Program-made: the position numbers and the translations under genes | In this document: piece after piece, positions 1-57,604 of the stretch | How the letters are laid out: every line of letters begins with the position of its first letter | How positions within the stretch are numbered: position 1 is the stretch's first letter | Notes under the pieces: model-generated | The model's database searches: none | Seen by the model: only the letters and a program-made list of their open reading frames with translations | Told to the model about the DNA's origin: nothing | DNA from: Deltaproteobacteria bacterium | Lineage (GTDB): Bacteria; JAEEML01 | Direction of reading: 5' to 3' | Length of the DNA stretch: 57,604 bases | Assembly: GCA_016283195.1 (NCBI GenBank) | Contig: JAEEML010000063.1 | Location: 1-57,604, forward strand

Positions 1-83
1 CAATCCAGCATTTCATCGCGGATTTGCTCCAAAACAGGCATGGGAAGAACGGCAGGGCCAGCATTAAAATTGTGTGCACGCAT
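1..83 (-). CDS. serC: Phosphoserine aminotransferase, N-terminal fragment
   Basis: Only the first 27 codons lie in the window; the gene continues beyond base 1. The reverse complement reads MRAHNFNAGPAVLPMPVLEQ and onward, which is the conserved N-terminus of SerC (NFNAGPAxLPxxVL). SerC transaminates 3-phosphohydroxypyruvate to phosphoserine in serine biosynthesis, using PLP. The start is supported by a perfect AGGAGG on the minus strand at 91-96, eight bases from the ATG at 81-83. It is divergent from the export protein that follows. The identification rests on a short but very characteristic stretch; the catalytic lysine is outside the window. Confidence 0.85.
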   Translation of the reverse strand, partial: MRAHNFNAGPAVLPMPVLEQIRDEMLD

Positions 84-176
84 TGAAAAACCTCCTGAAT
101 GGGTGTAAAGTCACCCGTGTTTGGTGTGAGAGCATATATTGCCCGGCGCCACAAATCAACCAGGAAAGGAACTTTT

Positions 177-1253
177 ATGAGCGACGGCGGCACCGGCGAG
201 AAAACGGAAGAACCTACCCCGCAGCGCCTTAGGCAAATGCGCGAACAGGGTAATGTTTGCAAAAGCCAAGATATTACTCAGGCGGCTATTTTACTAATTA
301 CTTTTGCCGCTCTGGCTGGTACGGTCGTCTCTATTGGCGAAGAGCTGATTGAATTTTGCAATTATTCTTTCCATGCGGCCATGAGTTTTACCACCGAGGA
401 TGGCATGGCTATTATTCCCCGCCTGATGGATCAGGCTATAACCAGCATGTTTATGTGCATCTTGCCAGTTTGTGCCGTAGCTTTTGTGGTGGCTCTTGTG
501 GCTAATTATGCCCAGGTAGGCGTGCTTTTTACCACTAAGCCCCTAACGCCGGATATTAAAAAGCTCAATCCCGTTCAGGGCTTCAAAAATATGTTTAACA
601 AAAAAAAGCTGGTGGAATTATTAAAAAACCTGGTGAAGCTCACGGTGGTTTTTTACCTCGCTTATGATTCCATAAAATCGGTTATTCGCGATGTGGTTTT
701 GGTTTTAAGAGCGCCTCTCATGGTGGGCGTGGGGCTTATCGGCAATATTATTTATGACATGGTTATTAGAATTTCTGCTGTATTTATCGTGATTTCTGCC
801 GCTGATTATTTTTGGCAACGCCACGTTTATAAAAAGGACAACATGATGTCTAAATACGACGTTAAGCAGGAATACAAGCAGTCCGAAGGTGATCCGCAAA
901 TCAAAGGCAAGCGCAAACAATTCCACCAGGAACTCATGAACAGCGCCTCGCCGGCCAAGGTAAAAAAGGCCGATGCCGTTATTGTGAATCCGCATAATAT
1001 TGCCGTAGCTATTCAGTATGACAAGGAGGGCAGTGGGGCGCCCATTATTGTGGCTAAAGGTGAGCGTCTTTTAGCTGATCAAATAAAAGCGGCCGCCAAA
1101 AAATACGGCGTGCCCATTTTGCGCAATGTGCCTCTGGCTCAGGCTTTAAATAAGCTGGAAGTGGGTGACGATATCCCCGAAGAGCTCTATGATGCCGTGG
1201 CCGAAGTTCTCACTTTTGTCTATCAGCTGGCCGAAGAACAAAAGAAACGCTAA
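177..1253 (+). CDS. Type III export apparatus switch protein, FlhB/SctU family
   Basis: A 358-residue inner-membrane protein that should sit at the base of a flagellar or injectisome export gate and control substrate switching. The N-terminus has the family signature (GEKTEEPTPQRLRQMREQG), followed by four hydrophobic segments and a basic cytoplasmic domain. The start at 177 is preferred over an upstream ATG at 99 because AGGAAAGGA lies just before it and the family signature begins here. The autocleavage motif, normally NPTH, reads NPHN at residues 271-274: the cleaved Asn-Pro is kept but Thr and His are changed. No other type III genes are in the window, so flagellar FlhB and injectisome SctU cannot be told apart by context. 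Confidence 0.88.
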   Translation: MSDGGTGEKTEEPTPQRLRQMREQGNVCKSQDITQAAILLITFAALAGTVVSIGEELIEFCNYSFHAAMSFTTEDGMAIIPRLMDQAITSMFMCILPVCAVAFVVALVANYAQVGVLFTTKPLTPDIKKLNPVQGFKNMFNKKKLVELLKNLVKLTVVFYLAYDSIKSVIRDVVLVLRAPLMVGVGLIGNIIYDMVIRISAVFIVISAADYFWQRHVYKKDNMMSKYDVKQEYKQSEGDPQIKGKRKQFHQELMNSASPAKVKKADAVIVNPHNIAVAIQYDKEGSGAPIIVAKGERLLADQIKAAAKKYGVPILRNVPLAQALNKLEVGDDIPEELYDAVAEVLTFVYQLAEEQKKR

Positions 1254-1284
1254 AAGATTAAATCCAGCTCTTTTATCCCACCAC

Positions 1285-1312
1285 TTGACACTATAAAAAC
1301 CGGTCTTAATGT
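1285..1312 (+). promoter_or_regulatory. Candidate sigma-70 promoter of the thioredoxin gene
   Basis: A consensus -35 TTGACA (1285-1290) is followed after 16 bases by TAATGT (1307-1312), a weak -10. Predicted transcription starts about 35-40 bases before the thioredoxin ATG, giving a short leader with GGAG at 1344-1347. Confidence 0.5.
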
Positions 1313-1355
1313 GTAAAGGCGGCTGGTTTTGGGTAGCCGCTTACGGAGTAATAAA

Positions 1356-1673
1356 ATGATTATTCATGCTGATGACACTAATTTTAAAAGTGAAGTTTTA
1401 GAGAGCAAACTGCCTGTTTTAGTTGATTTTTACACCAGCTGGTGCGGTCCTTGCAAAATGCTGGCTCCAGTGCTTGAAGAGCTGGAAGCCAAATATGACG
1501 GCCGCCTTAAAGTGGTAAAAGTAAACGCCGAGGAAGCTATGGATATCAGCGAAGAATACGGCATTATGTCGGTGCCCACACTGCTCATGTTTACCGGCGG
1601 TCAGCCCATAGATGAGCTTGGCGGTGCATTGCCCTTGGCCAAGTTAGAAGAATTTGTCGGCAAGTATATATAA
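1356..1673 (+). CDS. trxA: Thioredoxin
   Basis: A 105-residue cytosolic dithiol reductase. The active site WCGPCK is present and the cis-proline loop reads SVPT, both in the expected places for a single-domain thioredoxin; the length is also typical. The start at 1356 has GGAG eight bases upstream; a GTG-type start at 1329 would add nine residues not seen in the family. It has its own candidate promoter and is followed by a stem-loop terminator, so it is probably monocistronic. Nothing is unusual in the sequence. Confidence 0.95.
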   Translation: MIIHADDTNFKSEVLESKLPVLVDFYTSWCGPCKMLAPVLEELEAKYDGRLKVVKVNAEEAMDISEEYGIMSVPTLLMFTGGQPIDELGGALPLAKLEEFVGKYI

Positions 1674-1683
1674 AGCATAAAAG

Positions 1684-1715
1684 TAGCACCGTATATTTAG
1701 GTGCTATAAATTTTT
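1684..1715. terminator. Bidirectional stem-loop terminator between trxA and the toxin gene
   Basis: A perfect 7-bp stem TAGCACC/GGTGCTA (1684-1690 and 1700-1706) encloses a 9-base AT-rich loop. On the plus strand it is followed by TAAATTTTT, on the minus strand by CTACTTTT. It overlaps the last codons of the convergent zeta-toxin gene and can end transcription from both sides. Confidence 0.65.
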
Positions 1716-2266
1716 ACTAGATCCTTTATTGAATTTTCTGACCAATGTTCATTGGGCCAGAAAAAATATTCATTCTTCCGCTTTTTAAATATTCTGAATG
1801 GCTCAGTAGAATTATCGTAAATATGCACAATGTCACAAATTTTTATCAGTTCTGGTATTAGATTTAATGCTTTCTTGTAGCGCGAAATAATTTTTTCTCT
1901 TGGAACTGTATGGCCACCAAGAGCCACACGAGATTCGACACGAGAAATATTTATGCCGTAATCACAAGTCAGCACATAGATGCAGCGGATAAAATAACCG
2001 GCCTCTTTAGCCCTCTTTAAAAGCTTTAAATTGCGGTCAGTAGAAAGAACCGTTTCAAATGTAAAACTGGCATTTTGGGAAAAAGCTGATTCGCGCATTT
2101 TTTCTGCAATTTGCGCAGCTTCCAAATCTGAGCAATAATTCGCCTGCTTTATATTGTCAGCGTTAATATAAGGTTCTATTATTTTTGCGAGCCTTGTAAT
2201 TGTTGATTTTCCGCTTCCGTTTGGGCCGGCGAAAACGATTATTTCAGGTTTTCGCACTTCAGACAT
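1697..2266 (-). CDS. Zeta-toxin-family P-loop kinase
   Basis: A 189-residue P-loop protein. The Walker A motif is GPNGSGKST at residues 14-22, followed by YINADNI and the TFETVLST stretch, the pattern of the short zeta-toxin-like kinases (COG4185 type). Classical zeta toxins phosphorylate UDP-N-acetylglucosamine and block wall synthesis; whether this one uses that substrate is not shown by the sequence. The ATG overlaps the end of the upstream small gene by 8 bases (AAATGTCTGA), so the two are translationally coupled. It is read toward the shared terminator with trxA. I infer a toxin-antitoxin module from this arrangement. Confidence 0.8.
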   Translation of the reverse strand: MSEVRKPEIIVFAGPNGSGKSTITRLAKIIEPYINADNIKQANYCSDLEAAQIAEKMRESAFSQNASFTFETVLSTDRNLKLLKRAKEAGYFIRCIYVLTCDYGINISRVESRVALGGHTVPREKIISRYKKALNLIPELIKICDIVHIYDNSTEPFRIFKKRKNEYFFWPNEHWSENSIKDLVKIYST

Positions 2267-2459
2267 TTATATATTCTTTGTGGCCATCAGCATACTCAAG
2301 ATATGCGCGTTTTTTTTGAACATCGTAACCAGAAATTGGGACGCCCTTTATTTTTTTTGCCTCATTGTCCAAGCGGATAGCCTCTTTAAAGCGGTATGTC
2401 AAATCATCATCAGAAACACCACAGGTAAAATCAAGTTCATTTACTGTGTCTTGTTCCAT
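2259..2459 (-). CDS. Putative antitoxin of the zeta-like toxin
   Basis: A 66-residue acidic protein beginning MEQDTVNELDFTCGVSDD. The start at 2459 is chosen because AAGGGGAC lies 4 bases upstream on the minus strand; a longer frame to 2534 would add a segment with no ribosome site that covers the operator. It ends with the motif YLEYADGHKEY, typical of small proteins encoded just before COG4185 toxins. No clear DNA-binding fold is visible. Overlap with the toxin gene and the palindrome upstream support an autoregulated pair. Function is inferred from context. Confidence 0.65.
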   Translation of the reverse strand: MEQDTVNELDFTCGVSDDDLTYRFKEAIRLDNEAKKIKGVPISGYDVQKKRAYLEYADGHKEYINV

Positions 2460-2491
2460 ATAAGTCCCCTTATTGATGGTCAAAGCTATTC

Positions 2492-2525
2492 GGCATATAT
2501 GCCAAATTAACCATAGACATCTCAA
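2492..2525 (-). promoter_or_regulatory. Operator/promoter of the toxin-antitoxin operon
   Basis: A perfect 12-bp palindrome GGCATATATGCC (2492-2503), extended to an 18-bp near-palindrome by TT and AA outside one mismatch, lies 33 bases upstream of the antitoxin ATG. On the minus strand TTGAGA (2525-2520) could be a -35, with the -10 (CATATA or TATATG) inside the palindrome. Binding there would block transcription, as usual for autoregulated toxin-antitoxin operons. The regulator is unknown. Confidence 0.5.
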
Positions 2526-2598
2526 TGTTACCATAATTAACGTTAGTTTCTCAACTAGCTCATTTTTGCCAATGGGGACTAAAATTCAGGCAAATTTA

Positions 2599-3897
2599 TT
2601 ATTGTCCCAATATAGTAGCGGCCGGCCAGCCCTGGCGCTGCCAGTATTTGAGCCTAGCAATATTAAGCTCATATTGCTGGCGTAAGTGCCGCACTTTGGC
2701 CACTTGGTGGCTCTTTCTGCTTTCGATGACCGTAAGAGCGCTGCCTTTGCCATTTTGGTAATCACCCATATCGAGAGTTAAGCGGGCTTCGGCCAGAGTA
2801 GCCTGCTTTTCATAGAGCTTAGAAAGGGCGCTTATTTGGCGCATATCTTCCATGGCCAGGCGCTCTTCGCGAGCTAAAGTTTGCTTTTGCTCTTCATAGG
2901 CCAGGCGGGCGCTTCGGGCGGCAGCTTTTTGCGTTTTGATGCCGGCAATGAGCGAATAATTAAAGAGCGGAATAGAGAGAGTAACAGCGACGCCCAGCGC
3001 CAAGGTATTATCGCCCTCCGGCTTTAGCGGCCAGGTGGCGCCTATTTGCCAGTTGCTTATTAGCGAGGGAATATAATTAAAGCGTGAGCTCTTTAGCTCC
3101 TGCTCGGCGATAGCCAGCGATTTTTGGGCCAAAGTGAGCTCCAAATGCTCCGGCGCATTGCCCTCCGGCTCTTTGAGAAAATTATTTATATTTTCAGTAT
3201 GTTCCGGAGCGATAGGCCCATCTTGAGCCAAAATTTCACCCAAAGTTTCGCATTGTTCTATGTAATTTTTGCGGGCGGCTAAATATTCCTGTTGCAAAGA
3301 GATTAATTCCATTTGCGCCGCTAGTTCCTCGCTGGCACTGCCGATGCCGGAGGCAATGCGCCAGGCGGCAATCTGGCTCTGGGCCAAGATGGCGCCCGCT
3401 TCCTCGCGCAAAAGTTTTAATAAAAGAGCGATGCTCTCGGCTTGCAGGTAAGCGACAGTGAGTTTATAGGCCACTTCCTGGCGGATATATTCGGTATTTA
3501 TCTGGTCTTTTTGATAGCGCAAATTGCGGGCGCTAAAGGCGCTCCAGCTGCCCACATCAATGAGCGGCAGCCAGAGATTGGCTGTGCCGCTTAAAGTATG
3601 GGTCGGTTCTTTGTCCGGCACAACGGTGCGATTACCTCTATAAGCGGCCTCGGCGCTGATGCGCGGCAAAAATCCGGCCAGCCCTTGATCTTTACCGGCC
3701 TTGGAGCTCTCTTCGGCCATGAGCGCCTTTTGGACGGCAAAGCTCTCTTCCTGCGCTTTTTCCAGCATATTCTTGAGCGACATGGTTGTAGCGGCGGGCG
3801 GGGCGGGGAAGAGCTCTTCCAGATAGCTAGCATCAATATCGCTGGCAGCGTCGCCTAGGGCAAGAACCAGGGTTGTAAAGAAAATAAAATTCATCAT
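2599..3897 (-). CDS. TolC-like outer-membrane efflux protein
   Basis: A 432-residue exported protein with a short hydrophobic N-terminal signal and long alpha-helical, Ala/Gln/Glu-rich repeats typical of outer-membrane factors. The duplicated pattern is visible as two helical halves, with the SIPLFNYSLIAGIK stretch matching the conserved S(I/V)PLF beta-strand region. It should form the trimeric tunnel through periplasm and outer membrane for an RND pump. The likely partners are the pump and adaptor at 5082-9369 on the same strand, though a convergent plus-strand gene lies between, so it is transcribed separately or by long read-through. The start is ATG ATG with only a weak ribosome site. It is shorter than E. 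coli TolC, within the family range. Confidence 0.85.
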   Translation of the reverse strand: MMNFIFFTTLVLALGDAASDIDASYLEELFPAPPAATTMSLKNMLEKAQEESFAVQKALMAEESSKAGKDQGLAGFLPRISAEAAYRGNRTVVPDKEPTHTLSGTANLWLPLIDVGSWSAFSARNLRYQKDQINTEYIRQEVAYKLTVAYLQAESIALLLKLLREEAGAILAQSQIAAWRIASGIGSASEELAAQMELISLQQEYLAARKNYIEQCETLGEILAQDGPIAPEHTENINNFLKEPEGNAPEHLELTLAQKSLAIAEQELKSSRFNYIPSLISNWQIGATWPLKPEGDNTLALGVAVTLSIPLFNYSLIAGIKTQKAAARSARLAYEEQKQTLAREERLAMEDMRQISALSKLYEKQATLAEARLTLDMGDYQNGKGSALTVIESRKSHQVAKVRHLRQQYELNIARLKYWQRQGWPAATILGQ

Positions 3898-4250
3898 CTA
3901 TCTTTGTGCCTCATTTTCGCTGGCTATAATCATGCCTCTAAGTGGACAAAATAGTTTAGCGACTATAGCCACGCGCCCGGCAATTTTTGAATATATGGGC
4001 TCTTTTAGTCAACTAAAAAGACAGAGTGCAAAACTAGGCAAAAATAAGTGCAGTTTTGGCGCTTTGTACTTCTCTTGAGCGGGCTACCACCAACCATCTC
4101 GCTCATTGGCAAATCTACCTGCCTATGCTAAAAGAGTTTTCTTAATAGTGCCGGGCTAAAAGCCCTAAAGGGCGCTAAGTTGGTTGATTCTAGGTTACAA
4201 AAAGGGGCTTTTTAGCCCCAAGTGATTTTGCGCTTACCAGGAGTTTAATC
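3898..4250. other. Intergenic region with stacked inverted repeats
   Basis: No coding region of note in 353 bases. Between about 4147 and 4185 two overlapping hairpins alternate: GGGCT-AAA-AGCCC and GCCCT-AA-AGGGC, enclosed by TAGTGCC/GGCGCTA, so alternative RNA folds are possible on either strand. It ends in the GGGGCT/AGCCCC stem listed separately. I see no known riboswitch in it. Confidence 0.35.
4200..4220 (-). terminator. Rho-independent terminator, minus strand
   Basis: A perfect 6-bp GC-rich stem GGGGCT/AGCCCC with a short T/A loop is followed, on the minus strand, by TTTTTG. It would stop transcripts of the RND operon that run through the convergent gene, and isolate the TolC-like gene. 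On the plus strand there is no T tract. Confidence 0.5.
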
Positions 4251-5093
4251 ATGACGGCAGAAAATTTTGTTCCCTCTAATGCCCAAAAAAATCTGTATAC
4301 TCTCTTTATTACCATGTTCATTTTGTCCTGGATTGCCTCAATGATTCTATTATTCTTATATTCCGAAACGATTATAAGCTATTTTACTTTGCATATTATG
4401 CAAAATAAAGCCGATATGCTTTTTATCCCTGGTAAAGCCAAGGTAGCTTTGGGGCTTTCCGGCTGGTTCCTTTTATTTTTACCAATATATTATTTCTTTT
4501 ACGGCATATTCGTTGTGCTCCTTCGCCAGCGTGATACAGTCAACTACTTTGATGAAGAATTTAAAAAGAATTACGCTATGCGCAAAATCAGAGGCAGTAC
4601 TGGTTCTTTTGAAGGCGATAAATTTATACTTTATGTGTTTATCGCCATAGCGGCGGTTATTTTTCCGTTTAGTCTCTTTTGCACTGTGAAAGTCACCGAT
4701 GAGGGCATTTCGCAAAAAGATTTATTTGCCCTAAGCGCCAAGCAAATAGCCTGGAGCGATATTTATGGAATCGAGCTTAGCCTAGGGGTGAAAACCGTAA
4801 GAAGAAACAAGTCTACAGAAAAAACAGCAGATATAAAATACATTGTTTTTTCATCACGCGGCAAATTTGATTTGATGGAAAGTATAAACTACAAACAATT
4901 TGATGATGATTTAATTAAATTTTCTCAAAAACTCTTCGCTAAAAATAAAGATGTAAATATCTCTCTCGAGTGCGATTTTTCCGGAGAGAATCTGCGTTAT
5001 TTGCGGAAAATTATTAATGGGGAAAAGCGCCTAAAAAGAGTCTATAATTATTTGCAGCAACAAATACCCGATCGGCCGGGATCAAACTTCTGA
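4251..5093 (+). CDS. Hypothetical membrane protein
   Basis: A 280-residue protein I do not recognise. It has hydrophobic segments near residues 17-40, 65-90 and 122-145, then a soluble C-terminal half rich in Lys, Asp and Asn. The middle carries a run like DEGISQKDLFALSAKQIAW, reminiscent of small PH-like/DUF membrane proteins where a conserved W follows a strand, but this is weak. AGGAG precedes the ATG by eight bases. The composition is more AT-rich than the neighbouring pump genes. It converges on the RND gene with a 12-base overlap. Likely a real gene given the ribosome site and membrane pattern. Confidence 0.6.
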   Translation: MTAENFVPSNAQKNLYTLFITMFILSWIASMILLFLYSETIISYFTLHIMQNKADMLFIPGKAKVALGLSGWFLLFLPIYYFFYGIFVVLLRQRDTVNYFDEEFKKNYAMRKIRGSTGSFEGDKFILYVFIAIAAVIFPFSLFCTVKVTDEGISQKDLFALSAKQIAWSDIYGIELSLGVKTVRRNKSTEKTADIKYIVFSSRGKFDLMESINYKQFDDDLIKFSQKLFAKNKDVNISLECDFSGENLRYLRKIINGEKRLKRVYNYLQQQIPDRPGSNF

Positions 5094-8000
5094 AATCTCT
5101 TCCCCGGATTTCATTTTATCGCGCCACTCTTCCACAATGGTGTAAAGCACCGGCACCAGGCTCAAAATAAAGATGGTGGAAGCCAAAATACCAAAACTTA
5201 AGCTGACAGCCATGGGAATCATCATTTGCGCCTCGGCCGAAGTCTCGGTAATCATGGGTGCCAGGCCGCAAAAGGTGGTGACTGAGGTGAGCATGATGGG
5301 GCGGAAACGGCGCACTGCCGCCGCCTTGGCCGCTTCCATGGGGCTTAGCCCCTCTTTGCGCAGCTCGTTGGCTGTGGTGGTTAGCAAAATGGAATCGTTG
5401 ACCACCACGCCGGCCAAGGCAATGAGGCCCATATAGCTAAACATACTCATGGGCATATTAAGAAAATAGTGGGCCAGCACCGAACCGACTATGCCAAAGG
5501 GAATGGCCGACATGACCACTAGTAGCGGCTGTAAATAACTTTTGAGCGGAATGGCAATAAGCGTGTAAATAGCAATAACGGCCATAATGAGGCCCATAAT
5601 TAAAAAGCGCTGAAATTCGGCCATATCTTCCTGGCGGCCGCGCAGGCCATAAGAGAGACCATGATATTTTTGGGCGAGCCCGGGCATGACTTTGGCCGAA
5701 AATTCTTTAAAAATTTCCTGGGCATTAAAGCGCGTTTCGTCAACGGCCGCCTGCACGCGCAAATTGCGCCGCCCATCGGTGCGTGAGATGGAACGATAAG
5801 CGTGCCCCTTTTCCAGGCGGGCAGCGAGAGCCAGCGGCATTTCGCCGCCGCCGGGCGTAGTCAAAATAAAGTCATCTATAGTGGAGAGCGAGCGGCGCTC
5901 CTCCCGCGGATAACTCACCAGAACTTTTACTTCACTGCGCCCGCGCTGTTGGCGCAGAGCCTCGGCGCCATAATAAGCAGCTCTAAGCTGTGAGCCGATA
6001 TTCTGGGCCGTTAGGCCGGCATCGGCGCCCATGGGGGTAATGTGGTAACTATATTGCGGCTTGCCGTCCATTACGCCGTCATCGGCCTCTGTCACGCCGC
6101 TAAAGGTGAGCAGGGCGGCGGCGGCCTCTTTGGCGGCGGCTTCTAAAGTAGCGGTATCGCTGTGCGAAATAGTAAAATCAATGGGGCGGTTCATGCCGTG
6201 GCGGTCGGCGCTGAAAACCAGATTATCCACGCCTACTATGTGCCCCAGCTTTTTTGACCAGATACTGGCAAATTCCTTGGAAGACATGGTGCGCTCTTCC
6301 ATGGATTTTAAGAGCACGGTAACGGTTACCAAATGGCCGCCGGAAGTGCTGCTGCCGCGGCCAAAGCCCACCATGGACATAATGCCTTTGGAAATATTTT
6401 CCGGCAATTCACTAAGCGCTTCATTGGCCGCTTTAATGAGCTCTTTTTCCACCACTTTGCTCTCACTGAAGGGCGATCCGTAGGGGAGTTCCGCCTGGGC
6501 GATAACTTCGTCGCGGTCGCCGCCTGGGCGATCGATGGTTTTTATGCGCCCGCCCAGATAAAGCCCCAAAGTTATTAAGAGAATCATGATAGCCACCGAG
6601 ATGGTAGCCCAGCGGCCGCGAATGGTGAGATTGACAAATGGGGTATAATATTTATCAATAGCGGCATTAAAAAGGGTGCCGACTTTATTTGATAGCATCG
6701 TGGGTAATTTAATAAATCCGCGCGCTTTCATCGGTGTTTCGGCAATATGGGCCGGCAAAATAAAAAGCGCTTCGGCGAGGCTTATGCTTAAAACGGCGAT
6801 GACAATCACCGGAATGGCATATTGCATCTGCCCCATGCGCCCGGGAGTAAAGAGCAGCGGGGCAAAAGCCACAATAGTGGTGAGCACCGAAAAAACAATG
6901 GGTGCGGCCATTTGGCGGGTACCGATAATTGAAGCTTTTAAAGCCGGCATACCCTTTTGGCGCAGATGGTAAATATTTTCGCCTATAGAGATGGCATCAT
7001 CAACTACCATGCCGAGCACTACAATAAAGGCAAACATGGACATCATGTTAAAAGTGACGCCAAAGAAGGGGAGTAGCAAAAAGGAGCCCAAGAAAGAGAT
7101 GGGAATACCGAGCGAGACCCAAAAAGCCAGGCGCGGCTCCAAAAAGAGGCCAAGAATCACTAGCACCAGCACCAGGCCCTGGCCCAGATTTTGCATTAAA
7201 AGTTTTAAGCGGCCGCTAAACATTTTGCCCCGGTCATCCCAGGTGGTGACATGCAAAGTTTCCGGCAGGCGGCTTTTTAGCTCGTCTAAATAGGCATTCA
7301 CTGTCTGAGCTACTTCGCTGGGGGAGTAGGTGGTCATGGCATAGACGCTCAAAAAGACAGCCGGCTGGCCGTTAAAGCTGGTTTCCATATCTTGGTCATC
7401 AAAACCATCAATAATTTTAGCTAGTTCGCCGAGTTTGCGAATTTGTCCGTTGCCTTCGGTGATGATGGGGATTTCGGCAAATTCCAGGGCTCCTTCGCGC
7501 CGCTCGTTGACGCGCACCAACACTTCGCCCGTTTCGTCTTTAATGCCGCCGGCCGGGAGCTCTATGGAAGCGGTTTTTATTTTGGCGGCAATATCGGCCA
7601 GAGTGAGGCCGTATTGGCGGATAATATCTTTGGAAACTTCCACGCGGATTTCATAAGCGCTGACGCCGGAAATATCCACTGTGGAGACGCCCGTTAAATT
7701 AGTGAGCTGCTCTTGCAGATCCTCGGCGGCCATGCGCAGCTGCACATTGCTCACGTTGCCATAGATGACCATGCTGATAACACCGCGTTTTCTTTGCGGA
7801 ATACTTACTTGATAGCGCTCGGCTTCCTGCGGTAGAGAGGTGATGCGATCCACCGCGCCGCGAATATCCATCAGCGCTTTTTGCGTATCGGATCCGCGTT
7901 CCAGCTCGGCACTTATTACGGCACTGCCCTCGGAGGCGGTGGAAGTAATGCGCTTTACATGTTCCACCTCGCGCACCGCTTCTTCCACAGCCAGAATAAT

Positions 8001-8207
8001 GCCGCGTTCCACCTCTTCCGGGCTGGCGCCGGGGTAGGGCACCTGGATGCGCACTTCATCGGGCTCTATTTCCGGAAAAACCTCTTTAGTAATGCCGATA
8101 GCCGAGACAATACCGGCGGCTACAATACCCACCATCAGCAGATTGGCGGCCACCGGATTTTGGGCCATCCAGGCAATGGGGCCTCTCTCCTCCCGGCTCT
8201 CGCTCAT
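5082..8207 (-). CDS. RND-family efflux pump, inner-membrane transporter
   Basis: A 1041-residue AcrB/MexB-type proton antiporter, typical length. The N-terminal half begins with WMAQNPVAANLLMVG and has PYPGASPEEVE, the hallmark of the HAE/heavy-metal RND group. The fourth membrane segment keeps the paired aspartates of the proton relay (VVDDAISIGE). Two large periplasmic loops and two sets of six membrane helices are visible; helices 10-12 lie after residue 850. It starts one base after the adaptor stop (TAGCATG), so the two are co-translated. The substrate cannot be told. It resembles the unclassified HAE-like pumps that pair with a separate TolC-like protein, here at 2599-3897. Confidence 0.93.
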   Translation of the reverse strand: MSESREERGPIAWMAQNPVAANLLMVGIVAAGIVSAIGITKEVFPEIEPDEVRIQVPYPGASPEEVERGIILAVEEAVREVEHVKRITSTASEGSAVISAELERGSDTQKALMDIRGAVDRITSLPQEAERYQVSIPQRKRGVISMVIYGNVSNVQLRMAAEDLQEQLTNLTGVSTVDISGVSAYEIRVEVSKDIIRQYGLTLADIAAKIKTASIELPAGGIKDETGEVLVRVNERREGALEFAEIPIITEGNGQIRKLGELAKIIDGFDDQDMETSFNGQPAVFLSVYAMTTYSPSEVAQTVNAYLDELKSRLPETLHVTTWDDRGKMFSGRLKLLMQNLGQGLVLVLVILGLFLEPRLAFWVSLGIPISFLGSFLLLPFFGVTFNMMSMFAFIVVLGMVVDDAISIGENIYHLRQKGMPALKASIIGTRQMAAPIVFSVLTTIVAFAPLLFTPGRMGQMQYAIPVIVIAVLSISLAEALFILPAHIAETPMKARGFIKLPTMLSNKVGTLFNAAIDKYYTPFVNLTIRGRWATISVAIMILLITLGLYLGGRIKTIDRPGGDRDEVIAQAELPYGSPFSESKVVEKELIKAANEALSELPENISKGIMSMVGFGRGSSTSGGHLVTVTVLLKSMEERTMSSKEFASIWSKKLGHIVGVDNLVFSADRHGMNRPIDFTISHSDTATLEAAAKEAAAALLTFSGVTEADDGVMDGKPQYSYHITPMGADAGLTAQNIGSQLRAAYYGAEALRQQRGRSEVKVLVSYPREERRSLSTIDDFILTTPGGGEMPLALAARLEKGHAYRSISRTDGRRNLRVQAAVDETRFNAQEIFKEFSAKVMPGLAQKYHGLSYGLRGRQEDMAEFQRFLIMGLIMAVIAIYTLIAIPLKSYLQPLLVVMSAIPFGIVGSVLAHYFLNMPMSMFSYMGLIALAGVVVNDSILLTTTANELRKEGLSPMEAAKAAAVRRFRPIMLTSVTTFCGLAPMITETSAEAQMMIPMAVSLSFGILASTIFILSLVPVLYTIVEEWRDKMKSGEEISEV

Positions 8208-8208
8208 G

Positions 8209-9369
8209 CTATTTGCCCTCCACTATATTGACGGGCATTCCGGGAACAGGCAGGGCCAGGCGGCTGGTGATAATACGTTCGGAGAGGTCTAAGCCCTCGG
8301 CATTTAAATAATAATAATCTTTATCGTTAAAAAGAGGATTTACCGGCCGCTCGGCCAGCTTGCCGGCGGCGTCCACCACCCAGATGATGTTGTTTTCGCG
8401 CAGGGAGAGGCGCGGAATACGCACAATATCTTCCACTTTGTTGCCAATGATAGTGCAATTTACCACGGTGCCTATTAGGAGCTTATCGGCACCTTTTTGC
8501 GGCACGGTTATTAAGAGCTGCGCCAGTTGGCTTTTCTCCTTTAAATCCGGGTAAGTGGATTTTACCCGCCCGCGCATGGTGTTATTTAGGCCGGTAGTTT
8601 GCGAGTTTACCTCAACTATTGAGCCGCTAGGCTCGCCATTTTGGGGAATAGATATATATTTTAGCTGATTTAGCATAATGGAAGCCACTACATAGACTTC
8701 TTCATCGCCCACCAGCTCTAAAAGCGTGCTGCCGCCGGAGACCACCTGGCCCTTATCCACATAGATGCTCTTTACGACAGCGGCAAAAGGAGCCCGCACT
8801 TCGGTGCGTTTTAATTGCAATTTGGCGAGCTCCAGTTTGCTCATGGCGCTGTCCAGCTGGGCCTTCGCGCTTTCCACATAGGCTTTGCGCGAGGCCAGAC
8901 GCTTGCCGCTATCACTAACGCCTACGCCGCGTTTATCTAATAATTTCAGCTCATTACTTGCTGCGGCTGCCAGGGCTTTCTGCTCTTCCAGCGCTACTTT
9001 GGCCTGGGCTACGGCGGCTTCCTGCTGCCTTAAATTTATTTGATAATCACGCTTATCTAGGGAGAGAATCAGCTCATCTTCTTTAAAATGGCCGCCCACA
9101 AAGAGTTTTGGGCTTAAATAGGTGATTTTGCCGCCTACTTCGGGGATGACTTTTACCGCCAGCTTGGCTTTTACTTCGCCCATTACTTCGATGTGCGGCT
9201 CATAGCTTGCTTTTTGCGGGGTTATGACAGTGGCGGAAACTTGCATCGGGGCCGCCGGTGCCGGCCTGGGGCGCTTTTTGGAGCCCAAAAGGTGCCAAAA
9301 GGTGAAGACGCCGACGCCGAGGGCTATAATTATAATGAGTGGCTTTATAAGTGCTTTAAAAACTTTCAT
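8209..9369 (-). CDS. RND efflux periplasmic adaptor (membrane fusion protein)
   Basis: A 386-residue adaptor linking the RND pump to the outer-membrane channel. One N-terminal membrane anchor (residues 5-28) precedes a proline-rich stretch, then the lipoyl half-motifs (GEVKAKLAVKVIPEVGGKI and VRAPFAAVVKSIYVDKGQVV) that flank an alpha-helical coiled coil of about 90 residues, and a beta-barrel. The start is set at 9369 (MKVFKALIKPL), where the signal anchor begins; a frame to 9426 would add a segment without family likeness. It is the first gene of the pump operon. Confidence 0.88.
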   Translation of the reverse strand: MKVFKALIKPLIIIIALGVGVFTFWHLLGSKKRPRPAPAAPMQVSATVITPQKASYEPHIEVMGEVKAKLAVKVIPEVGGKITYLSPKLFVGGHFKEDELILSLDKRDYQINLRQQEAAVAQAKVALEEQKALAAAASNELKLLDKRGVGVSDSGKRLASRKAYVESAKAQLDSAMSKLELAKLQLKRTEVRAPFAAVVKSIYVDKGQVVSGGSTLLELVGDEEVYVVASIMLNQLKYISIPQNGEPSGSIVEVNSQTTGLNNTMRGRVKSTYPDLKEKSQLAQLLITVPQKGADKLLIGTVVNCTIIGNKVEDIVRIPRLSLRENNIIWVVDAAGKLAERPVNPLFNDKDYYYLNAEGLDLSERIITSRLALPVPGMPVNIVEGK

Positions 9370-9495
9370 AACAGTAACCTGATTCCGGGGGACAACTTTC
9401 GCCAAACCCCAGATGAATATTAGCAAGAATTATGCCAACCTGCGGCTAGAGAGTTACTAGGCCAAATTATTAAACTTCGCAATAGCTTAACGAAA

Positions 9496-9528
9496 GCGGA
9501 AAAGAAAAAAGTGCCAAAATTGCACTTT
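9496..9528 (-). terminator. Candidate terminator of the oxidoreductase/MMPL operon
   Basis: A perfect 7-bp stem AAAGTGC/GCACTTT with a 7-base loop is followed on the minus strand by TTTCTTTT. It lies about 230 bases beyond the oxidoreductase stop. The stem is poor in G and C, so confidence is modest. The rest of the gap from 9370 to 9761 shows an imperfect AAAGATTT/AAATCTTT repeat near 9607-9634 and no gene. Confidence 0.4.
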
Positions 9529-9761
9529 GAGCCGGAACTTTTACTCTCTGAGCGTGATTATAGTTGCCGCCCCTATTCCATGCCGGCAAAGTAAATCGGT
9601 ACATAGTAAAGATTTCCCTCTTTTTGAAAATCTTTAGTGCAACGCAGTATCTTTTTGCTGATGCGGATCCTAAACTTTGGGCAAAATATGTGGTTTCCGC
9701 AAAATGTTGCCGGCGCTTACAGCGTAACCTGGCGAATTAAATAAATTTTAGCTCAAGGTGG

Positions 9762-11228
9762 CTATTTGATTTTGCAAAGCAGCTTGGGGCCGAGAATCTC
9801 CAAAGCAGCAGAGAGAGCCGAAATGGAGGCGCCGACAATACCGGGCAGCAGAATACTTTGGCCGGCTAAATAGAGGCCGGGAATGCGCGTTTTAGCTGTA
9901 AAGCGGGCGCTTGAAAGCTGATCTATATTTTTGGCCAGGCCGTAAGCCGAGCCGCTCCTAATGCCTAAATAGCGCTCATAGGTAAATGGAGTAAAAGTAT
10001 CGATTATTTTAGCTTTTTTTAACTCAGGCAGAGCGACAAGCGCCACCTTGATTAAAGCTTCCGCCAGCTCTTCTTTTAGCTCTTTATAAGCCGGCTCGCC
10101 GGGGCTTGGCCAATTTTGGCTTATCGCCTGTGGAACCGGCAGTAAAAGCTGGGCGCTACCAGCCTCTTCGGCCGAAATGAAGAGCCATGGCGTTTGAGAT
10201 GTGGTAACAATTTCCCGCAAAAATTGCGGCATAGCGGCGAGGAAATCCGGCAAATATATATAATGATTATGCCTTAAAAAATCAGCATTTTGGGCAGAAG
10301 CTGCATTTCCCGCAAAAGCTATGCCTACCCCGGCCATACCGGCAGTGTAATTTTGCTCCCCAATGCGCTTTAAAAAGAGGGCAGTGCGTTTATCTTTAGG
10401 CTCTTTTAAAATGGCCGGCAAGGCGCCGATATCGCCGGTGTAAATAACTTTTTCGGCCATTAACTGTTCGCCACTTTGCAATTCGGCTACCAGGCTCCCT
10501 TCATGCGGGTAAAGGGCGGCTAATCTGGCGTTGGTGCGAATATTTACATCGTAGGCTGCCAGTTTTTTTAAAAATGAATTAATGAGGCTTTTCCCGCCGC
10601 CTTTTAGGCGCCAGGCACCACGCAAAAAGCTGTCATGAATGATTAAGTGGACATAAAGCGGGCACTCGGCCGGGGAAAGGCCATAAAGAAAACTCAAATA
10701 AGAAATGGTATTTATAAAATCTTTTGAAGCTTTTTGCTGCTCTAGCCAATGTAATAAAGATGTGCTTTCGTTAGGGCCTATTTCTTGGCCCTTAGGCGGG
10801 TTTAGGCGGTAGAGAGCAAAGCGCGAAACTGTCTCCTCCATTTGCCTAAAATAGGCCTCTATGATGCCTCTGTCATTGGGGAAAAGTGTCAGAAATTCTT
10901 TTTCTAACTTAGCCTTATTATTGGATAATCTTATGACTTTACCGCCAATATAAATGAGCTCGCCGCCCTCCTCGGTAAGGGGCAGAAAAGTCAAATCGCC
11001 GCTAAGATCCAAATACCCCCAAAGGCGGCCTAAAAAATCATTATCTCCCAAGAGCCCCATATAGTGCAGGCCGGTGGCCAGAGAATGGCCGGCGCGTCTA
11101 TAGGTTTGCAAGAGGCCGCCGGGGCGCGCCTGCTGCTCGATGACAGCCACTTGTTGCCCCTCTTTGGCCAAAAGAAGCGCGCTAGTGAGCCCGGCTATCC
11201 CCGAGCCGATGACTAGGGTATAAGGCAA
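9762..11228 (-). CDS. FAD/NAD(P)-binding oxidoreductase, phytoene-desaturase-like
   Basis: A 488-residue flavoprotein of the CrtI/CrtISO-like amine-oxidase group. The N-terminus is a dinucleotide fold (VIGSGIAGLTSALLLAKEG) ending in VIEQQARPGG, and the C-terminus has the FAD-closing segment RIPGLYLAGQSILLPGIVGA. The start is placed at a TTG at 11228 because GGGAGA lies seven bases upstream and the Rossmann strand begins at once; a TTG at 11255 would overlap the upstream stop. It follows the MMPL fusion gene by 11 bases, so they are one operon. Relatives act on polyenes or lipids; the substrate here is unknown. Confidence 0.8.
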   Translation of the reverse strand: MPYTLVIGSGIAGLTSALLLAKEGQQVAVIEQQARPGGLLQTYRRAGHSLATGLHYMGLLGDNDFLGRLWGYLDLSGDLTFLPLTEEGGELIYIGGKVIRLSNNKAKLEKEFLTLFPNDRGIIEAYFRQMEETVSRFALYRLNPPKGQEIGPNESTSLLHWLEQQKASKDFINTISYLSFLYGLSPAECPLYVHLIIHDSFLRGAWRLKGGGKSLINSFLKKLAAYDVNIRTNARLAALYPHEGSLVAELQSGEQLMAEKVIYTGDIGALPAILKEPKDKRTALFLKRIGEQNYTAGMAGVGIAFAGNAASAQNADFLRHNHYIYLPDFLAAMPQFLREIVTTSQTPWLFISAEEAGSAQLLLPVPQAISQNWPSPGEPAYKELKEELAEALIKVALVALPELKKAKIIDTFTPFTYERYLGIRSGSAYGLAKNIDQLSSARFTAKTRIPGLYLAGQSILLPGIVGASISALSAALEILGPKLLCKIK

Positions 11229-11239
11229 GCGTATTCTCC

Positions 11240-14200
11240 CTATTTCTTGCGGCAAACAAAGGTTAAATTGGTGCCGAGCCCCAGTTCCGGCAGCTCTTTT
11301 TCTACAGTAAAGCCCGCTGTTTCCAGGAGCTTTAAATACTCACTTTTGCTTAAAAAGGTGAGCTCGTGGGCGCTTTTGTTGTGGCCGATGCCGGTAGCCA
11401 ATTTTTCAAAAAATTTCACATTTTTGTAGCCATGGCTCTCATCGCGGCAGCCATCGCGGAAGAGTAAAATGCCGCCCTCTTGCAGATGCAGGGCAATTTT
11501 CTTAAAAATTTCCAGCTGCTTATCTTGTGGCCAGTAGTGCGTGACATCTATCAAAAGAGCGCCGGCGGCTTTTTCCGGGAAATTTTCACTAAACATATCG
11601 CCGCATATATAGGTGGAATTTTGCGGATACATACTGTTTTTGGCGGCGATGGCCAGCTTACCGGCGTCATAATCAAGAGCCCAAATTTGCCGCAACGGGC
11701 TCTCATAGGCTAAAATATTAGCCATAAGGCCATAGCCGGTGCCGATATCCAAAATAGTGCCTGCACTTGGCAAGAGGCCGGGGAGGTGCCTAAAAATGGG
11801 GTCTATGGCCATTTTCCAGAAAATATACTGCTCATTATAAGGTCCGGTATAGGCATAATGAGCCATTAGCTCACGGCGAAAAGCCGGAGTTGCCGCCAAA
11901 TTACTGCGCGCTTTTTCATAGGCGCTGTTTATGATTTCCCGGAAATGGCTGGCCGCCTCTCTTGAAGTGCCTGAGAGTGTTTCCGGTGGCATAATAACCA
12001 CTTCTATAGCAAAGCGGCCGATAAACGGTGAGCCCTTGGCAATAGAAGAGCGGCTTTCAGCCAAAAGCACTGGCTGAATGGGAATATCTTCTTTAAGGGC
12101 CAGCTCAAATGCCCCTTTATGGAAACGCCCCAAAGTGCGCTCTATTTGCCTGCTGCCTTCGGGAAATATGAGAATATTTATCCCGGCTTTTATTAGCTTT
12201 TCGGCCCGCTCCAGTAAATCGTGGTTGTCATCTACCAGTAAAAAGCCGGCTTTGCGCACCATAAAGCCCATAAAAGGCACATCCCAGACCCATTTTTTTA
12301 CTACCATGCGCTGCTTGGGCAAAAAGGCTTCCAAAATGACGATATCGAGCATGGATTCATGGTTGGCTATATAAATGGCCGGGCTGGATTTTTGTAAATA
12401 TTTTAGGCCGGTTAAGTTTATTTTGCCAAATGGTATGGCGATAAGGGCTAGGCGGCAGATAATTTGCAAATATTTATTTAAGGCCGTTTCCAGTTTATCT
12501 TGGCGGCGCCGCAAAATAAGCCACAAAAGCGGGTAGAGAATAATAGTGCCCAAGATAGCACCGAGTATAAATACAGTGTAACCACAGAAAGTATTTATTA
12601 TTTGTACTAAAGTGACTGGCGCTTTGCCCGGTGCGGTGGCGGCGATGGGGCGCACAAAAAGGGGCACGGCCAGGAGTGCTGCTATCATGCCGCTGGCCAT
12701 GCCGATGGCGGCAGTAAAGCCCACGGAATTCATAGCCGGGTGGCTGGCAAGAGCCAGTGAACCCAAAGCGGCAATAGTGGTGAGTGCCGAAAGAATGATA
12801 GCCCCACTGGTGGTGCCTTTGCTGCTGCTTTTGGCCCCCTGGCGTGTTTCCAGCATATCGTTTATGACAAAGACTACATAATCAACCGACATACCAAAAA
12901 CGAAGACTACAAAGAGGCTGCTCATTAAGTTTATCGGCACGCCTATGTGGCCCATGATGCCGAAAGTCCAAGCCATGGCGCTGCCCATGGCATATATCAC
13001 CAGGAGGAGAAGCTCGGCCCGCCCCAGAGCCAAAAAGACGATAAGACAGACAACCAGTAGCGAAACAAGGCCGAAAGTCCACATAGAAGAAGTGACGATT
13101 TTTGAGAGATGATTTGTGTATAACTGGCCATGATACCAATGTAATTTCTGGAGATCAGCGCTGAGAATATCCACCGCTTTTTGGGCGTTTTCCGGGCTAA
13201 GGGTAACTCTTGTCAGCCCTAAATACTCGCCGCTTGGCCCTTTGGAATAATAGGCCTTAAAGACATCTGGCATGGCCTCTTTTAGCTCTTCGGGAGTTAT
13301 TAGAGCGCTCTCGGCTGAAGTTAGGAGACGGCTCATATATTGGGAAAAAGCCTCTTTTTTAAAGCCGGCTTCCTGTGCTGCTGCCGGCAAATAGTCGGTT
13401 AAACCGTCATTTTGGGCCTTAGCTATAATTTTGGCAAAAGCAGCGCGGTGTTCTTTTTGCAAATTTTCCGGCGGCAGGAGCATAGCCGGCGTACTAAAGT
13501 TGGAAATGGTAGCGTTTTTACGCAGCTTTTGCAAAATGGGCAGCAGTTTTTGTTGCTCTTTTGCCACTTCATCCATAGTGGGGGCAGATACTACTAAAAG
13601 CAGCTCACCCAAGAGTTCTTGCCCCCAGCGCGCCGTGATAGTGTTCTCCTGCTTTAGTGTTTTTGGCGCGGTGCCGCTGAGGTGGCGCATATCGCCATCG
13701 ATTTGCACTTTATTTATGCCGGTGAGTGCCACTATCCAGAGGGTAAGAACAATTAGCGCCGGCCATTTTTTATGGCTGTCATACCAGCGAAAGTAGCGCT
13801 CCATGAGGTTATTTAGTGCCAGTTTCGGGGGGCGTTTCTCTGAGCTTACTGCCGGCAAAAGATGGGGCAGGATAAAAAGGCTGAAGAACATGGCCGAAAG
13901 AATGCCCAATGAGGCCACAACGCCCAGCTGGCGTTGTCCCGGCAACATGGAAGTATTTAGGCACAAAAAGGCGCTGATAGTGGTGGCGGCGCCAATCATT
14001 ATGGGTGTGGCGAGGGGTGCCAGAATAGCTGCCGTCTTTTGCCCGGCGGCGGCGCAGTCGTAGCGGTATAAAATATGAATGGCGTAATCGACGGAAATAC
14101 CGATGAGCACCGCGCTAAAGCCCACTACTACGCCCTGAATTTCCGAGCTAAATAGCGAAAAGATGGCGAGCCCCAGTGCGCCGCCGAAGATTACCGGCAA

Positions 14201-15100
14201 ATATGAGTAGAAAATCATATACTTGCGTCTATAAGCCAAAAATACCAGCAAAGTGATGGCAATGAGGCTCACGGCCACAGTGAGGCCGATATCACGGCGG
14301 ATCATCACATTATTATCGCGCACGGCCGGGTGGGCGCCGGTGTAATTAACCACCACGCGCCCCTTGGGCTTATCCTTTAGGAGAGCGGCAATGATTTCAT
14401 CAACTTTATCGAGCATTGGCGCCGTTTTGCTGAAAACGGTGGCCGGGTAATCGGTCTGGGCTACCAGCATAATAGCCCGGCGATCGTTACTGACAACGGC
14501 GCCCTGATAAAGCTCATTGGTCATGCCGCCTTGCAAAGTGAGGAGCACCGGCCAATAGAGGCGGCGCAGGTTCAAAGGGTCGCTAAGAACCATCTGTTTG
14601 GGCAGCTCTCCGGGAGTTTCCATTAAAAAGCGGCGGTTTTGGGCCAGTTGCTCGCTTATGGCCTCTTTGGTCAGGAGTTTGGGCAGCTCTTCCAGCTGTT
14701 CCGGCCCGGAAAGCACGGGATAATGAGTGGCCAGTAAGTTAAAACCGGCGCCCACCAGCTCGTCATCTGTTTTGTAAGTAATAGTGCTAAAAAGTTGGCT
14801 GGCAGCGAGCTTTTCGTAAAGTTCATCAGCTATTTCAATTAGTTCGTCCAGTTCGCCGCTGGCCCCGTCATTAAAGGCTACCTCCATAAAGAGGCGGTTA
14901 TTATAATCAAAATTGCCATAGATGAGCAGCTGATCGGCCACAATGGAATCATCGGCCGGGAGCAAGGCTGTGATGCTCTCTTCCATCTCCAGCTTCTGGC
15001 CCACATAAAGAGAGAGGGCGGTAATAAGCGCTGTGAGCCCTAAAACCAGGGCGCGCCTTTTAGCCAGTATATTATATATAAAAGTGAAAAAGCTCTGCAT
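11240..15100 (-). CDS. Trifunctional MMPL transporter / lysophospholipid acyltransferase / SAM methyltransferase
   Basis: A 1286-residue fusion. Residues 1 to about 800 form an MMPL/RND-type lipid exporter with two halves of about six membrane helices; ISVDYAIHILYRYD and MSVDYVVFVINDM mark the paired membrane segments. Around residue 912 comes an acyltransferase with NHESMLD and FPEGSR, the PlsC catalytic and substrate motifs. From about residue 1110 a class I methyltransferase follows, with ILDIGTGYG binding S-adenosylmethionine. The same three-part order is known from several proteobacteria near aryl-polyene-like or fatty-acid-derived lipid loci. The downstream oxidoreductase supports synthesis and export of a modified acyl lipid, but no ketosynthase is in the window. 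Inference: one polypeptide moves and modifies a lipid at the inner membrane. Confidence 0.88.
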   Translation of the reverse strand: MQSFFTFIYNILAKRRALVLGLTALITALSLYVGQKLEMEESITALLPADDSIVADQLLIYGNFDYNNRLFMEVAFNDGASGELDELIEIADELYEKLAASQLFSTITYKTDDELVGAGFNLLATHYPVLSGPEQLEELPKLLTKEAISEQLAQNRRFLMETPGELPKQMVLSDPLNLRRLYWPVLLTLQGGMTNELYQGAVVSNDRRAIMLVAQTDYPATVFSKTAPMLDKVDEIIAALLKDKPKGRVVVNYTGAHPAVRDNNVMIRRDIGLTVAVSLIAITLLVFLAYRRKYMIFYSYLPVIFGGALGLAIFSLFSSEIQGVVVGFSAVLIGISVDYAIHILYRYDCAAAGQKTAAILAPLATPIMIGAATTISAFLCLNTSMLPGQRQLGVVASLGILSAMFFSLFILPHLLPAVSSEKRPPKLALNNLMERYFRWYDSHKKWPALIVLTLWIVALTGINKVQIDGDMRHLSGTAPKTLKQENTITARWGQELLGELLLVVSAPTMDEVAKEQQKLLPILQKLRKNATISNFSTPAMLLPPENLQKEHRAAFAKIIAKAQNDGLTDYLPAAAQEAGFKKEAFSQYMSRLLTSAESALITPEELKEAMPDVFKAYYSKGPSGEYLGLTRVTLSPENAQKAVDILSADLQKLHWYHGQLYTNHLSKIVTSSMWTFGLVSLLVVCLIVFLALGRAELLLLVIYAMGSAMAWTFGIMGHIGVPINLMSSLFVVFVFGMSVDYVVFVINDMLETRQGAKSSSKGTTSGAIILSALTTIAALGSLALASHPAMNSVGFTAAIGMASGMIAALLAVPLFVRPIAATAPGKAPVTLVQIINTFCGYTVFILGAILGTIILYPLLWLILRRRQDKLETALNKYLQIICRLALIAIPFGKINLTGLKYLQKSSPAIYIANHESMLDIVILEAFLPKQRMVVKKWVWDVPFMGFMVRKAGFLLVDDNHDLLERAEKLIKAGINILIFPEGSRQIERTLGRFHKGAFELALKEDIPIQPVLLAESRSSIAKGSPFIGRFAIEVVIMPPETLSGTSREAASHFREIINSAYEKARSNLAATPAFRRELMAHYAYTGPYNEQYIFWKMAIDPIFRHLPGLLPSAGTILDIGTGYGLMANILAYESPLRQIWALDYDAGKLAIAAKNSMYPQNSTYICGDMFSENFPEKAAGALLIDVTHYWPQDKQLEIFKKIALHLQEGGILLFRDGCRDESHGYKNVKFFEKLATGIGHNKSAHELTFLSKSEYLKLLETAGFTVEKELPELGLGTNLTFVCRKK

Positions 15101-15123
15101 TATTTACTGGTAATCGCCCGGAA

Positions 15124-15519
15124 TTAAAAATGAAATCCGAAGATCATTTTGAGAGAATCAACTTGATCGCTAAAGGAATCAATCTGGTCGCTTACGGCAT
15201 CCAGCGCTTCAATGGCCATTTGCCCGGCCTTAGCGGCATCGACATAATGCATAAAGCCAGGAATGGCTACGGCTATAACTATAGCGAAAAGCATAAAAGC
15301 AAAGCCCAGAGCCAATATGATAGTCATAAAAATAGCGATAACTTTAGCTATTTTTACAAAATTTTTATCTTTGTCCGTCATGTCATCGGTAGAAATTTTG
15401 GCGGCATAGAGCCAGGCGAGCGGTGCAGCAATGGGGCACAAAATAGCGCTACCTAAGCTGAATAAAAAGCAGGCGAGAGCTTTAGAGCTGATATCTACGC
15501 CTTTTGGTTCGTTAGCCAT
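15124..15519 (-). CDS. Small membrane protein of unknown function
   Basis: A 131-residue protein with two hydrophobic stretches (about 12-35 and 58-90) and an amphipathic C-terminal tail rich in Asp and Ser-Asp-Gln repeats (SDQIDSFSDQVDSL), possibly a short coiled coil. The second stretch resembles the pilin-like IAVAIPGF, but there is no leader cleavage site. AAAGGGAAAA precedes the ATG, and the gene begins 14 bases after the psd stop, so it belongs to the psd/MMPL run. Role unknown. Confidence 0.6.
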   Translation of the reverse strand: MANEPKGVDISSKALACFLFSLGSAILCPIAAPLAWLYAAKISTDDMTDKDKNFVKIAKVIAIFMTIILALGFAFMLFAIVIAVAIPGFMHYVDAAKAGQMAIEALDAVSDQIDSFSDQVDSLKMIFGFHF

Positions 15520-15532
15520 GTGATTTTCCCTT

Positions 15533-16384
15533 TCAATTGGCCAAGTTGCCTACTTTTTGGCCATATTTAATGGCGGTGCCGATTGCCTCTCCATCAAGAG
15601 AGACGCGGCCTTTTTCAAAAAGCAGTACTACAGTTGAGCCGAGATTAAATACTCCGAGTTCCTGGCCTTTGGCCACAGGGTGCTCGCCAGCGGCATAATC
15701 TTTTTTTATAGTATCGCGGCACTTTTTGCGGTTGGTGACAAAATCGCCGTCATAAGCCAGAGTGATTTTTCCCACCGAAGTGGCGCCGATTTTTACGACA
15801 GCCACCAGGCCGACCTCGGTTTTTAAGAGGCTGATAAGCCGTTCATTGCGCACAAAGAGGTCGGTATGTACCTCGGTTGATTCTTTGAAAACGGGCAAAA
15901 GCCCGCCGGGAATGTGAATGGCTTTAATAACTTCGCCGGCTATGGGGCTATGAATGTGGTGGTAATCGGCCGGGCAGAGATAAAAAGTGGCAAAAGTGCC
16001 GTCGCGAAAGCGTTCGCCTAGCGCATCATCGCCTAAAAGGCGGTTTACCGGATAAGTAACACCTTTGGCTTGCACTGCCATTAGGCCGTTAAGTGTGCCG
16101 CATTGGCCATAAGCACCATCCACCGGCGAGACAATGGAGCGGGTATCAGCGTCTATTGGCCTCGCGCCTTCTTTTAAAACGCGGGTAAAAAGGGCATTTA
16201 CCGATTCATAACCGCCCGGCGGAACAAGTGCTTCCTCGGTGCTTATATGCAGCAATTTTTTGGCCATAAAGCAGTAAAATTTAACTAAAAATTTCGGGCG
16301 TTTAATGCTGGCGAACCAGCCCACCAGCCGGGAAAGAGAATTGTGGGGCAGATGAGCTACCCAGATGGCAAGTTGTCGTTTCAT
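15533..16384 (-). CDS. psd: Phosphatidylserine decarboxylase proenzyme
   Basis: A 283-residue membrane-associated enzyme making phosphatidylethanolamine from phosphatidylserine. The self-cleavage site LGST sits near residue 247 in FNLGSTVVLLFE; the serine becomes the pyruvoyl cofactor. The YLCPADYHHIHSPIAG segment holds the conserved histidines. The start at 16384 has GGAG eight bases upstream; a longer frame to 16441 lacks this. It leads a minus-strand group with a small membrane protein and the acyltransferase-containing MMPL gene, consistent with a lipid-metabolism cluster. uppS and cdsA, which supply related precursors, are encoded on the other strand nearby. Confidence 0.93.
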   Translation of the reverse strand: MKRQLAIWVAHLPHNSLSRLVGWFASIKRPKFLVKFYCFMAKKLLHISTEEALVPPGGYESVNALFTRVLKEGARPIDADTRSIVSPVDGAYGQCGTLNGLMAVQAKGVTYPVNRLLGDDALGERFRDGTFATFYLCPADYHHIHSPIAGEVIKAIHIPGGLLPVFKESTEVHTDLFVRNERLISLLKTEVGLVAVVKIGATSVGKITLAYDGDFVTNRKKCRDTIKKDYAAGEHPVAKGQELGVFNLGSTVVLLFEKGRVSLDGEAIGTAIKYGQKVGNLAN

Positions 16385-16598
16385 GGCTACTCCAACAAAA
16401 GCGCTACCGGGCCTTTTAACATGTATGCAAGCAGGAAACAAGAGGAAGACTTATCGGAAATAGCGGAACGAGACAAAGCTTTGGTGGGAGGCAGATTAGA
16501 TGGCTAGGGCTTTTAATTGGGTTAGAGAGAGGTATTATACGCTTTAAGAATATCTCTCCATTTTTAGCAATGCTCCTCACCCGGTCGCCGCCCACTTG

Positions 16599-16700
16599 GA
16601 CCTCACCCCACAAAATATTTGTAAATTCAAGTTGATTGGCCCCTCCCCACTGTGGGGAGGGGCGAATGGATGTAATTTCTTTTATGGACAGGGTGAGGTC
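16599..16700. repeat. 102-bp MITE-like repeat, copy 1
   Basis: Ends are perfect inverted repeats GACCTCACCC/GGGTGAGGTC; the middle holds a perfect 10-bp palindrome CCCCTCCCCA-CTG-TGGGGAGGGG. A second copy of the same length lies at 56149-56250 and differs at 8 of 102 positions by my hand alignment. The right flank continues as AAATGTGG, which is the reverse complement of the left flank of copy 2, so the true terminal repeat may be 18 bp. It sits between psd and a FISUMP lipoprotein and carries no gene. It may be mobilised in trans, or act as a strong RNA hairpin. Confidence 0.8.
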
Positions 16701-16717
16701 AAATGTGGTGAGGGCGG

Positions 16718-17719
16718 CTAGTCTTTGAGGCAACGCACGGAAAAGGTGCTATACTTAATGTTGCCGTACAGGTCCGCATCGTCATTAGCTATGTACAGGC
16801 TGTAGGCTAAGTCGGTATTGTTGTGCTCCGTGGCCGACCAGAAGCGGGCGCCGTAACCGAAATTGCGGTAACTGCGGCCGTTGTAGTAGCCAGCGGGCAG
16901 GGCGCTAAAGCCATAAGCATCTGCTCCGCTAGCAAAAGCGGATGCTCGCAGATTTTGCGAACGTTCTGCAACCGACTTGCCGGCAGCATTTAAAAGGCTT
17001 TTAAAATCAGCTTTTTTCGATAAATGCCAGCCTTTAGGGCACACTTTCATGGCGTCCTCCCATGTATAAAGGCAGCCATATTTAGCCACAAAATCCGGAT
17101 CTTCATCAGTATTAGCATCACAGGTAACCGGTGTGCCATCTGTTGCTTGGTCGGTAGCCATGTTCTCGGCCATCCAGATTTGCTCGCCAATTTTGGTTAC
17201 TCTATAAACATTGCCTTGCGTATCGGCCATATAATCGCTGGTGGTGTCGGCACAGTTTTTGGCTAAATCCCAGTGTTCATCACAGGATTCGCAATTGCCG
17301 TCGCCGTCCGGCCCCAGGCTAGGGGTGCCATGCTCACAATTTGTCTCATTGCTGTCGCATTTTTGGCCAAAGTAGCCATCTTCGCAGCGAGTACAGGTGC
17401 TAGAGCCATTTTCACAAGTGCCGTGCTGGCAGTCACAAGTTTGCTCTTCTTCATCGCTTGCGGCATCGCTTTGGCCATCGGTATCACTGGCAGCGTCACT
17501 TTGGCTGTCGTCACTCTTGGCATCACTTTGAGCGTCTTTGTCTTTGTCTTTGTCCTTGTCCTTATCGGTTTTGCCGTCTATCGGCTTTTGTTCCTGGTTA
17601 CCGGGTGTAGCGGGCTTTTCCTCTTCGTGAGCGCCGCAACCGATAGCCAAAAAGATGGCCAGCCCGGCAATATCACTCTCTGAAAGGCCGGTTGCGGCGG
17701 AAATAGCGGAACTAGGCAA
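16718..17719 (-). CDS. EGF-like/FISUMP lipoprotein, possibly 5'-truncated
   Basis: A 333-residue frame. A lipobox-like FLAIGC is followed by an acidic linker with DKDKDKDK and repeated Q/A-SD units, an EGF-like Cys-rich part (residues about 90-150), and a C-terminal FISUMP domain (TIGR02145-type: WMAENMA, CPKGWHLSKKADF, GFSALPAGYY, YSLYI, SVRCLKD). The protein should be anchored outside the inner membrane. The start is doubtful: no ATG is in frame before the lipobox, and the only start is TTG at 17719 without a ribosome site; the signal lacks the usual basic residues. A 5' truncation next to the divergent uppS promoter is possible. The repeat lies immediately downstream. Confidence 0.7.
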   Translation of the reverse strand: MPSSAISAATGLSESDIAGLAIFLAIGCGAHEEEKPATPGNQEQKPIDGKTDKDKDKDKDKDAQSDAKSDDSQSDAASDTDGQSDAASDEEEQTCDCQHGTCENGSSTCTRCEDGYFGQKCDSNETNCEHGTPSLGPDGDGNCESCDEHWDLAKNCADTTSDYMADTQGNVYRVTKIGEQIWMAENMATDQATDGTPVTCDANTDEDPDFVAKYGCLYTWEDAMKVCPKGWHLSKKADFKSLLNAAGKSVAERSQNLRASAFASGADAYGFSALPAGYYNGRSYRNFGYGARFWSATEHNNTDLAYSLYIANDDADLYGNIKYSTFSVRCLKD

Positions 17720-17804
17720 AGGTTTTGTGGTTTGACTCTAATATCCGATATTGGCCTAATAGCTTTTTTCTGCTAGGCTGGCGGCGGCGCTTGCCGGAGG
17801 TTTT

Positions 17805-18551
17805 ATGGAAAACGATATAGCCATAGAGAATTTGCCCACCCATGTAGCCATTATTATGGATGGCAACGGGCGCTGGGCCAAAAGTCGCGGCGAAAAACGC
17901 CTGCTGGGGCACAAAGCCGGGGCACTGGCCGTCCGCGAAATCACTACCTATGCCCGGGAAATCGGCATTAAGTATTTAACTTTATATGCTTTTTCGCAGC
18001 AGAACTTCGGGCGCCCGGCCGATGAAGTAAAGGGGCTGATGCAGCTTTTGGTGGAGTATGTAAAAGGCGAATGGAATACCATTATGGATAACGGTATTCG
18101 CCTTACGGCCATTGGCGATATTGAGGCTCTGCCACTGGTTACGCGCACCGCTTTAAACTCGCTTATCAAAGCTTCGGCCAAAAATAGCGCCATGACGCTT
18201 TGTCTGGCTCTCGCCTATGGCGGGCGCGAAGAAATCACCGTAGCCATGCAAAAGCTGGCCAAAAAAGTGGCCGCCGGCGAGCTGGCCCCGGAAAAAATAA
18301 CTAAGGAGCTTATTAGCGAGAATCTTTACACTGCCGCCATGCCTGATCCGGATTTAATCATCCGCACCAGCGGCGAAATGCGCATATCCAACTTTCTTTT
18401 GTGGCAGCTGGCGTATAGTGAGTTTTACATCACCGACACCCTCTGGCCCGATTTTCACCGGGAAGAATTTTTAAAGGCTTTAAAAGCGTATGCCGGCCGT
18501 GAACGACGTTTTGGTCTCACCTCAGCGCAAATAAGCGCCGAAAATACATAG
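17805..18551 (+). CDS. uppS: Isoprenyl (undecaprenyl) diphosphate synthase
   Basis: A 248-residue cis-prenyltransferase making the C55 carrier lipid for peptidoglycan and surface glycans. The catalytic aspartate is in IIMDGNGRWAK (D19). The substrate loop reads YAFSQQNFGRP where most have YAFSTENWxRP, a mild variant. The C-terminal PDPDLIIRTSGEMRISNFLLWQ motif (in two parts) and the terminal ERRFG are intact. GGAGG precedes the ATG by 8 bases. It is followed 11 bases later by cdsA, the usual gene order. TTGACT at 17732-17737 could be its -35 but the -10 is poor. Confidence 0.95.
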   Translation: MENDIAIENLPTHVAIIMDGNGRWAKSRGEKRLLGHKAGALAVREITTYAREIGIKYLTLYAFSQQNFGRPADEVKGLMQLLVEYVKGEWNTIMDNGIRLTAIGDIEALPLVTRTALNSLIKASAKNSAMTLCLALAYGGREEITVAMQKLAKKVAAGELAPEKITKELISENLYTAAMPDPDLIIRTSGEMRISNFLLWQLAYSEFYITDTLWPDFHREEFLKALKAYAGRERRFGLTSAQISAENT

Positions 18552-18562
18552 GGAGTATTTTT

Positions 18563-19378
18563 ATGTTATTAACAAGAGCACTTGCTGCTTTGATTTTTGC
18601 CCCGCTTTTTTTCCTGGCTATTCATTTTGATTCCTTAAGCACCTGGCCGCTTTTTGCCCTTTGTCTTATTGTGGCTTTTTTCGGCCTTTGGGAATACTTT
18701 GCCATGGCTGCGCCAAAACACCTGAGCGACCGCATTGTGGGCCAGGTGGTTGGTTTGGCTCTCGCTGCAGCCACCATGCTTGGTTTTGTGCAAACTGCCC
18801 ATTGGCCCCTCATATTACCGGCTGTGGCTATTATTGCTATTTGTGCCGTTGTTTTTAATCCGCTGCCTTTGGAAGAGGGCATAAAGCGCTCGGCGGCGCT
18901 TACTCTGGGTATTATCTATGGCGGTTTGCTTATTTCTTATCTTTACCTTTTGCGCCAAGGCAGTGATGGCCGTTTCTGGGCTATGAGTGCCATTTTTTCC
19001 GTCTGGTGCTGCGATACCGGTGCCTACTTTGCCGGCCGCACTCTGGGGCGCAGCGGCAAGCACAAATTTGCGCCTAATCTTTCGCCCAAAAAAAGCTGGG
19101 AAGGCTTTTTCGGCGGTATTATTTCGGCTATGTTGCTAATGCTTTTAACTCATTATATATATGCCCCGGCTTTCAGCTTTTGGGTGGCGCTTATTTTGGG
19201 AGCGGTAGCCGGCATAATGGGCCCCATCGGCGATTTGGCCGAATCGCTCTTGAAACGCTCTGCCGGGGTTAAGGATTCCGGCAAAATCATTCCCGGCCAC
19301 GGCGGTGTTCTGGACCGCTTTGATGCGGTTATCTTTGTTACACCGGTCTTTTACATCATAAGAGCCTTGTTTTTTTGA
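18563..19378 (+). CDS. cdsA: Phosphatidate cytidylyltransferase
   Basis: A 271-residue polytopic enzyme that makes CDP-diacylglycerol from phosphatidate and CTP for phospholipid synthesis. Eight hydrophobic segments are visible, and the family signature near the C-terminus is exact (SAGVKDSGKIIPGHGG then LDRFDAVIF), with the preceding GDLAESLLKR. GGGAG lies upstream of the ATG. It is coupled to uppS. No dxr or rseP follows, which are common in other genomes; instead a hypothetical gene comes next. Confidence 0.95.
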   Translation: MLLTRALAALIFAPLFFLAIHFDSLSTWPLFALCLIVAFFGLWEYFAMAAPKHLSDRIVGQVVGLALAAATMLGFVQTAHWPLILPAVAIIAICAVVFNPLPLEEGIKRSAALTLGIIYGGLLISYLYLLRQGSDGRFWAMSAIFSVWCCDTGAYFAGRTLGRSGKHKFAPNLSPKKSWEGFFGGIISAMLLMLLTHYIYAPAFSFWVALILGAVAGIMGPIGDLAESLLKRSAGVKDSGKIIPGHGGVLDRFDAVIFVTPVFYIIRALFF

Positions 19379-19411
19379 ATTTTTTTAAGCCCAAGCAAGG
19401 AGTTAATAATT

Positions 19412-20005
19412 ATGGGTGGTAATTACGGTTCCAATTACAGTTCCAGGGCTACCGGTCCGCGGATGAGCTTTGGCAGCAGAAATAGCCAAATGCAAAAACT
19501 TGAAGCCCTTTTTGGCGGCAAGGAAGAGGTTAGAGGCCCGGCCTCGCGCACGCCCATGTCGCCGGCCGGTGGTCGCCGGGCCCTGGAAGAAAAGCTCTCT
19601 TTAGCTTTTAAAGCCGCCAAAGAGGCCGAAGAAAAAGAAGCCGCTAAAGCCGATAGTGTGCCTCTCCCGGCCACGGAACAAGAAAACATAAAAGCCCCCT
19701 CAGCTTACAGAATGCGCCTGGAGCGCATAAAAAATGCTACAGATGAGGCGGAACTCAATGCCGCCATCAGCACTTTTGTGGCCAGCCATGAACTCCCCGG
19801 CGATATAGATATTATCTTAAAAGTCCTGGCTCATCCCGATGAAAACATTGTGCGCAAGGGGCTTTCGGAACTGGTTGGTATGGTGGAGCGCAAAGAAATC
19901 GGCGGTACCAGCCTGATAAATGAGGCCCTCGAGAAGCTGGAAAAGCGTCAGCCGGGGCCGGAAGTACGCTCCTATATTGATGGACTTAGAGCCATGTTGG
20001 CTTAG
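19412..20005 (+). CDS. Conserved hypothetical protein with helical C-terminal repeat
   Basis: A 197-residue soluble protein that I do not recognise. Residues 1-45 are Gly/Ser/Arg-rich and probably disordered, 45-85 is charged (Glu/Lys/Ala), and the C-terminal half is helical with HEAT-like spacing (DIILKVLAHPDENIVRKGL). AAGGAG precedes the ATG by nine bases, and it lies 33 bases after cdsA, so it is likely in the same operon. No catalytic motif is visible. Proteins of this shape near cdsA occur in some Deltaproteobacteria. Confidence 0.6.
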   Translation: MGGNYGSNYSSRATGPRMSFGSRNSQMQKLEALFGGKEEVRGPASRTPMSPAGGRRALEEKLSLAFKAAKEAEEKEAAKADSVPLPATEQENIKAPSAYRMRLERIKNATDEAELNAAISTFVASHELPGDIDIILKVLAHPDENIVRKGLSELVGMVERKEIGGTSLINEALEKLEKRQPGPEVRSYIDGLRAMLA

Positions 20006-20139
20006 TTTGCCCGGTCTTTAGCGGTGACAATGTGCAATTTTTTTAATTTTACTGTTTTCCTATATTGCTTTTTCACTTGGAGATGTGGCAGTAGTAGCCG
20101 CAAATCGGAGTACAAAAGTACTCTCAAAAGAAGTTTTTG

Positions 20140-20195
20140 TTGCAATATTTTTAATTGAGTATCTATGCTAGGTGCACGGCTTGGGCCGCTGCATC
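20140..20195 (+). promoter_or_regulatory. Candidate promoter and leader hairpin of the acidic protein gene
   Basis: TTGCAA (20140-20145) and TATGCT (20164-20169) are spaced by 18 bases. Directly after, GGTGCACGGC-TTGG-GCCGCTGCATC (20171-20195) forms an imperfect hairpin in the expected leader, with GGAGGAA and the ATG 20-30 bases later. A separate perfect stem GAGTAC/GTACTC with an AAAA loop is at 20108-20123. Function not shown. Confidence 0.4.
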
Positions 20196-20223
20196 TGAGA
20201 CCTGTCTTTAATTGGAGGAAAGC

Positions 20224-20661
20224 ATGGTCGCAAATTTTGAAGATTATAACGGTGAAGAAGAGCTTATTTCTTATGGCCCGCGGCGCGATGATTATTCTAC
20301 TTTTGAGGAAGTCTATAGCGTCGATGACGATGAGAATGAAGAAGATGAAGACGAAGATGACGACGACGATGACGACGACGACAATGACGACGATGACGAC
20401 GATGATGAATATGTAGATGATGATTTTGATGACGAAGAAGATGATGATTTTGTAGATGATGATGATTATGACGACATCTATGATGATGGCGGTGAAATAT
20501 TAGAGCTTGATGACGGCTACTCCGGCAAACGCTTTGTCAAAGACTACGATGAAGACGAAGAAGACGAGAACGAAGACGGCCTCTATGAAACCAGTGAAGA
20601 CGAAGAGGAAGACGAAGACAATTTTGACGGAGATGATAACGATTACCTCGATGAGGAGTAG
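20224..20661 (+). CDS. Extremely acidic protein of unknown function
   Basis: A 145-residue protein dominated by Asp and Glu, with runs of up to nine Asp, beginning MVANFEDYNGEEELISYG. There are almost no hydrophobic residues beyond tyrosines spaced through the acidic tracts (DDYD, EVYS, DEYVDDD). GGAGGAA precedes the ATG and the frame is clearly maintained, but the GAC/GAT tracts are simple-sequence DNA prone to slippage. It does not match the RNA polymerase delta subunit, which needs an N-terminal folded domain. Possible roles are a histone- or RNA-mimic or a cation buffer; this is speculation. It precedes an interrupted gene by 30 bases. Confidence 0.6.
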   Translation: MVANFEDYNGEEELISYGPRRDDYSTFEEVYSVDDDENEEDEDEDDDDDDDDDNDDDDDDDEYVDDDFDDEEDDDFVDDDDYDDIYDDGGEILELDDGYSGKRFVKDYDEDEEDENEDGLYETSEDEEEDEDNFDGDDNDYLDEE

Positions 20662-20691
20662 ATTCCTCCGCTCTGAGAGTGAGGGCAATAT

Positions 20692-21357
20692 ATGCGTCCG
20701 GTAAAGAAAGAACTGTCACCTGTAGTAAAATCAATTCTTGCTGATGTGCAGTGCACTTCTATGGGGGGTATTCGTATTCCCAAAGATAAATTTATGATGT
20801 GGATCAGCATTTTGCGCAAGCAACACAAAGGGAATGACAGCATCTTTCTGCAACTTGTTGTCCTGGGTGTTTAATTTGTGCGCCAACATGTGAACTTTGT
20901 GAGTGATCAGTTCTTTATCATGGCCGCCGTTGGTCTTAATGCCGCTCGCGTGGGGGCTATTATTGCCCCGGAAAACGTGGAAACCAAAGTGGCCAGTATG
21001 TTTGTGCAGAAGTTTCAGTCTAATTCTGCAGCTATCGGCACAGGTGCTGCTTTTGCGCCTTTAGCGCCGCATCAGCGTGTTCAGCGGACAAATACGAATG
21101 GCACAGGTGGGCATGATGCGGCAATTCGTGTTGACCTGCAGCGCCAGCAGGAGAATAGCCACCGGCCGGCCGCTATTATCGAGCGCGACCAGTTGCCAGG
21201 TTCTCCGGCACCGCAGAGTGCTCTGCATCAGCAGTTGCCACGAGCTCCGGAACGCACAATAGTTGATAACAGTAACCATATTGAATTGCCCACCGAAGAG
21301 CAGGAAGGCCGTGAAAGAACCCGCATCGAAGGCACCGGCCGCACCCACCGCCCATAG
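20692..21357 (+). pseudogene. Gene interrupted by an in-frame TAA, or two small ORFs
   Basis: An ORF of 60 codons starts at ATG 20692 (TGAGGGC upstream) and ends at TAA 20872-20874. The same frame continues directly as TTT GTG and stays open for 159 codons to 21357. The second part has no ribosome site before its GTG, so it looks like the continuation of the first (…LQLVVLGV, stop, FVRQHVNFVSDQ…). The joined product would be about 221 residues: a compact N-terminal half and a C-terminal half rich in Gln, Arg, Thr and Pro, probably disordered. No family recognised. A nonsense mutation, stop read-through, or sequencing error are the options. Confidence 0.5.
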
Positions 21358-21416
21358 CCCATAATTTTCTATATTTCTCTTAATAATCCGGCCGCTTTAT
21401 TCCTAGAAAAATGCAC

Positions 21417-22172
21417 TTAGACCGGGCAGAGCAAATAGCCCATGATGCCCTGGCACTTTTCGGCGCAAGCCGGCACAATGGTGCCGTTTTCCCAGCATGT
21501 ATTGGCATTTTCCCGGCCGCCCCACCAAAATTCGGCGGCGGCGAGCGGCCTTTTTCCAGCTAAATTGGCCCATTGCAAAATTTTGGGCAGGGCGCAATCG
21601 CCTACGCCTGTGGGAATGCCGTGGTGGGCATATTGCGGCGGTGGAGTCCAGACTTCCGGTAGACTCTTTAACTGGCCGTTTTGATTCGCTATTTTGTATA
21701 GAGCCTGATTTTCGGCACAGAGGCGGCCGGATATTTGGCGCCGCTCTTTCTTTAAAGCGGCTATTTCATTTGGAGAACCATTATTCTTTTGTAATTTTAT
21801 AATCTTATCGGTGATGGGGTTAACTAAGACGCGGGCGCGGTGAGCAATATCAGCTAATGCTTCATGGTCGGCTATGTGGGGAGCAAAGCCCTTTAGGCCA
21901 TATTGCCTATGAATTTGCCCGGAAAAGGCGAGAGCAAAAGTGCCGTCTTTAAATTCGCAAATAGCCACCATTTTGCCTTCATTACTCAAGGCGAGAGGTA
22001 ATAAATCGGCTTTATCAAAAGGGGGCGGGCAGGGGGGCAAAGTTTTGTCCCTGGCTCCTTTTTCCAATATGCGGCAAAATTCAGCGGCTAAATTTATAAG
22101 GCGCTCGGAATAGGGCAAAATGTGTAAAGTGTGGCAGATGGGGCAGAGCCCAAGGGCGGCAGCAGAGGGCAC
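21417..22172 (-). CDS. Stand-alone accessory domain of large RluA-type pseudouridine synthases
   Basis: A 251-residue protein. Its C-terminal third carries PTGVGDCALPKILQWANLAG followed by PLAAAEFWWGG and later VPACAEKCQGIMGYLL. In long RluA-family rRNA/tRNA pseudouridine synthases this same pattern (PSGTGDCxAPKLLxYA…PLAMAEFWWG…YPACRGKCxPIL) lies in the N-terminal accessory domain, before the catalytic domain. Here the frame ends right after it and no catalytic domain follows in the next 60 bases or in the divergent gene. The start is a GTG at 22172, 2 bases after the glgA stop, so it is coupled to glgA. I infer an orphan domain from memory of the family; it could be a remnant or act in trans. 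Confidence 0.6.
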   Translation of the reverse strand: MPSAAALGLCPICHTLHILPYSERLINLAAEFCRILEKGARDKTLPPCPPPFDKADLLPLALSNEGKMVAICEFKDGTFALAFSGQIHRQYGLKGFAPHIADHEALADIAHRARVLVNPITDKIIKLQKNNGSPNEIAALKKERRQISGRLCAENQALYKIANQNGQLKSLPEVWTPPPQYAHHGIPTGVGDCALPKILQWANLAGKRPLAAAEFWWGGRENANTCWENGTIVPACAEKCQGIMGYLLCPV

Positions 22173-22174
22173 GA

Positions 22175-23665
22175 TTATTCGGCATCCCAGTTGCGGCCCA
22201 GACGCTGGCCTAAGAGGTAATATAATTCCAGATATTCGCCGGCAGCCCGCTCCCAGCTAAAGTCGCTCTTCATGGCTCTTTCTTTAAGCAGAGTCATGAG
22301 CTCACGATCGTCAAAGAGGCGGCGGGCGCGAGTTAGGGAATCGGCTACAGCTTGGGAGGAAAAGTCGTCAAAAGTTATGCCGTTGCCGTTTTCTTCGTTC
22401 CATTCGTAATCAAAAACGGTATCCATCAGGCCGCCGGTGCGCCGCACAATGGGAATAGTGCCATAAACCAAGCTAATCATTTGATTTAATCCGCAGGGCT
22501 CATAGCGGCTGGGCATGATGAAAAAGTCGCTGCCGGCTTCAATTTGGTGGGCCATTTCTTCACTGAATTTGGTCTCCATGAAGATGGCGTCCGGGTGGGT
22601 GGCGGCCAGGTTTTTAAAAGCCTCCACATAGCCGGTTTCGCCGTTGCCGCAAATAGCCAGCTGCCCGCCCAGAGAGAGCCAGTATTCGGCATTGTTTATT
22701 ACATGCTCCACCCCTTTTTGATAAGCCATGCGGCTAACCAAGCCCAAAACAGGCTTATCGGGAGCCACTTTAAAACCGCATTTTTTTTGTAAAGCGGCTT
22801 TGCATAGGGCCTTGCCGCTAGGATCTGCTGCTGAATAGTGGGCGGCAATATAAGTGTCTTTTTGGGGATTCCAGGTGGCGGTGTCCAGGCCGTTTAAAAT
22901 GCCGAAAAGATCCCAGTGGCGGGCTCTTAGGAGACCGTCAAAACCATAGCCATATTCTTGGCTGGTTATTTCCCGCGCATAAGTGGGGCTCACGGTGGCA
23001 ATGGCGTCGGCATAGGTGAGGCCGGCCTTTAAGAGGCTGATATTGCCGTAAAATTCTAGGCCATCGGCCGAGAACATTTCGCTGGGCAGCCCTAGTAAAT
23101 CCCACATAAAGGGCTGGAAAATGCCCTGGTAGCCCAGATTGTGCACTGTGAGCACCAGAGCGGCGTCAAAGTGGGCCATATTGGCGCCGGCGGCAATGAG
23201 GGCAAATGAAAGGCCGGCCTGCCAGTCGTGGCCATGGATAATTTGCGGATTTAAGTTCAGGCAGGTGGCGACGATTAAGGCAGCTTTGGCAAAAAAGGCA
23301 AAGCGCACCAGATTATCGGCATAATCGCGGCCATCTTCCTGGTAGAGACCAGCGCGGTTAAAGAGCACCGGCGAACCGATGAGATAACAAGTTACTTTAG
23401 CTCCACCCTGTTCCAGGTAAGCGCGGTATAGATGGATGGCAAAATAGCCGGCCGGCCCCATATCGACATTGTAATCAAAGGGCATGGGCTCTATTTGTGG
23501 CAGCTGGTAAAGCGGATTTTTAATAAACTGATCATAATATGGCAAGATGAGTGACACCTCATGGCCGCCGGCTGCCTGGGCTAGAGGCAGAGCCCCCACA
23601 ACATCAGCCAGACCGCCGGTCTTGGCAAAGGGAACGCTTTCCGATGCGATGTGCAAAATTCTCAT
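22175..23665 (-). CDS. glgA: Glycogen synthase, ADP-glucose type
   Basis: A 496-residue GT5 glycosyltransferase extending alpha-1,4-glucan from ADP-glucose. The N-terminal KTGGLADVVGALP motif binds the sugar nucleotide, HGHDWQAGL and the C-terminal PSRYEPCGLNQM motif are both intact. The start at 23665 has GGAGG upstream; the six extra residues of a longer frame are not family-like. Nothing else of the glycogen operon (glgB, glgC, glgP) is in the window. A small gene follows it with 2-base spacing. Confidence 0.95.
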   Translation of the reverse strand: MRILHIASESVPFAKTGGLADVVGALPLAQAAGGHEVSLILPYYDQFIKNPLYQLPQIEPMPFDYNVDMGPAGYFAIHLYRAYLEQGGAKVTCYLIGSPVLFNRAGLYQEDGRDYADNLVRFAFFAKAALIVATCLNLNPQIIHGHDWQAGLSFALIAAGANMAHFDAALVLTVHNLGYQGIFQPFMWDLLGLPSEMFSADGLEFYGNISLLKAGLTYADAIATVSPTYAREITSQEYGYGFDGLLRARHWDLFGILNGLDTATWNPQKDTYIAAHYSAADPSGKALCKAALQKKCGFKVAPDKPVLGLVSRMAYQKGVEHVINNAEYWLSLGGQLAICGNGETGYVEAFKNLAATHPDAIFMETKFSEEMAHQIEAGSDFFIMPSRYEPCGLNQMISLVYGTIPIVRRTGGLMDTVFDYEWNEENGNGITFDDFSSQAVADSLTRARRLFDDRELMTLLKERAMKSDFSWERAAGEYLELYYLLGQRLGRNWDAE

Positions 23666-23727
23666 TTTACCGTGCCTCCACACAAAATTTTCGTTACTAT
23701 ACTAAGGAAGCGGCCATTCTTCAAGGC

Positions 23728-25113
23728 TTAATTAGCCTTAATTTTACCTTGCATCCACTCTTCCACGGCCTGAGAGGCAATGGGCATCTGGCCGCCGATA
23801 ATAACTGGCCCTTTATCCGTCACTAAAATATCATCTTCGAGACGAATGCCGCCAAAATCCAAATAATCATGTAATTTTGCATAATTAATAAAATCTGCGT
23901 GGCGTTTTTCGCCCTCCCACATCTTAATCAGTTCGGGGATAAAATAGATACCCGGCTCAATGGTCAGCGTCCAACCGGCGGCCAGCTCTCTTTTTAGGCG
24001 CAGGCAATTTAAGCCAAATTGGCTGGAGCGGGGCTCGCCCTCCGGGTAGCCCACGAGGTCCCCCAAATCTTCCATATCATGCACATCGAGGCCCAGCATG
24101 TGGCCGATGCCGTGCGGCAAAAACAGAGCATGAGCGCCGGCTTTTACCGCCTCCTCCGGATTGCCCTTCATGAGGCCCAGCTCGGTTAAACCTTTGGCTA
24201 TTTCCAATGAAGCGGCGAGGTGCACGGTTAAATTCTCCACTCCCACGGCTACAGTGTTTATGGCTTTGGTCTGAGCTCTATGCACAATGTCGTAAATCTC
24301 TTTTTGCTTTGCGGTAAATTTGCCGCTTACCGGGAAAGTTCTTGTAATATCGGAAGCATAGCATTCTTTGGACTCGGCACCGCTATCAATGAGTAAAAGC
24401 TGGCCCTCTTTAAGGCTATTTTTGTAAGTGATATTGTGCATTACTTCGCCGTGCACCGAAACAATGGGGCTAAAAGAGTGCTCGGCCGCATGTTTCGCCA
24501 TGATGCCGTTTAAAACAGCTAAAATATCATATTCGCTTTTACCGGGGGCAATGGCCATCGCCATGGCGTTATAAGCTTCCACACTGATTTTGTGTGCCGC
24601 CTGCATCTCTTTTATTTCCGCATCATCTTTAATGACGCGCAAATCCACCAGCGCTTTGGCCAGTTTTTTACTATAACCGCTGGCCACTTCGGCCGGGCTC
24701 TTTTCCAACATGGCACTCAGCCAGAGCAGCTGCTCACCTTGAAAAGGCGGTAAATAGTGCAGATTGTTTTGGCTTTTGCGCAAAATAGCCGGGAGTTCGC
24801 TGAGCGGTTTAACCTTATCAAGCCCCACTGTTTGGCCGAGCTCGGCCAGTGAGGGCAGGGGGCCGGTCCAGACAATGTCGTCCATTGAGGGCTCTTCGCC
24901 AAAGAGTGTATATTGGCCGTCTTGTAACAAGAGGGCCATGTCGGGCAGGTTGAGTCCGACCAGGTATAAAAAGTGCGAGCTCTGGCGGAAGGAAAAGGTA
25001 TTAGCCGCATAATTGCGCGGCACCAGCCTTTCGCCCAGAATAAGAGCCGTTTCGCCGGCCATCATTTGTAGTAATTTCTTACGACGTTCAATATATCTTT
25101 CAGTGGTAAACAT
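23728..25113 (-). CDS. pepP: Xaa-Pro aminopeptidase, M24B family
   Basis: A 461-residue metallopeptidase releasing N-terminal residues before proline. The N-terminal creatinase-like domain covers residues 1-150; the pita-bread catalytic domain has the ligands IDSGAE, ASDITRTF, LPHGIGHMLGLDVHD, TIEPGIYF and GGIRLEDDILV in the right order for two metal ions. A strong AAGGAGGTT precedes the ATG. Single gene, between glgA and a membrane fusion protein; no signal peptide, so cytosolic. Confidence 0.93.
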   Translation of the reverse strand: MFTTERYIERRKKLLQMMAGETALILGERLVPRNYAANTFSFRQSSHFLYLVGLNLPDMALLLQDGQYTLFGEEPSMDDIVWTGPLPSLAELGQTVGLDKVKPLSELPAILRKSQNNLHYLPPFQGEQLLWLSAMLEKSPAEVASGYSKKLAKALVDLRVIKDDAEIKEMQAAHKISVEAYNAMAMAIAPGKSEYDILAVLNGIMAKHAAEHSFSPIVSVHGEVMHNITYKNSLKEGQLLLIDSGAESKECYASDITRTFPVSGKFTAKQKEIYDIVHRAQTKAINTVAVGVENLTVHLAASLEIAKGLTELGLMKGNPEEAVKAGAHALFLPHGIGHMLGLDVHDMEDLGDLVGYPEGEPRSSQFGLNCLRLKRELAAGWTLTIEPGIYFIPELIKMWEGEKRHADFINYAKLHDYLDFGGIRLEDDILVTDKGPVIIGGQMPIASQAVEEWMQGKIKAN

Positions 25114-25172
25114 ATCTAATAACCTCCTTGCTCTCTAAAGGAGCGGCGTAACAATAGCAAATATTTTACTGT

Positions 25173-26999
25173 TTATGGAAGTGGGGAAAGCGGAATATTT
25201 TCGTCTAAATCGGCCAGGGAGCCGTTTTTAACGCTCTCAATAAGGTTTAATGAAGTGTTTAATTTGCCGCTTATAATGACATTGTCGCCATTTTTAGCCA
25301 AAACTTTTACAGCCACTTGGTGGGCCTGCTTATCTTCGCCGCTCACCCAGAGGTAAGTTTTATTCTTTTGGCCTAAAAGGAGCTTTTGGGGAATGATGTA
25401 AAGCTCTTCTTTGGTTGCAAGCTCCAAAAAGAGCGGCCGGGACTCTTTGTATAGCGTCTCGGTAATATCTTGTATTTTTACGGCCAGTTCGTTATCTTCC
25501 ACCTTTTCTACAACGGCAGAAATCTTTTTAAAATCAGTTTCTTCTTTAATGAGCAGTGCGACACCCTGGCCAGGGGTATACTCTTTTAAAAGCTCTTCCG
25601 GCAGCTTAAAAGAGGCTCTTAGAAGAGTTGGATCGATGATGGTTAGAGCCGGGTTTGCCGCTTCCTGGCCGGGGGCGATGGCAATTTTCTCAATGAGGCC
25701 GCTTATGGGGGCGGTGAGTACCTTGTTTTTGTAATCAGCGCCGCTTACCAAAGTATCAAACTCTTTTTGCGCGGCATACTCGCGTTTTTTGGCTTGATTT
25801 AGATCATCGGCCAATTTTACTTTGAGCTTTTGCCCGGCAGCCAGATTTTTATTGGTTTTTGAGAGCTCTTTTTTGATTTTTTGTACAGAGGCGCGATTTT
25901 TGGAACTACGCCCGGCACTAAGCTCCTTTATTTTAGCCAGATCTTTGGCTTTTTTTTCGTTAAGAGCGCTTAGACGCTCTTCGTTGCGCTCATTGGCGGC
26001 ACTTATTTTGGCTAGATCTTTTTGGCTTATTACCAGCTTATTTTTGGCTTCGGCAAATGGCCGCTTTAGTGCCTCGTCCATGGTGAGAGCAGCCAAAAAG
26101 GCGCCTTTTTCCACCTTGGCTTCCGGGGCAACTTCGAGGGCTTCTACCTGGCCGTTTTCGCCAAATGAGAGGGCACTTTTTTGTATAGCGGTAATTTTAG
26201 CCGGCCACTCTTCGTTAAAAAGCGGAGCGGTGTAGCTTTCTATAATCCTCGTGCTGACGGTTAGAGGAGCAACTTCAGCTTTTTTTTGTTTACAAGCGAA
26301 AAAGTAATAAGCGCCGCCGGCTAAAATTAGGGCAATTATTATAGCCAGAAGAATATAAATTTTGGTTTTTGAACCATTTTTTTGGGCTACAGGCTGTTTA
26401 TATTCGGCAGTTTCGATAGTGGTTTCCGGCGTGCCGACGGCCGCAGCAATTTGTGGATAAATCTTAGTTACTTCGTTCCAGATGAATTTTAGCTCACCGC
26501 CGGTTGGCTCACTGCCTAAAATAGAAAGGTGGCCCAGCATGGTGAGGTGGCGTTGATCGCCCGGTGAGGCCTCTTTAAGCTCCAGAAAATAATCCTTTGC
26601 CTGGTCAAAAAAGCCTTGTTTTATTTGCAAAATAGCGCTTGTTAGCAGGCGCTCCTCTTCCGCCGGATCAATCGAAGGCTCAATAAGCACATCAACCGTT
26701 TCCGGCTCATGAGCGGCTGAATCATCGTCCAGGTGTGTTAAAAAGTTCATGGAATCCAGCTGGCTGATAAAGCGGGTGAGATCATCTTTGGTGAGTGCAA
26801 AGTGCAGCTCATCGTTCACCAATTTAATGATCTCCTCAAAGCCTTTTTGACCGTCCATCTGCTGGGCGATCATGTATTCCATCTCATAAAGGCGCGATTT
26901 GCTCTTAGTTAGTGGATCTTCTACTTGGTAATAGACGATTCCCTGTTCTTCTTCGCGCTTAGCTACAAGGTCTGTTCTAAAGCATGGTTTTTTGCTCAT
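25173..26999 (-). CDS. PqqD-like domain fused to a HlyD-type membrane adaptor
   Basis: A 608-residue protein with an unusual order: residues about 8-93 resemble the PqqD/RiPP-recognition fold (YYQVEDPLTKSKSRLYEMEY with a following DG-x-FEEI), 120-190 is a TPR-like helical stretch, one membrane helix spans about 213-234, then a biotinyl-lipoyl/HlyD periplasmic part with a coiled coil (about 310-420) and a beta-barrel. Topology puts the PqqD-like part in the cytosol and the adaptor in the periplasm. Known relatives include adaptor proteins of myxobacteria and some M50/HlyD proteins. No RiPP precursor, radical SAM or ABC transporter gene is adjacent. A sensor or substrate-docking role is inference. 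Confidence 0.65.
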   Translation of the reverse strand: MSKKPCFRTDLVAKREEEQGIVYYQVEDPLTKSKSRLYEMEYMIAQQMDGQKGFEEIIKLVNDELHFALTKDDLTRFISQLDSMNFLTHLDDDSAAHEPETVDVLIEPSIDPAEEERLLTSAILQIKQGFFDQAKDYFLELKEASPGDQRHLTMLGHLSILGSEPTGGELKFIWNEVTKIYPQIAAAVGTPETTIETAEYKQPVAQKNGSKTKIYILLAIIIALILAGGAYYFFACKQKKAEVAPLTVSTRIIESYTAPLFNEEWPAKITAIQKSALSFGENGQVEALEVAPEAKVEKGAFLAALTMDEALKRPFAEAKNKLVISQKDLAKISAANERNEERLSALNEKKAKDLAKIKELSAGRSSKNRASVQKIKKELSKTNKNLAAGQKLKVKLADDLNQAKKREYAAQKEFDTLVSGADYKNKVLTAPISGLIEKIAIAPGQEAANPALTIIDPTLLRASFKLPEELLKEYTPGQGVALLIKEETDFKKISAVVEKVEDNELAVKIQDITETLYKESRPLFLELATKEELYIIPQKLLLGQKNKTYLWVSGEDKQAHQVAVKVLAKNGDNVIISGKLNTSLNLIESVKNGSLADLDENIPLSPLP

Positions 27000-27044
27000 C
27001 AGCCCACCCTAAACAAAAGCCACCATAGCCTACCATTTTTAAAA

Positions 27045-27527
27045 CTAGTGTTCAATAGGGTTACTTAATAAATCGGCCGAAATTTCTGGTTCCGGCAATT
27101 TCAGCTCCCTAGCCAGCAGCATAACACTTTTGCGCACTTCGGCGCGCTTAAATTGTTTCTGCGCCAAAATAAGATCGTCGCCGCTTGTCTCCTGGCAAAG
27201 TTTACTGGCGGCATCCAGCTCGGCTGCTATATCGGCGCGGTTAAGTTCGCTGTAATGGGCCGCTTCGTTTACCAGGATAGTTACTGTTTCACCGCAGACT
27301 TCGGCAAAACCGTCGCCTACATAGTAAAGATCTTCTTTATCATTACCTTCGCGCAGAATGAGCGCTCCCTGGGTGAGGGCGGTAATGAGGTTTAAATGGC
27401 CGGGCAAAATTTGCAGCTCACCGTTTTCGCCTGGCAAAGTGACGGCAAAGACCTCGGCGCCAAAGAGCTGCCTGATGGGCGTCACGATGATGACATTTAA
27501 GGCACTGGGCAATTCCATCATGGTCAT
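27045..27527 (-). CDS. atpC: F-type ATP synthase epsilon subunit
   Basis: A 160-residue F1 central-stalk subunit that couples rotation and inhibits ATP hydrolysis. The N-terminal beta-sandwich has VTLPGENGELQILPGH, the family hallmark, and the C-terminal helices follow. Five bases separate it from atpD. The first of three close ATG codons is chosen because AAGG lies ten bases upstream. It is the last gene of the ATP synthase run. Confidence 0.92.
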   Translation of the reverse strand: MTMMELPSALNVIIVTPIRQLFGAEVFAVTLPGENGELQILPGHLNLITALTQGALILREGNDKEDLYYVGDGFAEVCGETVTILVNEAAHYSELNRADIAAELDAASKLCQETSGDDLILAQKQFKRAEVRKSVMLLARELKLPEPEISADLLSNPIEH

Positions 27528-27532
27528 GGCTA

Positions 27533-28984
<1,452 letters not shown>

Positions 28985-29857
28985 CTAATTGCCTAAAGCA
29001 CCGGCGCCGCCGATAATATCCAGCAGCTCGGTGGTTACCGCCTCCTGGCGGGCTCTATTATAAGATAATAATAATTTTTCGCGCATTTCCGCTTCGTTAT
29101 GGGCAGCAGCTTCCATGGCATTCATGCGGGCGGCGTGCTCGCTGGCGCTGCTTTCCAAAAGAGTGCGCCAAAGATGATAAGCTAAATAAAGCGGAGCCAG
29201 TTTATCCAAAAATGTTTTGGAATCTGGCTCAAAAATATACTCATCGGCCGGAGTGGCCGCCTCCTGCTGCTCTACCGGCATAATGGGCAGGGCTTGCTTT
29301 ATGACAATACTTTGGTGGGCCATGCTCTCAAATTCATGATAGATGAGAAAGAGGGCGTCCATATCGTGTTTAATATAAGAGGCAGCAAAGCCATCGGCCA
29401 ATTCTGAAACTTTTTGATAAGTTAAATTTTCAAATACCCCCGGATAGTTATGCAAAAGTTCATAATTGTTATGGCGGAAATAGTCATAGCCTTTGCGGCC
29501 GATTAAGGCCAGCTCTATTTTTACCCCTTTAGCTTCTTCTTCTTTGATAAACTTTTCGGCCTCGCGCAGCAGATTGCTGTTAAAAGCGCCGCACATCCCG
29601 CGATCGGAGGTAATAACCACCAAAATGGCCTTTTTTATCTCGCGCTGCTCCATAAAGGGGTGCATGGTGTGAGTGCTATCGCGGGCCGAAACGCGAGCTA
29701 AAAGGTTTATCAGCTGCTCGCTGTAAGGCCTTGCGGCTATCAGAGTGCGCTGGGCTCTCCGGAAACGCACAGTAGAGACATGCTTCATGGCGTGAGTGAT
29801 TTTTTTCGTCGTTTCCAGCGAGCGGATGCGCTTTTTTATTTGTTGTAAACTACTCAC
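28985..29857 (-). CDS. atpG: F-type ATP synthase gamma subunit
   Basis: A 290-residue rotor shaft protein. It starts with IKKRIRSLETTKKITHAMK, the conserved N-terminal helix, and ends with RQEAVTTELLDIIGGAGAL, the conserved C-terminal helix. The start is a GTG at 29857, 3 bases beyond the stop of the delta-alpha fusion; this non-ATG start with a weak ribosome site suggests translational coupling. Confidence 0.94.
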   Translation of the reverse strand: MSSLQQIKKRIRSLETTKKITHAMKHVSTVRFRRAQRTLIAARPYSEQLINLLARVSARDSTHTMHPFMEQREIKKAILVVITSDRGMCGAFNSNLLREAEKFIKEEEAKGVKIELALIGRKGYDYFRHNNYELLHNYPGVFENLTYQKVSELADGFAASYIKHDMDALFLIYHEFESMAHQSIVIKQALPIMPVEQQEAATPADEYIFEPDSKTFLDKLAPLYLAYHLWRTLLESSASEHAARMNAMEAAAHNEAEMREKLLLSYNRARQEAVTTELLDIIGGAGALGN

Positions 29858-29860
29858 GGC

Positions 29861-31960
29861 CTAGCCCTTTAAAGCCAAAAAAGCATTTATATTTTGCCTG
29901 ATTATGGGTGCGAGTTCGGCTGTTAGCGCGCTAATATCGCTGCACTTATCAATGGCTTCCAAGAGATCTTTATGATTCTTCTCAAAATCATCGGTAAGAG
30001 CCTGGCAGAAGGCACCGACATCGGCCACTTCAATGGCTCTAAGGTAAATTTTGCCCGTTTCGCTGTCTTTTGTCATGGCGGCATAAAGTTGCAAAAGCTC
30101 TTTAGGCACGCTCATCGGCTGATATTTGGTTTGTTTTAAAACTTCCACCAGCCGCGCTCCTTCGGCCAGGCGCTCCTGGGTGGCTTTATCCAAATCGGTG
30201 CCGAATTGAGCAAAAGCCGCCAGGTCGTTGTATTTAGCCAAAGAGAGGCGCAGCGAACCGGCCAATTTTTTCATAGATTTGCGCTGGGCGGCACTACCTA
30301 CGCGGCTAACCGAAATACCCACATTGATAGCCGGGCGGTTGCCGGCGTAAAAAAGGTCGGCTTCCAAATATATCTGGCCATCGGTGATGGAGATAATATT
30401 AGTGGGAATATAGGCAGTTACATCGCCGGCCTGGGTCTCCACAATGGGCAGAGCGGTGAGTGAGCCGCCGCCCATCTTGTCACTCATTTTGGCTGCCCGC
30501 TCCAAAAGGCGGGAGTGCAAATAAAAGACATCGCCGGGAAAAGCTTCGCGGGCCGGGGGGCGGCGCAGGAGCAGGGCCAGTTGCCTATAGGCCACGGCGT
30601 GCTTGCTGAGGTCGTCATAAATAACCAGCGCATGGCCGCCGTTATCGCGATCTTCCTCGCCTATTGCTGTGCCGGTATATGGTGCCAGATATTGCAAAGT
30701 AGCCGGATCGGCAGCCGAAGCGGTTACTACAGTGGTATATTCCATAGCGCCGTTAGCTCTTAGCGTATCCACCACCCGGGCCACAGTGGAAAGTTTTTGG
30801 CCGATAGCCACATAAATGCAGTGAACACCCTGGCCCTTCTGGTTGATGATGGTATCAATGGCGATTGTGGTTTTACCGATTTGCCGATCGCCGATGATTA
30901 ACTGGCGCTGGCCGCGGCCGCTGGGGATCATGGCGTCAATGGCTTTAAGGCCCGTTTGCAAGGGCTCGCACACCGGCTGGCGTTTTACGATACCCGGAGC
31001 TTTAGACTCCATGGGGCGCGTTTTTTCGGCTTTTAGCGGCGGCAGGCCGTCTAAGGGCTCGCCCAGCGCGTTAATTACTCGGCCCCAGGTACATTTGCCC
31101 ACAGGCACCGAGGCGATGGTGCCGGTACGGCGCACCGTTTCACCCTCGGAAATTTTGGTGGAATCGCCCATAACGGCCACTCCAACGCCCGCTTCCTCAA
31201 TGCTCAGAGTTAGCCCTTTAACGCCGCTTTGAAATTCCACAAGCTCGCCCAGCATAACGTGCAAAAGACCATGTATTTTGGCAATGCCGTCGCCGGCCGA
31301 GATAACTGTACCCACTTCCGATACATCGTAGCTTTTAACCGGCCTAGCAATTTGCTCGCGCAAAATACTAATAATATCAGTAGTATTTACCTCAATGCTG
31401 CCGCTGGTGGAAGCCGTATATTCGGCGAGGTTTTGGCTGATGCGCTGTTTTAAACGCTCGGTTTGCCCCAAGATGGAATCATCTATCAAGAGATCACCCA
31501 GGTGCAATACCACGCCGGCGCAAAGTTCTGGTTTTACTTCCTCTTTGATTTCGATATGGCACTCTAAAATCTTTTCAAAATGCTCTCTTATAGCGCTTTT
31601 TTGCTCGCTGGTTAAGGCAAAGGCTGTTTCCACCTTAAGCTCAAGAATATTATTCAGCTCATGGTGGCGCTTTAAGAGGGCTGGCACAAAGAGTTCTAGT
31701 TTTTGAATGGTGTTATCATCCAAAAGAAGAGTAATAATATCAGTAACTTCTTTGCTGCTGCCGAGCTCTTTGGCTATAGTCTCGATGAGCATTTCGCGGC
31801 TTTTTAAACTGAGGCGCGGATCTTCCACCATGGAGAGAATTTCCGGGTCATGTAAAAGCACTTGCCATTTTTTTAGCTCATCCAGAGCAACTTGCAATTT
31901 TAAATTGGCTTTACCAATGGTGGCTAAAAAGTCATTGGCATAGACCTCTATACTTTTCAT
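29861..31960 (-). CDS. atpH-atpA: F-type ATP synthase delta-alpha fusion subunit
   Basis: One reading frame of 699 residues. Residues 1 to about 190 are a complete delta (OSCP) subunit: six-helix N-domain, then [20 protein letters not shown], the delta C-terminal signature. From about 190 the alpha subunit begins ([20 protein letters not shown]), with Walker [10 protein letters not shown] and a full length of about 510. The joint around [16 protein letters not shown] has no stop, no ATG or GTG and no clear ribosome site, so separate translation of alpha is not evident. The ATG overlaps the atpF stop (TGATG) with AAGGTGA upstream. Mycobacteria fuse b to delta, but I know of no delta-alpha fusion. 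F1 normally has one delta and three alpha. Confidence 0.92.
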
Positions 31961-32544
31961 CAAAATTCACCTTTTACGGCTTTGGCAATTTCCTGCCCGG
32001 CGCTGCCGTTTAAATCGCTTAAAAGATTATCAATTAGCTTTTGGTGTATAACTTGGCTGTTTTCCTTAGAAATTTTTCTTTTGGCATCGTCAAAGAGGCT
32101 TTTTAAAAATTCGGCGAAAATCTCTTTGTTTAGCTCAATTTTTTCGGCCAAAACGCGATCTTGATATTCGCCTTCGAGGAGTTTTTTAATAATTTCCAGC
32201 TGTTCTTTCTCATCCAGGTGGATAGCTTCTATCTCTGCCTTGAGCTTTTCCTGGAAGCCGGCCACCTTGTCATCGACGCGTGCCAGTTCTTCTTTGGCCT
32301 TAAGCGCGTTTGCTTCAGCATTTTTCAGGCGGGCGGCGGAGCTATTTATGTCGCTTTCTATTTGCTCGTGGCGGCTTTTAAAAAACTCGCGGAATTTATG
32401 GCGGCCGAAATACCAAATAATAAAAGCGATGAGCGCCAGATTAAAGGCCGACCAACAGGTTTTCCACCAGGGGAAAGGCTCAGCGGCATTGGTTAGCAGC
32501 AAATTTCCGGCCTCGGCGGTCAGCATAGTGGCTAAACTATTCAT
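31960..32544 (-). CDS. atpF: F-type ATP synthase b subunit
   Basis: A 194-residue peripheral-stalk protein with one membrane helix (about 28-46), then a long charged helix that binds delta. The ATG overlaps the previous stop (ATGA), and the stop overlaps the start of the delta-alpha gene. The N-terminus before the helix is longer than usual. It pairs with the shorter b' gene upstream; such b/b' pairs are usual in photosynthetic and several deltaproteobacterial genomes. Confidence 0.9.
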
Positions 32545-32972
32545 GTGGCATCACCTTCCTGGCGGCTTAGTGATTTAGCTAGTAAGTCTACTAGATTGCT
32601 GCGGCCTGAAGCCAAATCATTGCGGGTTTTGGCGGCGTAAGTGGTGAGCTCATTGTTGGCTTTCTCTAGCCTTTTAATATGGGCTTCTTGTAGTGCCTGG
32701 CGGCCAGTTTGCAATTCGCCGCGCGTGAGCACAATTTCATTTTGCCGTTTAAGGCTCATCTCTTGCAATTTTTCATCTAAGATGGCAGCCGATTTATCGC
32801 TTATCTGCTTAGCTTCCTGCTCCAAAAGAGCGGCTTTGCCCTGAGCGCCCTCAATAAGGGCCTCGCGCTCCAAAATGGCGCGCAAAAATGGGCGGGCCAG
32901 AATGCCGGCGCCGGCAGCCAAAGCAGCTATGATGATGACAAGCTGCATAATTACCGTAACATCAAGATCCAT
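32541..32972 (-). CDS. F-type ATP synthase b' subunit
   Basis: A 143-residue peripheral-stalk protein with an N-terminal membrane helix (about 7-27) and a long Ala/Glu/Lys/Arg-rich helix. Gene position before atpF, similar architecture and lack of a second b copy point to b'. GAGG lies nine bases before the ATG. It is the first gene of the operon. The a and c subunits (atpB, atpE) are absent and must lie elsewhere. Confidence 0.85.
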   Translation of the reverse strand: MDLDVTVIMQLVIIIAALAAGAGILARPFLRAILEREALIEGAQGKAALLEQEAKQISDKSAAILDEKLQEMSLKRQNEIVLTRGELQTGRQALQEAHIKRLEKANNELTTYAAKTRNDLASGRSNLVDLLAKSLSRQEGDAT

Positions 32973-33102
32973 ACAGCATAACCTCGATAGAACGCTAAAG
33001 CATAAGGCCCGGCCGGCAGGGCGCGGCCAAGACCTATACGCTATAGCTCGTTATCACAGTTGGGGTTTAGAGTCTTTAAAAAAATGGGGGGAAGAGTGGC
33101 TT

Positions 33103-36100
33103 TTATTCAAACATTTCCACTTTGAGATCGTCGATGGCCAGGCCATTGCCGTTGGAAAGTTTGGGCGCATTCCAATGAAGAATGAAATAGTTGCCAGCAG
33201 GGATATTGATGCCTTCCAAAGTAGTAGTGCGTTCGGTACGGTTTGCTGCCAAATTGCCATTCAAAGTAGTACCATTACTTACTGTAGTATTTACAGGCGT
33301 AATATTGAGATCGGTTAATTTGTTTGTGCTGGCGTCTGGTATTGTAGTCGGCTTTTCATCTACAATGTCATAAGTACAACTAAAGACACTATTTCCGCTT
33401 CTTTTACGCCAGTGCTCGTTCATAAAAGAAACAACCACTTTTGTTACCGTTTTGCTACTATCATTTTTGATGGCTACAGCAAAGGCACCGCCATAACTTC
33501 CTGATGTATAAGCACCAAGAGAACGATCACTATCATTGGTTTCGCCAAAATTATAGAGCCCTCCTGTTGAAGATGTATCTTTATATAAATAAATGTTTTT
33601 GGGATTAGTAAACCAACCTGGCAAGGTGGAATCATTTACAAATAAGATATCGCCGCTTGAGCCCAAAGCGTCAAAATCTTCCGCATAGGTGACCAGCGGT
33701 TCATTACTGCCCTGGGCGGCAGCGGTATATACTTCTATCTCTTTAGCCTCGCAGCGGTCTAGCTCAAAGCGCAGCAAATATTTGAGCGTCTTGGTGCCGT
33801 CAAACTCGGTGCTATAAATAACAGATAACATATCGTTACTTGGTGTAGCTAGATCACTTTCCACATCGTTCCAGTCTATGCCGCTCTTTTCGCGCACTAC
33901 TTGCAAGCTCTTCACAGCCGAATTTGCCGGGGCCATCAGATCAACGGCTACCATGCCGCTTGCAACTTGTACTTCCCAGATATCAGGATCGGTTATTTCC
34001 TCAATATTCTTGGCAAAATCACCGCACATATCGCTGACGGTAATCATCATTGGGACAGCAACATTGAGAGCATTTATGTCAAACATACCATCGGTATCGC
34101 AGTATTTCCAACCTGTGCCCTTGTCATTCGAGGCCATGAAGTAGAGGAGATATTCACCCTTAGAGAGGCCGGTAAAGGTGGCACTGGCTATGCCTTCTGC
34201 GATAGTGGCATTTTTGCAATCAGCCGCTGCAACATCTATATTGTTCATATCTACCATACAGGCTTTGGCCACCACATAATCGGCCGGCTCAATTTTGGCG
34301 AGAGCGGTAAAGGAGCTGCCGTCAAGAACATCCACAGTAACCACATCGGTTGTAATTTGGCAGGTAGTAATAGCCGGATTATCCACGCAATTTTCACCTT
34401 CCACATGCTGATTGTTAGCGCAGGCGATAAAGTCGTGGTTACCCAGGGAGCTAAAGACTTCTTGAGTACATGCCGCATCGGAAACCAGCCATTCATCGGC
34501 AAAGTCGGCCTCTCTGACAAAGGTTGCCGAAGCTTTATAGCCGGGAGCGCGAATAACCCGCTTATCGACAAAATTCCAATAAGTATCGCTGCCGCCATAG
34601 ACATCAACCAGCGTCTCGCCTTTGAATAGAGCATAGCGGCCTTTACCGGCAACGCTGATGGAACCGGAAATAATTTCAGATTCATAATAGTATGCCGCAT
34701 TGTTCTTTTGGGCAAATACCATGGCCTGACCGGGTTCTATAGTCAGGCTGCTAAGGTTACTTGCGGCAGTGCCGTTTATGGTATAAGAGCCGACTATTGT
34801 CCAGGCTGTGGCTGTGGCACTTTGGGTTCTTATGGACCAGCCATCGAGGGAGATAGCTTTGGCGCAGGCATTGTAAATTTCCAGATATTTGGGGCCGCCT
34901 GAGCAGTCACTATCCACCACTTCGCTGATGAAGAGATCATCGGAAGCGCAGTCGTTGCCCTGCTTTAATACGCAATCAAGGCCGTCTTCCTGTATCATGT
35001 AGCCATCGTTTTCGCACTCTATATCGCAATATGGCACCGGGCCCCATTGGTTGGTACCAGGCAAAACGGTGACATATTTTTTCTGAGCAATTATTGTGGC
35101 ATGTTCTGGCTCAAAATCGCTATTGCAATCGGCTAGATATTTGGTTTGGCACTTGCCGTTAAGTTCAGCATAGCCTTCATTGCAAGTGATAGTACATTTA
35201 GGTGCTGCTTCCCAAACACCATCAATATAGTGAATAGTTACCAAGACGCCGTTATTGGCTACACCACCTGAAGGTGTATCTACATGCTTGCACTCAACTT
35301 GTTTTTCATTAATGCAGCTATTATTTTCGTTCGCATATTCCGGCAGACATTCCCAGACGCAATCTTTGGCCGGCTCATATACCCACTCATCGTTTTCATA
35401 GCCGATTACCTTGAGTTCCACCTTGGTGGAGGTGGCGTTTTCCGGAGCTACATCGGTGCAATATTTTACTTCCGGTTCGTTTAAAGCGCAGACCTCGTGG
35501 GTGTAAACGCGGCTACCGGTGCAGCCTACGGCGCATTTGGCCGGCTCTTCCCAGAGGCCGTTTACATAATGGATAGTGACAAGTACATCTGTTGCCATGT
35601 CGCCATATTCCGGCACCACTAAAGAGCTGCTGTCGCAGGGAACTTCTTTTTCATTGGCTAGACATTCTATGCCTTCGGCGTGCTCACCGGGGGCGCAATC
35701 GGTCATGGCATGGTGGCCGATAGAGGCGGTACCTTCGGCATCGCAAGCTATGGGCGAAAGTTCCCAGACATCGCTAAAGCCGTCTTCATCGGCAAAAGGC
35801 ACAGCGGCTCTCTGGCCGGGTTTTCTAATGACTTTTTTCTCGGCATAATTCCAGTATTTATCGGTGCCGCTGACATCTTCTTCGCCATAAATATCAATGA
35901 GTTTGTCGCCTTTAAAGAGGCCGATGCGATCGTCGCCGTTTATGCCCGGTTGAGAGTGGATATCGGCTGATATATCAAGGCCGAAAGTGCTGAGACCGCC
36001 ACCGATGGTGAGCGTGGAACCGGCTTTAATAATAATGTTTTTAAGAGAAGAATTATTGGTAGTGATATTGGTCCATTGGGTGTTTTCGTTGGTTTGCATT

Positions 36101-36948
36101 TTGAGTGTATAATCGCTGAGATCGATATCGCTGTCGCAGTCGTTATAGAGCTCTATAAAGCGGCTACCTGTTTTGTTGCCGGTGCAGCCTTCAAAAATTT
36201 CGCTAATAAAAACAGCTCTATTGCTGCATTCACCGGCGGCTAATTCGCGGCAGTAAGTGCCATCGGCGCTTAATCTATGATCATCGTCGCACTCAAATGC
36301 GCAATTATCCGCTACCCAAGAGGAACCGTCCCAAACGGTGGGCTTTTCGGCTGAGATGGCGATGGCAAATTGGGGCAAGTTGGCATCCGAGCAGGGGAGT
36401 TTATCGGGAGCGCCGCCGATACGCTCACAATTTTCGTCAGCATTATCGGTAAAGCCGTCGTTACAGCCGATGGGGCATTCCGGGCGAATATCCCAGCCAT
36501 GCTCTTCGCTGTAGTTGAGGGTTACCATGGTATCATCTTTGTAATAACCGTTGGGCACTAAGTACCCTTCAGGTACTTTGCAGGAAATAGTGATAGAGTT
36601 TAAGCATTCCTGGCCGTCATCATAGGTGGCAAAGCCGCTGTCACATTCGCAGGTACCGGCTACGCAGGAGGCATTAGCGCCGCAGTTTTTATTGTCACAA
36701 GGATCGCCGGGGCCGGGGCCAACATCGCTTTGGCTGTCGTTATCACTTTTAGCGTCAGCATCACTTTGGGCGTCATTATCGCTTTGGGCATCGTCGCTTT
36801 TGCCATCATGGGGATCGGTTTTGGAATCACTAGGTTTGACTACCGGCTCGTCATCATTAGGTTTGGGAACCGGATCCGAGCAGGCGGAAAGAGCGAGAGC
36901 GCTGCTAAGTATAAAAAGACCCAAAAACCTCAGTGCTACCTTTTTCAT
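33103..36948 (-). CDS. Large lamin-tail-domain lipoprotein with Cys-rich repeats
   Basis: A 1281-residue surface lipoprotein: signal peptide with lipobox LSAC (Cys 23), an acidic SD-rich linker with repeated SDN/DAQSD units, an EGF-like segment, then five to six tandem Cys-rich modules of about 55-65 residues with a recurring pattern (VTIHY-x-NG-x-W, C-x3-C-x-GY). Two lamin-tail domains interrupt them (VFISEIFEGCTG… and LFISEVVDSDCSG…, each with the FIELYN/LEIYN core). The C-terminal 250 residues are a beta-rich domain with NFGETNDSDRSLGAY. AAGGAGGAG precedes the ATG. Such proteins are thought to act in adhesion or at the cell surface; the function here is unknown. Confidence 0.8.
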   Translation of the reverse strand: MKKVALRFLGLFILSSALALSACSDPVPKPNDDEPVVKPSDSKTDPHDGKSDDAQSDNDAQSDADAKSDNDSQSDVGPGPGDPCDNKNCGANASCVAGTCECDSGFATYDDGQECLNSITISCKVPEGYLVPNGYYKDDTMVTLNYSEEHGWDIRPECPIGCNDGFTDNADENCERIGGAPDKLPCSDANLPQFAIAISAEKPTVWDGSSWVADNCAFECDDDHRLSADGTYCRELAAGECSNRAVFISEIFEGCTGNKTGSRFIELYNDCDSDIDLSDYTLKMQTNENTQWTNITTNNSSLKNIIIKAGSTLTIGGGLSTFGLDISADIHSQPGINGDDRIGLFKGDKLIDIYGEEDVSGTDKYWNYAEKKVIRKPGQRAAVPFADEDGFSDVWELSPIACDAEGTASIGHHAMTDCAPGEHAEGIECLANEKEVPCDSSSLVVPEYGDMATDVLVTIHYVNGLWEEPAKCAVGCTGSRVYTHEVCALNEPEVKYCTDVAPENATSTKVELKVIGYENDEWVYEPAKDCVWECLPEYANENNSCINEKQVECKHVDTPSGGVANNGVLVTIHYIDGVWEAAPKCTITCNEGYAELNGKCQTKYLADCNSDFEPEHATIIAQKKYVTVLPGTNQWGPVPYCDIECENDGYMIQEDGLDCVLKQGNDCASDDLFISEVVDSDCSGGPKYLEIYNACAKAISLDGWSIRTQSATATAWTIVGSYTINGTAASNLSSLTIEPGQAMVFAQKNNAAYYYESEIISGSISVAGKGRYALFKGETLVDVYGGSDTYWNFVDKRVIRAPGYKASATFVREADFADEWLVSDAACTQEVFSSLGNHDFIACANNQHVEGENCVDNPAITTCQITTDVVTVDVLDGSSFTALAKIEPADYVVAKACMVDMNNIDVAAADCKNATIAEGIASATFTGLSKGEYLLYFMASNDKGTGWKYCDTDGMFDINALNVAVPMMITVSDMCGDFAKNIEEITDPDIWEVQVASGMVAVDLMAPANSAVKSLQVVREKSGIDWNDVESDLATPSNDMLSVIYSTEFDGTKTLKYLLRFELDRCEAKEIEVYTAAAQGSNEPLVTYAEDFDALGSSGDILFVNDSTLPGWFTNPKNIYLYKDTSSTGGLYNFGETNDSDRSLGAYTSGSYGGAFAVAIKNDSSKTVTKVVVSFMNEHWRKRSGNSVFSCTYDIVDEKPTTIPDASTNKLTDLNITPVNTTVSNGTTLNGNLAANRTERTTTLEGINIPAGNYFILHWNAPKLSNGNGLAIDDLKVEMFE

Positions 36949-36960
36949 ATCTCCTCCTTA

Positions 36961-37017
36961 GCCACTTAAGTGGCCTTTGTTGTGTAGCCCAAGCACCTTT
37001 GTGGCCGAAGCGGCCAC
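36961..37017. other. Two palindromes between kinase and lipoprotein genes
   Basis: GCCACTTAAGTGGC (36961-36974) is a perfect 14-bp palindrome just upstream of the lipoprotein ribosome site, and GTGGCCG-AAG-CGGCCAC (37001-37017) is a 7-bp stem with a 3-base loop. Neither has a T tract, so they are not typical terminators. Possible operators or leader RNA structure. Confidence 0.5.
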
Positions 37018-37094
37018 CGCCGACATTCTAACCTCTTTTAAAAATAAATGGTAGTGAGTAATGAAGAGAAAAGAGACTTACCGAAGTGTTGTGC

Positions 37095-38714
37095 TTATTT
37101 TTTCTTTTTGGCTGCTTGCCGTTTAGGCGGCTGTTTGCCAGGTGCTTTGTCTGCTGCTTTAGGCGCTCCGGTCTCCTTTTCCGGTGCGGCAGGTTCGCTG
37201 GCTTGCGGCTCGGCAGACGGGGGCGGCGGTGTGGCCGGTGTTGTTACTGCCGGGGTATCCGGTGGGCTGGGCATAGTTTCGCCAAGGCCGAAAAGTTCCG
37301 GCATAAAGACAAAAGTTAAGCCTGTAAGGAGCAGCAAAACAACAAAAATAAGCAATAAAATGAGTTTTATCGGGAAAGTATTCCTCTTTATCTGGGGGAC
37401 GGCCGTCTGGCCGGTAATATAAGTAGGCACGGCCGAAAGCTGCGAAGAATAAGCCGGGTCGCGGTAATCGGGCCTGGGCATGACGCCTGAAGGCGGCCTA
37501 CCAGGTTGCCTTAATAGTTGATTGGCCGAAACCACCGGAGCCATCCTGTTCCCAGTGCCGCTGTTACTTACGCCTCCGGGGATTATCACAGTGGCCATGT
37601 TTTGGATGTCACTCTCGGCCGGTTTACTGGATTTTGCGGCGCTTTTAGCTTTATTCAAAGAGGCGTTGACATCAAAATTCGGCGCAATAACTGTTTTGTC
37701 GAGTGACTCTATATCTTCATCGGCCTCTTCTGCCGATGGAGCCTTAACCGACTTGAAATATTGAATTTTTGATTGCTCTTCCTGCCACTCGCTGGCAAAA
37801 AGAGAACGCATATAATCGGAAAAATCCTGCCCGCTGACCGGCATAGCTTCATTTAAAAGATAGCGTTGCAAATCAGCTGACATTTCGGCAGCTCTCTGAT
37901 AGCGCTCATCCTTATTGCGTGCCAAGGCTTTATCAACTATGTTGCAAAGAGATTTGGGGCAGCGGGGATTATAATGATTAACCGGCAGATAATGACTGGT
38001 GGCCACGTTGCGCACGGTGTCGCCGTCGGTTGCGCCCTTAAAAGCCGGGACGCCGGTTAAAAGCTCATAGAGCACAGCGCCCAAGGCGAAAATATCAGTC
38101 CGCCCGTCGAGCTCGCCATCGGTAATTTGCTCCGGCGACATATAAAAGAATTTGCCTTTAATAATGCCGGCTTGTGTTTTGGCAACTCTGTCTCTCGCTT
38201 TGGCGATACCAAAATCTATCAGCTTAACATCGCCTTCAAAAGAGATGAGAATATTTTGCGGGCTGATATCGCGGTGCACAATGCCGAGCAGCTGGCCATG
38301 CTCATTTTTCTTGCGATGAGCATAGTCGAGAGCGTCGGCAATTTTAGCGATGGCAGCGGCCGCTATGGTGGTTGGCACCAGCTCTTTTTGGGCGGCCGCC
38401 CGCTTTAAAATGGTGTACATATCTCGGCCGTGGATAAACTCCATGGCGATATAAAGAGTGCCGTCTTTGTTGCCTAAATCATAAATTTGGCAAATATTGG
38501 CATGGCTTAATTGCGAGGCAATTTTGGCCTCGTCAATAAACATGGAGACGAATTTTTCGTCTTTGGAAAACTCCGGCAAGAGCTGTTTAATAGCAACTAA
38601 GCGCTCAAAGCCTTCGGCACCGAAACTTTTGCCGACGCACACTTGAGCCATGCCGCCCTTAGCCAGCTTGGCCAATAAGAGGTAATTACCGAAATATGTT
38701 CCCTTAACACTCAT
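37095..38714 (-). CDS. Transmembrane Ser/Thr protein kinase
   Basis: A 539-residue eukaryotic-like kinase. Residues 1-290 hold the kinase domain: glycine loop AKGGMAQV, catalytic lysine in VAIKQ, HRDISPQN and DFG (LIDFGIAK), then SPEQI. HRD[IV]SPQN is typical of myxobacterial kinases. A Pro/Ser linker, one membrane helix near residue 450 and a Pro/Ala/Lys-rich C-terminal tail follow, so the kinase domain is cytosolic and the tail outside. Substrates unknown. It is upstream of the large lipoprotein on the same strand, but with a 146-bp gap and hairpins between. Confidence 0.9.
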   Translation of the reverse strand: MSVKGTYFGNYLLLAKLAKGGMAQVCVGKSFGAEGFERLVAIKQLLPEFSKDEKFVSMFIDEAKIASQLSHANICQIYDLGNKDGTLYIAMEFIHGRDMYTILKRAAAQKELVPTTIAAAAIAKIADALDYAHRKKNEHGQLLGIVHRDISPQNILISFEGDVKLIDFGIAKARDRVAKTQAGIIKGKFFYMSPEQITDGELDGRTDIFALGAVLYELLTGVPAFKGATDGDTVRNVATSHYLPVNHYNPRCPKSLCNIVDKALARNKDERYQRAAEMSADLQRYLLNEAMPVSGQDFSDYMRSLFASEWQEEQSKIQYFKSVKAPSAEEADEDIESLDKTVIAPNFDVNASLNKAKSAAKSSKPAESDIQNMATVIIPGGVSNSGTGNRMAPVVSANQLLRQPGRPPSGVMPRPDYRDPAYSSQLSAVPTYITGQTAVPQIKRNTFPIKLILLLIFVVLLLLTGLTFVFMPELFGLGETMPSPPDTPAVTTPATPPPPSAEPQASEPAAPEKETGAPKAADKAPGKQPPKRQAAKKKK

Positions 38715-38784
38715 CGGCCAATCCCAAAGGGCAGACCAAACCGCATAGGGAAAATGGTCTAATTAACTGGAATATTTTAAAAAA

Positions 38785-38964
38785 TTACTTAGTAACTTTA
38801 TTAGAACGGATGCAGCTTGTGCATACTTGAATACGGCAACGGCGGCCGTTTACCACTGCCCGTACTTTTTGAATATTGGCTTCAACTCTTCTTGGGGTGT
38901 GATGGTTAGAGTGAGAAACCTTGCAACCGCTCATAAATCTTTTTCCACATATAGCACAACGCAT
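38785..38964 (-). CDS. rpmB: Ribosomal protein bL28, zinc-binding form
   Basis: A 59-residue large-subunit protein. CAIC near the start and CTSC near the end give the four-cysteine zinc-binding form, and SHSNHHTPRR is the conserved core. TTGGAGGAAAAA precedes the ATG at 38964; a frame with four extra residues from TTG is rejected because GGAGG would lie inside it. A near-perfect promoter is at 39017-39044. It is a single-gene unit upstream of the kinase gene on the same strand. Confidence 0.94.
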   Translation of the reverse strand: MRCAICGKRFMSGCKVSHSNHHTPRRVEANIQKVRAVVNGRRCRIQVCTSCIRSNKVTK

Positions 38965-39016
38965 TTTTTCCTCCAAAACTCACTGGTTAGGCTCTATGAG
39001 CCAAAAAACGGTGAGC

Positions 39017-39044
39017 ACTATACGCATTTTAAAAAAAATGTCAA
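39017..39044 (-). promoter_or_regulatory. Strong sigma-70 promoter of rpmB
   Basis: Minus strand: TTGACA (39044-39039), a 16-base AT-rich spacer, TATAGT (39022-39017). This is one of the best promoters in the window. It predicts a leader of about 45-50 bases before the rpmB ATG. Confidence 0.75.
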
Positions 39045-39155
39045 GGGCTAAATGCTAACGGCTATATTTAGTCACTGCTAAAAATGGCTTGATTCATCGC
39101 TGAGCTGCCATTAGCATACCGGCGCGTGTGCCCGAAGCCCGGGAGGAAAAAGCGG

Positions 39156-41420
39156 ATGCTCAAAAGAATTTCAATCCTGACTAGTATTTTTTTGCTTTTC
39201 TTTGCTGCCTGCAACAAAAATAAAGGAAATGCTGTTAGCGAAGCGGAGCAAAACCTTAAAGCATATAAAGGATCAGTCGGACAAATAAATGAAGATTTGC
39301 CCAAGGTGACTGGCCCCATCATTGCCGAGGACGGTATTTTGGTAAAAAGCCATGCTTTAAAGGAAATAGATATTTCAACTATAGAGGGCAAAAAGCAATA
39401 TGGCCGGGAGGCCGCAGTTATTGCTGAGAAGGTACTAGCTTTGCAGCTCCCGGCCGCCGGTCTTTTGCAAGAAGCATATTTAAGTGGCAAATATTATTAT
39501 GCTTTTCGTGATAGTGCTCAAAATGATTTTAAAGATGCCGCTGCGGCCGCTCCTGCTATTCCCCAAGCTGAGACAGCTTTGGTGCCAATTAAAGAACCTC
39601 TAATTGGCACAGCTCTTGTAGCCACCGGTATAGTACTTACCGTGTGGGGAACTTTTAAGGCCATAAATAAGGCTGTGAATAGGACGCAGGAGATTGTCGG
39701 CGATACGGCAAGTAGTAGTGAGAGTGGTCGCAAAAATGTAATAAAAATCTTGCAAAAACGCGGTGTTAGTATCAGTGATGATGCCACGGGCGCTGAGGTG
39801 CAGAGCAAATTTGAGGAGCTGGGGCGCGATAGCCGGGCCTCCATTGCCAAAGAGGTGCGCGAATATGTCACTACCGAACTTACCCAGGAGGGCGGCGACG
39901 ACAGTTATCAGGCCGATGGCCTTATAGAGCGCGATCGCGAAAAGATGGTGGAATCGGCTAATGAACTCGGCAAAGTGGCCCTGGAGAGCACCGTGGCCGC
40001 CTCGCAACAAGTCACTGGCAATGTTGGTAATATCGTGGAGTCGGCCATTGGCGGCCAGGCCGGTAAAGCTATCGGCGCCGGTGTTGACCTTACTTTGCAA
40101 GTAACCGAAACTGACCCAGTTAAACTGGTGGAAGATAATTCCATAGTGGCCATTACCGGCGGCGAAGAAACGGTGACCATTGAGCTGCCGGCCGAGAAGT
40201 TGAGCCGGGAGGAGACGGAAAAGGCTATTAAGGAGCTTGTAGGGGGCAAAGCTGATGACAGTAAACTGACTGCCGAGCGCATCGATCTCATTGCCTTAAA
40301 CCTCATCCATTGGCATTTGGAGGAGCGCCAGCCCGGCGGTTTTGAAACCACAGAGCTAACCGGGCCGCAATATTTCCAGGTGGGCGATATTCGTCTCGAT
40401 TTGGCGCCTGGCAGCAGTGACAATAGCCCGGCTTATAAAGCTAGTGTGCCTATTGGTGTTTTCCCCGAAAATATCAAGGCCGATGTGCAGCTGCTTGCCG
40501 AGGGCATGGCGCCGGCGGAGGGCTCTTTTGTGCCAGATGGCCATGACAGTGTGGTTACTTTGCATCTGGTGCCGGAGCTGGGCACTATTTCTGTATCGGC
40601 TATTCCCGAAAGCGCGGTTCATAATTCTGCCGCTGCTTTTAATGTTGGCGGCAGAAATAGGGCTTCCTTATTTGCCGCTAATAACCATGATAATGAAGAA
40701 ACTTACCAAGTAACGGCAAAACTTGCTCATGTCTATGAAAATATTACTGTTTCACTCACGGCCACCAACGGCATGGTTTGGGGCAGTGCCAAGCAGAGCC
40801 TCTCGGCCGGCGGCGAGCTCACCTGGCTTTTGGATGTTTATGACAAAGCGCAGATTGTGGTGCGCCGCCATGACACCGGCGAATCTTACACCATGACTAT
40901 AAAGGCCGGCGAAAGTTATGGCGAAGAGTCTATAAAAGAAGAGGAAGAGCCCGCCGATAAAGATAAAATACCTATGCGCTGCGGGATAGATTTAAATGCT
41001 TGCAGCATCTTTTTAAAAGACGATTTTACCACCACTTGCGGCTCCACTCACTATGGTTACGAGCGGGTAGAAGCCTATATGCAACTGGGCTTTTGGGCTG
41101 ATTATAGCGGCATTATTATATATGAGCATCATGAATGTAAGAGTGATGGTAGTTGTCTGGGCTGTGCAGCGAACTTAACGGCCGATTTTGTTTTGGATGA
41201 GAATTGTAATATTAAACTTACCAAATATTTTAATGCTTCCAGCGATATTTATAGCGATTGCAGCGATATTAGCGATGAAGAGCTCTTAAATGAGGCCCAG
41301 TGCGCTTTTGGCAATATTGCCCTTAATAGCAGCGGTTCGCCCCTTACTTACGGTTGCGGCGGACCCAATTCTGTTTCGGTCAATGGCCATTGCCTAACAG
41401 GCGGCAGCGATTGCCGGTAG
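39156..41420 (+). CDS. Lipoprotein of unknown function
   Basis: A 754-residue exported protein. The signal peptide ends at FFAAC (Cys 19) and GGGAGGA lies eight bases before this ATG, which is why it is preferred to an upstream ATG. A Gly/Ala-rich hydrophobic segment near residue 150 could be a membrane or glycine-zipper stretch (LIGTALVATGIVLTVWGTF), followed by a Gln/Ser region with another glycine-zipper (GGQAGKAIGAG). The C-terminal 150 residues are Cys-rich with several beta-sandwich-like stretches. No family recognised. The next gene starts 59 bases after its stop. Confidence 0.65.
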   Translation: MLKRISILTSIFLLFFAACNKNKGNAVSEAEQNLKAYKGSVGQINEDLPKVTGPIIAEDGILVKSHALKEIDISTIEGKKQYGREAAVIAEKVLALQLPAAGLLQEAYLSGKYYYAFRDSAQNDFKDAAAAAPAIPQAETALVPIKEPLIGTALVATGIVLTVWGTFKAINKAVNRTQEIVGDTASSSESGRKNVIKILQKRGVSISDDATGAEVQSKFEELGRDSRASIAKEVREYVTTELTQEGGDDSYQADGLIERDREKMVESANELGKVALESTVAASQQVTGNVGNIVESAIGGQAGKAIGAGVDLTLQVTETDPVKLVEDNSIVAITGGEETVTIELPAEKLSREETEKAIKELVGGKADDSKLTAERIDLIALNLIHWHLEERQPGGFETTELTGPQYFQVGDIRLDLAPGSSDNSPAYKASVPIGVFPENIKADVQLLAEGMAPAEGSFVPDGHDSVVTLHLVPELGTISVSAIPESAVHNSAAAFNVGGRNRASLFAANNHDNEETYQVTAKLAHVYENITVSLTATNGMVWGSAKQSLSAGGELTWLLDVYDKAQIVVRRHDTGESYTMTIKAGESYGEESIKEEEEPADKDKIPMRCGIDLNACSIFLKDDFTTTCGSTHYGYERVEAYMQLGFWADYSGIIIYEHHECKSDGSCLGCAANLTADFVLDENCNIKLTKYFNASSDIYSDCSDISDEELLNEAQCAFGNIALNSSGSPLTYGCGGPNSVSVNGHCLTGGSDCR

Positions 41421-41479
41421 GGCACATTAACGGCCGGAATTTTTTGAAGAAAAGATTATATATTTCCGAGGATTGCGTG

Positions 41480-42502
41480 ATGACAGCGGTGAATGCCGAC
41501 AGCAAAATATCATCTACGCCTTTGCGTGATGATTACATAGATGCTCTGAAAGGCCTTTTGATATTTTTGGTTGTATATGGGCATCTTCTTGAAGAAAATG
41601 CCCCTGATGGGAGTGTCAACTGCGCCATAAGGACTTTTATCTATTTGTTTCACATGCCGCTTTTTATTTTTTTGTCGGGGATGTTTTCCCATGTCAAAAG
41701 CCGGGAGCGGTATTTGTTAAGTATTATAAAATTAATGGAAACATACGCAGTTTTTCAATTATTACATTATGTTATACCATTGCCGAAAAATCATGGCGTT
41801 TTTTCTTTTACTAACTACATTACTTTTCCGACCTGGACACTGTGGTATATTTTGTCTCTCGTTTCCTGGCGTTTAATCATTTATTTTTTTGCCGAGACCT
41901 CGCTAAATAACAATAAAATTAAGACTATGTGCTTAGCGTTATTTATAAGTCTGGCCGGTGGGTTCATCCCGGTCGGCTCTGAGCTTTCCTTGCAGAGAAC
42001 TATGTGCTTTTGGCCCTTTTTTATGGCCGGATATTACCTTAATCCGGATATAGTTAAAAGAATTGTTAAAAAAATGCCCTGCTGGCTGGCCATCATAATA
42101 TGTGCCGGCGCATTGGCCTTTTTGTATTTTATAATGGGCAAGAGCCTGGGGCATGTTAGCTACGGTTCGTATAATTATTACAGCGCGAGCAGCGAGCTCA
42201 AAGGCCTTCTTATGCGCTTGAGCTTTTTTCTGGCAGCTATTTCTCTTTCTATAGCGGTGATGCGGCTTACACCAAATTGCCAATTCCTGGCCAAGATAGG
42301 GAAAAAGACATTATTTATTTATATGGCACATTCGTTTGTAGCGGCGGTTATTTATTATTTGGATCGGCGCTTTTCCTGGCTAGGCCTCGCGCCGTCAATC
42401 TTCTTGATTGCACTGATTACAACTTATTTGCTCTATTTATTGTCAAAAACCAAAGCGGCGCTTTTGCTTAATCCGCTAAGTACAATAATGCGCTTTTTTT
42501 AA
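41480..42502 (+). CDS. Acyltransferase 3-family membrane protein
   Basis: A 340-residue polytopic protein with about ten membrane helices. Early residues show DYIDALKGLLIFLVVYGH, the acyltransferase-3 signature with the catalytic histidine, and later HMPLFIFLSG. These proteins O-acetylate glycans or other envelope molecules. The start is set at 41480 with GAGGA upstream; longer frames overlap the preceding lipoprotein. It is AT-rich relative to its neighbours, which may mean transfer. It ends 4 bases inside the convergent Nudix gene. Substrate unknown. Confidence 0.82.
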   Translation: MTAVNADSKISSTPLRDDYIDALKGLLIFLVVYGHLLEENAPDGSVNCAIRTFIYLFHMPLFIFLSGMFSHVKSRERYLLSIIKLMETYAVFQLLHYVIPLPKNHGVFSFTNYITFPTWTLWYILSLVSWRLIIYFFAETSLNNNKIKTMCLALFISLAGGFIPVGSELSLQRTMCFWPFFMAGYYLNPDIVKRIVKKMPCWLAIIICAGALAFLYFIMGKSLGHVSYGSYNYYSASSELKGLLMRLSFFLAAISLSIAVMRLTPNCQFLAKIGKKTLFIYMAHSFVAAVIYYLDRRFSWLGLAPSIFLIALITTYLLYLLSKTKAALLLNPLSTIMRFF

Positions 42503-42903
42503 CTCAAAAGCCCTTCTAAAAGCCCTAAAATCTCTTCATCGGCCGGTAGCCACTTCACCGAATGCAGATCTTTTTTACTGAGCCAGGCGGCGTTTTCGTG
42601 CTCTAAAAGGGTGAGGCGACCGGAAACCAAAGAGCACAAAAATGAGTCCATGGAAAGGTGAAATTCCGGGTAATCATATTCTATAGTGGTTAAAAAGCGC
42701 TCCACCGCTATTTCACTTGCCAGTTCCTCAAAAATTTCTCTTTTCAGCGCCGCTTCCGGGCTTTCGCCGGCCTCGATTTTGCCGCCGGGAAATTCCCACC
42801 AGTCTTTCCAGGGGCCATAGCCTCTTTGGGTGGCAAAAAGCGCTTTTTCGCCGCCGGGCGTCTTGCTAATAATTATGGCACAAACTACTTTAACTTGTTT
42901 CAT
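42499..42903 (-). CDS. Nudix hydrolase, MutT-like
   Basis: A 134-residue enzyme. The Nudix box is complete (GGKIEAGE… REIFEELAS), and WWEFPGG precedes it, as in 8-oxo-dGTP pyrophosphatases. Expected to sanitise oxidised nucleotides, though Nudix substrates are hard to assign. It is separated from tatD by 20 bases on the same strand. Confidence 0.85.
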   Translation of the reverse strand: MKQVKVVCAIIISKTPGGEKALFATQRGYGPWKDWWEFPGGKIEAGESPEAALKREIFEELASEIAVERFLTTIEYDYPEFHLSMDSFLCSLVSGRLTLLEHENAAWLSKKDLHSVKWLPADEEILGLLEGLLS

Positions 42904-42923
42904 TTTGGGCTCTTATGAGGCTT

Positions 42924-43715
42924 TTATACTGCGGGAAGATTAAAAAATCTTCTGGTGTTTTCGCTAGTTATTTTAGCTACTTCGGTGAGAGAAAGCTGCC
43001 AGGTTTCCGCCAGAACTTTAGCCGTTTCCACCATAAAAGCCGGCTCATTGGGGCGGCCCCTATAGGGCACCGGCGCGAGGTATGGTGCATCGGTTTCCAA
43101 AAGAATGCGCTCATGGGGCAGAGTGGCAAAAATGTCGCGCAGTTCGGCCCCCTTTTTAAAAGTGATGATGCCCGGCGCTGAGAGGTAAAAGCCCATATCA
43201 AGATAGGCGGCGGCATCGGCGGCGGTGCCGGTAAAGCAGTGAATTAACGCCGGATTTCCCGAAAATTCTTCTCTAAAAATGGCCCGCGCTTCTTCGTGGG
43301 CATCGCGGATGTGCGCTATAACCGGCAGGGCGAGCTCTTTGGCCATATTAAGCTGGCGGCGAAAGAGGGCGCGCTGGTTTTCCGGAGTGCTTAAGTTATA
43401 AAAATAATCGAGCCCAATCTCGCCGACGGCCAGCGCTTTGGGGTGATTTTTAAGTGCGGTGGCATATTGGGCTAAAATTTCTTCGCTAACCTCATCGGCT
43501 TCATGGGGATGCACCCCGGCGGCGAAGTAAATTTCCTGATAATTATCAGCTAGATTCATGGCGTAGCCCAGGTTGTCATCTTTGATTGAGGCTACAATAG
43601 TAATCATGGTATCTATTTGAGCTGCGCGCGCCCGCTCAATAATAGCCGGAATGAGGGCCGGGTCGTCATTTTCGTAAGTATAAGGGTCAAGGTGACAGTG
43701 GCTATCTATAAACAT
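42924..43715 (-). CDS. tatD: TatD-family metal-dependent DNase
   Basis: A 263-residue metallohydrolase. The first ligand pair HCHLD is at residues 6-10, and the later VGEIGLDYF and CFTGTAADA motifs, ETDAPYLAP and a final NTRRFF are in the right order. GGGAGGAAG precedes the ATG. TatD enzymes act as 3'-exonucleases or on D-aminoacyl-tRNA/peptide; the exact role is not visible here. Normal family length. Confidence 0.92.
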   Translation of the reverse strand: MFIDSHCHLDPYTYENDDPALIPAIIERARAAQIDTMITIVASIKDDNLGYAMNLADNYQEIYFAAGVHPHEADEVSEEILAQYATALKNHPKALAVGEIGLDYFYNLSTPENQRALFRRQLNMAKELALPVIAHIRDAHEEARAIFREEFSGNPALIHCFTGTAADAAAYLDMGFYLSAPGIITFKKGAELRDIFATLPHERILLETDAPYLAPVPYRGRPNEPAFMVETAKVLAETWQLSLTEVAKITSENTRRFFNLPAV

Positions 43716-43816
43716 GGCTTCCTCCCGCCGCTCATTTAGAATATTTAGGGGGAAAAAGGCAATCTAAAAAAACGCGGCGAAATTAGAGAGTAGCTGCTAT
43801 GAAATAAAAGGCACTG

Positions 43817-43850
43817 GTGAAATTTTTGTGATTTGGAACAAAAATTTCAC
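43817..43850. promoter_or_regulatory. Perfect 13-bp inverted repeat upstream of a zinc-ribbon gene
   Basis: GTGAAATTTTTGT (43817-43829) is repeated inverted after 8 bases as ACAAAAATTTCAC (43838-43850). It lies about 50 bases before the predicted -35 and 100 bases from tatD. It may be an operator or RNA hairpin. Confidence 0.5.
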
Positions 43851-43901
43851 ATCTCATTGTGGTTATTTTTTAAGATAGCTAAATTAACCCTTTAAAAGAG
43901 C

Positions 43902-43930
43902 TGGAAAGTTAAACTCTTTTGCCCTATAAT
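43902..43930 (+). promoter_or_regulatory. Candidate promoter of the zinc-ribbon gene
   Basis: TGGAAA (43902-43907), 17 bases, TATAAT (43925-43930). A second inverted repeat, AAAAGAG/CTCTTTT (43894-43900 and 43914-43920), brackets the -35. The ATG is at 43977 with AAGGAG just upstream. Confidence 0.6.
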
Positions 43931-43976
43931 GCCGGCCTCGGCTGTAGCCTTGCAGCTAAAGAGTAAGGAGTAATAG

Positions 43977-44414
43977 ATGAGTGACGTTAGTGAAATTCAA
44001 GAAATTAAACTGGGTGCCGAAGTTGATGCCATGTGTTCAAAATGCAAATTGGAACGTGGCCATGTTATTACCGCCATTGTCGATGGCGAGATAAAAAAAG
44101 TGCGCTGCAACAGCTGCGGCTATGAACACGCTTTTAAGAAAAAAGCCGCCAGCAAAAAGAAAACCAAAGAAGTATCCACCGATGCCGCTACCTCGAGCCC
44201 GGTAACAACCGCCCAATATGAGCGGGTAATCGGTAATCGCGACATAAGCGAAGCGAAGCCTTATGCCTTTTCCACCAAATTTGCCGAAGGCGATATGATA
44301 AAACACGCCACTTTTGGCACCGGCATTGTGACCGCCGTTAAAGATGATCACAAAATATCGGTAATGTTCCCGGATCGCCTCCGCCTCTTGGCCCACGACC
44401 GCACTTCCATCTGA
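43977..44414 (+). CDS. Zinc-ribbon protein of unknown function
   Basis: A 145-residue protein with CSKC and CNSCGYEH, a classic four-Cys zinc ribbon (residues about 20-47), a Lys-rich linker and a C-terminal part with DMIKHATFGTGIVTAV, the GD-x-V-x-H-x-FG-x-G-x-V pattern of SH3/tudor-like folds such as the UvrD C-terminus. AAGGAG precedes the ATG. Likely nucleic-acid or ribosome associated by analogy, not shown. It is the first of a plus-strand run of five genes. Confidence 0.65.
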   Translation: MSDVSEIQEIKLGAEVDAMCSKCKLERGHVITAIVDGEIKKVRCNSCGYEHAFKKKAASKKKTKEVSTDAATSSPVTTAQYERVIGNRDISEAKPYAFSTKFAEGDMIKHATFGTGIVTAVKDDHKISVMFPDRLRLLAHDRTSI

Positions 44415-44495
44415 TAAATTTGGCTTTTCTAGGCGGAATAAGCTGGCTCCTCGCGGCAAAAAAGCGCGCGGGGCGGCTATGTATGTGAGGAATTT

Positions 44496-45581
44496 ATGAT
44501 TCAGCCTCCAGAGATTTTTAAGCTTTTAAATCGCGAAGTTATCGGCCAAGATGCCGCTCTCCGCGAGATGGCGGTGGCTATATATAAGCATCTTATCAGC
44601 CACCGAACTGGCAATGTGCTCTTAATCGGCAACTCCGGCACCGGCAAAACCACTATCATGCGTTCTGTGGAGCGCTTTTTTGCCGAGGAGAAGGAGCTCG
44701 CCCGCTTTTCCACCATCATCCGCATTAATGCCAATTTAGTGGCTGACCTCGCCACCAAAGGGGCGCAGTCCAATGTGGTGATGGAGCGCCTCGCTCGCCA
44801 GGCCACCACTGTTTTGGGCAATAACGCCACTAAAGAGAATGTCATCGACTACACAGCCCACGGCATTGTCTGTGTGGATGAAGTGGATAAAATCCGCGCC
44901 GAAGTTGGCGGCGAGCCCAGCATTAAGGGCATTATTGCTCAGGATAGCCTGCTCACCCTCATGGAAAACGAAAATGTCCATGTAAAAATTACTTATATCG
45001 AAAACGGCAGCTGGCAAGAGGGGGTGGTGCCCATCAATACCGCCCATGTGCTCTTTATCGCCGGCGGTGCTTTTGAAGAGCTCTATGGCCAGGTTTTAGA
45101 CCGCGTTACCGAGCACGGCGGCATGAGCAGCCTGATGAAGCTGGTGCCCAAAGCCGACGGCACCTTGGAGCGCCGGGTAGTTTTTAAACTGGGCGACCAT
45201 TTGCGCCATGAAGATCTCTTTCGCTATGGCATGACGCCGCAATTTATCGCCCGCTTTGCCAGCATCATCATGCTGGGCGACCTCTCCCCGCGCGACCTGG
45301 TCTCTATCTTTTGCGATATTCCGCACGCCATCTGGCCCACGGCGCAGGAATACTTTGCCGGCCTGGGGATCAACTTGCAAATTACCGAGGGGGCCAAAAT
45401 GCTTCTTGCCGATAAAGCCTCAGAAAATAACCGCCTGGGCGCCCGCGCGCTCACTGAGGTCTTTGGGCGCATGATTAAGCAATATGAGTATAACCCCCTG
45501 GATAATCCGCACCTGGTGGATAATGGCAGCGAAAAGGTGCTGACCATCACCGAAGAGCTGGTGAAAGAGGCGTTTAAATAA
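44496..45581 (+). CDS. ClpX-like AAA+ ATPase lacking the zinc domain
   Basis: A 361-residue ATPase. It starts directly with IFKLLNREVIGQDAA, has Walker A GNSGTGKTT near residue 44, Walker B VCVDEVDKI near 126 and a sensor-2 GARAL at 309. It resembles ClpX in the core but has no N-terminal four-Cys zinc-binding domain, no pore YVG-like loop obvious, and no IGF loop to bind ClpP. Thus it is probably an independent unfoldase or remodelling enzyme of unknown partner. GAGGAA precedes the ATG. It sits between two unrelated-looking genes in the same direction. Confidence 0.75.
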   Translation: MIQPPEIFKLLNREVIGQDAALREMAVAIYKHLISHRTGNVLLIGNSGTGKTTIMRSVERFFAEEKELARFSTIIRINANLVADLATKGAQSNVVMERLARQATTVLGNNATKENVIDYTAHGIVCVDEVDKIRAEVGGEPSIKGIIAQDSLLTLMENENVHVKITYIENGSWQEGVVPINTAHVLFIAGGAFEELYGQVLDRVTEHGGMSSLMKLVPKADGTLERRVVFKLGDHLRHEDLFRYGMTPQFIARFASIIMLGDLSPRDLVSIFCDIPHAIWPTAQEYFAGLGINLQITEGAKMLLADKASENNRLGARALTEVFGRMIKQYEYNPLDNPHLVDNGSEKVLTITEELVKEAFK

Positions 45582-45610
45582 AAATTACTATATTAAATAA
45601 GGAGTAACCC

Positions 45611-47662
45611 ATGAAAAAACTATCTTCCTACTCTCTAGCTATGGCCTTTGTTTTGGCCGGCTGCGGCGGCTCAGGGGCTAATAATAAACCTGTTCCCGCC
45701 CCCAAAGCGGAAGTGGCTCCGGCTGAGCAAGCTCCCGCTATTTTCCCCACTGTTTATAATGAGCCGGCAGTGCTTACTAAAGCCTGTGACGAAGTTTTGG
45801 CGAGAGCCCAGGAACTGGCCGCCAAAATCAAGAGCGACCATGCCGCCGGGCAGCACGAAAATATTTTGGCCATTATGAATGATTTGCTCATAACCATGGA
45901 CAGCGTGGGCCCTATGAGTTACCTTTTGAGCCAGGTACACCCCAGTGAAGAACTGCGCAAGAGTGCCGAGGAGTGCACTCAAAAGCTGGAAGCTTTCTCC
46001 ACTGCGCTCTCCCTCGATGCCGACCTTTTTGCCGCTTTGAATGCCCTTGATGCCACTAAACTTAGCGGCGAGGCAGCTCGCTTTTTTGATAAGATTATGC
46101 TGGGTTACAAGCGCTCCGGCGTGGATAAGAGCGCCGAAATCCGCGAAAAGATTGCCTCTTTGAAGAAGGACGATGTCCTTTATGGCCAAAAATTTCACAA
46201 AGCCATTACCGATGGCACCGGCAAAATGAATGTGGCTATTGCCGATTTGGAGGGGCTGCCCGAAGATTTTATTAAGCGTCACCCGGTAAATGAGGACGGC
46301 ACCATCACCATCACCACCGATTACCCGGACTTCTTCCCGGTGGAAACTTATGCCAAAAAGCGTGAAATCCGCGAAAAGCTCTACAAACTCTTTTTGGAGC
46401 GCGGCTACCCGGAAAACGAAGAGAATCTCAAAAAACTTTTGCAAATTCGCTATGATATAGCCCAAACTCTCGGTTATCCCACTTGGGCAGAGTATAATGC
46501 CGAAGATAAAATGATTGGCAATGCCGCCGCTATTGACTCTTTTGTGAACAAAGTGGCCGCTTTGGTGCGTCCCAAGATGGAGAGCGATCTCAAGGAGATG
46601 TTAGCCGCGCTTCAGGCCGAATACCCCGAAGCCAAAGTGGTGGAAGTTTGGGACCGCTTCTATTATCAAAAGCAGTTGCAAGCTAAAAATTACCAGCTCG
46701 ATTCCCAGGAAGTGCGCTCCTATTTTAATTATCCGGATGTAAAAAGCGGCCTTTTGGCAATAGCCCAAAAACTCTATGGTCTAACCTTTGTGCGCGATGA
46801 AGCGGCGCCGGTGTGGCATGAAAGCGTAGAAGCTTACAAAGTGCTGGAAAACGGTGCTCCTATTGCCGTTTTTTACCTCGATATGCACCCCAGAGCCGGT
46901 AAATATGGCCATGCCGCCATGTTTGAAATAAGAAACGGTATTACCGGGCGCGTTATCCCGGCCGGCAGCCTGGTTTGTAACTTTCCAGCCCCCGGAGGCG
47001 AAAGTAAACTGGCTCTTATGGAACACAGCGATGTTACTACTTTCTTCCATGAATTTGGCCACTTAATGCACCAACTTGTTTCCGGCCGCCACGATTATCC
47101 CAATCTCTCCGGCGTCTCCACCGAGTGGGATTTTGTGGAAGCTCCTTCGCAGCTCTTTGAAGAGTGGGCTTGGGATCATGAAGTTCTTTCCACTTTTGCC
47201 AAAAAAGCCGATGGCACGGTTATCAGCAAGGAGCTGGTGGAGCGCATGAAAGCGGCCGATGAATTTGGCAAAGGTGTCCATGTTGGCCGCCAGATGTTTT
47301 ATGCCGCTCTTTCCTATTATTACTATGCCGAAGACCCGGCAAATATCGATTTATTGAAAAAGTATAATGAAGTGCAGGCCAAATATAGCCCCTATCCGCA
47401 AGTAGAAGGCACCCATCCTTATGCCAATTTCGGCCATCTTGATGGCTATAGCTCCATGTATTACACCTATATGTGGTCGCTTGTTATTGCCAAAGATCTT
47501 TTGACCAAATTTGACGGCAATTTGCTTAATGCCGAGGTATTTAAAGCCTATAAAGAAAAAATTCTGGCCCAGGGCGGAGCCAAACCGGCTAAAGAGCTGG
47601 TGGAAGACTTCTTGGGGCGCGAGAGCGACTTTAAGGCTTATTCTGATTGGCTGATGAAATAA
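45611..47662 (+). CDS. M3-family oligopeptidase, lipoprotein form
   Basis: A 683-residue zinc metallopeptidase related to oligopeptidase A/Dcp. The zinc motif HEFGH is at about residues 479-483, with the third ligand likely in EAPSQLFEEW. The N-terminus is a lipoprotein signal (MKKLSSYSLAMAFVLAGC, Cys 18), so the enzyme acts outside the inner membrane; most M3 enzymes are cytosolic. AAGGAG precedes the ATG. It may degrade peptides in the periplasm. Family length is usual. Confidence 0.9.
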   Translation: MKKLSSYSLAMAFVLAGCGGSGANNKPVPAPKAEVAPAEQAPAIFPTVYNEPAVLTKACDEVLARAQELAAKIKSDHAAGQHENILAIMNDLLITMDSVGPMSYLLSQVHPSEELRKSAEECTQKLEAFSTALSLDADLFAALNALDATKLSGEAARFFDKIMLGYKRSGVDKSAEIREKIASLKKDDVLYGQKFHKAITDGTGKMNVAIADLEGLPEDFIKRHPVNEDGTITITTDYPDFFPVETYAKKREIREKLYKLFLERGYPENEENLKKLLQIRYDIAQTLGYPTWAEYNAEDKMIGNAAAIDSFVNKVAALVRPKMESDLKEMLAALQAEYPEAKVVEVWDRFYYQKQLQAKNYQLDSQEVRSYFNYPDVKSGLLAIAQKLYGLTFVRDEAAPVWHESVEAYKVLENGAPIAVFYLDMHPRAGKYGHAAMFEIRNGITGRVIPAGSLVCNFPAPGGESKLALMEHSDVTTFFHEFGHLMHQLVSGRHDYPNLSGVSTEWDFVEAPSQLFEEWAWDHEVLSTFAKKADGTVISKELVERMKAADEFGKGVHVGRQMFYAALSYYYYAEDPANIDLLKKYNEVQAKYSPYPQVEGTHPYANFGHLDGYSSMYYTYMWSLVIAKDLLTKFDGNLLNAEVFKAYKEKILAQGGAKPAKELVEDFLGRESDFKAYSDWLMK

Positions 47663-47686
47663 TTCACTTTTTGCCGGAGTGGCCGC

Positions 47687-48820
47687 ATGGCTATAGCCCA
47701 AGATTTAGCTAACCTGGCATCGGCTTTTGCTTTTGAAGGAGAACCTACTAAGGCTCAGGCAATAGCAAGCGGCCATATTAACCGCACCTATTATCTCACC
47801 TACGATAATGGCCGGGGCGGGGAAAATTACTATCTTTTACAAAAGATAAATAGCGCGGTTTTTCAAGATGTGCCCGCTTTAATGGCCAATGTGGCCCGGC
47901 TTTTGGCCTATTTTAAAAATGAGCCGCATATAAGCGAAGAGCTTTTTTACGGCCGGGAGCCGGAGCTTATTTTTACTAAAAATGGCGCTTCTTTTCTGGC
48001 GGCAGCGGATGGCTCCTTCTGGCGCGCTTATACCTTCATCGGCGCGGCCACAATCTTAAAGGAGCCGGCTTTAGTGGAAATTAGAGCGGCGGCCTTTGCC
48101 TATGGCTCGCTGGCCAGGCGCCTGGCTAATTTGTCCTGTGAATTATTTAATGAGACTATCCCCAATTTTCATGCCCTAAAAAGCCGCCTTCTGGCCTTTA
48201 ACGCGGCTCTTTCGGCCGCAGCCGAAGAGCGGCCGGAGCGCTACAAAAAAGTTTTACCTTTGGCGCAAAAATTATCGGCCATGGCTACCCTGGCTTTGCC
48301 GCTGGCTAAGGCTATAGCCAGCGGTGAGCTGCCGCGCCGCCTGGCTCACAACGATACCAAATTGAGCAACATACTCTTTGCTAAAGAGAGCCATGAGCCG
48401 CTCTCTATTATAGATTTTGATACAGTAATGCCCGGTTCGCCGCTCTATGATTTTGGCGATTTGGTGCGTAGCGCGGCGGCGACAGGTGCTGAAGATGAGC
48501 CGGAAGGAATGGAAATTTCCCTGGAAAAATACGAGGTTATCTGTCAGGGCTTTATTCCGCCGCTACTCCCCATATTAAATGAGGCCGAGCGGGAATACCT
48601 GCCGCTGGCGCCGCTTACCATTACCTGCGAACTCTCTTTGCGCTTTTTTGCCGATTACCTTAGCGGCGACCACTATTTTGCCATTCATTACCCAGAGCAG
48701 AATTTTAAACGCGGCCTGGCTCAGCTAAAGTTGGCTGAGTCTATGGCTGAAAGGGCAGGTGAAATGGCCAAAATTGCCAAAAATAACTTATCGCCGCAAA
48801 ATTTGAAAAAAGTATATTGA
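47687..48820 (+). CDS. APH/NahK-like sugar kinase
   Basis: A 377-residue kinase of the aminoglycoside-phosphotransferase fold. The catalytic loop is LAHNDTKLSNILF and the following IDFDTVMPGSPLYDFGD binds metal, both as in the N-acetylhexosamine-1-kinase/homoserine-kinase-like branch rather than antibiotic-resistance APHs. GGAG precedes the ATG. Expected to phosphorylate a sugar or amino alcohol; the substrate is not clear. Short gap of 24 bases from the peptidase. Confidence 0.78.
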   Translation: MAIAQDLANLASAFAFEGEPTKAQAIASGHINRTYYLTYDNGRGGENYYLLQKINSAVFQDVPALMANVARLLAYFKNEPHISEELFYGREPELIFTKNGASFLAAADGSFWRAYTFIGAATILKEPALVEIRAAAFAYGSLARRLANLSCELFNETIPNFHALKSRLLAFNAALSAAAEERPERYKKVLPLAQKLSAMATLALPLAKAIASGELPRRLAHNDTKLSNILFAKESHEPLSIIDFDTVMPGSPLYDFGDLVRSAAATGAEDEPEGMEISLEKYEVICQGFIPPLLPILNEAEREYLPLAPLTITCELSLRFFADYLSGDHYFAIHYPEQNFKRGLAQLKLAESMAERAGEMAKIAKNNLSPQNLKKVY

Positions 48821-48886
48821 CTATTTATCGCCATTTCTTAACTATGAGCTCATGTGGTGTTTCTCGGAAAATACTGGAGCTTAATC

Positions 48887-50905
48887 ATGGAAAAATCAGT
48901 AGCTGGTATTAGATCTAGATTTCGGCTTTATGATGCAATATTGCAACTTAACAATGAGCATTTTCTCTTTTTAGCCGGCAAGGATGGTGAGCTTGGGGCA
49001 ACTTTTGCCTCACCTGAGCTTCTAAAGCGCTTTGGAGTTAAGCCGGAAGAATTTTTTAACCAACTCTCGCGCACTGTGGTGTGGGATAAAGAATCAACCA
49101 ATAATTTAGTTACTTTGCCTTTGCCTGCCGGTGACTTTATTATTTGTTATAGTGTTACTTTTTTGCCAGGCGAAGAGAGCCCGATGGCGCAAAAAGCCAT
49201 TATCGGCCGTGATTTGACAGCCGAGCAGCGCCTGCGCCAGGAGCAGCAGGAAACAGGCGAACTGGTGGAGCATGTAATTCAAAATTCACGCGATCTTATT
49301 CTTATTCATGATGAAGGAATTATTAAATATGCCAGTAACGGGGCGGCAAAACTTTTGGGCGTAAGCAGCGCCGATAAACTCATAGGTGCCTCTTTTTATA
49401 GCTTTATTCCCGAAAAAAATGCCAAAGCCACTATTGAGCGCGATAAACGTATTATCGAATTCGATGGTGAAATAATAGAAGACAGCGAAGAATTTTTAAC
49501 CAAAGATGGCCATAAATTTTTTGCCATGCTACGAGAGCGGGCGGTGACTTTTCAGGGGCGCCACATGATCCTGGCCGTGGCCAGCGATATCAGCGATATT
49601 GTGGCCAGCGAAAACCAGTGCCATGAGCTTTGGGAACGCATTGAACTCGCTAAAAAGCAAGAGAGCATGGTGGTGATGGCTGCCGGCATTGCCCACGATT
49701 TTAATAACATGCTCTCCGGGATTATCGGCAATGCCAATTTACTGGCCGGAGAATTGCAAGATAATGATAAAGCTCAGCAATTTTTAGGGCGTATTGAACT
49801 GGCGGCGCGGCAGGCGGCAGATTTAACCAGGCAGCTCGTAACTTATGCTACCGGCAGTGGCTTGGAGCTGGCACCCATATATTTAAAGAATATTATCAAT
49901 GATATGCTTTCGCTGCTTAGAGCTTCCATCCCGCGCAGTGTGGATCTCAAATTTAACTGCCAGGAGCAGGTGGAAGTTTTGGCTGATGCCTCGCAAATTC
50001 GCCAAGTGGTAATGAATCTTCTAATTAATGCGGCCGAAGCTATCAGCATGAATCGTTCTACCGGCCTGGTGACTGTGGTAACAAGAGCTATTGCTATAAC
50101 CGGCGAACAAAATGAGACGGATTACTTAAAGCGCCCGCTTCCCATAGGTAAATATGTGGCCCTCGAAGTTACCGATAATGGCCCGGGTATTCCGGCCGAT
50201 AATATCGAAAAAATCTTTGACCCCATGTATTCCACCAAGAAAAAATCGCGCGGCTTGGGGCTCGCCAGCCTTTTGGGCATTGTGCGTAGCCATCACGGTT
50301 TCATCGGCATAAATTCTATTGTCGGTGTTGGTACAACGGTGCGTGTTTATCTACCGCAAACCAGCCAGGCGGTTACTACTCAGGAAATAGAGCCGCTTTC
50401 GGGCGCCGTGAGTAGCAATGAGCGCTTGCCCGAAGAGAAGGGCAGCTTAAAAGAGAGCGGCCGGGAACCGCCCAAGAGCCCGGAAGTAAAGAGTGAGCCG
50501 GCGTCTCCCCCCAAAGTAATTAAGCGTGAACAAAGAGCCGGAGGCACTATTCTGGTGATTGATGATGAACAGGCGCTTTTAAGCATTGCCAAATTGGCTC
50601 TCGAAATAGTCGGCTACCAGGTTGATGCCGTTTCTTCCGGAGAAGACGGTTTGGAACTTTTGCGCCAGAACCAGCATAAATACAGCGTGGTGCTTACTGA
50701 TTTTGCCATGCCGGGACTCTCCGGAGTGGCGCTGCTTAAAGCCATTGCCAAACTTAATCCTGATGTGCCTTTGGTGCTCACCAGCGGCTATTCATGGAAT
50801 AGCTTAAAAGGGCAGATCGATGTGCCCATTGCCGGCTATTTGCAAAAACCGTTTGGCGCCAGCGATATTGCCCGGGCAGTTGATATGGCCATGCCGGCCA
50901 AGTGA
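48887..50905 (+). CDS. Hybrid sensor histidine kinase
   Basis: A 672-residue cytosolic hybrid kinase: a first sensor region (residues 1-120), a PAS domain (about 135-250), an HisKA helix with the phosphorylated His at about 270 (GIAHDFNNMLSG), a HATPase domain (DNGPGI, GLGLAS at 425-465), a Pro/Glu/Ser linker (500-550), and a receiver with the phospho-acceptor Asp near 604 (VLTDFAMPG). No membrane segment is seen, so the signal is internal. The HDFNN form is typical of NtrB/PAS hybrid kinases in Deltaproteobacteria. The start with GGAG upstream (48887) is preferred over an earlier ATG. Confidence 0.9.
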   Translation: MEKSVAGIRSRFRLYDAILQLNNEHFLFLAGKDGELGATFASPELLKRFGVKPEEFFNQLSRTVVWDKESTNNLVTLPLPAGDFIICYSVTFLPGEESPMAQKAIIGRDLTAEQRLRQEQQETGELVEHVIQNSRDLILIHDEGIIKYASNGAAKLLGVSSADKLIGASFYSFIPEKNAKATIERDKRIIEFDGEIIEDSEEFLTKDGHKFFAMLRERAVTFQGRHMILAVASDISDIVASENQCHELWERIELAKKQESMVVMAAGIAHDFNNMLSGIIGNANLLAGELQDNDKAQQFLGRIELAARQAADLTRQLVTYATGSGLELAPIYLKNIINDMLSLLRASIPRSVDLKFNCQEQVEVLADASQIRQVVMNLLINAAEAISMNRSTGLVTVVTRAIAITGEQNETDYLKRPLPIGKYVALEVTDNGPGIPADNIEKIFDPMYSTKKKSRGLGLASLLGIVRSHHGFIGINSIVGVGTTVRVYLPQTSQAVTTQEIEPLSGAVSSNERLPEEKGSLKESGREPPKSPEVKSEPASPPKVIKREQRAGGTILVIDDEQALLSIAKLALEIVGYQVDAVSSGEDGLELLRQNQHKYSVVLTDFAMPGLSGVALLKAIAKLNPDVPLVLTSGYSWNSLKGQIDVPIAGYLQKPFGASDIARAVDMAMPAK

Positions 50906-50914
50906 TCTTAGATT

Positions 50915-51550
50915 TTAGCGGGCTATTCTTTTAAAACGCATCCGGTAAATGGGGTCGCCCTGGCTTTCGTGCCAGGCTTCGCGCTCGGTGGGGCCGGGGC
51001 CAAAGGGTGTCTTGTCCTGCGAAAAGCCGCCCCCTTCCTGTAAATTTATGAGTAGCGGCTCCTGCTCCAGCGCTTCCAACATGGCCTGGGCCAGGGGTTC
51101 ATTATCGGTAGCTACCAGTAAATGGCCGCCGTCAATCAGTTTTTCGGCAATTATCTTGGCCGTAACTTCATTTAAAACGCGCCTTTTATGGTGGCGGGCT
51201 TTATACCAAGGGTCGGGAAAGTTTATATACACTGTGTCCAGCGAATTATCGGGAAAGAGGCCGGATAGGTGCACATTGACATTGCACATGAGGGCCGCCA
51301 GATTGGTAAGCCCTTGGGCCGCCGCCGCCGCCTTTAAGCCTTCTACCAGAAAATCGCGTATTTCGAGCGCTACCACATTATATTCTGGGTGCGCTTCGGC
51401 GAGAGCCAGAGCAAAGGCGCCTTTGCCGGTGCCGATATCCAGGTGATAGGGTGCCTCGCGGCCAAATACTTTGGGCCAATCCGGAATCTCAATGGGCGCG
51501 GTAAAGCGCAGACTGAAGGGGTTTACATGGCGGCGGTGACGTTCGTGCAT
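50915..51550 (-). CDS. trmB: tRNA (guanine-N7)-methyltransferase
   Basis: A 211-residue SAM-dependent enzyme modifying G46 in tRNAs. LDIGTGKGAFALALA binds SAM, and FPDPWYKARHHKRR is the family motif. The ATG is 2 bases after the stop of epmA, with its GGAG inside the end of that gene, so they are one operon. Convergent with the histidine kinase gene. Confidence 0.95.
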   Translation of the reverse strand: MHERHRRHVNPFSLRFTAPIEIPDWPKVFGREAPYHLDIGTGKGAFALALAEAHPEYNVVALEIRDFLVEGLKAAAAAQGLTNLAALMCNVNVHLSGLFPDNSLDTVYINFPDPWYKARHHKRRVLNEVTAKIIAEKLIDGGHLLVATDNEPLAQAMLEALEQEPLLINLQEGGGFSQDKTPFGPGPTEREAWHESQGDPIYRMRFKRIAR

Positions 51551-51552
51551 AT

Positions 51553-52545
51553 TTAAGCTCCAAGCGGGGGGATAAAAGTTACTTCACTGATATGGCGGGC
51601 GCCGGTTAAGAGCATAACCAGGCGGTCAAAGCCCATGGCCATGCCGGTGGCCGGCGGCATCTCGCCAACAGCTTTTAAAAAGCGCTCATCGCTGGGCTGG
51701 GCCACCTTGCCACGGCGGCGGCGCTCAGACTCTTCCAAGGCAAAGCGGCGGCGCTGCTCCGCTTCATTTATGAGTTCCACAAAGCCGTTGGCGAGCTCAA
51801 TATCGGCCGCATAGAGCTCCACCCGCTCGGAAAGCAGCGGATTTTGGGGATCGAGGCGCGAGAGCGAAGCTAATGGCGCCGGGTAGTGAGAGACAAAATA
51901 GGGCCTATCCAGCTTTTCCAGCTCCGGATCTATCTTTTCCAGCATGAGTAGGTTAAAGACATCATCAAAGGGCATCTCGGGCAGGTGGCGACCCAAAAGT
52001 TTATGAATATGCTCCATGGGCAAATTATCCGGCGCGCACTCGCTCACTTTAAAGCCCACATATTTTTCAAAAAGCTCATCTATGGTAAAGCGGTAAAAAG
52101 GCTTATTAAGAGCTATTACGCCGTGCGCCGTTTTGAGCTCGGTAGCGCCTATGGCCGCCGCCGCCGCTTTGATGATATTTTCCGGATCTTCAAAGAGATA
52201 GCGGATATCGGCTTCGCTCCGGTACCATTCCAGCATCATAAATTCGCAAAAATGCTGGGCTGTCCACTCGTCATCGCGATAGACATGGCAAAGCTGATAA
52301 ATATTGCCCAGGCCCATGGCTAAAAGGCGCTTCATGGCAAGCTCGGGCGAAGTGTGCAAAAAGCCATTAACAAGTTTGCCCTCTTTTTTAAAGGCAATAG
52401 GCACCGGCTCAATGTGCATTTCCGGCGCGTTGGCCATAATGGCCGCCGGCGTATCCACTTCGTTAAAGCCGTTTTCGGCAAAAAAAGCGCGCACGGCACT
52501 AAGCAACTGGCTTCTTTTTAATAAAATCGGTGATGGCTTACGCAT
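51553..52545 (-). CDS. epmA: EF-P beta-lysylation enzyme EpmA (lysyl-tRNA synthetase-like)
   Basis: A 330-residue paralogue of class II lysyl-tRNA synthetase without the anticodon-binding domain, the hallmark of EpmA (GenX/PoxA). Motif 2 region reads CHVYRDDEW then CEFMMLEWYRSE, and motif 3 is GMAMGFDRLVMLLTG. It would attach beta-lysine to elongation factor P to help ribosomes through polyproline. efp and epmB are not in the window. It runs into trmB. Confidence 0.9.
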   Translation of the reverse strand: MRKPSPILLKRSQLLSAVRAFFAENGFNEVDTPAAIMANAPEMHIEPVPIAFKKEGKLVNGFLHTSPELAMKRLLAMGLGNIYQLCHVYRDDEWTAQHFCEFMMLEWYRSEADIRYLFEDPENIIKAAAAAIGATELKTAHGVIALNKPFYRFTIDELFEKYVGFKVSECAPDNLPMEHIHKLLGRHLPEMPFDDVFNLLMLEKIDPELEKLDRPYFVSHYPAPLASLSRLDPQNPLLSERVELYAADIELANGFVELINEAEQRRRFALEESERRRRGKVAQPSDERFLKAVGEMPPATGMAMGFDRLVMLLTGARHISEVTFIPPLGA

Positions 52546-52632
52546 AACAAATATTTATTCCTCATATACATGGAGCAGAGAGGTAAAAACTCATAAGCAC
52601 CATTGATATTTAAACAAACCAATTCTCAATTT

Positions 52633-52905
52633 TTAGGGGAAAATATTTATTTCCTTGGCAGCATATTTTTCAGTTGAGCGTGGTGTATCAAATACCGTTT
52701 GCATAAAAGCAGCGTCGTCGGCATTGTTGAAAAGCTCTTGTGAGCCAAGACGCCAATTATTTAGGGCTGCCTCATAGTCGGTATTATGATTTGCAAAATC
52801 CGCAAAATGGGCTTTAAGCTTTAAATAAGTAATAAATAAGCCCAATTCCGTTATATAGTCTTCCGGTAGTGCCTTTATTTCTTGTTCCAGCATTTCGTAG
52901 GTCAT
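52633..52905 (-). CDS. Small antitoxin-like protein
   Basis: A 90-residue protein. The N-terminus (MLEQEIKALPEDYITELGLFITYLKLK in shorter pieces) resembles the helical core of small DUF2281-type antitoxins, which bind a toxin encoded beside them. No toxin gene is seen next to it. GGGGGGATCG precedes the ATG. Likely a solitary or decayed module; the assignment is tentative. Confidence 0.5.
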   Translation of the reverse strand: MTYEMLEQEIKALPEDYITELGLFITYLKLKAHFADFANHNTDYEAALNNWRLGSQELFNNADDAAFMQTVFDTPRSTEKYAAKEINIFP

Positions 52906-53005
52906 CGATCCCCCCTAAGTCCAAATATTATAGCATAATGGGTTAAGGCTGCCAAGAGCGCAGATGGGCCCATGCGGAGATGGATTAATTACCTCTTTCC
53001 GCTGT

Positions 53006-54619
53006 TTAGTTCTGGCTCTTGATGCAGCGTGCGGAATAGCCGGCTTGTTTGGAAAAATAGCCCACATATATATCGTTGCCGGTAATTTTTAGAAAATACG
53101 CATAGTTGCTATCGTATGGTGAAGAAGACCATAAAGTGGCTGTTTCACCAAATTCACCATACTTCGGATAAGCTTGATACCAGTAATCACCGGCGGGAAC
53201 GGCCGTAAAGCCATAAATATCTTTGCCGCCATTCCATGTGCTAACACGTAATTTTTGGGCCGCAGTGGCATTTTCGCCGCCGAGATAAGCGATAAGTTCT
53301 TCAAATTCTTCCTTGGTTGGTAAGCGCCAGCCGCTGGGGCAAAATTCGCTGGCGCTGGCTGTAGCCCAATCGTAAAGAAGGCCATAATTATCCATGTTAT
53401 TTTGAGCACCACCCGGATAATACTTACTATCGGTTTCGCGCTTATAATTTTGGGCCATCCATTCCCGGCAGTCAATCACCACTGTGTTATATTTTTTATT
53501 ACTATCATGATCATCTTCTAGTTTACCGGTTGTGCCATCGGCGCCTAATTTGCACTGGTCGCATTTTTCGCCGAACCTATTTTTATTTTTGCACTGGTCA
53601 CAATTAGTGCCGGTAAAGGCGGCGGCGCACTCGCTGCAATCTTCGCCGTCCCAACCTGTTTGGCAAGTTCCGCTTTTGCAATTGCCGCTCTCTTTATCCA
53701 GCGTGCCGTTTTGGCAGAGAATTTTTTTGTCGCACTTGCTGCCGGTAAAGGTGTCGGCGCACTCATTACAATCTTCGCCCGTCCAGCCTGTTTGGCAAGT
53801 TCCGCTCTTGCAGTGGCCGCTTTCATCGTCTAATCTGCCGTTTTTACACAAAATTTCTTTATCGCAATCGGCGCCGGTGTAGTCATCCACACAAAAATTA
53901 CAGAGCGGCCCGGTCTTGTGCGGGTTTTGACATTCATCACAGTTTATGCCGACCCAGCCGGCTTCGCAGCTATCGGCGTGGCAATTGCCCGTCAGCGGAT
54001 TCAATAGGCCATGGCTGCACTTGATTTTTATGTTGCACTTTAAGCCGGCGTAGAACTCCCCGCAGATAAAACATTCGCCATTGCCGCTCCGCCCCTCGTG
54101 GCAGTATTCTTTATCGCCGCAGTCACATTTTTGGCAGTTTTGTCCATAATAGCCCGGCTTACACTCGGCACACTCGGCGCCGGTAAAATTAGCCGCACAT
54201 TCCTGGCAATTCTCGCCGCTAAAGCCGATGGCGCACTCAGTGCAATTTTCGCCGCCGCGGTGGCCGCTACAGGCGCAGCGGCCCTGGCCGTTACATTCCT
54301 GAAATTCGCCGCTGCAACTGCCGCGCTTTACCCCCTTACTAACGCCTTCGCAGATATGCCTTTCCGAGCATATAAGGCAATCGTCGGCGCAATCGTCATC
54401 CGTCTGGCAAATAGCCGCGCATTTGCCGTTGGGGTAGCCGCTTTTTTCTATGCAGAGGTAGCCTTCCGGGCATTTTCCGGCGGTATCGCAGGCCTGGCCG
54501 GGTTTACCTTCCGGCAATGGGCCATCGGCCTCGGCGTCGGGGTTTTCGTCCAGTAAAGCCATATCGCAGGCGGCGAGATTAAGGGCAAGCAGTAAAAGAT
54601 ATATTTTTGCCTGTTTCAT
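53006..54619 (-). CDS. EGF-repeat FISUMP lipoprotein
   Basis: A 537-residue surface lipoprotein: signal peptide with LAAC lipobox (Cys 18), an acidic linker, then about ten EGF-like Cys-rich units (CECxxGFxGxNCxEC-like; two near-identical units KSGTCQTGW-x-GEDC in tandem), and a C-terminal FISUMP domain (WMAQNYK, CPSGWRLPTKEEF, YGFTAVPAGDYW, SARCIKS). It is 9 bases after the stop of the downstream membrane piece at 54629, so it is in the same operon. The near-identical repeats could recombine. Probably involved in surface contact; unproven. Confidence 0.82.
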   Translation of the reverse strand: MKQAKIYLLLLALNLAACDMALLDENPDAEADGPLPEGKPGQACDTAGKCPEGYLCIEKSGYPNGKCAAICQTDDDCADDCLICSERHICEGVSKGVKRGSCSGEFQECNGQGRCACSGHRGGENCTECAIGFSGENCQECAANFTGAECAECKPGYYGQNCQKCDCGDKEYCHEGRSGNGECFICGEFYAGLKCNIKIKCSHGLLNPLTGNCHADSCEAGWVGINCDECQNPHKTGPLCNFCVDDYTGADCDKEILCKNGRLDDESGHCKSGTCQTGWTGEDCNECADTFTGSKCDKKILCQNGTLDKESGNCKSGTCQTGWDGEDCSECAAAFTGTNCDQCKNKNRFGEKCDQCKLGADGTTGKLEDDHDSNKKYNTVVIDCREWMAQNYKRETDSKYYPGGAQNNMDNYGLLYDWATASASEFCPSGWRLPTKEEFEELIAYLGGENATAAQKLRVSTWNGGKDIYGFTAVPAGDYWYQAYPKYGEFGETATLWSSSPYDSNYAYFLKITGNDIYVGYFSKQAGYSARCIKSQN

Positions 54620-54628
54620 AATAGTTCC

Positions 54629-54862
54629 CTAAAAGGTGATAGCCAGCACCAGTGAGCTCTCTTCTTTGCCGATAGCCGGTAGCACTGTTACTTGCGTTTC
54701 CTTTAACTTAGCCAGTTTATGCTTGGTGCGCACATGCAAAGCGCCCAAAACAATGGAAGAGATAACAGCGGCACTGCCCAGGGCAATAAGTACGGATCCG
54801 GCGGCCTGGTTTTTCTCCCAGGCATTTTCCAGATTTTGTAAATATAACATGCTATCCAGCAT
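54629..54862 (-). CDS. C-terminal part of the frameshifted FISUMP membrane protein
   Basis: A 77-residue piece with one hydrophobic helix (SVLIALGSAAVISSIVLGAL) and a basic tail. Its frame stays open upstream through KQYERYNNPQ to the T8 run at 54906-54913, where it meets the frame of the FISUMP gene with one base removed. The ATG at 54862 has no ribosome site. So this is best seen as the end of the upstream gene. Stop TAG at 54629-54631. Confidence 0.7.
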   Translation of the reverse strand: MLDSMLYLQNLENAWEKNQAAGSVLIALGSAAVISSIVLGALHVRTKHKLAKLKETQVTVLPAIGKEESSLVLAITF

Positions 54863-54890
54863 TTGCGGATTATTATAGCGCTCATACTGC

Positions 54891-55607
54891 TTATTGGAGG
54901 CAGCTAAAAAAAATCGACCCGCCGATAAAGCCGGTGAGCCCGCCGACGAGGCCGATAGTTAAACTGCTGGCCAGAAAGGCCTTCTTTTGCTTCTCATAGT
55001 GGATAATACTCTGCCGACGCTCCGCCGCCAGCTCGGCTTCCCCCGAGCCCATAACGCAGCGCACCGAGAGGTAGCTCACCTTTTTGCCGCTATTGACCGT
55101 GACTTTGTTGCTATCCACATAGAGGCCATAGGCCTGGCCGGCGTTGCGCTCAGTATTTGCCCAAAAATAGGCGGCGCTGGCAAAGGGGGCACAGCCATCC
55201 TTATCACAATAGCCCACCGGCAAAGCGCCAAAGCCGGTGCTGTTTTTAGCTTCATCCCACTTTGGGTGCCTTACACTATCCGAAGCTCTGATACCTTTGC
55301 CGATGGTGCCTATGAGGCGGTCAAATTCTACTTTTGTCGGCAGGTGCCAGCCGGCAGGGCAGACTTTACGCGCATCGGCCCAATTATATAAATAGCCATA
55401 TTCATCGGGACGCTTGCTCTCTTTGTAATCAATATCGGCGTTTATGTATTTCATATTTTCGGCAAGCCAAGTCCCGCCGCCAATTTGCACTGTTTTATAG
55501 GTATTGCCGTCGCGGCTATCGGTAAAGGAGCCGTATTCCTGGGCCAGCGCCGGGGCCGCGGTAAGCATAAAAGATAATAACGCGGTTTTTATCAAAAAAT
55601 TATACAT
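54891..55607 (-). CDS. FISUMP-domain membrane protein, frameshifted at a poly-T run
   Basis: A 238-residue product in the given frame, ending in SIFFSCLQ after a run of eight T on the minus strand. The N-terminal signal peptide (cleavage near ALAQE) is followed by a FISUMP domain (TDSRDGNTYKT, WLAENMKY, CPAGWHLPTKVEF, SVRCVMG) and a hydrophobic helix (LTIGLVGGLTGFIGGSIFF). With seven T instead of eight, the frame continues LAASNKQYER… to the stop at 54629, giving a 325-residue protein with a second membrane helix. Both parts look well kept. AGGTG precedes the ATG. Indel, phase variation, programmed slippage or sequencing error are all possible. Confidence 0.75.
   Translation of the reverse strand: MYNFLIKTALLSFMLTAAPALAQEYGSFTDSRDGNTYKTVQIGGGTWLAENMKYINADIDYKESKRPDEYGYLYNWADARKVCPAGWHLPTKVEFDRLIGTIGKGIRASDSVRHPKWDEAKNSTGFGALPVGYCDKDGCAPFASAAYFWANTERNAGQAYGLYVDSNKVTVNSGKKVSYLSVRCVMGSGEAELAAERRQSIIHYEKQKKAFLASSLTIGLVGGLTGFIGGSIFFSCLQ
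54906..54913 (-). other. T8 homopolymer at the frameshift site
   Basis: Eight A on the plus strand (T on the coding strand) between CGA and AGCTG. This is the only place where the two halves of the FISUMP membrane gene can be joined by a single-base change. Confidence 0.85.
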
Positions 55608-55758
55608 ATCAGCACCTAAAAAAGGCCGGCCAGCATTTGGGCACGCCGGAAATAAACAAATGAATTTTTATAATAAAAGGCCGGTTCTTGGCAAGAGCGC
55701 ATAGAAGCATAGATATTTAACAATTAGTGGCCCAAAATTTCGGGTACCTAAACCGCCC

Positions 55759-55796
55759 TTGACTTTCGACCAATTTGGAGTCACACTCCAAATCGG
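55759..55796 (+). promoter_or_regulatory. Long dyad operator next to a -35-like element
   Basis: TTGACT (55759-55764) precedes the dyad ATTTGGAGT-CAC-ACTCCAAAT (55773-55793), perfect over 9-bp arms, extending to 12-bp arms with one mismatch (CC/GG). Downstream lie TATAAA (55811-55816) and the start of a broken gene at 55830. A -10 at the proper distance from the TTGACT is not clear. Confidence 0.6.
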
Positions 55797-55829
55797 TTGG
55801 ACTTAGTATGTATAAATTCGGGGGCTCCC

Positions 55830-56104
55830 ATGCGAGAGAATAGCGACTGGATTTCCGCTGCTCTTAGCCGATGAGGTGCGCCTTTGGCCCTTTACTCTGC
55901 GCCGTGAGCTCTTTGTGGTTAGTATCGCTTTACTGGCCATTGGAGGAATAAGCGGCGGCTATTTGCGCGGTGCAGCATGCCCCGACGGATTATTACCACA
56001 CCCGCCGCGACACCGGGGATAATATAAACCCGGAAGGGATACGCCTTACAGCGGAGCTCGTAAAAAAGGCTGTGCAACTATATGACGAGCAGGACACTCT
56101 TTAG
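55830..56104 (+). pseudogene. Broken small membrane-protein gene
   Basis: Starts MRENSD in one frame, shifts near 55848 to GFPLLLADEVRLWPFTLRR and a hydrophobic helix (LFVVSIALLAIGG), then shifts again near 55969 to VQHAPTDYYHTRRDTGDN and ends …LYDEQDTL at TAG 56102-56104. With two one-base changes it would be about 91 residues with one membrane helix. The parts are too protein-like for chance. It is preceded by the dyad operator. Family not recognised. Confidence 0.5.
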
Positions 56105-56148
56105 CCGCAAGGTCTATTTTTCGCTTCTCTCACCAGCCGGCCACATTT

Positions 56149-56250
56149 GACCTCACCCCACAAAATGTTTGTAAATTCATGAAGATTGGCCCCTCCCCAC
56201 TGTGGGGAGGGGCGAGAGGATGTAATTTCTTTTATGGACGGGGCGAGGTC
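56149..56250. repeat. 102-bp MITE-like repeat, copy 2
   Basis: Same element as at 16599-16700. The left end GACCTCACCC is preceded by CCACATTT; the right end GGGCGAGGTC differs at one base from a perfect inverted repeat. The internal palindrome is unchanged. It lies between the broken gene and the promoter of the serine hydrolase. Confidence 0.8.
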
Positions 56251-56287
56251 TGCGCTTACGCCGCAGGCGATCTGGTGAATAAAGCAG

Positions 56288-56316
56288 GTGACAAAGACAT
56301 TCTAAAAGCGTATAAT
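56288..56316 (+). promoter_or_regulatory. Promoter of the serine hydrolase gene
   Basis: GTGACA (56288-56293), 17 bases, TATAAT (56311-56316). The leader is about 75-80 bases to the ATG at 56401, with GAGG upstream of it. Confidence 0.65.
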
Positions 56317-56400
56317 ACTATGCTTGGTGGAGGGAAGAAGCCGGTACGCCTCTCCTCGTCCTACTTTTTTAAATTTTTAACCCCAAACGAGGTAATTTAG

Positions 56401-57604
56401 ATGAAAAAAGTCCTTATCGGTTTTGCTGTTCTTTTTCTGGCTTTTGTGGCCACAGTCATTCTTTCCTTCTTTATGTGCAATAATAAAACCGAGCCCAGCG
56501 CTATTAAAATTACGCCGCTTGAGCAGGTTAATAAAAGGCATTACCACTTTCAGGATGAAGAATCAGCCGCATCCAAAGCGGGGCTGGAGCTGGTGGCGCC
56601 CATTGCTCAGCAATATATAGATGCCAAAAAGGATTTGGGCATCATCTTGGCAGTTGTCACTCCCGACGGCGTCTCCACCAAAAGTTTTGGTTCACTGGAG
56701 AGTGATGAGCCCTACGAAGAGCTTTATGGGGAAATCGGCAGCCTCACCAAACCCTTTGTCGGCCTGGCTTTTGCCTCGCTCATCAATGACGGAGTAGTTA
56801 AGGCCGATACCAAACTAGCCGAATGCCTGCCCAAAGGCGTTACGATTAATGGCATAGAAAACATAACTTTAGCTATGCTGGCTGCTCATATTGCCGGTAT
56901 TCCGAGGCTCCCCAAGGCGATAGCCGATAAGGCCGATACGCCTCAGCCCTACGCCGATTTTAGTGATATGGATGTCTTTACTGCGCTAAAAACCGCCAAA
57001 TTAAATAGCCCGGGCTACTATGAATACAGCAACTGGGGCGCCGCGCTTTTGGCTCAGGCTCTCACAATATGCGCCGGCGAAGAATCCTGGGAAACATTAA
57101 TTGCTAACCGGGTTACCAAAGTGCTGCGCCTAAAGGATATTAAGACAGAGGCCAGCCCCTTAATGCAAGGGCATGATGCTAGTCTTAAACCGGTTCCTGA
57201 TTGGCACTTTAAGGGCATGGGACCGGCCGGCGCCCTTAAGGCTAATATCAAAGATTTGGCCAAACTTGCTCAAATGATGATTTCCGATGATGAATTTGCC
57301 GGCAAGGAGATGATTAAGACCTCTTTAACCAAAATTCATTCAATCGGTCAGCTGGAGTCGGCCTTGCATGTAAAAACTTTTGGCGCTGTCGGCTTATTCT
57401 GGCACATGGGCAGCGGAGTTATTTGGGAAGCAACTATGGAAAAGCCAGAGACTAAAGAAGCGCTACACCATTTCGTTTTCCACAATGGGCAAACCGCCGG
57501 GGCCACCAGCGGCCTGGCCGTTATCCCCGAAAAGAAAATCGGTATTGTCATGCTGTCAAATACAGCTAGCCCCACAACTTCTTTTATAGTCTCCTTTTAT
57601 GGCC
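56401..57604 (+). CDS. Beta-lactamase-fold serine hydrolase, 3' end outside window
   Basis: I translated it by hand: open from 56401 to the end of the window, at least 401 codons. An N-terminal membrane anchor (residues 1-26) precedes the catalytic domain. The active-site SLTK is near residue 114 in IGSLTKPFVGLA, YSN near 208 (YYEYSNWG), and HNG near 361 (FHNGQTAGATSG), the three motifs of class C beta-lactamase-like/penicillin-binding esterases. It is extracytoplasmic. The substrate (peptide, ester or beta-lactam) is not shown. GAGG precedes the ATG, and the promoter is at 56288-56316. Confidence 0.85.
   Translation, partial: MKKVLIGFAVLFLAFVATVILSFFMCNNKTEPSAIKITPLEQVNKRHYHFQDEESAASKAGLELVAPIAQQYIDAKKDLGIILAVVTPDGVSTKSFGSLESDEPYEELYGEIGSLTKPFVGLAFASLINDGVVKADTKLAECLPKGVTINGIENITLAMLAAHIAGIPRLPKAIADKADTPQPYADFSDMDVFTALKTAKLNSPGYYEYSNWGAALLAQALTICAGEESWETLIANRVTKVLRLKDIKTEASPLMQGHDASLKPVPDWHFKGMGPAGALKANIKDLAKLAQMMISDDEFAGKEMIKTSLTKIHSIGQLESALHVKTFGAVGLFWHMGSGVIWEATMEKPETKEALHHFVFHNGQTAGATSGLAVIPEKKIGIVMLSNTASPTTSFIVSFYG

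Follow-up and report, generated by a model that had tools for sequence, protein, structure and literature searches.

Until recently, ATP synthases were taken to have, as a rule, a single stalk and a single proton-conducting a-subunit, and the N-terminal domain (NTD) of the delta subunit has been held to enforce this. In the enzyme of Bacillus PS3, the delta NTD was deleted, the C-terminal domain (CTD) was fused to alpha and the structure was solved (PDB 9JC1); the engineered delta(deltaN)-alpha enzyme carried up to three stalks and a-subunits, with an H+/ATP ratio of 5.8, and it was concluded that the NTD, which lies on the threefold axis, restricts the stalks to one (Ueno et al. 2025, PMC12229609). 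Natural delta-alpha fusions devoid of the NTD were described for Acidaminococcus fermentans and others (UniProt G4Q3K6 and A0A1I2C5T3; PMC12229609). For the ATP synthase of Chloroflexus aurantiacus (PDB 9ITJ series), two a and two delta chains are counted per three alpha, so that the PDB appears to contain a naturally occurring multi-stalk enzyme.

The locus described here joins a full delta to alpha. In the window (the whole stretch of DNA that was analysed, 57,604 nucleotides), delta and alpha are encoded on the minus strand (31960..29861) by one open frame of 699 amino acids without internal stop, as had been stated in the original prediction, and the frame is matched by OSCP and atpA profiles. 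The encoded chain runs from a complete delta (six-helix NTD and CTD) through a 10-residue linker into a complete alpha. Pfam domains were located as follows (numbered from the TTG start): OSCP 13-174, ATP-synt_ab_N 214-281, ATP-synt_ab 338-553 and ATP-synt_ab_C 560-683. The OSCP profile (PF00213) spans both delta domains (89 bits, cut-off 22.3, model positions 9-171 of 172), and the NCBIfam equivalog TIGR00962 (atpA) covers residues 192-695 in the same numbering (739 bits, cut-off 484, model positions 2-497 of 503). The locus is not that of an N-type ATPase: a delta is present, and the alternate F1 alpha model TIGR03324 reached 558 bits, short of the cut-off (750).

In ATG numbering, which is used from here on, delta extends to about residue 178 and alpha starts with Ile189-Glu-Val-Asn, equivalent to the usual alpha N-terminus; the linker between them includes TASTSGS and is rich in Ser, Thr, Gly and Ala. 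The joint had been said to be free of stop, ATG and GTG codons, and this was borne out; TTG is likewise absent, yet the exact place of the usual alpha start is taken by an ATT codon. Past the joint, the earliest canonical start codons in frame are TTG 200, GTG 216 and ATG 236, the last of which lies inside the beta-barrel domain. Coordinates of all features are collated in the table.

Table. Features of the atp locus in the window (positions in the window, all on the minus strand; residues in ATG numbering).
Feature	Position	Strand	Evidence and remarks
Fused delta-alpha gene	29861..31963	-	Start TTG 31963 or ATG 31960; stop TAG 29861-29863; one open frame with OSCP and three alpha domains
Delta N-terminal domain, six predicted helices	31655..31951	-	Residues 4-102; AlphaFold2 model and match to PS3 delta 6n2y_I; profile 25.7 bits
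Delta C-terminal (stalk-binding) domain	31427..31648	-	Residues 105-178; profile 64 bits; aligned with the CTD part of the PDB 9jc1 fusion
Delta/alpha linker	31397..31426	-	Residues ~179-188; engineered 9jc1 has IGGSGGSIR at this place
ATT codon (Ile189)	31394..31396	-	At the usual alpha start position; no Shine-Dalgarno (-1.7 to -2.0 kcal/mol)
Complete alpha subunit	29864..31396	-	Residues 189-699; TIGR00962 atpA, 739 bits; 56-61% identity to relatives
b subunit gene	31960..32544	-	Overlaps the delta-alpha start; Pfam ATP-synt_B 27.3 bits, just below the cut-off of 28; operon position
Probable b-prime subunit gene	32541..32972	-	No Pfam match; inferred from N-terminal membrane segment, size and operon position
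Gamma subunit gene	28985..29857	-	Pfam ATP-synt, E 1.5e-92
Beta subunit gene	27533..28975	-	Pfam ATP-synt_ab, E 9e-66
Epsilon subunit gene	27045..27527	-	Pfam ATP-synt_DE_N, E 6.5e-22

The genes of the operon are arranged in the order b', b, delta-alpha, gamma, beta, epsilon. Elsewhere in the window, a single frame of 1286 amino acids (11240-15100) apparently combines an RND/MMPL-type exporter with an acyltransferase and a methyltransferase, and 20212-20661 encodes a protein of extreme acidity with long stretches of Asp; no Rfam family was matched within the window. The absence of a separate atpA or atpH, originally noted for the window, holds for the whole genome (assembly of 3.22 Mb in 190 contigs, 100% complete): the fused gene is the sole OSCP match, and no second F-type alpha was found when the profile matches to ATP-synt_ab were checked. 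The remaining alpha/beta-type matches belong to the beta subunit of the window, to V/A-type subunits A and B on contig C9, and to a contig-end piece on C105, which was rejected as a second alpha, being a fragment of a T3SS/flagellar-type ATPase. F-type a and c are encoded by single copies on contigs C18 and C1, apart from the operon; the otherwise complete FoF1 set thus relies on the fused gene for both delta and alpha. The c-subunit gene (C1, 2740-3078; 112 amino acids in total) has a signal-peptide-like N-terminal extension, and the V/A-type rotary ATPase on C9 (729-8398) comprises at least A, B and a c/K ring protein.

The state of the delta NTD was assessed by structure prediction and by profile scores. 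AlphaFold2, supplied with a delta-only alignment of 72 rows, returned six NTD helices and the CTD with a pLDDT of ~95, a value that owes much to the alignment of relatives; in a run on a mixed alignment of 61 rows, the NTD was poorly predicted. The delta-only model is best matched by the PS3 delta (6n2y_I), and the best structural match of the window's model is the engineered fusion 9jc1. Profile scores were cross-validated and compared with those of 69 separate deltas chosen by similarity to the window; because of this choice, 20 divergent separate deltas were added, giving 89 in all. The 69 separate deltas scored 56-107 bits for the NTD (median 85), against 25.7 bits for the window and 5.8-8.6 bits for the full-length fusions of a second genus described below; for the CTD, the window (64 bits) lies inside the range of the separate deltas (median 76), and the second genus scored 43-52 bits. 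When the CTD score was subtracted from the NTD score, the window fell below 88 of the 89 separate deltas, and the other fusions were very low too. The one separate delta with a larger NTD deficit belongs to genome G054 (locus L135, contig C3); it is of full length, with a strong CTD and no recognisable NTD. Helix 1 of the delta NTD, including the area of E. coli Ala14, is taken by us to bind the alpha N-terminus. At the Ala14 position, the window has D and the second genus E, against no acidic residue in any of 88 separate deltas; a near-invariant Arg at position 84 is replaced by T or L in the full-length fusions. In both full-length lineages, the delta NTD is far more eroded in sequence than the CTD.

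Further fusions were sought in a broad survey of 386 genomes, in 275 of which OSCP is present. Among the matches listed with a frame length, all but some two dozen of the 275, full-length fused frames occur only in the genome of the window and in one genus of another phylum (genomes G046 and G059), and a search of the relatives of G046 yielded a third species of that genus with a full-length fusion (G060); of the 80 loci in genome_contigs nearest to the window, none carries a fusion. The fusions of this genus (loci L037, L120 and L121; chains of 681-682 amino acids in frames of 682, 697 and 682) resemble that of the window in having NTD, CTD and alpha in one chain, with b upstream and gamma downstream. 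They differ from it in the phylum, in the still more diverged NTD, in the presence of a in the same operon and in the absence of a Ser/Gly linker, the delta CTD running almost straight into the N-terminal helix of alpha. Compared across the three species, the joint is conserved and under purifying selection (dN/dS 0.09-0.18), as is the delta NTD (dN/dS 0.07-0.19), and no ATG, GTG or TTG near the joint is common to all three. An alpha-chain tree places the window with Myxococcota, on a long branch. A single origin of both full-length fusions was rejected when both were forced into one clade (p-AU 0.019, to be read with the long branch of the window in mind); the full-length fusion therefore most likely arose independently in the lineage of the window and in the second genus. 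The fused state would thus have arisen at least twice without loss of the NTD. A natural fusion of the delta(deltaN)-alpha type (577 amino acids) was found in genome G153 (contig C40, 4072-5805); in its operon, a and c are separated by a PTS EIIA-like gene, and neither gamma nor beta follows directly downstream. Separate deltas consisting of a CTD only (~75-80 residues) lie directly before alpha in genomes G143 (L130, 4307-4537) and G279 (L131, 3092-3439) and are candidates for multi-stalk ATP synthases without fusion.

The stoichiometric argument of the original prediction, that F1 contains three alpha and one delta, was judged sound: with a full delta tied to every alpha, a gene dosage of 3:1 conflicts directly with the one-delta rule. 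Judged from the sequence, the chain most likely stays fused and more than one stalk would form; the explanation as a whole (fused chain, altered NTD, two or three stalks) is assigned a probability of about 45%. At the DNA level, the gene yields one 699-residue delta-alpha chain as the sole source of both subunits in the cell, so each F1 would take up three chains. By homology, three tethered delta CTDs per F1 would lie beside the alpha N-termini, where delta normally sits. The NTD is predicted to fold still, and its alpha-binding face appears changed, so that it may lie off the threefold axis and would no longer set the one-stalk limit as in ordinary enzymes. Two or three b/b' stalks could then dock, with one a-subunit each, in the manner of the engineered delta(deltaN)-alpha enzyme; the H+/ATP ratio would be higher, and ATP synthesis at low proton-motive force could become possible. 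One enzyme could then carry up to three stationary arms instead of one. The single a gene and single F-type c gene leave the stalk number undecided by gene count. It is proposed tentatively, at somewhat less than even odds, that all three alpha carry a full delta whose NTD has been turned from a limiter to one stalk into an element compatible with threefold symmetry.

The fused multi-stalk reading is supported by the single frame, by the genome's lack of a second delta or F-type alpha, by the absence at the joint of any canonical start codon preceded by a ribosome site, and by an independent full-length fusion in three species with the joint under purifying selection; the 9jc1 match, the NTD score deficit, the acidic residue at the Ala14 position, the multi-stalk precedent of the engineered enzyme and the chain counts of the Chloroflexus enzyme point the same way. 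Of the answers offered originally, a changed stalk with two or three attachments is thus favoured by the evidence, and proteolysis or internal initiation keeps a smaller chance. It is doubtful that free alpha is released in either of these ways (cleavage of the linker, or initiation at the rare codon ATT189 or ATT196) and that the finished enzyme carries a single delta with a single stalk, as usual. The linker, rich in small residues, could be cleaved, yet the second genus has no such linker; ATT189 coincides with the canonical alpha start but lacks a ribosome site, and initiation at ATT196 is possible, since a GAGG site lies 10 nt upstream of it (-7.0 kcal/mol). Near the joint in the second genus, in-frame ATA codons follow a conserved AGAAGG, and codon conservation there is only mildly above average (rank 5 of 606 windows, not an outlier). 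ATT and ATA are poor start codons, however, whereas free alpha would be needed at no less than twice the amount of the fused chain, and an enzyme with one delta offers no reason for the erosion of the NTD in both lineages.

That the chain stays fused while only one of its three deltas docks, with the NTD in the central dimple, one b/b' stalk and two deltas idle, is unlikely. This arrangement would agree with an NTD that is retained, predicted to fold and, in the second genus, under purifying selection, and with the one-stalk limit attributed to the NTD (PMC12229609); the presence of the very domain whose deletion allowed more than one stalk there also speaks against a multi-stalk enzyme. As in the engineered enzyme, three tethered CTDs would nevertheless give stalks three equivalent places to bind, and both lineages show changes in the NTD surface that is expected to dock on alpha. 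Fast evolution across the lineage could also account for the weak NTD scores, but the CTD does not show the same effect. An artefact, in which the stop and the alpha start codon were lost through base errors in the metagenome assembly, is very improbable: the fusion was found in a single fragmented genome (190 contigs) without a second genome of the phylum for comparison, but restoration of the normal arrangement takes at least two separate changes (stop and ATG), the 699-residue frame is otherwise intact and has no ribosome site before the would-be alpha start, and the same architecture occurs in three other species.

Among known systems, the mycobacterial b-delta fusion joins delta to the neighbouring stator subunit b, once per enzyme, and poses no conflict of stoichiometry, unlike the fusion in the window, where b is a separate gene overlapping the delta-alpha start and a b-delta fusion is absent. 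The delta of Chloroflexus aurantiacus is a separate chain of 157 residues, whereas that of the window is fused. The fusions of the Acidaminococcus type (PMC12229609) and of genome G153 are natural delta-alpha chains in an atp operon, as in the window, but the NTD is missing there and kept here. Closest is the engineered PS3 chain (9JC1): in both, a complete CTD is followed in frame by a short Gly/Ser-type linker and then by a complete alpha, which is thereby attached at its N-terminus. The 9JC1 chain lacks the delta NTD (residues 2-104), whereas in the window ~102 residues of NTD are retained, eroded in sequence and predicted to form a six-helix bundle; multiple stalks have been demonstrated for the engineered enzyme, and for the window, known from its genes, they are inferred. 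The original statement of being aware of no delta-alpha fusion is corrected by the work of Ueno et al. (2025, PMC12229609) and by the fusions in G153 and in the second genus. The kind of fusion has thus been published already, and its full-length form seems new because the NTD deleted by Ueno et al. is retained; the gene of the window is a real and well-supported full-length form of the recently recognised delta-alpha fusion, from which a stalk number can be predicted.

Follow-up and report, generated by a model that had tools for sequence, protein, structure and literature searches.

A FISUMP-domain gene on the minus strand of the window, the whole 57,604-base stretch that was analysed, is divided into two frames by one base in a run of eight Ts. 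A recent one-base expansion of that run, as a real mutation or as a consensus error and without a regulated switch, very probably accounts for the break. The locus would be one copy in this genome's family of proteins built from a signal peptide, a FISUMP domain and a two-helix tail, and a single slip in the T run would have added a T, either in the cell or in the reads or consensus. The chance that the extra T is a real mutation in the cell comes just short of even; a read or consensus error is a serious possibility that we place rather below even. If the slip took place in the cell, the copy would be a recent loss-of-function (null) or truncation allele, and its product would be a 238-residue protein that keeps the lectin-like domain and the first helix but lacks the second helix and the tail.

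The interrupted gene and its parts

The break had been described in a sequence-only reading as a single-base change at a T8 run that joins two well-kept halves of one gene, and re-reading of the sequence confirmed the run, both frames and the length of the joined protein. The run lies at positions 54906-54913 and reads as T8 in the sense strand (minus) and as A8 on the plus strand. The upstream frame ends in IFFSCLQ*, with its stop four codons past the run, and a single four-letter step at the run yields one frame of 325 residues. The features of the locus are as follows.

54891-55607, minus strand: upstream open frame, 238 aa, covering the signal peptide, the FISUMP domain, a linker and the first of the membrane helices (ORF; TIGR02145; PF09603)
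55542-55607, minus strand: predicted signal peptide, residues 1-22 (from hydropathy, with A-L-A seen by eye just ahead of residue 23)
55050-55529, minus strand: FISUMP / Fib_succ_major domain, residues 27-186 (TIGR02145; model pLDDT; weak C-type-lectin-like matches)
54899-54980, minus strand: predicted membrane helix 1 (residues 210-236 in the joined protein), spanning the T8 run (Kyte-Doolittle)
54906-54913, minus strand: T8 run, site of the frame break, A8 on the plus strand (sequence)
54629-54910, minus strand: downstream frame, 93 aa and stop, in a different reading frame from the upstream ORF and encoding the loop, the second membrane helix and the conserved tail at the C-terminus (ORF; paralogues C2, C46 and C75)
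54737-54793, minus strand: predicted membrane helix 2 (residues 272-290 in the joined protein) (Kyte-Doolittle)
53006-54619, minus strand: next gene downstream, encoding 537 aa with a FISUMP domain and EGF-like Cys repeats (ORF and profile matches)

By the curated cut-offs of TIGR02145 and PF09603, the upstream ORF encodes a FISUMP domain protein. The TIGR02145 match is full-length, covering residues 27-186 with E=1.2e-38 and 133.6 bits (cut-off 41.65), and PF09603 matched with E=8.1e-25 and 88.6 bits (cut-off 33.9). The downstream 93-aa frame had no Pfam or NCBIfam match. A Kyte-Doolittle profile of the 325-residue read-through protein placed the signal peptide at about residues 4-22 and further hydrophobic segments at residues 210-236 and 272-290, which bears out the two membrane helices that had been claimed for the joined protein. 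The signal peptide was called from hydropathy and by eye.

A structural model of the read-through protein, built with 24 sequences, had a mean pLDDT of 75.7, with every ten-residue block of the domain above 80 and low values in the tail. The fold search returned weak C-type-lectin-like matches, the best being the C-terminal domain of Legionella Lcl (E=0.006) and none reaching E<=0.001; a sequence search of solved structures found nothing. The available text of PMC4619616 lists one FISUMP-domain protein for the cell envelope of Fibrobacter succinogenes. The product is most naturally read as a putative exported, membrane-anchored binding protein.

The 537-aa neighbour begins 10 bases past the stop codon of the tail on the same strand and forms part of the context, outside the break. 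It carries Cys-rich EGF-like repeats, with EGF_laminin slightly below its cut-off, and its FISUMP domain is C-terminal.

Paralogues and the ancestral frame

The 3.22-Mb genome (190 contigs) contains 114 FISUMP (PF09603) matches, and this number, together with a tail common to several paralogues, makes the family a context of wider interest than the break itself. Some genes of the genome carry repeated FISUMP domains (the window is locus C96 in our numbering). FISUMP domains are known targets of diversity-generating retroelements (DGRs) elsewhere, as the available text of PMC4159848 states. Separately, two reverse-transcriptase matches above cut-off (L191 = C156 and L192 = C172) and one weak match were seen in the genome, and NCBIfam hits on the scanned stretches of C156 and C172 were all under the curated cut-offs.

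The tail was closest to that of C2 (54% identity, E=6e-26), followed by C46 (42%, E=5e-19) and C75 (47% over 57 aa, E=7e-9), with weaker matches in C70, C126, C104 and C59 (E=0.004-0.011). Two other hits, C163 and C103, were rejected as chance, their frames looking by eye permease-like and type II secretion-like. Six genes combine one or more FISUMP domains with a related two-helix tail in a single open frame, namely C46, C75, C59, C70, C104 and C139; in this set the tail of C139 was recognised by eye and is absent from the tail similarity search, and C70, C104 and C59 matched only at the weaker level. C2 (L010) and C126 (L014) are signal-peptide proteins that have the two-helix tail without a FISUMP domain, and from its presence there the tail looks like a separate module.

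Comparison with relatives, which the sequence-only reading had proposed as a check, was informative within this genome, where the paralogues are continuous across the joint. Against C2 and C46 the two halves in the window align with no gap where they meet, which together with the three strong tail matches puts their union beyond chance; in C75 most of the loop that follows is missing. At the joint the codons are GCC TTT TTA GCC in C2 and ATT TTT TTT AGC in the window, which makes the long frame homologous to C2 codon by codon. Since TTT TTA GCC in C2 stands opposite TTT TTT AGC in the window, and since the paralogues have a single frame, the long frame is ancestral and the window carries one extra T. 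Judged from the aligned codons, the comparison shows the single-frame layout to be the ancestral one, with the window copy one base too long in the T run over the first-helix codons.

The tail is not visibly decayed, as judged from its codons, 93 of which run without a stop. Between the window tail and C2, differences at the three codon positions were 0.41/0.20/0.52 (93 codons), similar to the 0.37/0.24/0.55 (92 codons) of the intact pair C2 and C46, and residue identities are 50/93 for the window and C2, 50/92 for C2 and C46, and 39/92 for the window and C46. An undecayed tail whose divergence is like that of the intact pair argues that the break is young or not real. Homologues run through the break and no second copy is broken there, a pattern that fits a singleton frameshift. 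The available text of PMC3711429 explains singleton frameshifts by recent indels or by sequencing errors. Where BLASTp confirms them it expects errors, not real indels, and this expectation adds weight to a consensus error here. The choice between T8 and T7 at this site rests on one assembled sequence, and a recent indel or an error is, from the alignments, the most likely explanation. For annotation the case is a caution, in that one base turns a conserved gene into two calls.

Beyond this genome, searches of 58 other genomes, genome_contigs and viral_contigs gave no convincing tail relative. The 58 genomes, whose kinship with this one is at domain level only, gave two weak hits, at E=0.001 (with an internal stop) and E=0.06. 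The FISUMP half had 30 relatives in genome_contigs at 25-41% identity, and when these 30 loci were searched with the tail by tblastn, the single hit up to E=1 had E=0.58. So far, then, the two-helix tail appears, by sequence similarity, only in paralogues of this genome.

Homopolymer runs and split genes across the genome

The base rate of run-split genes was estimated in 141 loci (C1-C141) of at most 20 kb each, with the window taken whole, for a total of 1,806,332 bases (including 13,244 N) of the 3.22 Mb. Gene calls for the run statistics were crude calls based on codon usage and made by our own script. Runs of at least 7, taken on both strands of these 1.81 Mb, provided 1892 run-strand tests, and five passed the frame-joining filter. 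Four of the five are apparent ordinary gene starts (L127 checked in full, the other three from 30-base context), and the T8 run at 54906-54913 was the sole gene-splitting run in the whole set of tests. Of the 188 A/T runs of at least 8 in the examined sequence, a single one was seen to break a gene, which disfavours widespread homopolymer consensus error of the kind seen in uncorrected long reads.

A second scan, guided by paralogues, covered 121 loci. A stricter first filter gave five joints and missed the window, and the spacing was then widened, guided by the layout of the window. The widened scan gave eight joints, and only the window had frames that were both overlapping and out of frame. 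Three of the other seven were neighbouring or tandem genes by their spacing (L053 and two in L135), and four were in-frame stops: TAA in C61, TGA in C70, TGA in C2 and TAG in C78. Those in C61 (L101, about position 7473), C70 (L110, about 4804) and C78 (L118, about 2881) lie in FISUMP-family genes, with recognisable sequence on both sides. These three stops suggest that the family is still decaying or that the consensus is wrong at these sites, and they make real decay among FISUMP genes also plausible.

Expected run counts were obtained from 20 synonymous shuffles of 1438 crudely called genes. Sense T8 runs were observed 21 times against 61 expected (range 47-70), and runs of nine or more Ts were absent where 25 were expected. 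For As the counts were 99 against 136 at length eight and 4 against 63 at nine or more. Selection seems to act against long A/T runs in genes, which are depleted from length 8-9 up, and the T8 depletion suggests that such runs are slippery in this organism. The usual slippage threshold given in the available text of PMC1088944 is nine, which is consistent with the depletion seen here.

Alternative explanations and known systems

The original interpretation is partly supported: the one-base break in an otherwise well-preserved gene for a FISUMP membrane protein stands, and sequencing error, its own simplest alternative, stays viable. The proposal of phase variation or programmed slippage found no positive support and is unlikely on the evidence that follows.

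Phase variation would have the T run slip in replication between T7 (long) and T8 (short), switching the membrane tail of a surface protein. We consider this quite unlikely, and the specific case of a lectin-like surface protein toggled between a long form with the two-helix tail and a short form with a single helix very unlikely. The product is predicted to be an exported or surface protein, a class that is commonly phase-variable according to the available text of PMC3711429; a one-base change in the run does toggle the long and short frames; and depletion of T8 runs in genes is what would be expected of slipping runs. Against it, the FISUMP genes (53 of the 1438 called genes, being those recognised by one phmmer query) are not enriched in long A/T runs, with 1 run of T8 or more, the window's own, against 2.5 expected and 3 runs of A8 or more against 5.9. 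None of the eight paralogues keeps the run, since no A or T run longer than 5 was found near the joint (longest 2-5 within 54 bases); this comparison is within paralogues only, and the joint was placed by eye in those other than C2 and C46. Mismatch-repair domains are present and sit in long open frames, with MutS in C116 (952 aa) and, by a weaker match, in C184 (814 aa), and MutL in C153 (615 aa). At eight Ts, the run at the frame break would be short for a contingency tract. Were the run variable in the population, it would give simple on/off control of a surface lectin.

Programmed slippage, in which a base of the run is skipped in transcription by RNA polymerase or in translation by the ribosome, so that one gene yields a short and a long protein, is more improbable still. 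Both frames are open at the run and both halves are well kept, a weak 6-pair stem lies ahead of the run, and precedents in the available text of PMC1088944 are Thermus dnaX, which slips at nine As, and Shigella mxiE, which does so on a U run. The slippery run, however, is missing in 8/8 paralogues. Terminator-like sites in 52500-56500 numbered 4 against 6.1 in shuffles, the upstream stem is no more than chance would give, and the folding of a 96-base RNA around the run was unremarkable (z=0.64). A stimulatory RNA structure is not needed in every known case of slippage or frameshifting. The direction of the shift also counts against slippage, for rejoining the frames takes the loss of one base (or the gain of two), and a single T gained gives TTT TTT TAG and an immediate stop. 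At A/T runs most transcription errors are insertions, and in E. coli fewer than 1% of transcription deletions begin inside uninterrupted runs (PMC5574713, in the text available). The same source reports that in Buchnera 21% of deletions begin in runs and that deletions increase with run length, a pattern that counts against our dismissal of slippage. Productive slippage at eight As has also been inferred for IS elements of Deinococcus and Nostoc in the available text of PMC1088944, which also cites slippage at eight As in a human gene, so run length alone does not dismiss T8.

A reading as two genes, one for a FISUMP protein and one for a small membrane protein of 77 aa that starts at an ATG at 54862 in the downstream frame, can hardly be credited, since that ATG sits within a stretch conserved on both sides in C2 and C46 (NPQMLDSMLYL), has no Shine-Dalgarno-like stretch ahead of it by eye, and belongs to a layout that is a single frame in the FISUMP-plus-tail paralogues.

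A recent one-base expansion of the T run remains the preferred explanation. Like other FISUMP / Fib_succ_major proteins (TIGR02145, PF09603), the product has a full-length domain and a signal peptide and belongs to a large paralogous family; the window gene adds a C-terminal two-helix tail and has its frame broken in that tail. The singleton frameshifted genes of PMC3711429, as far as its available text describes them, share one broken copy, continuous homologues and no conserved frameshift site, and the only notable difference is that the break in the window falls within a homopolymer. In mxiE, as presented in the available text of PMC1088944, two overlapping frames likewise meet at a T or A run, but the change there is a one-base insertion, whereas the window needs a deletion and its run of 8 is not conserved. 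The run in Thermus dnaX, from the same text, is nine As, against eight bases in the window.
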